Source of the DNA: Chitinophagaceae bacterium
GTDB lineage: Bacteria; Bacteroidota; Bacteroidia; Chitinophagales; Chitinophagaceae
Assembly: GCA_027486835.1 (NCBI GenBank)
Contig: JAIXOJ010000197.1
Location: forward strand, 1-37,739
Length of the DNA stretch: 37,739 nt
Reading direction: 5' to 3'
The translations under genes and the position numbers were made by a program. This document shows, in pieces, positions 1-37,739 of this stretch. The notes below the pieces were generated by a model that saw only the letters and a program-made list of their open reading frames with translations, ran no database searches and was not told the origin of the DNA. Position 1 is the stretch's first letter; every line of letters begins with the position of its first letter.

Positions 1-73
1 TTCCGAACAGAGAAGTTAAGTCCCCCATGGCCGATGGTACTCGCATTAAGCCGGGAGAGTAGGTAGTCGCCAT
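1..73 (+). rRNA. rrf: 5S ribosomal RNA, 3' part only (5' end lies outside the window)
   Basis: The first ~73 bases read as the conserved 3' two thirds of a bacterial 5S rRNA: CCGAACAGAGAAGTTAAG, then CCGATGGTACT and GGGAGAGTAGG. The molecule is cut by the window edge. A strong terminator follows within 10 bases, so this is the end of an rRNA operon whose 16S and 23S genes should lie to the left. The exact 3' end is uncertain by a few bases. Confidence 0.95.
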
Positions 74-81
74 ATTTATTT

Positions 82-114
82 AGCCTTGTTAGTAAATCTA
101 ACAAGGCTTTTTTT
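82..114 (+). terminator. Rho-independent terminator of the rRNA operon
   Basis: A perfect 11-bp stem (AGCCTTGTTAG at 82-92 with CTAACAAGGCT at 98-108) has a 5-base loop and is followed by a run of T. It sits directly behind the 5S rRNA. Confidence 0.9.
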
Positions 115-741
115 ATGCATTTACTTGTGCAAACATTTAGTTTACAAGTATCTATATCTGAGAATTTATGCCGATTTTAAGTCTTTTAAACTTGGCTGTT
201 TATAGTTTGAAATTGGCTTTATTTACTTCGAACTTATCTTATTATGTTTCCATTTCAACAATTCTATAATCATTTAGGTCTTTTATGAATTGTTTTTTTG
301 AAAGGAACATCTAATTCTTCCTAGTTAGTTAATTTAAACAGTATTTTTTCAAGGTCTATCATTTAATTCTCCTACTTTTTTTCTTTTAATCGTTTGCGGA
401 AGACAACTTATTTTACATCAAAATACACGATAACTATGAAATCGGAGTTAAACTACACAACTTAATATTATTTTTGACTGTAAATGAAAGTTTGTATTCA
501 TTGCTGCTCGTACGAAATTGAAAATAAAACTACCTCGGTTTGAAACATTGCATAAGTTTTAGTTTTATAAAATAAGTGAATCTCATTTGAAACCCCAAAT
601 TAAATTAGTGCTAACTCTTATTTTGAAATTGTAATTGTTTAATTGAATAGTGTTAGGACTAGTGCAAATTTCATGTGCAGTGGATCGCTAGAATGTATGC
701 CAATAAGCGATTATGAATTCTGATGTTCTGTTTTGTAAAAT
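115..741. other. Gene-free AT-rich spacer between the rRNA operon and gldG
   Basis: About 625 bp with stops in all frames; I found no plausible gene or tRNA. The only structure is a small stem, ATCGCT at 684-689 pairing with AGCGAT at 706-711, about 30 bases past the gldG stop on the minus strand. It lacks a T tract and is at best a weak 3' end for the gldFG transcript. Confidence 0.6.
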
Positions 742-2490
742 CTAATTAGTGTATTTGTTTTTCCGAATCCATTGAAAAATGAAACCTAATAAAACAATGA
801 GTAGTATTGGTAAACAGATATTCACGAATTGCCAAAACGTTTTTTGTTCTGCCACTTTCTTTTTGTCTAATAGTCGTAGTGTAAATTCCTTATTCCTTGT
901 TTCAAATATGCCATTGTTGTTGATAAGATAATCAACACAGTTGAGCATAAACTCTTTATTGGCAAATCGATAGTTTTCAAAAAGTAATTCACCCATAGAT
1001 AACGGGCCGGAAGTAGCAGAGATACTATTTGTAACAATATCTGCATCTGAAATAACAATTTGCTTGCTGCTATTTAGACCGTTTGATAAATAGGCATGCC
1101 CTGTGGTTTTCTCTATTGTGTCTGAAACTGATTTTGCTAATCTATTTGCAAATAGAGATTTGAATTTTCCCTCCAGTAATACTGCAACTGGTAGGTAACT
1201 TTTATAAAACGATTTGAAATCTTCTTCTGTTTTTACACTATTTGTGCTAACTATAGCGGGTGATCCGATGACACGACTGTTTGTATCACTTGCTAAAAGG
1301 ATTGTTTTAATAATTCCTTCTGCTTTAACTGTGTCTATACTAGAAGGGAAGATTGGTAGTACTTTGTCAATATTTTTAGATATTGGGTTATCAGAAATGC
1401 TGGAAAGTAAAGGGTAATAAGGCCAAGGTACTCTTTGCATTCTTGGGCTTTTGTCGGGATTATAACCTATTACTAGGGGCAATTTTGCACAGTTTAGATC
1501 CTGTAATAAATCAGGATTGATTCTCACACCATATTTGAATAATAAATCGTCTAATCTAAGGTCTCTGTCGAAAGCTGTGTATTCTGATTTGCTACGCATT
1601 AAACTATCTAGCTCCGCATGTAATTTGTCTATACACCAAATGATTTTTCCACCTTGCATTACATATTGATCCAATTTCAGTTTGTCTTCGTCAGTAAAGG
1701 AAATAGTAGGCTTTACTATCAATAGGGCATCAATTTTTGCCGCATCTGGATAGGCAGATTTAAGATCAAAAATGCCCAATTGATAGTCGCTTCTTAAAGA
1801 TTCACCTAAATCATTCACTGTTCTGTCAATAGGTTCCCCGTTGCCTACGCAATATGCTATTGTAGGGATAGACATTCTAGTTAGTTTGTCTATGGCATTT
1901 GCAAACTTAAATTCTAGTAATGCCTCTGCTGCATTTCTAGTAGCTTCTACGTCCTCTTGTCTAATGTCTTCTAAAACATTTACCTGTTTGTATATTTTTT
2001 TACTACTCCTTAAGTCAATGGCTATTGGACGTTTAGTTCCATAACTAATCAATGCTGTAGGAATAATAATCTGGTTGGTCTGTTTGTTATGCTCGCTCTC
2101 TGTAATCTCACTTCTTTCAAATACAACCCCTAAGCGCGCTAGGCTATCGTAAAGTATTGCCTTTGCTGTATCTGAGGTCAAATTGTCTCCAGGTTTTTCA
2201 AACGTCACTACTAATTTTTTACCAGCCACTTGTTTTAGCTCATCTAAGAAATCTTTAGTTGCGATGCTCAACTTCTTATAATCTGAGGGCAAATCTCCAG
2301 TTAAGAAAACCTGAACGTTTATATCGCCTTCTACATCTTTTAGTAATTTCTTGGTAGCATAGTTTAGGCTAAATCTTTTTTCTGAAGTAAGATCTATTCT
2401 GTAATGCACATAAGAAGTAATGCTTACCAATACAATAAATAATCCAAGAAAAAGTAACCAATAATATTTGAAGTTCAATAATTTCTGCAC
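742..2490 (-). CDS. gldG: Gliding-associated ABC transporter auxiliary protein GldG
   Basis: GldG works with the permease GldF and an ATPase (GldA in Flavobacterium) in an inner-membrane ABC complex associated with gliding motility in Bacteroidota. The 582-aa protein has the family layout: one N-terminal membrane segment (about residues 10-28), then the typical 'HYRIDLTSEKRFSLN' stretch that opens the large periplasmic ABC_transp_aux-type region, and one C-terminal membrane segment (about 555-575) ending in basic residues. It lies 130 bp behind gldF on the same strand, the usual gldF-gldG order. The start is GTG: no ATG lies in frame upstream before a stop, and the N-terminus matches the family from this codon. 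GldA is not in the window. In species that do not glide the FG pair may serve other envelope export. Confidence 0.9.
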   Translation of the reverse strand: MQKLLNFKYYWLLFLGLFIVLVSITSYVHYRIDLTSEKRFSLNYATKKLLKDVEGDINVQVFLTGDLPSDYKKLSIATKDFLDELKQVAGKKLVVTFEKPGDNLTSDTAKAILYDSLARLGVVFERSEITESEHNKQTNQIIIPTALISYGTKRPIAIDLRSSKKIYKQVNVLEDIRQEDVEATRNAAEALLEFKFANAIDKLTRMSIPTIAYCVGNGEPIDRTVNDLGESLRSDYQLGIFDLKSAYPDAAKIDALLIVKPTISFTDEDKLKLDQYVMQGGKIIWCIDKLHAELDSLMRSKSEYTAFDRDLRLDDLLFKYGVRINPDLLQDLNCAKLPLVIGYNPDKSPRMQRVPWPYYPLLSSISDNPISKNIDKVLPIFPSSIDTVKAEGIIKTILLASDTNSRVIGSPAIVSTNSVKTEEDFKSFYKSYLPVAVLLEGKFKSLFANRLAKSVSDTIEKTTGHAYLSNGLNSSKQIVISDADIVTNSISATSGPLSMGELLFENYRFANKEFMLNCVDYLINNNGIFETRNKEFTLRLLDKKKVAEQKTFWQFVNICLPILLIVLLGFIFQWIRKNKYTN

Positions 2491-2620
2491 AAGTAGTATT
2501 TTAAATCCGTTAGTTTATAATATCGATAGACAAGGGTATTTTCTTTCTGTGCATTTTCCCAAATATCAGTTGGTTAGAACATAATCCTTGATTGGTTTGA
2601 CTCAGAAAAAAAGTCAGTGA

Positions 2621-3343
2621 TTATCGAGCAGTGATATTTCTTCTAGTTACAACAGAAAAGAGAAGAATAAGTCCTAGAAAATAAATCATATCGCGCAAAT
2701 CCAATACGCCTCTGCTTATGCTTTTATAATGCGATTGAATTCCAAACAATTGAATGTAGTAATCTGCCCCAGCTTTAAAAATGGACATCTTGCTCACAGC
2801 TTCAAAGCCATTGAACAGAATAAATGAAACAAAGGCAGCTGCAATAAAGGCAACTACTGTATTGTTAGTAAAACTGCTAGCGCAAATCCCAATGGCAGTA
2901 TAAATGGCAGATAAACAGACTAAGCCTAGATAGCTACCCAAAGTAGCCCCAATATCTATACCTCCTATACTACTTAAGCTTTGTATAGATATGGCATACA
3001 CCACAGTAGGTAATAAAGCGGCAATGACAATAAGTAATGCACCAAAAAATTTCCCCCACACTATTTGGTTAGGAGTTATGGGCAAAGTTTTCAAAATTTC
3101 GAATGTGCCAGTTTTGTACTCCTCGGCTAGGCTGCGCATGGTAATGGTGGGTACTAGAAAAAGTAATATAAATGGTGACGTTGAAAAAAAACTCCCAAGC
3201 GATGCATATCCAAATTCAAGCAAGCTGCTATCAGGAAACACAAACAATAAAAGTCCATTTAATAACAAGAAAACGCCTATGGCTAAATATCCCGTGAGGC
3301 TACTAAAGTATTGCTGCCACTCTTTTTTACATATCATCCACAT
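2621..3343 (-). CDS. gldF: Gliding motility ABC transporter permease GldF
   Basis: This is a 240-aa ABC-2 type permease, the usual GldF length. It starts with 'MWMICKKEW', has a first membrane helix at about 18-36, then the conserved cytoplasmic 'EEYKTGTFEILKTLPIT' loop (74-90), then four to five more hydrophobic segments to the C-terminus. That loop is typical of ABC-2 permeases that couple to their ATPase. It is the first gene of the minus-strand gldF-gldG pair and is divergent from frr, 143 bp away. A perfect TAnnTTTG box (3349-3356) lies only 5 bases before the ATG, so the transcript may be nearly leaderless. Annotation as GldF rather than another ABC-2 permease rests on the neighbouring gldG. 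Confidence 0.9.
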   Translation of the reverse strand: MWMICKKEWQQYFSSLTGYLAIGVFLLLNGLLLFVFPDSSLLEFGYASLGSFFSTSPFILLFLVPTITMRSLAEEYKTGTFEILKTLPITPNQIVWGKFFGALLIVIAALLPTVVYAISIQSLSSIGGIDIGATLGSYLGLVCLSAIYTAIGICASSFTNNTVVAFIAAAFVSFILFNGFEAVSKMSIFKAGADYYIQLFGIQSHYKSISRGVLDLRDMIYFLGLILLFSVVTRRNITAR

Positions 3344-3348
3344 GGGTT

Positions 3349-3356
3349 CAAAATTA
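3349..3356 (-). promoter_or_regulatory. Possible Bacteroidota -7 promoter box of gldF
   Basis: On the minus strand the sequence TAATTTTG matches the Bacteroidota -7 consensus TAnnTTTG and is followed by AACCC and then the gldF ATG. The -33 element is weak (a GTTTA about 18 bases upstream). If used, transcription would start within a few bases of the start codon. Confidence 0.4.
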
Positions 3357-3486
3357 ACCTTCTTGATTGTTGATTAAACAGACTGTAAATTTTATTTAAC
3401 AGCTTCTTGTTTAAGCTTTGAACATGAGGTCAGATAATCATTCGATAGCATTCCTTATTTTCGCCACGTTATTAACGAAACAACCT

Positions 3487-4050
3487 ATGCAAGAAGATTT
3501 AGACTTTATACTAGAAGATGCTGAGGATAGCATGAAAAAGGCGATTGTTCATTTGGAGTCGGAGATTGCGAAAATCCGTGCTGGAAAGGTTAGTCCCAAT
3601 ATGCTTGACGGGATTACTGTAGAATATTACGATGCCCCAACACCCATTAATCAAGTGGCTAATGTTGCGGTACAGGATGCAAGAACATTAACAATTACGC
3701 CTTGGGAAAAAAAGATGTTAGCCCAAATAGACAGAGCAATCATGGGCGCAAACATTGGTGTAACCCCACAAAATGATGGCGTGCAGATTCGTTTGTTTAT
3801 GCCCCCGTTAACGGAGGAACGCCGCAGAGAGTTGTTTAAAAAAGCCAGTGGCGAAGGAGAACAAGCCAAAGTGGCCATACGAAATATCCGCAGGGATGGC
3901 ATAGAGCAAATAAAAAAATTACAAAAGGATGGTTTGAGCGAAGACATTGCCAAAGGCTCAGAAAAAACAATTCAAGAGTTGACAGATAAGCACATTCTTT
4001 TGGTGGAAAAGCACTTAGCTGCCAAAGAAAAAGAAATGATGACGATCTAA
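3487..4050 (+). CDS. frr: Ribosome recycling factor (RRF)
   Basis: RRF splits the post-termination ribosome together with EF-G in the cytoplasm. The 187-aa product from the ATG at 3487 has the usual RRF length and landmarks: an N-terminal long helix ('MKKAIVHLESEIAKIRAGKVSPNMLDGITVEYY'-type start of domain I), 'PINQVANVAVQDARTLTITPW', 'IRLFMPPLTEERRREL', and the C-terminal helix with 'KHLAAKEKEMMTI'. The frame is open back to 3418 with TTG and ATG codons, but that extra 23-aa hydrophobic stretch is not part of the family, so I place the start at 3487. It is often next to pyrH, which is not seen here. A shared terminator separates it from the convergent prfA, itself a translation termination gene. 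Confidence 0.96.
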   Translation: MQEDLDFILEDAEDSMKKAIVHLESEIAKIRAGKVSPNMLDGITVEYYDAPTPINQVANVAVQDARTLTITPWEKKMLAQIDRAIMGANIGVTPQNDGVQIRLFMPPLTEERRRELFKKASGEGEQAKVAIRNIRRDGIEQIKKLQKDGLSEDIAKGSEKTIQELTDKHILLVEKHLAAKEKEMMTI

Positions 4051-4173
4051 CAATGGGCATTGGGTTTATCATAAGTACTAATGATTTACGACCACTCAAT
4101 AATCATCTGAGATTCCAAAAGGTGACCTGCTTTTTCCTTAGGATACATTGAGTTTGATTGTTTACTTCAAAAT

Positions 4174-4222
4174 AAAAGGGGATTGATGATTGTTTACTTA
4201 ATCATCAATCCCCCTTTTTTTG
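4174..4222. terminator. Bidirectional terminator between frr and prfA
   Basis: A perfect 14-bp stem (GGGGATTGATGATT at 4178-4191 with AATCATCAATCCCC at 4200-4213) is flanked by A-rich sequence on the left and a T run on the right. It can serve both convergent genes. Confidence 0.9.
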
Positions 4223-4259
4223 GTTTAATCCAACTTATTTATGCTTGAAAACCACTTTC

Positions 4260-5324
4260 TTATTGGTTAGTAGCCATTTTTTCTGCGTTTTCTGCCAATT
4301 GTAAAGCTTCAATAAATTCTTCGATCTCCCCATTTACTACCGCGTCTAGGTTATACGACGTAAGGTTGATTCGATGGTCTGTTACCCTACCTTGAGGCCA
4401 GTTGTAGGTTCTTATTTTCGCACTTCTGTCACCAGTGCTTACGAGTGTTTTGCGGCGTTTGGCAATTTCGTCTTCGTGTTTACGCACTTGTTCTTCGTAC
4501 AATTTAGTGCGCATCATCGTCATTGCTTTTTCCCTATTGCCCAATTGACTTCTTTCTGTTTGGCAGATAACCACAACGCCAGTGGGGATGTGTGTTAGCA
4601 TTACCTTGGTTTCTACCTTGTTTACATTTTGTCCACCAGCACCACCACTACGGGAAGTTTCCATTTTTACATCGGCAGGATTTAATTCAAAATCTACTTC
4701 TTCTGCTTCGGGCATCACCGCAACTGTTGCAGCGGAGGTATGTACCCGCCCTTGAGTTTCTGTGTTGGGTACGCGCTGAACGCGGTGTACCCCACTCTCA
4801 AATTTGAGTGTGCCATACACATCTTCGCCCGTAATTTCCACTACTACTTCTTTGTATCCGCCCACGGTGCCTTCGCTTTCTGAGGCAATGGCGGTTTTCC
4901 AGCCTTTTTTAGCACAATAGCGCAAATACATTCCAAGCAAATCGCCAGCAAACAAACTAGCTTCATCACCACCGGTTCCAGCCCTGATTTCCAGCATGGC
5001 ATTTTTATCGTCCTGCGGGTCTTTAGGTATCAATAGTTTGGTTAATGCTTTTTCTAAAGTGTCTTTTTGCTCTTCCAGTTCGGGAAGTTCCATCTTGGCC
5101 AATTCCTTCATTTCCTCATCGCTGCCGTTGAGGCTTTCTTTCACATATTGGTAATCGGCCAATACTTTTCTGTATTGCTCATAAGGTTGTACAATCTTCT
5201 CTAAAGCACGGTACTCTTTACTTAATCTGCCAAATTCTTTTTGGTTGTTGATGATTTCGGGATTAGTGAGGGCAACGCCCACTTGCTCAAATCTTGCCTT
5301 GATGGCATCTAATTTATCTAACAT
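4260..5324 (-). CDS. prfA: Peptide chain release factor 1 (RF-1)
   Basis: RF-1 reads UAA and UAG stop codons in the ribosomal A site and triggers peptide release. The 354-aa protein has the N-terminal coiled-coil PCRF domain (about 1-110), the decoding tripeptide region '[16 protein letters not shown]' with P186-N187-T188 in the place of the RF-1 PxT motif (RF-2 would have SPF), and the catalytic GGQ loop at residues 230-232 within '[14 protein letters not shown]'. The length matches the family. It is convergent with frr and shares its terminator. The glutamine of GGQ is the usual target of the PrmC methylase, which is not in the window. Confidence 0.97.
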
Positions 5325-5579
5325 TTCCTATATTCTTTTCTAGTAATCCGCCTACTTAAGGAGGCGGACAAAAATAACGGAATGGCAGGGAAGGAAAAAG
5401 AATAATAAAAAGGGGTTGATTTCTACTAAATGAAAGGCTTGTACAGTGGTTCTACTTGTACTTTTCATACTGTGTTCTGTCGATATTGGTCAACAATGGT
5501 AGATGAAATATCACCTTCCAAATATTAGCTGCCACCTGTCACATGGTGATGGTTACGCATTTAGTTGTTATTTTACCGA

Positions 5580-6755
5580 ATGACAAAAGTGTATTTAAAG
5601 CGCAAAATAGCAACACGTATTGCCAATGGCCATCCTTGGATTTATGGAAATGAAATAGATACTACCGATGGCGACATTGTGCCTGGCGATATTGTGGAAG
5701 TATATTTTTACGATAAAAAATTTGTTGGCAAAGGATATATCAACCCACAATCGCAGATTGCTGTTAGGTTGCTCACTCGAAGAAAAGAAGAGATTAATGA
5801 TGCTTTTTTTCTCAAGCGCATTCAGCAGGCATGGCAATATAGGCAGCGGCTAGGGTACAGCGAAAATTGCCGTTTAGTATTTGGCGAAGCTGATTATTTA
5901 CCTGCTTTGGTAATTGATAAATTCAATGATTATTTTGTTATCCAGACCCTTTCGTTGGGCATTGATAAATGGAAAGACGCTATTGTTGCTGCATTAGAAA
6001 CCCTTTTTAAGCCAAAAGGAATTTATGAAAGAAACGATGTGCCAGTAAGAGAATTAGAAGGACTTTCACAACAAAAAGGATGGCTTACTACACCAGGCGA
6101 AACCGAAATTATCATCAGGGAAAATGGCCTTCAGTTTCTGGTGGATATTGAAAACGGACAAAAAACAGGATTCTTTTTAGACCAGCAACACAACCGCCGC
6201 GCCATTCAACCACTAGTAAAAGGTGCTGATGTACTTGGCGCATTTACCTATACGGGTTCTTTTGAAGTACATGCCGCACATTACGGCGCAAAGTCGGTTT
6301 TAGGTATTGATATTAGTGAGCAAGCGGTGGCTCAGGCCAACAAAAACGCAGCACTCAACGGATTAGCAGATACCTGCAAGTTTGAAGCAATGAATGCCTT
6401 TGATGTACTGAAGCAATGGGACAAGGACAACCGAAAATTTGATGTGGTGATGCTAGACCCACCCGCTTTTACCAAAAGCCGAGAAAGCATTGGCAAGGCA
6501 GTAAATGGTTATAAGGAGATTAACCTGCGTGGGATGAAATTGGTAAAAAATGGTGGATTCTTAGTAACCAGTAGTTGCACCAACCTAGTTTCGCCCGAGT
6601 TATTTCTACAAACTATAAACGAAGCTGCAAAAGATGCCAAACGTAAAATAAGGCAAGTGTGTTTTCAATCACAATCTAACGACCATCCCATTATTTGGGG
6701 CATGGAAAACACCAACTATTTGAAGTTTTTGATTGTGGAAGTGACCACGCTATAG
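5580..6755 (+). CDS. Class I SAM-dependent rRNA methyltransferase, RlmI-like with PUA domain
   Basis: The protein probably methylates a cytosine of 23S rRNA, as RlmI does at C1962 in E. coli; the exact target here is inferred. From the ATG at 5580 it is 391 aa. The first ~75 residues form the PUA RNA-binding domain ('VYLKRKIATRIANGHPWIYGNEI'), followed by the linker and a Rossmann methyltransferase: 'QKTGFFLDQ' (194-202), the SAM-binding stretch 'DVLGAFTYTGSF' (217-228), acidic 'GIDIS' (242-246), and DPPAF (293-297) as motif IV. A cysteine in 'SSCTNL' follows. An upstream start at 5565 would add five residues before the conserved N-terminus and is less likely. The gene stands alone, with no clear partner. 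Confidence 0.9.
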   Translation: MTKVYLKRKIATRIANGHPWIYGNEIDTTDGDIVPGDIVEVYFYDKKFVGKGYINPQSQIAVRLLTRRKEEINDAFFLKRIQQAWQYRQRLGYSENCRLVFGEADYLPALVIDKFNDYFVIQTLSLGIDKWKDAIVAALETLFKPKGIYERNDVPVRELEGLSQQKGWLTTPGETEIIIRENGLQFLVDIENGQKTGFFLDQQHNRRAIQPLVKGADVLGAFTYTGSFEVHAAHYGAKSVLGIDISEQAVAQANKNAALNGLADTCKFEAMNAFDVLKQWDKDNRKFDVVMLDPPAFTKSRESIGKAVNGYKEINLRGMKLVKNGGFLVTSSCTNLVSPELFLQTINEAAKDAKRKIRQVCFQSQSNDHPIIWGMENTNYLKFLIVEVTTL

Positions 6756-6873
6756 GTGCTTTAAGGGGGAAGGTATTTGATGGTTATGAAGGAAAACCAA
6801 ACTCCCCCTTACATTTTACCCCAATAATAAAAGCCTTAACATTCCCACACCCCCTCTACTAACTCAAGTAACC

Positions 6874-7077
6874 CTACCGATCCGCCTCCACATCGTAAAT
6901 GCCCACCACCGTGGTATTGTTGATGCACAGCAGAAAATTGCCCGAAGCAGCCAGTTCGCTACTTTTCTTAATTACTAAGGCATTAGGATCTACACTTACC
7001 ACCTTTCCAGTAACGGTTACTCCATCGATGCTCAAACCAAAATCTTCCAACATAAACAAAGTAAAAGCACCACACAA
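6874..7077 (-). CDS. Possible small hypothetical protein
   Basis: This short frame gives up to 67 aa from a TTG codon or 59 aa from an internal ATG ('MLEDFGLSID'). Its composition looks like a real small beta-rich protein ('GVTVTGKVVSVDPNALVIKK', then 'GIYDVEADR') rather than random frame reading. No domain, signal peptide or family was recognised. It lies alone in a 500-bp gap between the methyltransferase and the CDF transporter. Either start is possible and no ribosome binding site decides between them. A spurious frame is not excluded. Confidence 0.4.
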   Translation of the reverse strand: MCGAFTLFMLEDFGLSIDGVTVTGKVVSVDPNALVIKKSSELAASGNFLLCINNTTVVGIYDVEADR

Positions 7078-7253
7078 TCCATACTAGGCCATATTTGCTC
7101 AATGTATAACGCATTAATTAGAAGTTGTGGCATGTAATAAAGCCATCGATAAATGAAAATAAAGAATGTAGTTTGCAAGAAAATTTACTGGAAGTGAAAA
7201 GAAAGAAACCAATGAATCTAATCCCAAAACCCTAATCCCAAACCCCTAGAAAA

Positions 7254-8279
7254 ATGCTCGCCTCCAAACAAAACTTCAAAGTACAGCTCTGGATAACCCT
7301 ATTGGGGCTAGTGCTCTTTGCCGCCAAGATTGCCGCTTATTATCTCACCAGTTCACTAGCCATTCTTACTGATGCACTCGAAAGCATTGTAAATGTGTTA
7401 GCTGGGGTTATTGGTCTTTATAGTTTATACATCGTAACCAAGCCAAAAGACAAAGAACATCCTTATGGGCATGGCAAAGCCGAGTTTATATCTGCCGCCG
7501 CCGAGGGCACGTTAATTATTGCTGCCGCCTGCTTAATTATCTATCAAACCATTCACAACCTCCTACAAAAAAAACCGGTAGAATCATTAGACAGTGGTTT
7601 GTTGCTGGTGGGCATTACCGCCCTTATCAATTATGTAGCAGGTACCCTGTGTATTACTGTTGGCAAGAAAAATAAGTCCATGGCTTTGCAGGCAAGTGGT
7701 AAGCATTTGCAAATAGATACGTACACCACTGCTGCCATTATTGCTGCTTTAGTTATCATCAAATACACCCAATGGTTATGGCTCGATGCCGCTACTGCCT
7801 TTGGTGTAAGTCTATTGGTGTTTTACAATGGTTATAGCATCATTAGAAAATCTCTAGCTGGCATAATGGACGAAGCCGACCTTGATCTCTTAGCCCAGTT
7901 AGTAACGATTCTCAACCTACACCGCCGTGAGAATTGGACAGACTTGCACAATCTCCGAGTCATTAAATATGGCAGCACCCTCCATGTAGATTGCCACCTC
8001 ACCGTTCCCTGGTACCTCACCGTTCATGAAGCCCACCGCGAAATTGACGCACTAGAATCCCTCATTAAAAAAGAGTTTGGCGATGCCCTTGAATTATTCG
8101 TACACACCGATGGTTGCCGCTCCTTCAGCTGTGCCATCTGTACCAAAAAAGATTGTCCCGAGCGCTTGCAGCCATTCCAACACAAAATAACCTGGACACT
8201 GGAGAACATTATCCGTAACGAGCGGCATGGTTCAGTAGCCTCGGGTGTAAATAAGGCAATGGCAGATGGAAAAGGGTAG
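7254..8279 (+). CDS. Cation diffusion facilitator (CDF) family metal transporter with C-terminal cysteine cluster
   Basis: CDF proteins export divalent metals (Zn, Fe, Co, Mn) in exchange for protons across the inner membrane. The 341-aa product shows six hydrophobic segments, the TM2 acidic site 'LTDALESIVN' (D40, E43), the conserved 'HPYGHGKAE' loop (69-77), the TM5 site H151/D155 in 'KHLQIDTY', and 'GIMDEAD' after TM6 leading into the cytoplasmic domain. That domain ends unusually with four cysteines, C288, C293, C296 and C301, beside H284 and D286, which looks like an added zinc or metal site. The substrate cannot be read from the sequence. It is monocistronic as far as seen. A 14-bp direct repeat lies just before the ATG. 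Confidence 0.9.
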   Translation: MLASKQNFKVQLWITLLGLVLFAAKIAAYYLTSSLAILTDALESIVNVLAGVIGLYSLYIVTKPKDKEHPYGHGKAEFISAAAEGTLIIAAACLIIYQTIHNLLQKKPVESLDSGLLLVGITALINYVAGTLCITVGKKNKSMALQASGKHLQIDTYTTAAIIAALVIIKYTQWLWLDAATAFGVSLLVFYNGYSIIRKSLAGIMDEADLDLLAQLVTILNLHRRENWTDLHNLRVIKYGSTLHVDCHLTVPWYLTVHEAHREIDALESLIKKEFGDALELFVHTDGCRSFSCAICTKKDCPERLQPFQHKITWTLENIIRNERHGSVASGVNKAMADGKG

Positions 8280-8452
8280 GAATTTGATATGGCTTGGCCT
8301 CAATATAAGTAGGGTGTTGACTTGCCAAAAAAGAAAGAGTCATTTTGATAAAAAATCCATTCTCCCCACATCATTACAATCAAAAAAATCAGAAAAATCA
8401 TAGTTCAGATATAGGTTGTTTTGGAAGAAATGTTATCAGTTAACCCCCTTAA

Positions 8453-8497
8453 AAACAAAAAACCCTCCCAAAAGCAGCAAACTTTTGGAAGGGTTTA
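8453..8497 (-). terminator. Terminator of the 8524-9210 lipoprotein gene
   Basis: AAACCCTCCCAAAAG (8460-8474) pairs, with one mismatch, with CTTTTGGAAGGGTTT (8482-8496). The T run lies on the low-coordinate side, so it works for the minus-strand gene. Confidence 0.85.
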
Positions 8498-8523
8498 ATA
8501 GAAGGCAAGTTAAATAGCCAGAA

Positions 8524-9210
8524 TTATTTCACGTAAGAATCTAAGAGTTCGGCCTTTTCGTAAATGGAAAGATTAGGAACTGCAATCGTGTATTTCACAA
8601 GTCCGAATCCTCTGGAGTAATAGATGTCGCCATAGCCACTAGTACCAGTGGAAGAAATATCTAGTTTTACATATGCAGTGTGCGGGTATTTTTTGCCATA
8701 AATAGTAACAGTACTGTCTAGATATTTTATCGTGTATTTCATATTTGCCTTGGCAGGAAAACCACCAACGTTTAAAGTAGCTTGTTGAGTCCAAGAAGAA
8801 TCAACCTTTATGTTGTTGATAAAATATTTCTCATTGTAGTCGCCAATGTTGGAAATAATAGAGGGCAAAACACCTTTTCTATAGAAAGTATCTTTAACCT
8901 GCCAGTAAGTGAAATTGTACTTGTTAAGGCTGTCTTTTAAAATCCGGAAGGTATCTTTTGCCACAATAGAATCTTTGGCAACAGTCAATTTGAAAGTGTC
9001 TAATTTTCCTACAGAGTCGCTAGAACCCGAAAAGTGTTTGTATCTCCAAAAGTTTCCGATTGCAATGGGATAATAACTTTTTGTAGAATTCGAATCAGGG
9101 ATAACATAGTTTGTGTCATTGGATAGTCCTGGGGTAGAATCACTGCTTTTTTTACAGCTAAACATAGCAATTGATAAAAGCACAAAAAATGCGGCAAAAA
9201 TCTTTTTCAT
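8524..9210 (-). CDS. Putative lipoprotein of unknown function
   Basis: The 228-aa product starts with a lipoprotein signal peptide: two lysines, a hydrophobic stretch and a lipobox ending at C19 ('IAMFSCKK'), so it is expected to be lipid-anchored in the cell envelope. The rest alternates short polar and aromatic beta-strand-like segments ('YYPIAIGNFWRYKHF', 'ATLNVGGFPAKANMKYTIKYLDS', 'YTIAVPNLSIYEKAELLDSYV'). The 'YPIAIGNFWRY' opening is common among secreted proteins of Bacteroidota that I cannot assign a function. It is monocistronic with its own terminator and diverges from the dipeptidase gene. Confidence 0.8.
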   Translation of the reverse strand: MKKIFAAFFVLLSIAMFSCKKSSDSTPGLSNDTNYVIPDSNSTKSYYPIAIGNFWRYKHFSGSSDSVGKLDTFKLTVAKDSIVAKDTFRILKDSLNKYNFTYWQVKDTFYRKGVLPSIISNIGDYNEKYFINNIKVDSSWTQQATLNVGGFPAKANMKYTIKYLDSTVTIYGKKYPHTAYVKLDISSTGTSGYGDIYYSRGFGLVKYTIAVPNLSIYEKAELLDSYVK

Positions 9211-9328
9211 TCTTTTCTTTATTTGGTTAAAAAATTAATTATTGCAGTAAAGAAAGTCCAGCTACTAAATTCGCTGCTTACTTACCCTTGCAAATATCTT
9301 CCGTTCATTACTACTAAACTAAATAATT

Positions 9329-10708
9329 ATGGAATCGTGGACATCTTTTCAAGAAGCCAATAAAGAACGCTTCTTAGACGAATTGCTAGCACTCTTGCGC
9401 ATCCCCAGCATCAGTGCCAAATCTGAAAACCAAGCTGATATGGCCAACTGTGCCGAAGCCGTTAAGCAACGCCTGCTCGAAGCTGGTGCAGACACCGTTA
9501 TTATTTATCCCACCGCTGGGCATCCTGTGGTTTATGGCGAGAAAATAATCGACCCTGGCAAGCCCACTGTTTTGGTTTATGGCCACTACGATGTACAACC
9601 TGCCGACCCACTCAACCTTTGGAATTCGCCTCCTTTCGAGCCAGTAATCATCGATGGAAAAATCTTTGCTCGCGGTGCTTGTGATGATAAAGGGCAGGTG
9701 TATATGCACATCAAAGCATTAGAAACCTTGGTGCAAACCAACACCTTAGGTAACAACATTAAATTTATTATCGAAGGGGAAGAAGAAATTGGTAGCCCCA
9801 ATTTGGCCACCTTTATAAAAGAGCACAAAGCATTATTAAAAGCCGACGTTATTTTAATCAGCGACACCTCTATGCTAAGCATGGAAACCCCATCTATAGA
9901 TACGGGTGTGCGTGGGTTAAGCTATATAGAAGTAGAAGTAACTGGACCCAACCGCGATTTACACAGCGGCGTTTATGGCGGTGCGGTGGCCAATCCAGCT
10001 ACGATGCTAGCTAAAATGATTGCCTCTTGCCACGATGAAAACAACCATATCACCATCCCAGGTTTCTACGATGATGTGCTAGAATCATCACCTGCCGAAA
10101 GAAGCAAACTAGGCGAAGCCCCCTTTGACGAACAAGCTTTTAAGCAAGATTTGGGTATCGAAAGCCTATGGGGCGAAGCTGGTTATACTACCAACGAACG
10201 CACAGGTATCAGACCCACTTTAGAAGTCAACGGCATCTGGAGTGGCTACACTGGCGAAGGGGCAAAGACCGTATTGCCTTCAAAAGCTTTTGCCAAAATA
10301 TCTGCCCGCCTTGTACCCAACCAATCCTCGGCAGACATTACCCAAAAGCTCATTAATCATTTTAAAAGTATTGCTCCTTCAGGCGTAACTGTAAATGCAT
10401 GGGAACACCACGGTGGCGAACCCTACCTTACACCTATTGATAGTATAGCCTATCAAGCTGCTGAAAAAGCCATTGCCACCACTTTTGGCAAAGCCCCCAT
10501 CCCCCTTCGTGGCGGTGGAAGCATACCAATTTGTGCTTTGTTTGAACAAGAATTAGGCATCAAAATCGTATTCATGGGCTTTGGTTTAGACAGCGACAAT
10601 CTACACAGCCCCAACGAAAAATACGATGTCTTCAATTTTTATAAAGGCATCGAAACCATTCCTTATTTCCATCAATATTACACGGAATTGTTTTTGAAGG
10701 GGGAATAA
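9329..10708 (+). CDS. M20 family metallo-dipeptidase (carnosinase/CNDP-like)
   Basis: M20 dipeptidases use two metal ions, usually zinc, to hydrolyse dipeptides or short peptides in the cytoplasm. The 459-aa protein has the family motifs in order: 'YGHYDVQP' with metal ligand H86 and D88, 'ARGACDDKGQ' with bridging D119, 'IEGEEEIGS' with general base E152 and metal ligand E153, the dimerisation-domain start 'DLHSGVYGG', and near the C-terminus 'FGLDSDNLHSPNE' carrying the last histidine ligand. The length is usual for CNDP-type enzymes. There is no signal peptide. The substrate range cannot be told from the sequence. Confidence 0.92.
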   Translation: MESWTSFQEANKERFLDELLALLRIPSISAKSENQADMANCAEAVKQRLLEAGADTVIIYPTAGHPVVYGEKIIDPGKPTVLVYGHYDVQPADPLNLWNSPPFEPVIIDGKIFARGACDDKGQVYMHIKALETLVQTNTLGNNIKFIIEGEEEIGSPNLATFIKEHKALLKADVILISDTSMLSMETPSIDTGVRGLSYIEVEVTGPNRDLHSGVYGGAVANPATMLAKMIASCHDENNHITIPGFYDDVLESSPAERSKLGEAPFDEQAFKQDLGIESLWGEAGYTTNERTGIRPTLEVNGIWSGYTGEGAKTVLPSKAFAKISARLVPNQSSADITQKLINHFKSIAPSGVTVNAWEHHGGEPYLTPIDSIAYQAAEKAIATTFGKAPIPLRGGGSIPICALFEQELGIKIVFMGFGLDSDNLHSPNEKYDVFNFYKGIETIPYFHQYYTELFLKGE

Positions 10709-10738
10709 TCTTGTAAAATGTTATAGCCTAATTTCACC

Positions 10739-10781
10739 CATCGCAGTTTCCATAAATTAGCTATTTATGGGAGCTGCGATG
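10739..10781. repeat. Long bipartite hairpin downstream of the dipeptidase gene
   Basis: CATCGCAG (10739-10746) pairs with CTGCGATG (10774-10781), and inside it CCATAAAT (10750-10757) pairs with ATTTATGG (10763-10770), with 3-base internal loops. There is no T tract. It may be an RNA 3'-end stabiliser, a Rho-independent terminator of poor quality, or one copy of a dispersed palindromic element. Confidence 0.55.
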
Positions 10782-10965
10782 GTGTTTAATGCTTACAATA
10801 AAGGGTGTAAGGGTATTAATTTGAGGAAATAAAAAGGAATATTCATTTGTAAGAATTATTGGAACTAATTCTTTTTATACAGAATTCACCCATGCCTCAG
10901 CAAGTTTCCCCATTAACTACAAGTTTACTTCATAATTTTTCGCTCTGCATAATACCTATTTAAAG

Positions 10966-12114
10966 ATGCTACTTCATTCACTTGAAATAAGGAATTTTAG
11001 GAATCTCCATGCGCTAACCATCAAAGCTTTAGGCCGCGTTAATTTGTTTACGGGAAAAAACAATACTGGTAAGTCATCATTGCTAGAAGCGATAGCCTTG
11101 TATGCAACAAAAGGCGACTTGGGTTTTTTATATCAATTATTAAATGAGAGAGGGGAGAAGTACCAGCTTAGAGACGGGGAAGATAATGCAACAACAATAA
11201 ATGTAAAGGCTCTTTCCTCCCTTTTCTCAGATAGAAAAATTGGCTTCGAACAGAAGGATGCCCTATTCATTGGTAGTATCGAAAAAAAGGAAACAGGAGC
11301 GCAACAGCATTCAGATGAAAATTTTGTAGCGATAAGATTGGTTAAATTTTTTGATGAAGTAAACAATTATATTGCGAATGAACACAACCGGCCTTTGAGA
11401 AAAAAAAGGGTCATCATAGAAAATGAAAAAGACGGGATAGTAGTAGATTACAGTATTGGGCTTGAAGTCCGTTCAGGGAATAATGCGTATGTTTTTCATT
11501 TAGATAATGAGCAACCCTACAAATATTTTTCAGGAACAATTGGCACTCCCACCAATATTCAATTCATTAGAACAAGAATTATTGATAGGGCATTAAACGG
11601 CAAACTATGGGATAATATTACATTGTCTGAAAAAGAAAGTTATGTGATTGAAGCTTTAAGAATCATAGAGCCAGATGTAGAGAGAATAGCATTTGTAGAA
11701 GAAAGCTCAAGTGAAAGAACGGCAATACTCAAATTAAAATCGAATAGCACGTTGCTTCCGTTGAAAAGTATGGGAGATGGAATAAATAGAGTGCTAACCA
11801 TCATTTTAGCCTTGGTAAATTCCGACAATGGGTTTTTATTAATTGATGAATTTGAGAATGGGCTTCATTATTCTGTTCAGGAAAAATTATGGAAAATCAT
11901 TTTCTCCCTTTCTGAAAAATTGCATGTGCAGGTTTTCGCAACCACGCATAGCGAAGACAGCATCATAGGTTTTGAGAATAGTTTGAATGATAAAGAAATG
12001 CACTCCGATGGTAAATTATTTCGCTTCGATAATGTGAATGGATCTGCACAGCTAGTAGAATTTAATGCTGTGGAGCTCAGAATTGCAAGTACTGAAAATA
12101 TTGAAATACGCTAG
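10966..12114 (+). CDS. AAA/ABC-type ATPase of the OLD-like (AAA_15/AAA_21) group
   Basis: The 382-aa protein starts with the 'LEIRNFRNLHALTIKALGRVN' opening of RecF/OLD-type ATPases. It has Walker A 'GKNNTGKSS' (about 29-37), an ABC-like signature 'KSMGDGINR' (about 266-274), Walker B 'GFLLIDEFENGLH' (about 288-300) and a switch histidine in 'ATTHSED'. The middle third (about 60-220) is variable and charged and may hold the coiled-coil or sensing insertion. There is no nuclease domain in this chain. The next gene, one base after the stop, encodes a stand-alone TOPRIM protein, so the pair splits the two halves of an OLD protein. By analogy with AbiL and PARIS the ATPase may sense phage and release or activate the TOPRIM partner; that is inference. 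Confidence 0.88.
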   Translation: MLLHSLEIRNFRNLHALTIKALGRVNLFTGKNNTGKSSLLEAIALYATKGDLGFLYQLLNERGEKYQLRDGEDNATTINVKALSSLFSDRKIGFEQKDALFIGSIEKKETGAQQHSDENFVAIRLVKFFDEVNNYIANEHNRPLRKKRVIIENEKDGIVVDYSIGLEVRSGNNAYVFHLDNEQPYKYFSGTIGTPTNIQFIRTRIIDRALNGKLWDNITLSEKESYVIEALRIIEPDVERIAFVEESSSERTAILKLKSNSTLLPLKSMGDGINRVLTIILALVNSDNGFLLIDEFENGLHYSVQEKLWKIIFSLSEKLHVQVFATTHSEDSIIGFENSLNDKEMHSDGKLFRFDNVNGSAQLVEFNAVELRIASTENIEIR

Positions 12115-12115
12115 T

Positions 12116-12730
12116 ATGAGTCAGTTTCGTAAGCAACTTTTAGTGGAAGGCAATGACGATAGGCATGTGATGCTGGCACTTTGTAAACAATTCAACATTC
12201 CCAAAAACTTTGAAATTATTGACTGCAATGGTATTGACAATTTGTTGATGCAAATTCCTGTTAGACTCAAACAATCCGATGTTAAGTCTTTAGGAATTAT
12301 AGTAGATGCAGATACGCACATTAAGCAACGGTGGAATGATTTACAATCTATTTTTTCTAAACAAGGGATTAATTTTCCAAAGGATATTCCAAAAGGAGGT
12401 TTAGTGTATCATGCAAATGATATAACCATAGGTATTTGGATTATGCCCAATAACTCCCTGAATGGCACTTTAGAAGATTTTATTTCTTTTTTAGTTCCTC
12501 AAGGTGATAAACTATGGACAGTAGCAAAGCAAGTAGTGGATGAGATTGAAACAAAACAGTTAAACAGGTATATACCCACCCACCAATCAAAAGCGTTAAT
12601 TCACTCTTGGTTATCTTGGCAAGAAGACCCCGGCACACCACTAGGGCTCGCAATCACAAAAAAGTTTTTAACAACACAAGACATGAATTGCTTGAAACTA
12701 ATGGAGTGGTTAGTTGAAACATTTCGGTAA
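12116..12730 (+). CDS. DUF3226-like TOPRIM protein, partner of the upstream ATPase
   Basis: From the ATG at 12116, one base after the TAG of the ATPase gene, this encodes 204 aa; a frame open further upstream overlaps the ATPase gene and is not needed. It shows the TOPRIM acidic set: E11 in 'LLVEGNDD' and D64-x-D66 in 'LGIIVDADTH'. The later part has 'DITIGIWIMPNNSLNGTLEDF' and 'ALIHSWLSWQEDPGTPLG', which I associate with the DUF3226 family. TOPRIM domains with E and DxD bind Mg and often cut nucleic acid (OLD, RNase M5, PARIS AriB). Tight coupling to an AAA ATPase suggests a defence effector; nuclease activity is not shown by the sequence alone. Confidence 0.82.
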   Translation: MSQFRKQLLVEGNDDRHVMLALCKQFNIPKNFEIIDCNGIDNLLMQIPVRLKQSDVKSLGIIVDADTHIKQRWNDLQSIFSKQGINFPKDIPKGGLVYHANDITIGIWIMPNNSLNGTLEDFISFLVPQGDKLWTVAKQVVDEIETKQLNRYIPTHQSKALIHSWLSWQEDPGTPLGLAITKKFLTTQDMNCLKLMEWLVETFR

Positions 12731-12919
12731 GTGAAAAATAAGAATACCTAAAGTTTTGTTTATACTAATCTGGTTATTGGATGTTTAGAAGCGTATTTTT
12801 CTTTAGTGCGATAATAAGCAATCTATCTATTGCATAAAATATTTTTTTGTACACCTTTTGACCTCTTATAAATTAAGTACCCTTTCATTAGCCCTTTATA
12901 ATTAACGGATACCCCCAAC

Positions 12920-13753
12920 ATGAATACTACCAACTACCAGATTAAACTACCACATTTCGAAGGACCATTCGATTTGTTGTTGTTTTTTATTGAGCGGGAT
13001 GAATTAGACATCTATAACATTCCCATTACCAAAATAATGAACGATTTTCTTGACTATATACATACTCAAGAAACACTCAATATTGAGTTGAGTAGTGAAT
13101 TTATTTTGTTTGTTGCCACGCTCATGCGCATCAAGGCAAGGCTACTACTACCAAGAAAAGAAGTGGATCCAGAGGGTAATGAAATTGATCCAAGGCAAGA
13201 ACTGGTAGATAAAATATTAGAGTACAAGCGGTTCAAGGAAGCTTCTGTTGAAATGGCAGAAATGGAAGCAGAACGATTAATGATGGTAAAGCGAGGCAAT
13301 CTCCACGCCGAACTTGCCGCTATTGGCGAACTTTGTGGTGAAGGGACGGAGCTGCAAACCCTAACTGTTTTCAAGCTCATGAAAGCTTTTGAAAAAGTAA
13401 TGCTCCGTGTACATGCCCGTGAAAACAAGCCCGTACATACTGTTGTACAATACAATTATACCATGGAGGGGAGTCGTGAACACATGCTAGCCTATGTGAG
13501 AGAAGCAAAGCAAGTACCCTTTGAACAAATTTTTCAATTATGTAAAGACCGGATACACGCACTTTTCTTGTTTCTTTCATTGCTAGAGCTTTCACAACAA
13601 CGCTACATGACCTTATTAATAGGAGAGGGCCGCAATAATTTCATTGTAGAATGGAACGAAAACCGCGATGAGGAACTGGCCATCCATCCTGAAATTAATG
13701 AAATGGTCTTTGATGAACCTCCTATTGACGAAGACAGGTTCTCCAAAAATTAA
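12920..13753 (+). CDS. scpA: Segregation and condensation protein A (ScpA)
   Basis: ScpA is the kleisin subunit that bridges the SMC heads and recruits ScpB in chromosome condensation and segregation. The 277-aa protein opens with the ScpA hallmark 'FEGPFDLLLFFIERDELDIYNIPITKI', followed by 'FILFVATLMRIKARLLLPR'. It has a charged central helix and a C-terminal winged-helix-like part ('FLFLSLLELSQQRYMTLLIGEG') that contacts the SMC head. scpB and smc are not in the window. The gene stands alone with its own terminator and lies 190 bp after the AAA/TOPRIM pair. Confidence 0.94.
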   Translation: MNTTNYQIKLPHFEGPFDLLLFFIERDELDIYNIPITKIMNDFLDYIHTQETLNIELSSEFILFVATLMRIKARLLLPRKEVDPEGNEIDPRQELVDKILEYKRFKEASVEMAEMEAERLMMVKRGNLHAELAAIGELCGEGTELQTLTVFKLMKAFEKVMLRVHARENKPVHTVVQYNYTMEGSREHMLAYVREAKQVPFEQIFQLCKDRIHALFLFLSLLELSQQRYMTLLIGEGRNNFIVEWNENRDEELAIHPEINEMVFDEPPIDEDRFSKN

Positions 13754-13756
13754 CCC

Positions 13757-13790
13757 AAAGCCTTTGGTGTTTGCCACCAAGGCTTTATTA
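13757..13790 (+). terminator. Terminator of scpA
   Basis: AAAGCCTTTGGTG (13757-13769) pairs with CACCAAGGCTTT (13775-13786) with one bulged T, followed by T-rich sequence, four bases after the scpA stop. Confidence 0.75.
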
Positions 13791-14124
13791 TTTAGCTAAC
13801 AGCATCTTCAATAGTAAAAATGATAAAAGAAATAGCTACAATCATCTGATTTTGCTAACGTAAATTCCATCAAAACATTGCTGACAATCACCAATTGATT
13901 ACTGGGGCTTAAATTGACTAACTAATTTCTTTGAATAAGCAAATCATTGTAGTTATTATAGCAAAACTTGTTGTAAGCGTTTAATCCCTTTTGAAACAAA
14001 CCTACTTTATAACTCCCTTTTTTATTTACACTATGAGTTGATGCTTACAAATTGAGTTCAATTTACCCAAATCCCTTTATTTTTGAAATCATTCATTTAA
14101 TTTAGTATAAACAATAAGACAGCA
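13791..14124. other. Intergenic region before the T9SS protein
   Basis: AT-rich and without genes. The only signal I see is the TATTTTTG promoter box at 14078-14085, listed separately. Confidence 0.6.
14078..14085 (+). promoter_or_regulatory. Possible -7 promoter box of the T9SS protein gene
   Basis: TATTTTTG is a perfect match to the Bacteroidota TAnnTTTG box. A TTG lies 23 bases upstream (14052-14054), slightly long for the -33 spacing. The resulting 5' leader to the ATG at 14125 would be about 35 bases. Confidence 0.45.
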
Positions 14125-16278
14125 ATGAAAAAGATTTCTTTTGTGAAAACCGTATGGTTAGGTGTAAGTAGTATTGTAATGCTGCTGGGGTTATTGAGTA
14201 AAAATGTTTGTGCGCAAACGGCAAGTACTTATGTGCAAAGTATTGGTTATCTAGGTGCAATAACAGTGGATTCAAGTGGAAATGTTTTTGTACTAGGAAG
14301 AGGTGGTCAATCCATAATAAATAAAATCACACCTACTGGTGTGCTTTCTATCATTTATGCGGGTATCAGAAGTGGCAGCAATCAAACAACATTTGTTATG
14401 GATAAGGCTGGTAATTTCTTTTTGCCTGATTCAAAAAAACCTTATGGGTTTTCTACTTATGGTATTTCGAAAATAACTAGTGCAGGTGTTAAAAGCATTA
14501 TTGTAGATACCGGTTCAGGTTCTGTTTTTAAACAGATTACGGGCTTAGCTATAGATAGCTCAGGCAATCTTTTTGCAGCAGATTATCAGAACAATGCTAT
14601 TTACAAGATTTCTACTTCTGGCGTAATTAGTCCTTTTATAACCACAGGAATTAGCGGCCCCTTGGCAATGACAATGGATGGTAATGGAGATTTATTTGTA
14701 TTAAATTCAGCAGGCAACTCTATAGTACAAATAAAACCAGACGGAACTATTTCCACTTTTTACAATGGCAATTTTTCAGATAACCCAATTGGTTTTGCAT
14801 TTGGCGACAACAATAATTTATATGTCTTATGTTATGGAAAAAAGATTTATAAGTTAGATGCTTCTGGTACTTTAGTAGATTCAATTACAACGGCAAACTA
14901 TTCTAATGCTATTTGTGTTGATAAATTAGGCAATATATATACTGGAAACACCAATTACTCGGTTTCTAAAATTTCAAACACAGGGGCGGCGTCCTACCTT
15001 ATTCCTCCCTACATTTATCCTAATACCTATCTGCAAAACATACTGATTGATAATCAGAATAATCTGTTATTTACTGGTAGAATGTCAGACTCTAACAAAT
15101 ATTATATAAATAAGGTTAGTGCAAGCGGTGCAATTAGCAGATTTTCCAGTAATAGCTATTTAAGTTCAATAGTCGCAATGACAAAAGACTCATCAGGCAA
15201 TATTTACTTGGCTTCGGATTCTTCTATAGTATCTATTGCTAATAATGGTGCAGCAACTACTTATGCTTCTACGAATATTGTTTACATCAATACATTGGTT
15301 AAAGACAAATTAGGTAATTTATTTTTTTCTTCAAACAATCCTAATTTATACAAGATTAGTCCTTCAAAAACAACTACACTATTTGCTAAGCTTCCAAGTA
15401 ACATCGTTTCAACTGCTATTGACGATTCTGGTAACATATATATTGGTTGTAGTGATACTTATTTAGGAGTAAATACTAAACTCTATAAAGTAGATAAAAC
15501 AGGAAATCAAACATTGGTATTAACCTTAGGGATAGCTTATATAGCTGGAATGGTGTTTGATAATAACAACAATTTGTACCTGTCTGCAAATCGGTATAAA
15601 AGTATTTTAAAATTATCTCCATCGGGGGTGCTATCCACTTTTGTTAATTCAAATTTATATGGCCCAAGATCTTTGGCATTTGATAACGATGGCAATTTAT
15701 ATGTGGGTAATGACAGTACTTTTATCATTAGTAAGATTGTCTTACAAACATTGCCCGTTCAATTAGTCAATTTTAAAGCAAGCATTTCTCAAAAAGCTGT
15801 GATTACCAATTGGCAAACGGCTAGAGAAAAAAACGCCAAACTGTTTGAAATACAGCGCAGCCTTGATGGATTGTCTTTTTATACCATTGGGCAGGTATCT
15901 GCCAAAGGAAATGGTGCACATGAATATTCGTACACAGATCATTCGCCAGCCTTAGGTGTAAATTACTATCGCCTTCAAGTGATAGATCATGATGGCACGA
16001 TAAGTTTTAGTGAAATAGCAAAAGTGGTGAACGGTGAAGCAGCTGACGACTTCGCTGTTTTTCCTAATCCAGCTAAGAATATCATTACCATCAACGGTAA
16101 GTTAATTAACCATATCAGTCTATACAACGCAGAAGGTAAATTACAGCTTTCAAAAGACTGGAAAGACGCCACCAACCCAACCATTGATTTGGGACAACTG
16201 CACAGTGGGGTGTATTATGTGCATATTAGCAGCAGTAGAAAAACAAAGCCAGTTGTGCTGCCGCTAGTAAAGGAATAA
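14125..16278 (+). CDS. Secreted beta-propeller protein with T9SS type A sorting domain
   Basis: The 717-aa protein has a signal peptide ending near 'NVCAQ' (about residue 31). From about 40 to 535 it carries some twelve repeats of a D-x-x-G-N-hydrophobic-aromatic motif (DSSGNVFV, DKAGNFFL, DSSGNLFA, DGNGDLFV, DKLGNIYT, DSSGNIYL, DDSGNIYI, DNDGNLYV and others). These are typical of NHL/SMP-30-like propeller blades. 'LPVQLVNFKA' opens a fibronectin-like domain (about 545-635) often found before the tail. The end ('FAVFPNPAKN', then 'GVYYVHISSS') is a type A CTD recognised by the type IX secretion system, so the protein should cross the outer membrane and be released or surface-attached. The ligand is unknown. 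The T9SS core genes are not in the window, though gldFG are. Confidence 0.9.
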   Translation: MKKISFVKTVWLGVSSIVMLLGLLSKNVCAQTASTYVQSIGYLGAITVDSSGNVFVLGRGGQSIINKITPTGVLSIIYAGIRSGSNQTTFVMDKAGNFFLPDSKKPYGFSTYGISKITSAGVKSIIVDTGSGSVFKQITGLAIDSSGNLFAADYQNNAIYKISTSGVISPFITTGISGPLAMTMDGNGDLFVLNSAGNSIVQIKPDGTISTFYNGNFSDNPIGFAFGDNNNLYVLCYGKKIYKLDASGTLVDSITTANYSNAICVDKLGNIYTGNTNYSVSKISNTGAASYLIPPYIYPNTYLQNILIDNQNNLLFTGRMSDSNKYYINKVSASGAISRFSSNSYLSSIVAMTKDSSGNIYLASDSSIVSIANNGAATTYASTNIVYINTLVKDKLGNLFFSSNNPNLYKISPSKTTTLFAKLPSNIVSTAIDDSGNIYIGCSDTYLGVNTKLYKVDKTGNQTLVLTLGIAYIAGMVFDNNNNLYLSANRYKSILKLSPSGVLSTFVNSNLYGPRSLAFDNDGNLYVGNDSTFIISKIVLQTLPVQLVNFKASISQKAVITNWQTAREKNAKLFEIQRSLDGLSFYTIGQVSAKGNGAHEYSYTDHSPALGVNYYRLQVIDHDGTISFSEIAKVVNGEAADDFAVFPNPAKNIITINGKLINHISLYNAEGKLQLSKDWKDATNPTIDLGQLHSGVYYVHISSSRKTKPVVLPLVKE

Positions 16279-16328
16279 TCGGCTGGACGAAACTGTTATT
16301 GTAGTAGACCTCGTCTAGACGGAGATAT

Positions 16329-16350
16329 AAGGGATGTTCAATCCCTTTTC
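16329..16350 (+). terminator. Weak first terminator candidate after the T9SS gene
   Basis: AAGGGAT (16329-16335) pairs with ATCCCTT (16341-16347) across a 5-base loop, followed by only four T. A 10-bp palindrome CGTCTAGACG (16312-16321) precedes it. Confidence 0.4.
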
Positions 16351-16417
16351 ACTTCAAATTCACACCTAAGCAATTGGACTACTTGCCCAATTCGTTTTGG
16401 TCTTTGCAACTTTCATT

Positions 16418-16457
16418 AATAGCCACTACTTCTAAATGGAACAGCGGCTATTTTTTT
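16418..16457 (+). terminator. Second terminator candidate after the T9SS gene
   Basis: AATAGCC (16418-16424) pairs with GGCTATT (16446-16452) and seven T follow. The loop is long (21 bases). Confidence 0.6.
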
Positions 16458-16871
16458 GCAACCTGATATGCCCTATAGGCTGCAAGCGGGCAATAAATGA
16501 GCGTCTTTATTTGGTTAATCAGAAAGGATGATTGCTTTTTTCGGGCAAATCAAATGACGGCATAGAGGGAAACTATATAAAATTCCATGCGCTTGCATCA
16601 GATAGATGATGCTACCAAAAAAAATTTTTGCACTGTAAAAAAGTTTTTTATAGTATTGCATCAATTCAATTAGGGAAATAGCAATGTTTAATTGAAAAAG
16701 GGTTTTAGCCACCAATATGGCGAAGGCAGCAAGCTAGTAGTCATATACTTATTAAGGTGGTTCATTAAGATACCCGTTCAATCAATTGTTTTATTTAGTT
16801 GAGGAAGTTCTCAATAGTTATGTTAGGTTATTTGGCACTGATAATGGTTGCAAAACGATACGATTAGTTCG

Positions 16872-17165
16872 TTTTGCCCTAGTCAAGAGAAGGCAACTGG
16901 CACAAAACAGTTGTTTTGCCCTAGTCAAGAGAAGGCGACTGGCACAAAACAGTTGTTTTGCCCTAGTCAAGAGAAGGCGACTGGCACAAAACAGTTGTTT
17001 TGCCCTAGTTAAGAGAAGGCGACTGGCACAAAACAGTTGTTTTGCCCTAGTCAAGAGAAGGCAACTGGCACAAAACAGTTGTTTTGCCCCAATCAAGAGA
17101 AGGCGACTGGCATAAAACGATTGTTTTGCCCTAGTCAAGAAAAGGCAACTGGCACAAAACGGATG
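16872..17165. repeat. Tandem repeat, about seven copies of a 42-bp unit with palindromic junctions
   Basis: Units begin at 16872, 16914, 16956, 16998, 17040, 17082 and 17124, each starting TTTTGCCCTAGTCAAGAGAA or a close variant. The last copy decays after base 17160. Differences are few: GGCAACTGG or GGCGACTGG, CTAGTTAAG in unit 4, CCAATCAAG in unit 6, and CATAAAACGA at the 6/7 junction. Five junctions form the perfect inverted repeat CAAAACA-GT-TGTTTTG. The array is entered through another inverted repeat, GCAAAACGA (16850-16858) with TCGTTTTGC (16869-16877). There are no spacers, so it is not CRISPR. It could be a protein-binding array, a repeated RNA hairpin, or a minisatellite. Confidence 0.95.
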
Positions 17166-17261
17166 TGTTGCGTGTTACAAGAACAATTTACTTAGGTAAC
17201 TATTGAATGTTTAAATTAATAAAATTATATCTTGTCAAATAAATTTTAACACCACGGTTTT

Positions 17262-18221
17262 ATGGAAAAACAATGGAAATACATTGATGATCAAATGGAA
17301 ATTGAAACTCGAAGAAGTTTTAAGAAAGCCATCATTCTGAGTACTTACCACGACATTAGGTTGCAAAGTATGCTTCCTATTTACCCTATCCTTCAGTCGG
17401 TTTATGACCGGTACCATCCACTGCATTTGGATTTTAGCGACCAGTATTTCTCTTGGAATAGTCTACAGGGTACGCAAACCACCAAGACTGATGCTGTAGG
17501 CGACTTGTTTAAACAAGTAAAAAGTCGTTTGTCTTTAGAATGGGATCCTGCTATACAGGTTATCTACAAAAAGAACACTCTTCGCTATAAGGAGATATTT
17601 CCCGAGGGCAAAAAGCCATTTAGAGTGGGGGAAATAGATACACGCATTGGTGCCTTTAACACCTTGCTTAAAAATATTGGAACAGATAAAGCTTTAGATA
17701 AAATAGCCAAGCAAATTGATCCTGAATACCAATCATTACTTAGTGCTAGGAAGGTGCAAGTGGGGGCTATTGGTAACACAGGTTCTGGTAGTGGTGCAGT
17801 AGAAACGGCACGTGTAGCGGCGATGAACATGCAGTACCGCAATGTAGGTTTTGTGATGGATCAACTATTTGATGTGCGGGATAAAGTACTTCCACTAATT
17901 ATTGATCTTAAAACCCTCCGCCAAAAAAATCAGGTGACTTTTAATGGTAGTTTGGCTAATGGCGCAAAGAAGGAAGCGTTAGAACAAACTTTTTTAAACA
18001 CAGATACATTTGCCATAAAGCTTACTGGCACTGGCAGTTTGAAACTTTATTTAGCCACCGATGCCGACTCTATTGACAGTGAACCAATTCCTGTGGCAGC
18101 TAAGGCAAATACAGTGATAAAAATTGCCGATTTTAAGGTAACCGATTTGTTTAACCACCGCTCCCTTATCGTAGCCAGCGATGGCAATGGGGATGTAAAA
18201 TATAGAATAAACTTGTTGTAA
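17262..18221 (+). CDS. Unrecognised 319-aa protein
   Basis: I do not recognise a family. The protein has no signal peptide or membrane segment. The first ~70 residues are mixed charged and aromatic ('MEKQWKYIDDQMEIETRRSFKKAI', 'YPILQSVYDRYHPLHLDF'). A glycine/serine run 'GNTGSGSGAVET' sits near the middle, followed by a helical part ('MNMQYRNVGFVMDQLFDVRDKVLPLIIDL'). The last ~90 residues look beta-rich ('KLTGTGSLKLYLATDADS'), like a small carbohydrate-binding or immunoglobulin-like sheet. Clean frame, ATG start and a good terminator support it as a real gene. It begins about 100 bp after the 42-bp repeat array and has no operon partner. Confidence 0.75.
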   Translation: MEKQWKYIDDQMEIETRRSFKKAIILSTYHDIRLQSMLPIYPILQSVYDRYHPLHLDFSDQYFSWNSLQGTQTTKTDAVGDLFKQVKSRLSLEWDPAIQVIYKKNTLRYKEIFPEGKKPFRVGEIDTRIGAFNTLLKNIGTDKALDKIAKQIDPEYQSLLSARKVQVGAIGNTGSGSGAVETARVAAMNMQYRNVGFVMDQLFDVRDKVLPLIIDLKTLRQKNQVTFNGSLANGAKKEALEQTFLNTDTFAIKLTGTGSLKLYLATDADSIDSEPIPVAAKANTVIKIADFKVTDLFNHRSLIVASDGNGDVKYRINLL

Positions 18222-18244
18222 ATTTTAGTATTGGGGGCATAGCG

Positions 18245-18296
18245 AACGATTCATTGTTCCACTAGTTTGGGGTTGGAATGATGAGTCGTTTTTTTT
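18245..18296 (+). terminator. Terminator of the 17262-18221 gene
   Basis: AACGA-T-TCAT (18245-18254) and TTCC (18257-18260) pair with GGAA (18275-18278) and ATGA-G-TCGTT (18281-18290), with one small internal loop, followed by eight T. Confidence 0.85.
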
Positions 18297-18524
18297 GCTT
18301 GTATTTAGCTTCTATTAATTCAGCTATAGCGTGTTTTTTGGAGGATTTGACATTAGTATATATTATGCTTTTGTTTATAACATTGGCCACAAAACTGAAT
18401 AACAGATCATATCCATCGCTTGTGTCGGTTCGATAATTATAAAATATACACATTCGTGAGCGAAAAAACTGAAAACGTACAATGGCTTTACCCTAAATAA
18501 ATATTACGAACATTAAAGAGACCT
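18297..18524. other. Spacer with no supported gene
   Basis: AT-rich sequence. A 63-codon minus-strand frame (18262-18453) crosses it, but its 3' end lies inside the terminator stem of the neighbouring gene and it resembles nothing known, so it is not called. Confidence 0.5.
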
Positions 18525-18671
18525 ATGGAATATCATGATAAGATTTTAGCGATTAATTTTTCTGATTTAACCAATAGAGATGAAGATTATATTTTGATAA
18601 ATGGTAAGCAAATCATCGAACAACCAATTGTTTATTCTTGCTACAGGCCCTTGCATAATATTGACAACTAA
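18525..18671 (+). CDS. Possible 48-aa leader ORF before the TPR gene
   Basis: ATG at 18525 opens 48 codons (starts MEYHDKILAINFSDL, ends SCYRPLHNIDN) and stops 10 bases before the ATG of the TPR protein. It is acidic with a beta-like middle ('DYILINGKQIIEQPIVY'). I recognise no family. Its position suggests a small co-transcribed gene or the remnant of a longer one; chance is also possible. Confidence 0.35.
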   Translation: MEYHDKILAINFSDLTNRDEDYILINGKQIIEQPIVYSCYRPLHNIDN

Positions 18672-18681
18672 ATAGACATAA

Positions 18682-19773
18682 ATGAAAAAGAGCGTTAACC
18701 TTTTCTTTTTAACTGCCTTATTGCTGATAGGGCAAATTTCTTATGCACAATCTAATAAAGAACAAGCACTTCAAAAGGCAAGGACAGCCGTAAAGTTAGA
18801 AGACGAAGAAGGAAAATATGATGAAGCGATAAAACTGTTTGCTGAAGCTCAAGTACTTGACCCAGACAATATAAGTTATCCTTATGAAATGGCCTACGCG
18901 TACAGTGGAAAAAAGGATTACAAGAAAGCATCTGATATTCTAGAAAAATTGTTGAATCATAAAGACGTTTATGGAAGAATTTATCAAGCTTTAGGCAATG
19001 CCTACGATTATCAAGGCAAGTCAGACAAAGCAATAGCAACTTATGAATTGGGGATAAAGAAATTTCCCAATGCTGGGGAACTGTATTTGGAATTGGGCAA
19101 TATGAAAATGGCCAGTAAGGATTATAATGGTGCTTTGTCTTGTTTTGAAAAAGGAATAGAAAACGACCCTAAATTTCCATCAAACTATTATTGGGCAAGC
19201 AAAATATATTGTAATTCAGAAGAAGAAGTCTGGGGTATGCTTTATGGTGAATTATTTATGAATTTGGAACGTAATAGTAAAAGAACTGCTGAAATTAGCA
19301 AGCTGCTTTTCGATACTTACAAAAGTGAAATAAAATTTACTTCGGACACTTCTTTCGGAGTTAGCTTTTGTAAAACAGCTTCAATAAATATTTCAGATTT
19401 TCAAGACGCTAAAAAATTTAAACTTCCATTTGGTACTGGCTGCTATGAAATAATATTAATGATGTCTTTGATAGGGTGTAAGCACATTGATATAAATTCC
19501 CTAGACATAATGCGGAGTAATTTTGTGGATAGATTTTTTGAAGGCGATAATTCCAAAAAGTATCCCAACGTTCTTTTTGAATATCAACAAAAACTAAAAA
19601 ATGCGGGACATTTTGAAGCGTATAATCATTGGTTGCTTATGAAAGGAGATGAAGACGGTTTTAAAAAATGGCAGAAAAGCAATAAAACTAAGTGGGACGG
19701 CTTTGTAGAGTGGTACACTTCCAATAAAATCCAACTTAACGGTTCCAATAAATTCTTTAGAAGGCAATATTGA
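18682..19773 (+). CDS. Secreted or periplasmic tetratricopeptide (TPR) repeat protein
   Basis: The 363-aa product has a signal peptide (two lysines, a hydrophobic core, cleavage near 'ISYAQS' at about residue 22). At least four TPR-like helix pairs follow between about 25 and 175: 'YDEAIKLFAEAQVLDPDN', 'KDYKKASDILEKLLNH', 'GKSDKAIATYELGIKKFPN' and 'KDYNGALSCFEKGIENDPK'. TPRs are protein-binding scaffolds. The C-terminal half (about 180-363) is not TPR and not recognised; it is rich in lysine and aromatic residues and ends 'KFFRRQY'. It was found in no operon except for the small ORF just upstream. The partner is unknown. Confidence 0.8.
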   Translation: MKKSVNLFFLTALLLIGQISYAQSNKEQALQKARTAVKLEDEEGKYDEAIKLFAEAQVLDPDNISYPYEMAYAYSGKKDYKKASDILEKLLNHKDVYGRIYQALGNAYDYQGKSDKAIATYELGIKKFPNAGELYLELGNMKMASKDYNGALSCFEKGIENDPKFPSNYYWASKIYCNSEEEVWGMLYGELFMNLERNSKRTAEISKLLFDTYKSEIKFTSDTSFGVSFCKTASINISDFQDAKKFKLPFGTGCYEIILMMSLIGCKHIDINSLDIMRSNFVDRFFEGDNSKKYPNVLFEYQQKLKNAGHFEAYNHWLLMKGDEDGFKKWQKSNKTKWDGFVEWYTSNKIQLNGSNKFFRRQY

Positions 19774-20000
19774 AATACAATTGAAGATATGAGTAGTGGT
19801 TTGTTTACCGCAAAGTATTCATACAGGCTATTTCTTCATAACCCCCTTTTATAGCTAGCAAATCCCTAGCATTGATTGTCATTTTTTAAGGCCATCGCTT
19901 GACTTAATATTATTGGATACTTACTGATAGGAAAGTACAGATAGCATTGTAGCAGCAGATACTTGACAATAAAACTGATTTTTAAGACATTGAAAATAAG

Positions 20001-20600
20001 ATGTACAATCAAGAAATTCCATTTGAAATTCACCTTACTACGGAATGTTTAGCTTCAACTAGTGAGATAGATTTCGTTGACTTCTGCCTGGCAAGCAAGG
20101 CAAAACCACTATTAATTGAACTCTCAAAAGGTGATGTTGTAAATCAGCCAATGTTGAGTAAGGTTGTTTATGGTAAAGATGTAAACAACATTTTATTACT
20201 AGCTAACGAATTGTCCATTTCAATGAAAGCCAATCATTTTCCAGTGAAAAGACTTAAGATTGAAATTCCTGCAGACGCTTTTGATTTTCTGAAAGATTAT
20301 TCTTCAGAGGTTGTCAATTATTTTGAATGGCACTGCAAAGTGAATTATACACAAGCTGAACAACTGCTACAGCTTTGTGAAAAGCATAAATCGCATCTTT
20401 CGATAAATTCTTTGCGAAACGAAAGAAATATCAAGTTCATAACGCTAAGGGAGTTTGGACATAAATTGGCATTCGAACAAAGAATTGCTGCCTTATTGTA
20501 TGATATGAAAAATGGTAACTGGAATATCTTAAAACAGCAATCAGAATACTGTATCTATGACAATAATCACTTTCTCGATAACGGGTGGCTACCAAAATAA
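20001..20600 (+). CDS. Unrecognised 199-aa protein, partner of the nucleotidyltransferase
   Basis: The protein is soluble, with no signal peptide. It seems to have two alpha/beta halves: 'IPFEIHLTTE...FVDFCLASKAKPLLIELSKGD', a turn 'QPMLSKVVYG', and 'HFPVKRLKIEI' (80-89), then 'VNYFEWHCKV' (105-114). The order 'HLT', 'QPM', 'FPVKRLKIE' and 'YFExHxK' looks like a conserved family pattern, but I cannot name the family or a function. The stop is 8 bases before the ATG of the AbiEii-like nucleotidyltransferase, so the two are very likely co-transcribed. An antitoxin or substrate-presenting role is a guess from this position only. Confidence 0.75.
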   Translation: MYNQEIPFEIHLTTECLASTSEIDFVDFCLASKAKPLLIELSKGDVVNQPMLSKVVYGKDVNNILLLANELSISMKANHFPVKRLKIEIPADAFDFLKDYSSEVVNYFEWHCKVNYTQAEQLLQLCEKHKSHLSINSLRNERNIKFITLREFGHKLAFEQRIAALLYDMKNGNWNILKQQSEYCIYDNNHFLDNGWLPK

Positions 20601-20608
20601 ATGATGAC

Positions 20609-21667
20609 ATGGAATTAAAAAGCAACGCAGTTCTTGAAATGATGGCAAATGAAGCCTTTATCCGCAGGGCGTCACAAATTGATTTACCTTTTATGCTGAA
20701 AGGGAGTTATGTAACCCGTCAATATTTTGAAAATCCAATCAACAGAATTCCGGCTGACCTCGATTGGGTTTATATGCACACAATAAGCGACGAGCAAACC
20801 GCAAGAAAAACATTTAGTAATTGGGCAACACGGGTTACAGAATTAGAACTAGATGATAATGTAAGATTTATAAGCTTTAAAGAGAATGACTTTTGGAGAA
20901 GAATTGACTATGCTATGGCAGATGATTTTCCAACCGTAAACACAGACATTGCCTGTGTAATTGATGAGAGAACGGTAGTATTTGGGTTAGATGTTTCTTT
21001 TAATTTGGACATTGAACAACCAAGTGTTCCTTTAATGTATCGCCCATTAACAGGAAACCTTTTTTTGATTCCCAATACCGTTCCAATAAGCTTACAAGTA
21101 TCTTGGAAAATACATCAAACATTGGTAAGACCCCGTTTCAAGGATTTATTTGACTTGATGCATTTAGTTCAACATCCATCTTTCGACAAACATAATTTGG
21201 ACAGAGCTTTACAAGCTTTGATAAACGAATGTTATACGGACAATGTAGATATGCTTAAAGTTGGATATTTTTTAAACACCGAAATTGAAAAACTTTTTTT
21301 AAACAATTCTATTCATGAAGCTTGGGATTTTTGGCGACACAATAAAAAAGTTAACTCATTTCAAGAGGGTGTAACCTACGAATACGGGTATCATATTACC
21401 GATGTATCAAGATTACCTACAGAGCTACTTGATTTCCTACATCAGCTTAGAAATAGTTTAGAAAATGCTGGAATTGGCATCCATTTATTTGATTGCTTAC
21501 CCCAACCAACAAGCTATAAAAAGCGCGTTACTTTGGATTCAATATCCAATGAAACAAAAAATGCTATTCCACAAAATGATGCTCACATTGAAAAAAGGAT
21601 GACTCACGAAGAGCATTGGCCCTTATTTATTTTCTTGCGTAAATTATTCGGGTTCAAGAATTCCTAA
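20609..21667 (+). CDS. AbiEii/AbiGii-like nucleotidyltransferase
   Basis: AbiEii-type proteins are toxins of type IV toxin-antitoxin and abortive infection systems that add nucleotides to targets such as tRNA. From the ATG at 20609 the product has 352 aa. An early GTG at 20585 would overlap the upstream gene. Motifs fit the DNA polymerase beta fold: K31-G32-S33 in 'MLKGSYVTRQYF', the metal-binding pair D50-x-D52 in 'RIPADLDW', and a third acidic stretch around 'FGLDVSFNLDIEQP'. The late 'SWKIHQTLVRPRFKDLFDLMHLV' matches the K...R.KDLFDL region of AbiEii proteins. The C-terminal ~120 residues are unassigned. The partner is not a recognisable AbiEi antitoxin, which makes this pair unusual. Confidence 0.78.
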   Translation: MELKSNAVLEMMANEAFIRRASQIDLPFMLKGSYVTRQYFENPINRIPADLDWVYMHTISDEQTARKTFSNWATRVTELELDDNVRFISFKENDFWRRIDYAMADDFPTVNTDIACVIDERTVVFGLDVSFNLDIEQPSVPLMYRPLTGNLFLIPNTVPISLQVSWKIHQTLVRPRFKDLFDLMHLVQHPSFDKHNLDRALQALINECYTDNVDMLKVGYFLNTEIEKLFLNNSIHEAWDFWRHNKKVNSFQEGVTYEYGYHITDVSRLPTELLDFLHQLRNSLENAGIGIHLFDCLPQPTSYKKRVTLDSISNETKNAIPQNDAHIEKRMTHEEHWPLFIFLRKLFGFKNS

Positions 21668-21732
21668 GCTCTACATAGTTTTGTTCACACAATTGCCCAT
21701 AGATTTTTTTCGATAAACTATCTCTTCCCCCA

Positions 21733-22386
21733 ATGCAAATACTAGAACTAACGTTACAAACCAACAATTTACCCGATACCAAAGACTTTTATCAACAAAC
21801 AATGGGATTTGAATTGATACACGAAACAGACAATTCCATTTACTTTTCTGTTGGCACTTCAATACTAATTTTTGAGCTAATAGAAAGTGAGCAATGTCCT
21901 AAATATCATTTTGCGTTTAACATCCCAATCAATAAAATTCCTGAAGCAATCGACTGGACTTTGGAACGCACCAATTTAATTGCCACCGACGATTCATTTG
22001 TAACCGACTTTGACAATTGGAAAGCAACCGCTATTTACTTCCTAGATAATAACCGAAACATTGTAGAATTTATTTGCAGGACAGACTTAAACAATCCAAC
22101 TGAACTACCATTTTCTGTAGATACTATTTTAAACATCAACGAAATAGGGTTAGTAACACATCAATCTCTGCAAACGGGAGAAGAAATAATCGAGAAAATA
22201 AATACCACCTTTTTTGAGAAAGGCCCCATAAGGGATGATTTTGCCGCAGTTGGTACCGACCAAGGATTATTTGTTATTTCTAATCCCTACAGAAATTGGT
22301 ATCCCACCCAAGAAAAGGCCGAAATATGGAAAGTAAAAGGAAAAATAAGAATGGGCGAATTGGAGTATGACCTTGAATTTAACTAA
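21733..22386 (+). CDS. VOC (glyoxalase/bleomycin resistance fold) family protein
   Basis: The 217-aa protein starts 'MQILELTLQTNNLPDTKDFYQQTMGFEL', the opening of vicinal oxygen chelate (VOC) modules, and has 'NRNIVEFICR' near residue 110, where the last metal ligand of the first module (a glutamate) usually lies. A second, weaker module follows ('INEIGLVTHQSL', then 'DQGLFVISNPYRNWYPTQ'). Such proteins include glyoxalases, dioxygenases and resistance proteins; the substrate cannot be told. It is 65 bp after the nucleotidyltransferase on the same strand, but I see no functional link. Confidence 0.8.
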   Translation: MQILELTLQTNNLPDTKDFYQQTMGFELIHETDNSIYFSVGTSILIFELIESEQCPKYHFAFNIPINKIPEAIDWTLERTNLIATDDSFVTDFDNWKATAIYFLDNNRNIVEFICRTDLNNPTELPFSVDTILNINEIGLVTHQSLQTGEEIIEKINTTFFEKGPIRDDFAAVGTDQGLFVISNPYRNWYPTQEKAEIWKVKGKIRMGELEYDLEFN

Positions 22387-22544
22387 CACCAAACCACTAC
22401 AGCCAAATTAGGTTAGTGTCATCTATTTATTACCTCTTAAAACAGTACAAAAAAATGAAAGAAAGGTATCAATCTGAGATATTGCAAGTCGAAACATTTT
22501 AGCTTTTATTCAAGCTTTAGCCAACATTATTTGGCAGTAGCGGA

Positions 22545-22552
22545 TATATTTG
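22545..22552 (+). promoter_or_regulatory. Possible -7 promoter box of the serine hydrolase gene
   Basis: TATATTTG matches the TAnnTTTG consensus. No well-spaced -33 element is seen (a TTTG lies only 11 bases upstream). It would give a leader of about 120 bases. Confidence 0.35.
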
Positions 22553-22677
22553 AACTTTAGGTGTTGGTCTTTTGGATTGTTTACAAGCTAACCAAGCATA
22601 AAGTCAGCCACCATTTTCGATACAGTCAAGATAAATACAATTTTAAACTTACGCTACAAAAAATCAAGGACTATAGT

Positions 22678-23997
22678 ATGATGAGGATTTTTTTTATTGC
22701 CTTTCTAGTTGGAACTTTTGGTCAAATCGGATTAGCGCAGAGCTTTGACAAAGCCAAATTAGACAACTATTTCACTACCCTCGAGAAGAACAACAAGTTT
22801 ATGGGTAGTGTTGCCGTTTCAAAAGATGGTGAAATTATTTACTCAAAAAGTGTTGGGTTTGCAGACGTTGAAAACAAGTTAATAGCTAACGAACATTCTA
22901 AATATAGAATTGGGTCTATCTCCAAAACCTTTACTACAGTTTTGGTTTTAAAAGCAGTAGAAGAACGAAAGCTAGACTTAAATCAGACCATTGACAAGTA
23001 TTTCCCAACTATAAAAAATGCAGATAGAATAACCATAAAGCTTTTACTTGGTCACAGGAGTGGCATACACAATTTTACCGATGACAAAGACTATCTAACT
23101 TGGAACACACAACCCAAAACTGAAAAAGAAATGGTGGCAATCATAGCAAAAGGTGGTATTGATTTTGAACCAGATAGCAAGGCAGGGTACAGCAATTCAA
23201 ACTTTGTGCTTTTGACCTATATCCTAGAAAAAACGTTCAACCAGCCATATGCTAAATTGCTAGAAAATTACATCATTAGACCCCTTGGATTAACTAATAC
23301 ATCCTTTGGCGGAAGAATTGAACCCAATAAAAACGAATGCAAATCATATCATTTTAGCGATGGTTGGAAATTAGAATCTGAAACGGATGTTTCTATACCA
23401 TTAGGTGCTGGTGGCATTATCTCAACCCCAGTTGACCTTGATAAGTTTAGCAATGCACTATTCACTGGTAAAATCTTGAAAACGGAAAGTCTTGAAATGA
23501 TGAAAACCATAAAAGAAAAATTCGGTTTAGGGTTGTTTCAAATACCGTTTTACGATAAAATTGGATATGGACACACGGGTGGTATTAATGGTTTTAGCTC
23601 CGTTTTTTCCTATTTCTCCGATGGAAACATTGCTTATGCTTTAACTTCAAATGGGTCAAACTACATTAACAATAATATTTCAATCGCAGTACTAAGTGCT
23701 GTGTTTAACAAACCTTATGACCTTCCAAATTTTTCTACTTACGAAGTGAGTTCAGAAGATTTGGACAAGTATTTGGGTACCTATGTATCTAAACAAATCC
23801 CCTTGAAAATAACCATTACAAAAGACAACAAGACTTTAACCGCACAGGCAACTGGCCAATCTGCATTTCCTCTTGAAGCAACTGAAAAAGATAAATTCAA
23901 GTTTGACAAAGCGGGCGTAGTATTAGAGTTCAATCCTCCAGAAAAAACAATGTTACTAAAACAAAGTGGGGGTAAGTACACATTTACAAAAGAATAA
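22678..23997 (+). CDS. Secreted serine hydrolase of the class C beta-lactamase fold
   Basis: The start at 22678 (ATG ATG) gives a 439-aa protein with a signal peptide ending near 'IGLAQ' (residue 21); the open frame further upstream lacks a signal-peptide-like start and is not used. The catalytic triad of the beta-lactamase/transpeptidase fold is present: S80-x-x-K83 in 'IGSISKTFT', Y171-S-N173 in 'GYSNSNF', and H299-T-G301 in 'GYGHTGGING'. A C-terminal ~80-aa domain ('YLGTYVSKQIPLKITITKDNKTL') is the beta-sandwich often attached to such esterases and peptidases. Resistance to beta-lactams is not implied; D-alanyl or ester hydrolysis in the periplasm is likelier. It stands alone. Confidence 0.88.
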   Translation: MMRIFFIAFLVGTFGQIGLAQSFDKAKLDNYFTTLEKNNKFMGSVAVSKDGEIIYSKSVGFADVENKLIANEHSKYRIGSISKTFTTVLVLKAVEERKLDLNQTIDKYFPTIKNADRITIKLLLGHRSGIHNFTDDKDYLTWNTQPKTEKEMVAIIAKGGIDFEPDSKAGYSNSNFVLLTYILEKTFNQPYAKLLENYIIRPLGLTNTSFGGRIEPNKNECKSYHFSDGWKLESETDVSIPLGAGGIISTPVDLDKFSNALFTGKILKTESLEMMKTIKEKFGLGLFQIPFYDKIGYGHTGGINGFSSVFSYFSDGNIAYALTSNGSNYINNNISIAVLSAVFNKPYDLPNFSTYEVSSEDLDKYLGTYVSKQIPLKITITKDNKTLTAQATGQSAFPLEATEKDKFKFDKAGVVLEFNPPEKTMLLKQSGGKYTFTKE

Positions 23998-24032
23998 AAA
24001 CTACCATTCAATCGTTGGTGTTTTCTTTTTTT
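23997..24032. terminator. Weak terminator between the serine hydrolase and alpha/beta hydrolase genes
   Basis: AAAAC-T-ACCA (23997-24006) pairs with TGGT-GTTTT (24016-24024), followed by CTTTTTTT. It is just behind the plus-strand gene. Confidence 0.4.
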
Positions 24033-24150
24033 ATGGGGCGCTAGGAATAAAAACGGGTTCTGTTCTGGTTTAACCACATAAGTAAGACGAAAACTGGGAA
24101 ATATCTAAACGGCGTAAGTGAATCGGAGGCAATGCTTCTAGTTTATCACG

Positions 24151-25146
24151 CTACTTAAGCTTCATTATCTCCCTTAGAAACGATATAGAGGCTTCCACCA
24201 CTCCATTCACATCCTTCGACTGTAAACCACAACCAATAACATGACTTTCTGCATTAGGTATAGCTTGTTCGCGTTTTAAAGCAGTAGGTGTAGCGATAGT
24301 TTTCATCATCTTCTTGATAGCGTCAACCCGCACCACTGGATCTTGATGCGCTTCGTCTTTGTAGAAATATAAGGACAGCACTGGTTGATGCACCTGTTTA
24401 AAAACATCGGGTATCATGGTGGTATGGAGCATTTGCTGTAAAGCAATGGCAGCCTCTAACCTAAAATGGGTATTCCAATATTGGTGAAAAACCGCTTCAC
24501 TATCGTTAGTGTTAACGTATAAACCACCTGTTATCATACGGGCAATTTGTAAGCCCCACGGCATAGTAAGCAACCAAGCTTTATTGTTGTTAATAGCAAT
24601 GTTGGGCGAGAATAATATTAAGCCAGCTACCTCTTTAGGAAATGCGGCGGCCAATTGAAGTGCTTGCGAACCGCCTGTGGAAGTACCTATTATGATAACT
24701 CTCTCACCCAATTGTTTACCAATTGCCAAGGCTTCCTTTGCAGATTCCCAGTACTGTTCGGGGGTTAATTGTATCAATTGATCGGTGGTGTCTATGCCAT
24801 GTTCTGACAGTCGAGCTAAATAGAGGTTACTATGAAATCTAGCAGCAATTAATCTATGGGCGGGGTTTGCTTCCTCTTGGCAAGCACCAAAACCATGTAA
24901 ATACACAAAGGCATAGGGCGTTTTTGTGCGGTTTGCAGTATCGGCCCAAACAATTCGTGCCTGGTTGTTTGCCTTCAATCGATGGGTTTGTTCTTTAGCC
25001 GAGATATATTTTTCCAAGTTGGGACCACTTATTGGGATGGGTGGTAGGGATGCTTTATAAACAGGTAATGGAGGAGTGGGGCCTATTAAATAGGAAAACA
25101 CTACAAACATTGCCCAGCCTAATAATTTGGTTTTGCTGCTTTTCAC
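24151..25146 (-). CDS. Alpha/beta hydrolase, membrane-anchored or secreted
   Basis: The 331-aa protein begins with a short hydrophobic segment (about 8-22) after lysines, an uncleaved anchor or signal peptide, then a proline-rich linker. The alpha/beta hydrolase fold follows: oxyanion-strand 'VYLHGFGACQEE' (81-92), nucleophile elbow G154-T-S156-T-G158, an acidic residue near 'YFYKDEAHQDPVV', and H302 in 'ESHVIGCGL'. It resembles carboxylesterases and lysophospholipase-like enzymes. The substrate is not readable. It is divergent from typA (300 bp between) and convergent with the serine hydrolase; no operon. Confidence 0.85.
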   Translation of the reverse strand: MKSSKTKLLGWAMFVVFSYLIGPTPPLPVYKASLPPIPISGPNLEKYISAKEQTHRLKANNQARIVWADTANRTKTPYAFVYLHGFGACQEEANPAHRLIAARFHSNLYLARLSEHGIDTTDQLIQLTPEQYWESAKEALAIGKQLGERVIIIGTSTGGSQALQLAAAFPKEVAGLILFSPNIAINNNKAWLLTMPWGLQIARMITGGLYVNTNDSEAVFHQYWNTHFRLEAAIALQQMLHTTMIPDVFKQVHQPVLSLYFYKDEAHQDPVVRVDAIKKMMKTIATPTALKREQAIPNAESHVIGCGLQSKDVNGVVEASISFLREIMKLK

Positions 25147-25445
25147 GATAGTAAATTTATTTTGTGTAAATCTACGCTAACCCTATGTCAATCCCAAGTA
25201 GTAATCATGATTAAAAACGAAATTTACCATGCCATGATTTCTTAACAAAAGCCAAATGTTTGATAATTTCTAAAAAATGGGGTTAAATAATCATTATCAA
25301 ATTGGAAACAGCGCCATTTCATTTTTTCGCCTAAAGTCAAACCACTACATTCGCAACTTCAATTACGCTAAAAAATTTAATACAAAACTGCTCAATCACT
25401 CAAAAACTATGAGTAGTATAGGTTTTTAGCTAAAATATTTAATTA

Positions 25446-27260
25446 ATGGACATAAGGAACATTGCAATTATTGCACACGTTGACCATGGTAAAACCACGT
25501 TGGTTGACAAGATTTTACACCAAACCAATGTATTTCGTGCCAATCAGGAAACTGGTGAGCTAATCATGGATAGCAACGATTTGGAAAGAGAAAGAGGGAT
25601 TACCATTTTTTCCAAAAATGCATCTGTACAGTACAAAGGGTTTAAAATCAATGTAATCGATACCCCCGGGCACAGTGACTTCGGTGGAGAAGTAGAAAGG
25701 GTATTAAAAATGGCCGATGGGGTTATTTTATTGGTAGATGCTTTTGAAGGGCCGATGCCCCAAACACGTTTTGTGTTGCAAAAAGCACTTCAGTTGAACC
25801 TAAAGCCAATCGTAGTAATTAACAAGGTGGACAAACCAAACTGTCGCCCAGATGAAGTACATGATTCAGTTTTTGAATTGTTTTTCAATCTTGACGCAAC
25901 AGAAGAACAACTAGATTTTCCTACTTTCTATGGTAGTGGTAAAAATGGTTGGTTCAATAGTAAGAACGAACAGTGTGAAGACATTACGCCATTGTTAGAT
26001 GGAATCATTCAATATGTACCAGCTCCTAAAGTAACAGAAGGTAATCTACAAATGCAGATTACTTCACTAGATTTCTCTGCTTTCCTTGGTCGTATTGCAG
26101 TAGGCAGGGTGGCTCGTGGTACTATTTCAGAAGGGCAACCATTTAGCCTAATGCGCACTGATGGCCGAATTCAAAAATCAAGGGTTAAAGAATTATACGT
26201 TTTTGAATCATTGGGTAAGCGTAAAGTTACCGAAGTGTTGGCCGGAGATATTTGTGCTGTGGTGGGTATTGAAGATTTTACCATCGGCGATACAATTGCT
26301 GATATTGAAAATCCAGAGGCGCTACCTATCATCAGTGTGGATGAACCTACCATGAGTATGATGTTCAGCATCAATACCTCTCCCTTTTTTGGTAAGGATG
26401 GTAAGTTTGTTACCTCCCGTCACTTGAGAGATCGCTTGATGAAGGAAACAGAAAAAAATCTAGCCCTTAAAGTAGAAGATACAGATAGTGCAGATAGTTT
26501 CATGGTATTTGGACGTGGTATATTGCACCTCGGTATTTTAATTGAAACCATGCGCCGTGAGGGATATGAACTAACAGTTGGTAATCCTCAAGTGTTGGTA
26601 AAACATATCGATGGCAAAAAACATGAGCCTTACGAAAACCTTGTGGTGGATGTACCAAGCGAATTCAGTGGTAAAGTAATTGACCTAGTAACCCAGAAAA
26701 AAGGTGAAATGTTAATAATGGAAAGCAAAGGAGAAATGCAGCACCTAGAGTTTGAAATTCCTTCTCGTGGATTAATAGGTTTACGTTCTCAAATGTTGAC
26801 AAATACTGCTGGTGAAGCAGTTATGGCACATAGGTTCTTAGACTACAAGCCTTGGAAAGGACCAATACCTGGCAGAAGTAATGGGGTGTTAATTTCTAAG
26901 AGTACGGAAAGAACAACAGGCTATTCCATCGATAAATTACAAGACAGAGGTCGCTTTTTCATTGACCCCAATGAAGAAGTTTATACTGGACAAATTATTG
27001 CGGAACATATCAAGCCAGGTGATTTGGTGGTAAATGCAACGGAAGCAAAAAAACTTACCAACCACCGTGCTAGTGGAAGTGATGATGCAACCCGTATTAC
27101 TCCAAAAATATTATTGACATTGGAAGAGTGTATGGAGTATATTCAGCATGATGAGTGCATTGAGGTAACTCCTAAAAACATTCGTATGCGTAAAGTAATC
27201 TTAAATGAGGATGAGCGCAAGAAAACGTCAAAAAGTATGTCAAGCGAAGCTGTAAGTTAA
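25446..27260 (+). CDS. typA: Translational GTPase TypA/BipA
   Basis: TypA (BipA) is a ribosome-binding GTPase related to EF-G that helps 50S assembly and stress adaptation. The 604-aa protein has the usual length and the GTPase motifs: G1 'AHVDHGKT' (10-17), '[12 protein letters not shown]' (G2), 'DTPGH' (G3), 'NKVDKP' (G4). Domain II ('[18 protein letters not shown]'), an EF-G-like domain V and the TypA-specific C-terminal domain ('[21 protein letters not shown]', later '[27 protein letters not shown]') follow. A strong bidirectional terminator lies 30 bases behind it. The 300-bp upstream spacer holds no gene. Confidence 0.97.
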
Positions 27261-27292
27261 TCCACGGTTTTAATTACGAGTACTTTCTAAAT

Positions 27293-27341
27293 AAAAAAAG
27301 GTCAAGCTGCTATCTATATAGATAGGCTTGACCTTTTTTTG
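27293..27341. terminator. Bidirectional terminator between typA and lolD
   Basis: AAAAAGGTCAAGC pairs with GCTTGACCTTTTT around an inner palindrome CTATCTATATAGATAG, flanked by an A run and a T run. It suits both the plus-strand typA and the minus-strand lolD. Confidence 0.9.
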
Positions 27342-27466
27342 TTATCATCCTTATTAGTAATGAAACAATCAAGTGACCTTATTTGCGTGAAGTGGTTTCT
27401 TTAAAGCATTAGGCTGTATGATTAATCAGGGAAGGTTTTTGGAGTTGAAGTATAGAAAGAATAACC

Positions 27467-28126
27467 TTATTCTGAGACAATATTGCCATCTTTCATTCTA
27501 ATTATTCGGTTACTCATGGTGGCTAATTCCTGATTATGGGTTACAATAAGGAAAGTTTGGTTCATCGTGTCCCTTAGTTCTACAAAAAGATGGTGCAAAC
27601 TGTGCGCATTTTCGCTATCTAAATTACCAGTTGGTTCGTCTGCAAATACAATGCTTGGTTGATTGATTAATGCCCTAGCAACAGCTACTCTTTGTTGCTC
27701 ACCACCACTTAATTGTTGAGGCGTATTGTTCATTCTGCTACCAAGACCCAGTTGTTTCAAGAGCTTCTCTGCATAATCGTTGACTTCTTTTTTATTTCTT
27801 CCAGCAATCCATCCAGGAATTGATACATTTTCAATGGCAGTAAATTCGGGTAACAAATGGTGAAATTGGAAAACAAATCCTATTTGTTGATTTCTAAAAG
27901 CAGCCAATTTTTTACCTTTTAGGGTATGTACCTGTTGGTTATTTAAGATAATTTGTCCACTATCTGGGGCATCAAGGGTGCCCAAAATATGCAATAAAGT
28001 ACTCTTACCAGCACCAGAACTACCTACTATGGATACGATTTCTCCTGTATTTACTTGTAAGTCAACGCCCCTCAATACCTGTAAACTACCATAGTTTTTC
28101 TTGATTCCTATTGCTGAAAGCATCAT
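27467..28126 (-). CDS. lolD: LolD-type ABC transporter ATP-binding protein
   Basis: LolD powers release of lipoproteins from the inner membrane with LolC/E. The 218-219-aa product has Walker A 'GSSGAGKST' (35-43), Q-loop 'FVFQFHHLLPEFTAIENV' (the 'QFHHLLPEFTA' stretch is characteristic of LolD rather than MacB), signature 'LSGGEQQ' (139-145), Walker B 'SIVFADEP' (158-165) and 'VTHNQELA'. Two ATGs occur in tandem; a strong AGGAGGT lies 4 bases before the first and 7 before the second, so the second is the better-spaced start. No permease partner is adjacent, so LolC/E function must be encoded elsewhere. Confidence 0.88.
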   Translation of the reverse strand: MMLSAIGIKKNYGSLQVLRGVDLQVNTGEIVSIVGSSGAGKSTLLHILGTLDAPDSGQIILNNQQVHTLKGKKLAAFRNQQIGFVFQFHHLLPEFTAIENVSIPGWIAGRNKKEVNDYAEKLLKQLGLGSRMNNTPQQLSGGEQQRVAVARALINQPSIVFADEPTGNLDSENAHSLHHLFVELRDTMNQTFLIVTHNQELATMSNRIIRMKDGNIVSE

Positions 28127-28130
28127 TTGT

Positions 28131-28138
28131 ACCTCCTA
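28131..28138 (-). promoter_or_regulatory. Strong Shine-Dalgarno site of lolD
   Basis: Minus-strand TAGGAGGT lies immediately upstream of the two tandem ATGs. Such a full anti-SD match is rare in Bacteroidota, and it favours the second ATG (28121-28123) as start. Confidence 0.7.
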
Positions 28139-28249
28139 TTTTAAATGTATTTTAATAGATATGGAAACAGGTGAAATTATTTACCAATCAGTCAGACTTT
28201 AATGTTTCTACAAAATGGTGGATGCATCTCAGGACTCCTTCCAAAATTA

Positions 28250-28290
28250 AAAAGGCGGTTAGCCTCTTTTCAGAGATAACCGCCTTAAAA
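28250..28290 (-). terminator. Terminator of the ATP synthase operon after atpA
   Basis: AAGGCGGTTA (28252-28261) pairs with TAACCGCCTT (28277-28286); on the minus strand it is followed by TTTTAATTTT. It ends the atp transcript about 20 bases after the atpA stop. Confidence 0.9.
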
Positions 28291-28310
28291 AAGTATAACT
28301 AGAAATCAAC

Positions 28311-29888
28311 CTATTTGTAAGCTGGAATAATGCCATTAGCCAATTGCACCATTTTGGCAATACTAGCATCATTTAGTTGGCCTTTTTTAAATTCAGCCAA
28401 TACATCAGGTAATTTAGATTCCATTTCAAGTAAAAATTGGGCTTCAAACTCCTTTACTTTCTTTACAGAAACTTCTTTTAGTAAACCTTGTGTACCTAAA
28501 TAGATGATAGCCACTTGTTTCTCAACAGAGAAAGGCGTGTACTGGGCTTGTTTAAGGATTTCCACATTCCTAGCACCCTTGTCAATTACATTCTTGGTTG
28601 CAGCATCTAAATCACCTCCGAATTTGGAAAATGCTTCCAATTCTCGGTAAAGTGCTTGGTCTAGTTTAAGTGTACCAGCCACTTTTTTCATTGATTTAAT
28701 TTGTGCATTACCACCCACACGGCTTACTGAGATACCCACGTTAATCGCAGGACGAATACCAGCATTAAACAAGTTACCTTCTAAGAAAATTTGACCATCT
28801 GTGATGGAAATTACGTTAGTAGGAATGTAAGCAGATACGTCACCAGCTTGTGTTTCAATAATGGGCAAAGCGGTTAAGCTACCACCACCTTTTACCAAAT
28901 GTTTTATGGATGCTGGCAAATCGTTCATTTGTTTGGCCACATCATCATTGGCAATCACTTTTGCTGCACGTTCTAACAAACGACTGTGTAGGTAGAATAC
29001 ATCCCCTGGATATGCTTCACGGCCTGGTGGTCTTCTTAGCAACAAAGAAACTTCGCGGTAAGCTACCGCTTGTTTACTCAAGTCATCAAAAACAATCAAA
29101 GCAGGACGACCAGTATCGCGGAAAAATTCCCCAATAGCGGCTCCTGCAAATGGTGCGTAGAATTGTAAAGGAGCAGGTTCGCTTGCAGATGCTGCTACTA
29201 TAATGGTGTAAGGCATAGCACCATTATCAGTAAGGGTTTTCATTACCCCAGCAACCGTACTTGCTTTTTGACCAATTGCTACATATATACAATACACAGG
29301 CTTACCTGCGTCGTAAAATTCTTTTTGATTGATGATGGTGTCAATACAGATAGCAGTTTTACCTGTTTGGCGGTCACCAATAACCAATTCTCTTTGTCCA
29401 CGGCCAACTGGAATCATCGCATCAATAGCTTTGATACCTGTTTGTAATGGTTCTTTTACTGGTTCACGATAGATAACACCTGGTGCCTTACGCTCCAATG
29501 GCATTTCATATAATTCTCCAGCAATAGGGCCTTTCCCATCAATTGGTTCTCCCAAAGTATTGATTACACGGCCTACTAAACCTTCGCCTACTTTAATGGA
29601 AGCAATTTGTCCAGTACGCTTAACCGTAGAACCCTCTTTGATATTACCACCATCACCCATTAAAACCACACCTACGTTGTCTTCTTCTAGATTTAGTGCG
29701 ATTGCTTTTACACCACTTTCAAATTCTACAAGTTCACCACTGCGTACACCATTTAAGCCATACACACGGGCGATACCATCGCCCACTTGTAACACTGTAC
29801 CCACTTCCTCTAGATCGGCAGAAGCGTTGAAATTGCTGAGTTGTTGCCGTAAAATTGCTGAAATTTCGTCCGGCTTAATATTTACCAT
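28311..29888 (-). CDS. atpA: F1Fo ATP synthase subunit alpha
   Basis: The alpha subunit forms, with beta, the F1 hexamer and holds the non-catalytic nucleotide sites. The 525-aa product has the beta-barrel N-domain, P-loop 'GDRQTGKT' (171-178), '[16 protein letters not shown]' (Walker B region), the alpha signature '[26 protein letters not shown]', and the C-terminal helical domain. It is the last gene of the minus-strand atpB-E-F-H-A cluster. The gene usually next, atpG (gamma), is missing here: a strong terminator and then lolD follow. Confidence 0.98.
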
Positions 29889-29997
29889 ACTTTTTAATTT
29901 ACAAAGTTCCCCTTACGATTTGCTTAAAGAGGATGATTATTAATTTCACAAACCTAAATAACCCAGTACATGCAAAACTTGCTTGTACAATACTAAC

Positions 29998-30561
29998 TTA
30001 TATTATAGCGGGTACGTAATAGTTTTTAAGAAACTGCTTTTTTACATCGTTCAAGTCTCTCAAAATACTTGCATCCACTAGTTTATTATCAAATTCTAGT
30101 AAAAAACCACCAATAATATTTTCGTCAACTTTTGTTTCGAGTTGAATTATGGCTTTACTATTAGCCGCACTCACCCTATTTTCAATGCTAGCCTTTAATT
30201 CATCAGAAATAGCTATTGCAGTTGTGAGTTTAACGATAAGAATGCCCTTTATGTCATTGTATTGTGCAATGAAAGACTCTGCAATGGCCAACATATCGGC
30301 TTCTCTTCCTTTGCTTACCAACAATTTATTGAATTGGGTGGTAATACTTCCAATGTTATTTTGGAAGACTGCATTAATTATCGTTTCTTTTTTATCTGCT
30401 TTAATTATTGGGCTAGCCAAAAGATTGCTGAAATCTTTGCTGCCTTTACAAACTGCTCTGATATATTGTATGTCTGCAAAAACAGTCTCTAGTTGATTTT
30501 GCTCAATTGAAATATCAACCAGACTTTTTGCATACCGATAAGCTAAACGTTGATTAGACAT
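29998..30561 (-). CDS. atpH: F1Fo ATP synthase subunit delta
   Basis: The delta subunit (OSCP) ties the peripheral stalk to the top of F1. The 187-aa product has the family start 'RLAYRYAKSLVDISIEQNQLE' and the C-terminal region 'KVDENIIGGFLLEFDNKLVDASILRDLNDVKKQF', where 'IIGGF...D.K..DASI...L' is the OSCP signature. The order atpF-atpH-atpA is canonical, with a 109-bp gap to atpA and 78 bp from atpF. Confidence 0.95.
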   Translation of the reverse strand: MSNQRLAYRYAKSLVDISIEQNQLETVFADIQYIRAVCKGSKDFSNLLASPIIKADKKETIINAVFQNNIGSITTQFNKLLVSKGREADMLAIAESFIAQYNDIKGILIVKLTTAIAISDELKASIENRVSAANSKAIIQLETKVDENIIGGFLLEFDNKLVDASILRDLNDVKKQFLKNYYVPAII

Positions 30562-30639
30562 AAAAATTTAGGGTTGATGATGAATTCTTAGATCAAATGG
30601 GTGAACAAATAGGTGTTAATAATTGGTAGGTTGATATTT

Positions 30640-31134
30640 TTAATTCAACTTGACAGTACCAGCCAATTGAGAAATAAATTGTTCTTGTTCTGACTTATTG
30701 GCCAATTCTCTTCTAAGAATTTTTTCACTAACCTCTATAACTAATGCGCCAACTTGATTTTTCACATCGGTAAGTGCTGCATTTTTTTGTTGCTGAATAG
30801 CAAGTTGAGCTTCGGCAATGATTCTGTCGTATTCACCTTTTGCTTTGTCTTTAGCTTCTGCAATCATTTTATCTGATGCTAATTTGGCATCTTTAAGCAT
30901 GGCGCTTCTTTCTTCACGGGCTTTGTTCATCAAGATTTCATTCTCGTTTTTCAAAGCAGCCATTTCTTTTTTTACCTTTTCTGCTGAAGAAATGGCATCT
31001 GAAATGCTAGTTTCCCTTTCTTTCAACGCGGAAAGGATGGGTACCCAAGCAAATTTTTTCAAGATTAAAAACACAATTACAAACGCCAAAAACGTCCAAA
31101 ATATCAAGCCAATACCCGGGGTTAATAATTCCAT
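30640..31134 (-). CDS. atpF: F1Fo ATP synthase subunit b
   Basis: Subunit b forms the peripheral stalk that links Fo to F1. From the ATG at 31132-31134 the product is 164 aa, the usual length in Bacteroidota, with a membrane helix at about 5-27 ('[20 protein letters not shown]') and then a long charged coiled coil ('[17 protein letters not shown]'). An in-frame start 48 bases upstream would add 16 residues before the conserved N-terminus and is less likely. Confidence 0.95.
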
Positions 31135-31242
31135 ATAATTTAGATAACTAAGAAAAGTTTGAGAGAAAATAACTGCATCCATCGCCCTGTGCTTTGGATG
31201 CAGCTAAGTAAGCTTTGTTGTAAGTAAAATTATCTAGTAAGA

Positions 31243-31509
<267 letters not shown>

Positions 31510-31528
31510 TTATGAAAAAAAGCGATTA

Positions 31529-32638
31529 TTAATGATGTGTGTGTGATTCTTCATGGTGTTCTCCTTCAAAAGCTTGACCAATAAATACCGCAGTAAGGTT
31601 GGTAAATATGAAAGCCTGAATAAACGCCACTAGAATTTCAATTACGTAAATGAAGACGGTGAAGCCCAAAGAAATAGGCGCAAAACCTACACCTGCTACA
31701 ATACTTAATTTTGAAAAGATAAAAATCATCATAATTAAGCAAGTGATAATCATGTGACCAGCTACCATGTTGGCAAATAAACGAACTATCAAAGCAAAAG
31801 GCTTGGTGAAAATGCCCAAAAACTCGACTATAAGTAGAATTGGCTTTACAAAACCTGGAACTGGGGGGTTAAATATGTGTGCCCAGAAATGTGAGTTAGT
31901 GCTTAACAATATGGCAACAAAGCTGATGACACCCAACACTAAAGTGAAAGCAATGTTACCAGTTACGTTGGCAGATCCAGGTACAAGGCCAAAAATGTTA
32001 CATATAAGTATGAAGAAGAAGACCGTAAGCAAATAAGGCATGTACTTTTCATATTTGTGTCCAAGATTGCTTTTGCCTACTTCGTCTCTAATGAATGTGA
32101 TAACAGGCTCTAGTGCGTTTTGAAAGCCAGTGGGGGCAACGTTTGCACCGTTTTGTTTGTATTTTTTTGCTACGTTTAGTACAACTACTACTAGGAAGGT
32201 TAGTGCTAGCAACATTTGCACGACATTGCGGGTTAACGAAAAATCATACGCCTGCACGTTATCATCAACTGTTCCATCTTGTTTTACTGGTATGATTGCA
32301 CCTTTTTCATTTAGGTGATAGCCTTCGTAATCTGCATGACCATGTTCAAATTTGCAAGACAAAAATGTAGAGAGACCGCGTTGTGGAGAGTAAACAATAA
32401 CAGGAAGTGGTATAGAAATGTGTTTTCCCCCTATTTCAGCAAAATGAAAATCATGGTTGTCCATTATGTGTTCCATAATAACCTCACCAGGATTAAAATC
32501 ACCTTCTTTTTCTTCTTGGTGTTTCGTTTCTGAAGTAGCTTCTGTACTATGTTCTTGCGCATAAGTAACAGTATATAAGATTGACATGCAAAGGCTAAAA
32601 GCCACAACCAGTAACGATTTTAATATTTTTTTCAGCAT
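31529..32638 (-). CDS. atpB: F1Fo ATP synthase subunit a, extended Bacteroidota form
   Basis: Subunit a forms the proton half-channels next to the c-ring. At 369 aa it is about 100 residues longer than the E. coli protein. The extra N-terminus starts with a signal peptide-like segment ending near 'TVTYAQ' and has an acidic, His-rich region before the first membrane helix, as is usual for this phylum. The conserved channel arginine is R286 in 'IVRLFANMVAGH'. The C-terminus 'EHHEESHTHH' is histidine-rich. It is the first gene of the cluster; atpI/atpZ is not recognised upstream. Confidence 0.95.
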   Translation of the reverse strand: MLKKILKSLLVVAFSLCMSILYTVTYAQEHSTEATSETKHQEEKEGDFNPGEVIMEHIMDNHDFHFAEIGGKHISIPLPVIVYSPQRGLSTFLSCKFEHGHADYEGYHLNEKGAIIPVKQDGTVDDNVQAYDFSLTRNVVQMLLALTFLVVVVLNVAKKYKQNGANVAPTGFQNALEPVITFIRDEVGKSNLGHKYEKYMPYLLTVFFFILICNIFGLVPGSANVTGNIAFTLVLGVISFVAILLSTNSHFWAHIFNPPVPGFVKPILLIVEFLGIFTKPFALIVRLFANMVAGHMIITCLIMMIFIFSKLSIVAGVGFAPISLGFTVFIYVIEILVAFIQAFIFTNLTAVFIGQAFEGEHHEESHTHH

Positions 32639-33051
32639 AAGCTTTCTTAAAAATTTCGGCGAATATAGGGGGATGACGGTAAAAAACAGGTATCACTCAA
32701 TAGAAATTGGCAATCAAACATGTCATTTTGCAATCACAATTTGGCAATTTATCGATTGCTTGAAACTATTGTTATGGGGCTTAAATGGATTGTATTTGAA
32801 GCTCTCAATTTTGTGTAGAGATGAGTTGCCCATTGCTTATTGCTTTTACTTTTTTGTTTCCTGTAAACGGTAAGATATAAAGGTAGTATCTAGTCGAAAA
32901 TGGAGGGACAATTTGTAATAAAGAATAATTATCCTTGATTATTGTGTTTAGAGGTATTTCATCTTTATATTTTCACTCTACCCATTTTCCGTTAGGGTCA
33001 TAATTATTCATAAAGTTGACACTTTATTTATGAACGGAGTATTCTTGTTGT
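32639..33051. other. Spacer upstream of atpB, holding its promoter region
   Basis: About 410 AT-rich bases without a credible gene. On the minus strand TATATTCG (32660-32667) is a 7-of-8 match to the TAnnTTTG box and could be the atp promoter. A stem TTCATAAA (33007-33014) with TTTATGAA (33027-33034) lies 18 bases after the flavin reductase stop and may mark the 3' end of that transcript, although a T tract is missing. Confidence 0.45.
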
Positions 33052-33687
33052 TTATTGTATTTTTTCCAGTGAACTATTAGGCTTTGCATAGCCATAACGT
33101 GCGAATCCTTCGGCTGTAAAGTAAGCGTCAACACCCAAACACAAGGTGGAAGAAGCTTCTTGTAGGTTGACAAAGCCGTCCTGCTGTATCAGTGTTGTAT
33201 CAATCAATACATCAGTAATGCTCCCAATTACAAGAAAGGTTTGGTTGTATTTGATAGGTACAATTTCAACCAAAGACAAGGCATATTTTACTTTGCTTTC
33301 CAGCACAAAGGGTGCTTTTATATGGTCTAAAAATTGGCTTTCTAAGCCCACTGCTTCAAATTCATTTACTTCTGCTGGGTATTTGGCGCTACTCTGGTGC
33401 GCCTTATCTGCGAAGGAGGGGAGTACATGGTTTATGGTATAAACACCTGTCGATTCAATATTATTAATAGTGTGTGGTGCTGCTGCCAAAGGGCGGTTGA
33501 TAAATCCAATTAAAGCTGGGTCGGAACCAAGATGAACTACACTGCTGAATATGGCCAAATTAGGTTGACCTGCTGCATTAACAGTACCTATTAGACTCGC
33601 GGTTTTAAATCCCGAAAGGCAGTTTATAAAGTTTGCACGATAAAATCGCTCCCATGTTTTGATATTCTCTATGGTAAGATGTTCCAT
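33052..33687 (-). CDS. Flavin reductase-like (FMN-binding split barrel) protein
   Basis: The 211-aa protein looks like the flavin reductase domain family: 'WERFYRANFINCLSGFKTASLIGTVNAAGQPNLAIFSSVVHLGSDPALIGFINRP', where the 'GQPNLA.FSS..HLGSDPALIGF' run matches the FMN-binding beta-barrel, followed by 'NIESTGVYTINHV' and 'HIKAPFVLESKVKYALSLVEIVPI'. Members reduce FMN or bind it for other reductions in the cytoplasm. The substrate and partner oxygenase are unknown. It lies alone, 160 bp after the aminotransferase gene on the same strand. Confidence 0.85.
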   Translation of the reverse strand: MEHLTIENIKTWERFYRANFINCLSGFKTASLIGTVNAAGQPNLAIFSSVVHLGSDPALIGFINRPLAAAPHTINNIESTGVYTINHVLPSFADKAHQSSAKYPAEVNEFEAVGLESQFLDHIKAPFVLESKVKYALSLVEIVPIKYNQTFLVIGSITDVLIDTTLIQQDGFVNLQEASSTLCLGVDAYFTAEGFARYGYAKPNSSLEKIQ

Positions 33688-33847
33688 GTCAATTTGAGTT
33701 TAGGTGAGATGTGCATTTATTACCCTTAGCAATGAAGTCTATCATTTTTTTGAGGGTATAAATTGCCACTGATACTATGAAATGGGCTATAATAAATGGT
33801 ACTTGAAATTGTTTTCAACCGCTGGAATTTCTTTTTTATCCCTTTCT

Positions 33848-34708
33848 TTATTTCAATATCCATTGTGGCTGAATCAATTTCTTAAAGATGGTGGTGGTTA
33901 AGGTATTTTGATAGGTTACAGATTGTATTGATTTTACCCATCTTATGCCGTAAATACTATTGGTAAGAAAAACTTCATCGGCTGAAAGTATTGCTTCTAC
34001 TGTTAATGCACCTTCTTGAATAGGTATATTAATGGTTGGTAAAGTTGCCACTAAATGTCTTCGCATTATCCCATTTACGCATCCCTCTGCCATGCTCGGT
34101 GTTACTACTTGTCCAGCCTTGATAATAAAGACATTTGCAATTGTTGCATCGGCAATGCGAGCATGGGAATTGAGTACAAGGGCATCGTTCAAATGGTTTT
34201 TTTTAGCCCACAAAGCGGCCATTGCATACCCCAAATAATTATTTGTTTTTAGGTTGGAAAAACGATCGCACGATTTGATAGTATCCTTATAAATATCAAT
34301 GATCAACCCATTTTCGTTTAATGAATTATTGGCTTCATTTATTGGCCAAGTTTGGATGAGGAAGTTTGGTTTTGGGCTTACCACATCATAAATGCCCCCA
34401 TCCCCTCTAAACGCCATCAACCGTATTCTGCCTAGTTTGTGGTGGTAGTTCTTTTTTGCAAGGGTCTCTATCTGCTGTTTTAGCAATTCAGGAGTAAAAT
34501 CTTTAGGACACTCAAATTGCAATAATTCAAGGGTATGAAACAGTCGCTCAAAATGGTATGCTGAAAATTGAACAGTGCCTTGTATCATTTTCATGGTTTC
34601 AAAACAACCATCTCCGTACCTGAAGGATCGATTATTGGGGGAAATACTGCACTGGTCTTCTCGAATGATTTTTCCATTAAGATTAATGTAGCGAATGGGC
34701 TGTTGCAT
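33848..34708 (-). CDS. Class IV aminotransferase (aminodeoxychorismate lyase/branched-chain aminotransferase-like)
   Basis: Class IV PLP enzymes include PabC, IlvE and D-amino acid transaminases. From the ATG at 34706-34708 the product has 286 aa, with 'NRSFRYGDGCFETMK' (26-40) as the opening signature, the PLP-binding lysine K154 in 'SNLKTNNYL', and 'ADATIANVFII' and 'EGCVNGIMRRHL' further on. Length and signature fit PabC slightly better than IlvE, but the reaction cannot be fixed without alignment. A 19-bp perfect terminator hairpin ends one or two bases before the start codon, so no ribosome binding site can lie free upstream. Confidence 0.85.
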   Translation of the reverse strand: MQQPIRYINLNGKIIREDQCSISPNNRSFRYGDGCFETMKMIQGTVQFSAYHFERLFHTLELLQFECPKDFTPELLKQQIETLAKKNYHHKLGRIRLMAFRGDGGIYDVVSPKPNFLIQTWPINEANNSLNENGLIIDIYKDTIKSCDRFSNLKTNNYLGYAMAALWAKKNHLNDALVLNSHARIADATIANVFIIKAGQVVTPSMAEGCVNGIMRRHLVATLPTINIPIQEGALTVEAILSADEVFLTNSIYGIRWVKSIQSVTYQNTLTTTIFKKLIQPQWILK

Positions 34709-34709
34709 C

Positions 34710-34751
34710 AAACAAAAATAGCCAGTGAATGCTCACTGGCTATTTTTGTTT
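34710..34751 (-). terminator. Terminator of the DUF6515-like gene, touching the aminotransferase start
   Basis: A perfect 19-bp stem (34710-34728 with 34733-34751), core AGCCAGTGA/TCACTGGCT with an AT-rich base, closes on a 4-base loop. On the minus strand the T-rich arm (TATTTTTGTTT) runs to within one base of the aminotransferase ATG. Confidence 0.85.
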
Positions 34752-34855
34752 TTAAATAAACCTCTTAATAAAGTCTGATAGCTATCGTTTATTTAATGAA
34801 TCAGTAATCGATTGCGAGTATTCAGCAAAGATTATTGTTGCCTAATTACAACCAA

Positions 34856-35590
34856 CTACTTACCTACAATCTTGTAGGTGGTTCTACCATTATTGATAAT
34901 TTCTTGATAGTACAAATTGTTAGGAGAAACATAGTATTGAACACCATTTAATACCACCAATTTGCAATTTTCGGGCAATTGATAGACCACGTCGCCCACT
35001 TGTGGGGCTTGGTAAGTGGGTTGTTGGGGATAGCTTTGGTTCAACACTCCATTAGTACCCACCACTTCATACAATACTTGATTGTTTGCATTAAGCTCCT
35101 CCTGATAATAAGTGCCATCAAATTCATAGTACCGATGTCCGTCAATATAAACTTCCTTGGCACTTCTTGGCAATTGTGGAATTTTGGCTCCAAGTGGGGG
35201 GGCAACTACTTCATATTCTTGCTCGGCTACTCTACGGTAATAAACATTGTTGTAATAGCAGAATACACTATTTCCTACAAAACAATTGGTATAGCCAAAG
35301 GGTAGATACCCAATATGGAGACCAAGGGCTGGATAGCGGGGGTATGCAATACATGGATCAAAATGACCACGACCATAACCTATTGGTACACCCACTTGCA
35401 CATTAACCATTGGTCTTGCTGGTCTGCACACAACTGGAGGACGATTATAATAATTCCTGACAACCACGGTTCTGCCGCCTGAATATCCGTGGTGTCCATG
35501 AAATCTTTGTGCTTGTAAAGTAGGCGCACTAAATACACTGACGATAAATGAAAGAATGAATACAGCATTAAAATTAATAGAACATTTCAT
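34856..35590 (-). CDS. Secreted DUF6515-like protein with internal repeats
   Basis: The 244-aa product has a signal peptide cleaved near 'LQAQRF' (about residue 28), then a His/Gly/Arg-rich segment ('HGHHGYSGGRTVVVRNYYNRPP') as in DUF6515 proteins of Bacteroidota. The C-terminal ~140 residues contain about three copies of a short module with a YY pair, a G-x-YY or N-x-YY pair and a closing YE/YK-V-V/I: 'SVFCYYNNVYYRRV...YEVV', 'EVYIDGHRYYEFDGTYYQEE...YEVVG', 'KLVVLNGVQYYVSPNNLYYQEI...YKIVG'. The function is unknown; an envelope or surface location is expected. Confidence 0.75.
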   Translation of the reverse strand: MKCSINFNAVFILSFIVSVFSAPTLQAQRFHGHHGYSGGRTVVVRNYYNRPPVVCRPARPMVNVQVGVPIGYGRGHFDPCIAYPRYPALGLHIGYLPFGYTNCFVGNSVFCYYNNVYYRRVAEQEYEVVAPPLGAKIPQLPRSAKEVYIDGHRYYEFDGTYYQEELNANNQVLYEVVGTNGVLNQSYPQQPTYQAPQVGDVVYQLPENCKLVVLNGVQYYVSPNNLYYQEIINNGRTTYKIVGK

Positions 35591-35954
35591 GGCTTAAAAA
35601 TTTATGGGGAGTAAATAATCAAATTTCATGCAAAGGCGAAAAGAGGTATTAAGAAACGGAGTGAATGGGCGATCGCAACAATAAATAATCGTGCCAACAT
35701 GTGGGAATAAGCATTTTTTATCACTGACTATAACTTTGTTTCAGGTTTAATGGATGGATACAATCAAGGCTTGAGCGAAAACTTTTATGCACCCATACTT
35801 AGTTACAGTGGGTTAGCAAGCTTATTCATCTTACGCCGCTTCGAATTTGTCAATAACTCATAACTCCATTTCAACCCGTATAGAAATAATACCTAACAGT
35901 TTGCACTAACCTCTTAATACTTACCTATGAACCAACACTGCTATTTTTGACCGC
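35591..35954. other. Divergent intergenic region between the DUF6515-like gene and lnt
   Basis: About 360 AT-rich bases without a gene. It must hold both outward promoters; the only clear match is the TATTTTTG box before lnt. Confidence 0.6.
35942..35949 (+). promoter_or_regulatory. Possible -7 promoter box of lnt
   Basis: TATTTTTG is a perfect TAnnTTTG match and is followed by ACCGC and then the lnt ATG, the same 5-base distance as at gldF. No good -33 element is seen at 19-21 bases. Confidence 0.4.
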
Positions 35955-37535
35955 ATGAAAAAGCAGCAGTATTGGGTATTAAGCTTATTATCAGGATTGT
36001 TATTGTTTGGGGCTTGGCCTGTTTCTCCGCTTTGTATGCTCATTTTTATTGCATTAGTACCCTTATTGGTGCTAGTAGAAAAAGTGCAAAAACCACTGTC
36101 TTTTTTGGGTTATGTTTTTGTTTCGTTGTTGATATTCAATGCTGCAACCACCTGGTGGATTTGGAACAGCACCGACATTGGTAGTGTGGCGGCTATAGTG
36201 GCCAATAGCTTACTGATGTGTTTGCCTTGGTGTGGGTTTTACTGGGTAATGAAACGGCAAGGTCGGTTGATGGGTTATTTCGCTTTAGGTAGTTTTTGGA
36301 TGCTTTTTGAATATGCCCACCTCAATTGGCAATTGAGCTGGCCCTGGCTTACGCTGGGAAATGTGTTTGCTAGCAGTACGCAATGGATACAATGGTATGA
36401 GTTTACAGGAGTAGCTGGCGGCACCTTATGGATATTGTTAGCCAACATGCTGGTAAGGATTGTTATTGGCAGATGGGTACTTCAAAGCAAACAGCGTTGG
36501 CCTTGGCTCATTGCCCTTTCTGTTGCTATTGCCCTTCCTATTTCTATATCATTATTGCTAGCAAAAAAACAACCCAAAGCAGAGATGCCTTCGGGCAATG
36601 TGGTAATGGTGCAAGCAAATATTAACCCCTACGAGAAATTTGACGAAAGCAATACCCTCAACGAATTAAACCACTTGATAGCATTGAGCGAGGCCGCCTT
36701 GGATAGTAATACCCATTTGGTGGTTTGGCCCGAAACGGCCATGAGCCACCCCGTATGGCAAAACTATTTGTGGCGCGATAGTTTTTACGCACCCGTGTTT
36801 CAATGGTTGCAAAAGCACCCTAAGCTTAGTTTGTTATCAGGTATTGAAAGTTTTAAAAATTATGGGCCATTGAAAGCCACCACTTCTGCACATAAAGATG
36901 GTAGCGGGGTTAATTACTACGATGCTTTTAATACGGCAATATTGCTTCATCAGACAGACACGGCACAGCTTTACAACAAAAGCAAACTAGTGCCGGGCGT
37001 AGAGAGTATGCCCACTTTCTTAAACTTTTTAGCACCTGTATTTGAGCAGTTTGGCGGCACTACTGGCGGATATGGCAGCAGCGAAAGCAGTAGGGTGTTT
37101 CGCGTTGCGGGTAATCCTTATCAAATTGCCCCAGTAATTTGTTATGAAAGCATTTATGGCGAATATGTTTCTACTTATGTAAAAAAAGGAGCCAACATGG
37201 TTGCCATCATTACCAACGATGGATGGTGGGGAAACACTCCTGGACATAAGCAACATTTACAGTATGCTAGATTACGAGCAATAGAAACAAGAAGATGGAT
37301 TGCCCGTAGTGCCAACACGGGTATTAGCGCCGTTATAGACGATTATGGCAACATCATCACCACCCAACCTTGGGACAAAGCAGCCACCATTAAATATCCC
37401 ATCCCCACCAGTAACTATATCAGTTTTTACGTAGCAAATGGCGACTATTTGTACAAAGCAGCCTGTTTGATGGCTGCATTAATTGCAGGATGGGGCTTAC
37501 TTTTTGGCAGGAAAAAAAGACGAACGAAGCCTTAG
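35955..37535 (+). CDS. lnt: Apolipoprotein N-acyltransferase
   Basis: Lnt adds the third acyl chain to the N-terminal cysteine of lipoproteins at the periplasmic face of the inner membrane. The 526-aa protein has about six N-terminal membrane helices (to about 205), then a periplasmic nitrilase-like domain with the catalytic triad E260 in 'VVWPETAM', K344 in 'NKSKLVPGVE' and C396 in 'APVICYES', and one final helix before a basic tail. 'NDGWWGNTPGHKQHLQYARLRAIETRRW' is the usual Lnt block. It supplies mature lipoproteins such as the one at 8524-9210 and fits with the LolD ATPase in the window. Confidence 0.96.
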   Translation: MKKQQYWVLSLLSGLLLFGAWPVSPLCMLIFIALVPLLVLVEKVQKPLSFLGYVFVSLLIFNAATTWWIWNSTDIGSVAAIVANSLLMCLPWCGFYWVMKRQGRLMGYFALGSFWMLFEYAHLNWQLSWPWLTLGNVFASSTQWIQWYEFTGVAGGTLWILLANMLVRIVIGRWVLQSKQRWPWLIALSVAIALPISISLLLAKKQPKAEMPSGNVVMVQANINPYEKFDESNTLNELNHLIALSEAALDSNTHLVVWPETAMSHPVWQNYLWRDSFYAPVFQWLQKHPKLSLLSGIESFKNYGPLKATTSAHKDGSGVNYYDAFNTAILLHQTDTAQLYNKSKLVPGVESMPTFLNFLAPVFEQFGGTTGGYGSSESSRVFRVAGNPYQIAPVICYESIYGEYVSTYVKKGANMVAIITNDGWWGNTPGHKQHLQYARLRAIETRRWIARSANTGISAVIDDYGNIITTQPWDKAATIKYPIPTSNYISFYVANGDYLYKAACLMAALIAGWGLLFGRKKRRTKP

Positions 37536-37623
37536 GGATAATGCAATGAAATGGCAACAAGCATGCATTTTCAGTTTCTATTCCCTCATTAATATTGAGT
37601 GATTTGAGCGGAAAGACTTAGGA

Positions 37624-37739
37624 GGGTGTAAATTAAACTGTGTCAAGGTCAAAATTAAAGTAGACCTTTAACAGATAAATATTATGAGAGAGAAAAAAGA
37701 GACACCGTTTTCATTTGATTACGAGACAGTAAAAAACAA
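37624..37739 (+). mobile_element. Probable left end of an IS256-family-like insertion sequence (truncated by window edge)
   Basis: From about 37624 the sequence GGGTGTAAATTAAACTGTGT resembles terminal repeats of IS256-type elements, which often contain AACTGTGTC. A transposase-like start follows 60 bases later. Neither the right end nor the target duplication is in the window, so family and boundary are provisional. Confidence 0.5.
37684..37739 (+). CDS. Start of a putative transposase (5' fragment)
   Basis: The ATG at 37684 opens a frame running off the window edge; only 18 residues are visible (MREKKETPFSFDYETVKN). The 'TPF.FD.E..K' pattern resembles IS256-type transposases of Bacteroidota as I recall them. 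It lies about 60 bases inside a terminal-repeat-like sequence. With so few residues the call is tentative. Confidence 0.45.
   Translation, partial: MREKKETPFSFDYETVKN

Follow-up and report, generated by a model that had tools for sequence, protein, structure and literature searches.

Introduction

Among the systems that combine an ABC ATPase with a TOPRIM domain, the OLD proteins are divided into four classes, next to at least 11 uncharacterised clades, in one account (PMC12796447), and the number of OLD classes is posed as a question in another (PMC10568477); TOPRIM-linked ABC ATPases of the OLD type are also described as a pervasive theme among BREX-linked conflict systems (PMC12839542). 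In PARIS, as presented in PMC12409363, the ATPase AriA holds the TOPRIM protein AriB until a phage protein frees AriB.

Here, we have analysed a pair of adjacent genes from a Chitinophagaceae genome, located in a stretch of 37,739 nucleotides (the whole of this stretch is referred to as "the window"): the first gene encodes an ABC ATPase, and the second gene encodes a 204-residue protein with the domain of unknown function DUF3226. The pair is probably a horizontally moving, two-gene module of the split OLD/PARIS kind, which would act against phages (or mobile elements) by means of a TOPRIM nuclease that is gated by the ATPase; in this reading, DUF3226 becomes a nuclease effector whose catalytic residues can be named and put to the test.

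The gene pair and its surroundings

The features of the locus are listed below with their positions in the window, where the counts of conservation refer to 27 aligned ATPases and to 52 homologues of the DUF3226 protein.

9329..10708, + strand: left flank, M20-family peptidase (dipeptidase), housekeeping (Pfam)
10738..10782, no strand: hairpin with 20-nt arms, 3' of the dipeptidase gene; doubtful as a part of the module
10966..12114, + strand: OLD/Rad50-type ABC ATPase, PDC-M38A, AbiLi-like, 382 residues; proposed infection sensor and gate
11053..11076, + strand: Walker A motif GKNNTGKS, residues 30-37 (from the sequence); G30, N32 and K36 invariant in 27 homologues
11251..11580, + strand: residues 96-205 of the ATPase, a variable lobe, proposed to sense the trigger (from the conservation in 27 homologues and the G006/G007 identity)
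11767..11850, + strand: ABC signature-like SMGDG (268-272) to Walker B LLIDE (291-295); G270, G272, D294 and E295 invariant in 27
11947..11949, + strand: switch histidine H328, invariant in 27
12103..12111, + strand: C-terminal tail E-x-R (E380, R382); R382 invariant, E380 in at least 90% of 27
12116..12730, + strand: DUF3226 TOPRIM protein, PDC-M38B, 204 residues; proposed nuclease effector
12146..12148, + strand: glutamate of TOPRIM motif I, E11; 51/52, the remaining one a gap
12305..12313, + strand: TOPRIM D64-x-D66; D64 in 52/52, D66 in 43/52, with N in seven and E in two
12473..12475, + strand: E120, in the motif P-N-N-x3-G-x-L-E; 50/52
12590..12592, + strand: K159; 48/52, plus three with R
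12920..13753, + strand: right flank, scpA, housekeeping (Pfam SMC_ScpA)

The initial annotation, which was made from the sequence alone, had read the first gene as an OLD-like ATPase and the second as a TOPRIM protein that follows it after one base; both readings are borne out, with the ATPase motifs at G30-S37, S268-G272, 291-295 and H328, a single base between the stop codon TAG of the ATPase (12112-12114) and the ATG of the DUF3226 gene (12116), and E11, D64 and D66 at the positions that had been claimed. The same annotation had seen the pair as an inserted cassette, and empty sites in congeners, at two polymorphic positions, agree with this; the two arguments that it had offered are not supported. 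The "lone" scpA is a housekeeping gene, which adjoins the dipeptidase gene in 8 of 12 congeners, and the hairpin (arms 10738-10757 and 10763-10782; z = -7.1) is single-copy in the genome, where its other matches are short and at chance level. As a cassette end, the hairpin has been ruled out, with neither a second copy nor a direct repeat within 10600-13000; since it begins 29 nt past the stop codon of the dipeptidase gene, it reads as a 3' stem of that gene. Inverted repeats with arms that flank the module or lie within it are weak in the same interval (e.g. 18 nt, 83%). The GC content, 0.36 in the module genes against a mean of 0.38 (sd 0.035) in 28 chosen ORFs of the window, those of the module included, is uninformative as a sign of foreign origin. 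Further along the window, at 14125-16278, lies a gene for a 717-residue, secreted-looking protein, which we take to consist of repeated beta-propeller-like units and to carry a tail like the sorting signals of type IX secretion.

Both proteins have been catalogued before: in PADLOC, the ATPase matches PDC-M38A (PDLC04611, 2.3e-97, profile positions 1-383 of 383) and its partner matches PDC-M38B (PDLC04624, 8.1e-65, positions 12-218 of 220). By these profile matches, the pair is a member of the already catalogued PDC-M38, from which we have found no difference. The letters PDC stand for "phage defence candidate" (PMC11514479), and such candidates derive, according to PMC12988326, from a "guilt-by-embedding" search. 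In the open-licence literature, we have found no paper on the pair under the names DUF3226, PF11536 or PDC-M38; the module is less described, as had been supposed, with respect to its function, and not with respect to its existence, given the PADLOC entry.

The ATPase

In Pfam, the ATPase matches AAA_15 (6.4e-25) and AAA_21 (6.1e-19), and the 204-residue protein matches positions 2-207 of the 208 of DUF3226 (PF11536, 4.8e-66); with the E-values of AAA_15 and DUF3226 at this level, the domain assignments are not due to chance. Among the NCBIfam models, none is above its cut-off for either protein. The AlphaFold2 model of the ATPase (pLDDT 87.9) is placed by Foldseek, among its best 50 matches, next to Rad50, SMC heads, PtuA and the Gabija complex, at 1.5e-14 to 2.4e-10.

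The ATPase alignment, A2, comprises 26 of the 35 loci that were found with peptide patterns, together with the window (27 sequences); it omits L076, L089, L095, L096, L098, L101 and L103, and the near-duplicates L086 and L100. All 27 ATPases end in an arginine, with a nearly invariant glutamate two positions before it (E-x-R-stop). This tail is also retained at loci without an overlap between the two genes, e.g. in the window, and is therefore no by-product of an overlapping start codon; from its conservation, it may be an element that docks the partner.

The DUF3226 TOPRIM protein

For the conservation of the DUF3226 protein, 52 full-length homologues were kept from 67 non-redundant sequences (84 matches), 15 fragments, splits and fusions having been dropped and one probable outsider, L109, being included. 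The acidic residues on which the TOPRIM reading had been based are conserved across these homologues in the counts that are listed above, and P111 is kept in 51/52. A second alignment, A1, comprises 27 of the 35 pattern-found loci and the window (28 natural sequences), and omits L071, L089, L095, L096, L098, L101, L102 and L103 (short, split or joined); the invariance of GIWIMPNN in A1 is partly built in, as this was a search pattern, and E11, D64, D66, E120 and K159 lie outside the patterns.

The AlphaFold2 model that was built from A1 has a mean pLDDT of 95.3 and a pTM of 0.90. Its best Foldseek matches in the PDB are the C-terminal region of Xanthomonas OLD (3.7e-4 and 1.1e-3), followed by the C-terminal region of Burkholderia OLD (1.4e-2), AriB (2.3e-2) and Thermus OLD (3.8e-2), with RNase M5 at rank 19 (0.26); only the top match is below 0.001, and the query-normalised TM-scores are low, at 0.23-0.44 for all of these matches and at 0.30-0.44 for the five best OLD and AriB matches. 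In Pfam, OLD-like_TOPRIM gives a weak match, 0.018, under its cut-off. The predicted structure has the TOPRIM fold, at low TM-scores to OLD and AriB, and the protein is a likely nuclease.

The comparison with PDB sequences gave no significant match for the single DUF3226 sequence. The A1 profile reaches AriB at E=0.12, which is not significant, with the motif LLVEG in register and E11 aligned to E26 of AriB; for the AriB mutant E26A, PMC12409363 reports that the wild-type cleavage products are missing. The top match of the same profile, an engineered repeat protein, has been set aside as an artefact of short repeated pieces.

Pairing of the two genes

The pairing is nearly constant. Among the loci that were found with the DUF3226 profile, the window excluded, 31/33 have a relative of the ATPase immediately upstream in the same orientation, a count that includes L065, a single-chain OLD-like protein which the DUF3226 profile matches weakly; the two exceptions are L056, which is a fragment, and the probable outsider L007, at the locus that is also labelled L109. 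Among the pattern-found loci, the corresponding count is 31/35, with L095 having only the start of the ATPase; of the four misses, L076, L098 and L101 start at a contig edge, and L103 does not. The divergence of the partners is correlated in 38 chosen pairs (Mantel r 0.80, with 0 of 5000 permutations as high), a correlation that could be explained by common descent alone.

At L095 (4903-6600), the start of the ATPase is joined to DUF3226 in one ORF, apparently through an internal deletion in the ATPase; among the long ORFs examined, we have found no natural ATPase-DUF3226 fusion that is usable for modelling the interface, L065 and L095 being unsuitable. The probable outsider (L109:9245-10015, on contig C235 of genome G036) is a lone TOPRIM-like protein of 256 residues, which matches DUF3226 weakly and has no adjoining ATPase; a neighbouring gene presumably resembles SufB.

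Distribution and mobility

DUF3226 matches occur in 5/59 near genomes, own genome included, in 3/12 other congeners, and in 17/395 genomes of the phylum sample (own genome and fragments included), so the module is patchy; the universal conservation at a fixed housekeeping position in Chitinophagaceae that the initial annotation had named as a refutation is not seen. By record titles, DUF3226 is present in several bacterial phyla; the only match among 14 control genomes is in the archaeon Methanocaldococcus jannaschii.

The insertion sites are polymorphic. The site of the window is empty in 8/12 congeners, where the dipeptidase gene adjoins scpA and the matched ends are only about 80-130 nt apart; the other four were not judged, since each gene has a contig of its own or scpA gave no match. 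In the congeners G006 and G007, the module lies at another site, between the gene of 5-formyltetrahydrofolate cyclo-ligase and lpxK, which is empty in six congeners (G001, G003, G004, G005, G011 and G012), with the cyclo-ligase and LpxK proteins of G004 being 97-99% identical to those of G006; G000, G002, G008, G009 and G010 were not judged for this second site, with no ligase match in the stretch examined.

Copies are also found on plasmids (9 of 72,556 records match), mobilizable and small plasmids being among the four that were read, and broken copies occur, as short matches in G012, G324 and G353 and with in-frame stops in G245 and G301. In the phage and viral collections, we detected no copy, one of these searches being sensitive to close relatives only. 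The pair is, from these observations, a patchy, horizontally moving cassette, and its patchiness, its polymorphic sites and its plasmid and broken copies make a housekeeping role unlikely. On the 9.7-kb plasmid p4_060092 of Acinetobacter cumulans (L126), the pair is located together with tet(39).

Defence neighbourhood

In one genome of the same phylum (G353, locus L112), the pair is embedded in a defence operon: it is flanked by HmaB and HmaC, which are encoded on its strand, with a further protein of 268 residues (Pfam HATPase_c_4) between the pair and HmaC. In the same operon (L112:4075-14079), a PIN-domain protein is located ahead of HmaB. At another locus (L116), a PD-Lambda-4_A gene is found two genes downstream of the pair.

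Of the linkage with defence islands for which a survey had been proposed, the Hma embedding is one instance; in general, the linkage is not clearly seen. When 202 neighbour ORFs (208 from 37 chosen loci, minus six of the window) are compared with 92 control ORFs, taken from the same contigs in 14 stretches, there is no clear excess of PADLOC families near the pair, the tallies being per family only and two of the three lists holding 25 of 40 and 25 of 50 families; the families listed for the control genes are all methyltransferases. When neighbours were scanned singly, 15/19 had no PADLOC match; in a subset of ten of these, nine had none and the tenth is an FtsK, which matches SspH and mad8. 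Some copies, that of the window included, stand alone amid housekeeping genes. The defence context consists of one clear embedding and one neighbour, and is not an enrichment.

The variable ATPase lobe

Residues 96-205 are the least conserved part of the ATPase: across the 27 homologues, the fraction of the most frequent residue is 0.22-0.27, whereas residues 1-50 reach 0.59 and residues 266-335 reach 0.70. The two congeners that share the second site differ most in the same region, with 55% amino acid identity between G006 and G007, against 75-96% in the other three regions of the protein (96% in residues 266-380). In the DNA of the two loci (L104:14218-15976 in G006, L105:7864-9622 in G007), the identity over residues 96-205 is 66%, with a low of 53% in one 100-nt bin.

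The DUF3226 gene of the same two genomes is 92% identical in both amino acids and nucleotides, and the adjacent lpxK is 94% identical in protein and 83% in DNA; as the ATPase and lpxK have dS values that are high or undefined, we have relied on the identities alone. That the DUF3226 DNA is more alike than that of lpxK suggests a separate, recent exchange. In this one genome pair, the middle lobe behaves, as we propose from the sequences, as a fast-changing sensor would, and its difference may reflect a sensor cassette that has been exchanged or diversified; part of the variability would also be explained by a relaxed constraint on loops. Similar effectors, divergent lobes in two congeners and empty sites together form a natural series, which lends itself to the question of where, in a split OLD system, the phage trigger is read.

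Proposed mechanism and alternative explanations

By analogy with PARIS, the ABC ATPase would be both sensor and gate, forming a complex with the DUF3226 TOPRIM protein and keeping it inactive; a phage product would be recognised by the middle lobe (approximately residues 96-205), whereupon the ATPase would change and the TOPRIM protein would be released or activated. It would then cut nucleic acid by two-metal chemistry through E11, D64 and D66, aided by E120 and K159, with either tRNA (as AriB) or DNA (as OLD) as the substrate, and the cleavage would stop the infected cell, from which protection would follow. Within this same module, the TOPRIM protein may be a DNA nickase or nuclease like OLD and GajA that targets phage DNA and not tRNA, a version that falls slightly short of being the probable one: the OLD C-terminal regions of Xanthomonas and Burkholderia precede AriB among the Foldseek matches, and the sub-threshold OLD-like_TOPRIM match points the same way, whereas the nearest relevant PDB sequence to the family profile is, at its non-significant E-value, the tRNase AriB, and the arrangement of a free-standing effector next to its own ATPase is that of PARIS. 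A more specific proposal, which we put forward tentatively and regard as rather unlikely in its entirety, is that DUF3226 is a further, independent free-standing TOPRIM effector, an RNase (probably for tRNA) that is held through the E-x-R tail of an AbiLi-like ATPase, and that the middle lobe serves as an interchangeable cassette for reading the trigger, which strains exchange or diversify while the gene for the effector is retained or travels on its own.

Two explanations depart from the sensor-gated defence module altogether. The pair could serve as a toxin-antitoxin system or for the maintenance of a plasmid or cassette, with the TOPRIM protein as toxin, the ATPase as antitoxin and no specific anti-phage trigger, as its compact operon, its presence on small plasmids and the label "AriA antitoxin" in PDB entries would allow; we consider this unlikely, given that both proteins match defence-candidate models, that one copy is embedded in an Hma operon and that the ATPase varies in the manner of a sensor, and a basal state like that of a toxin-antitoxin pair is compatible with sensor-gated defence as well. 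A host function in repair or the cell cycle has in its favour the Rad50/SMC type of the ATPase fold and the archaeal OLD-class protein Cran1, which is described as essential in the cell cycle (PMC12796447); it is very improbable for a pair that is patchy within its genus, occupies polymorphic sites, is carried on plasmids and across phyla, and exists in fragmented copies.

Comparison with known systems

The initial annotation had placed the pair beside PARIS and AbiL, with a different and shorter TOPRIM type, and this placement is sustained by Pfam, PADLOC, AlphaFold2 and Foldseek. With AbiL, the resemblance is confined to the ATPase, which matches the AbiLi model over its whole length (PDLC02336, 5.6e-55, positions 2-340 of 340), the next-best model under a name other than PDC-M38A among the best 25 of 116 PADLOC families. 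AbiLii is of the RloB type; the DUF3226 protein has no RloB domain and no AbiLii match at E<=1, assuming that PADLOC holds an AbiLii model. With PARIS, the pair shares the split layout of ATPase and TOPRIM protein: the ATPase matches AriA in the PDB at 2.9e-7 and the AriA models at best at 3.7e-25, far below PDC-M38A and AbiLi among the same best 25 families, and the TOPRIM model matches the AriB fold distantly (Foldseek, 2.3e-2), but it has 204 residues against about 310 and no AriB or DUF4435 match at E<=1 in Pfam and PADLOC. With classes 1-3 of OLD and with GajA of Gabija, the pair has in common an ABC ATPase and a TOPRIM domain, the C-terminal folds of OLD being the nearest; in class 1 of OLD, the two are part of a single polypeptide, whereas the window has two genes, and their neighbours are a peptidase gene and scpA, not a helicase or a reverse transcriptase. 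Judged by these profile and fold matches, the pair is neither PARIS nor AbiL; the analogy with PARIS, together with the variety of TOPRIM and OLD systems that is described in PMC12839542, PMC12796447 and PMC10568477, makes it a pair of a known kind, in which DUF3226 is an uncharacterised effector family.
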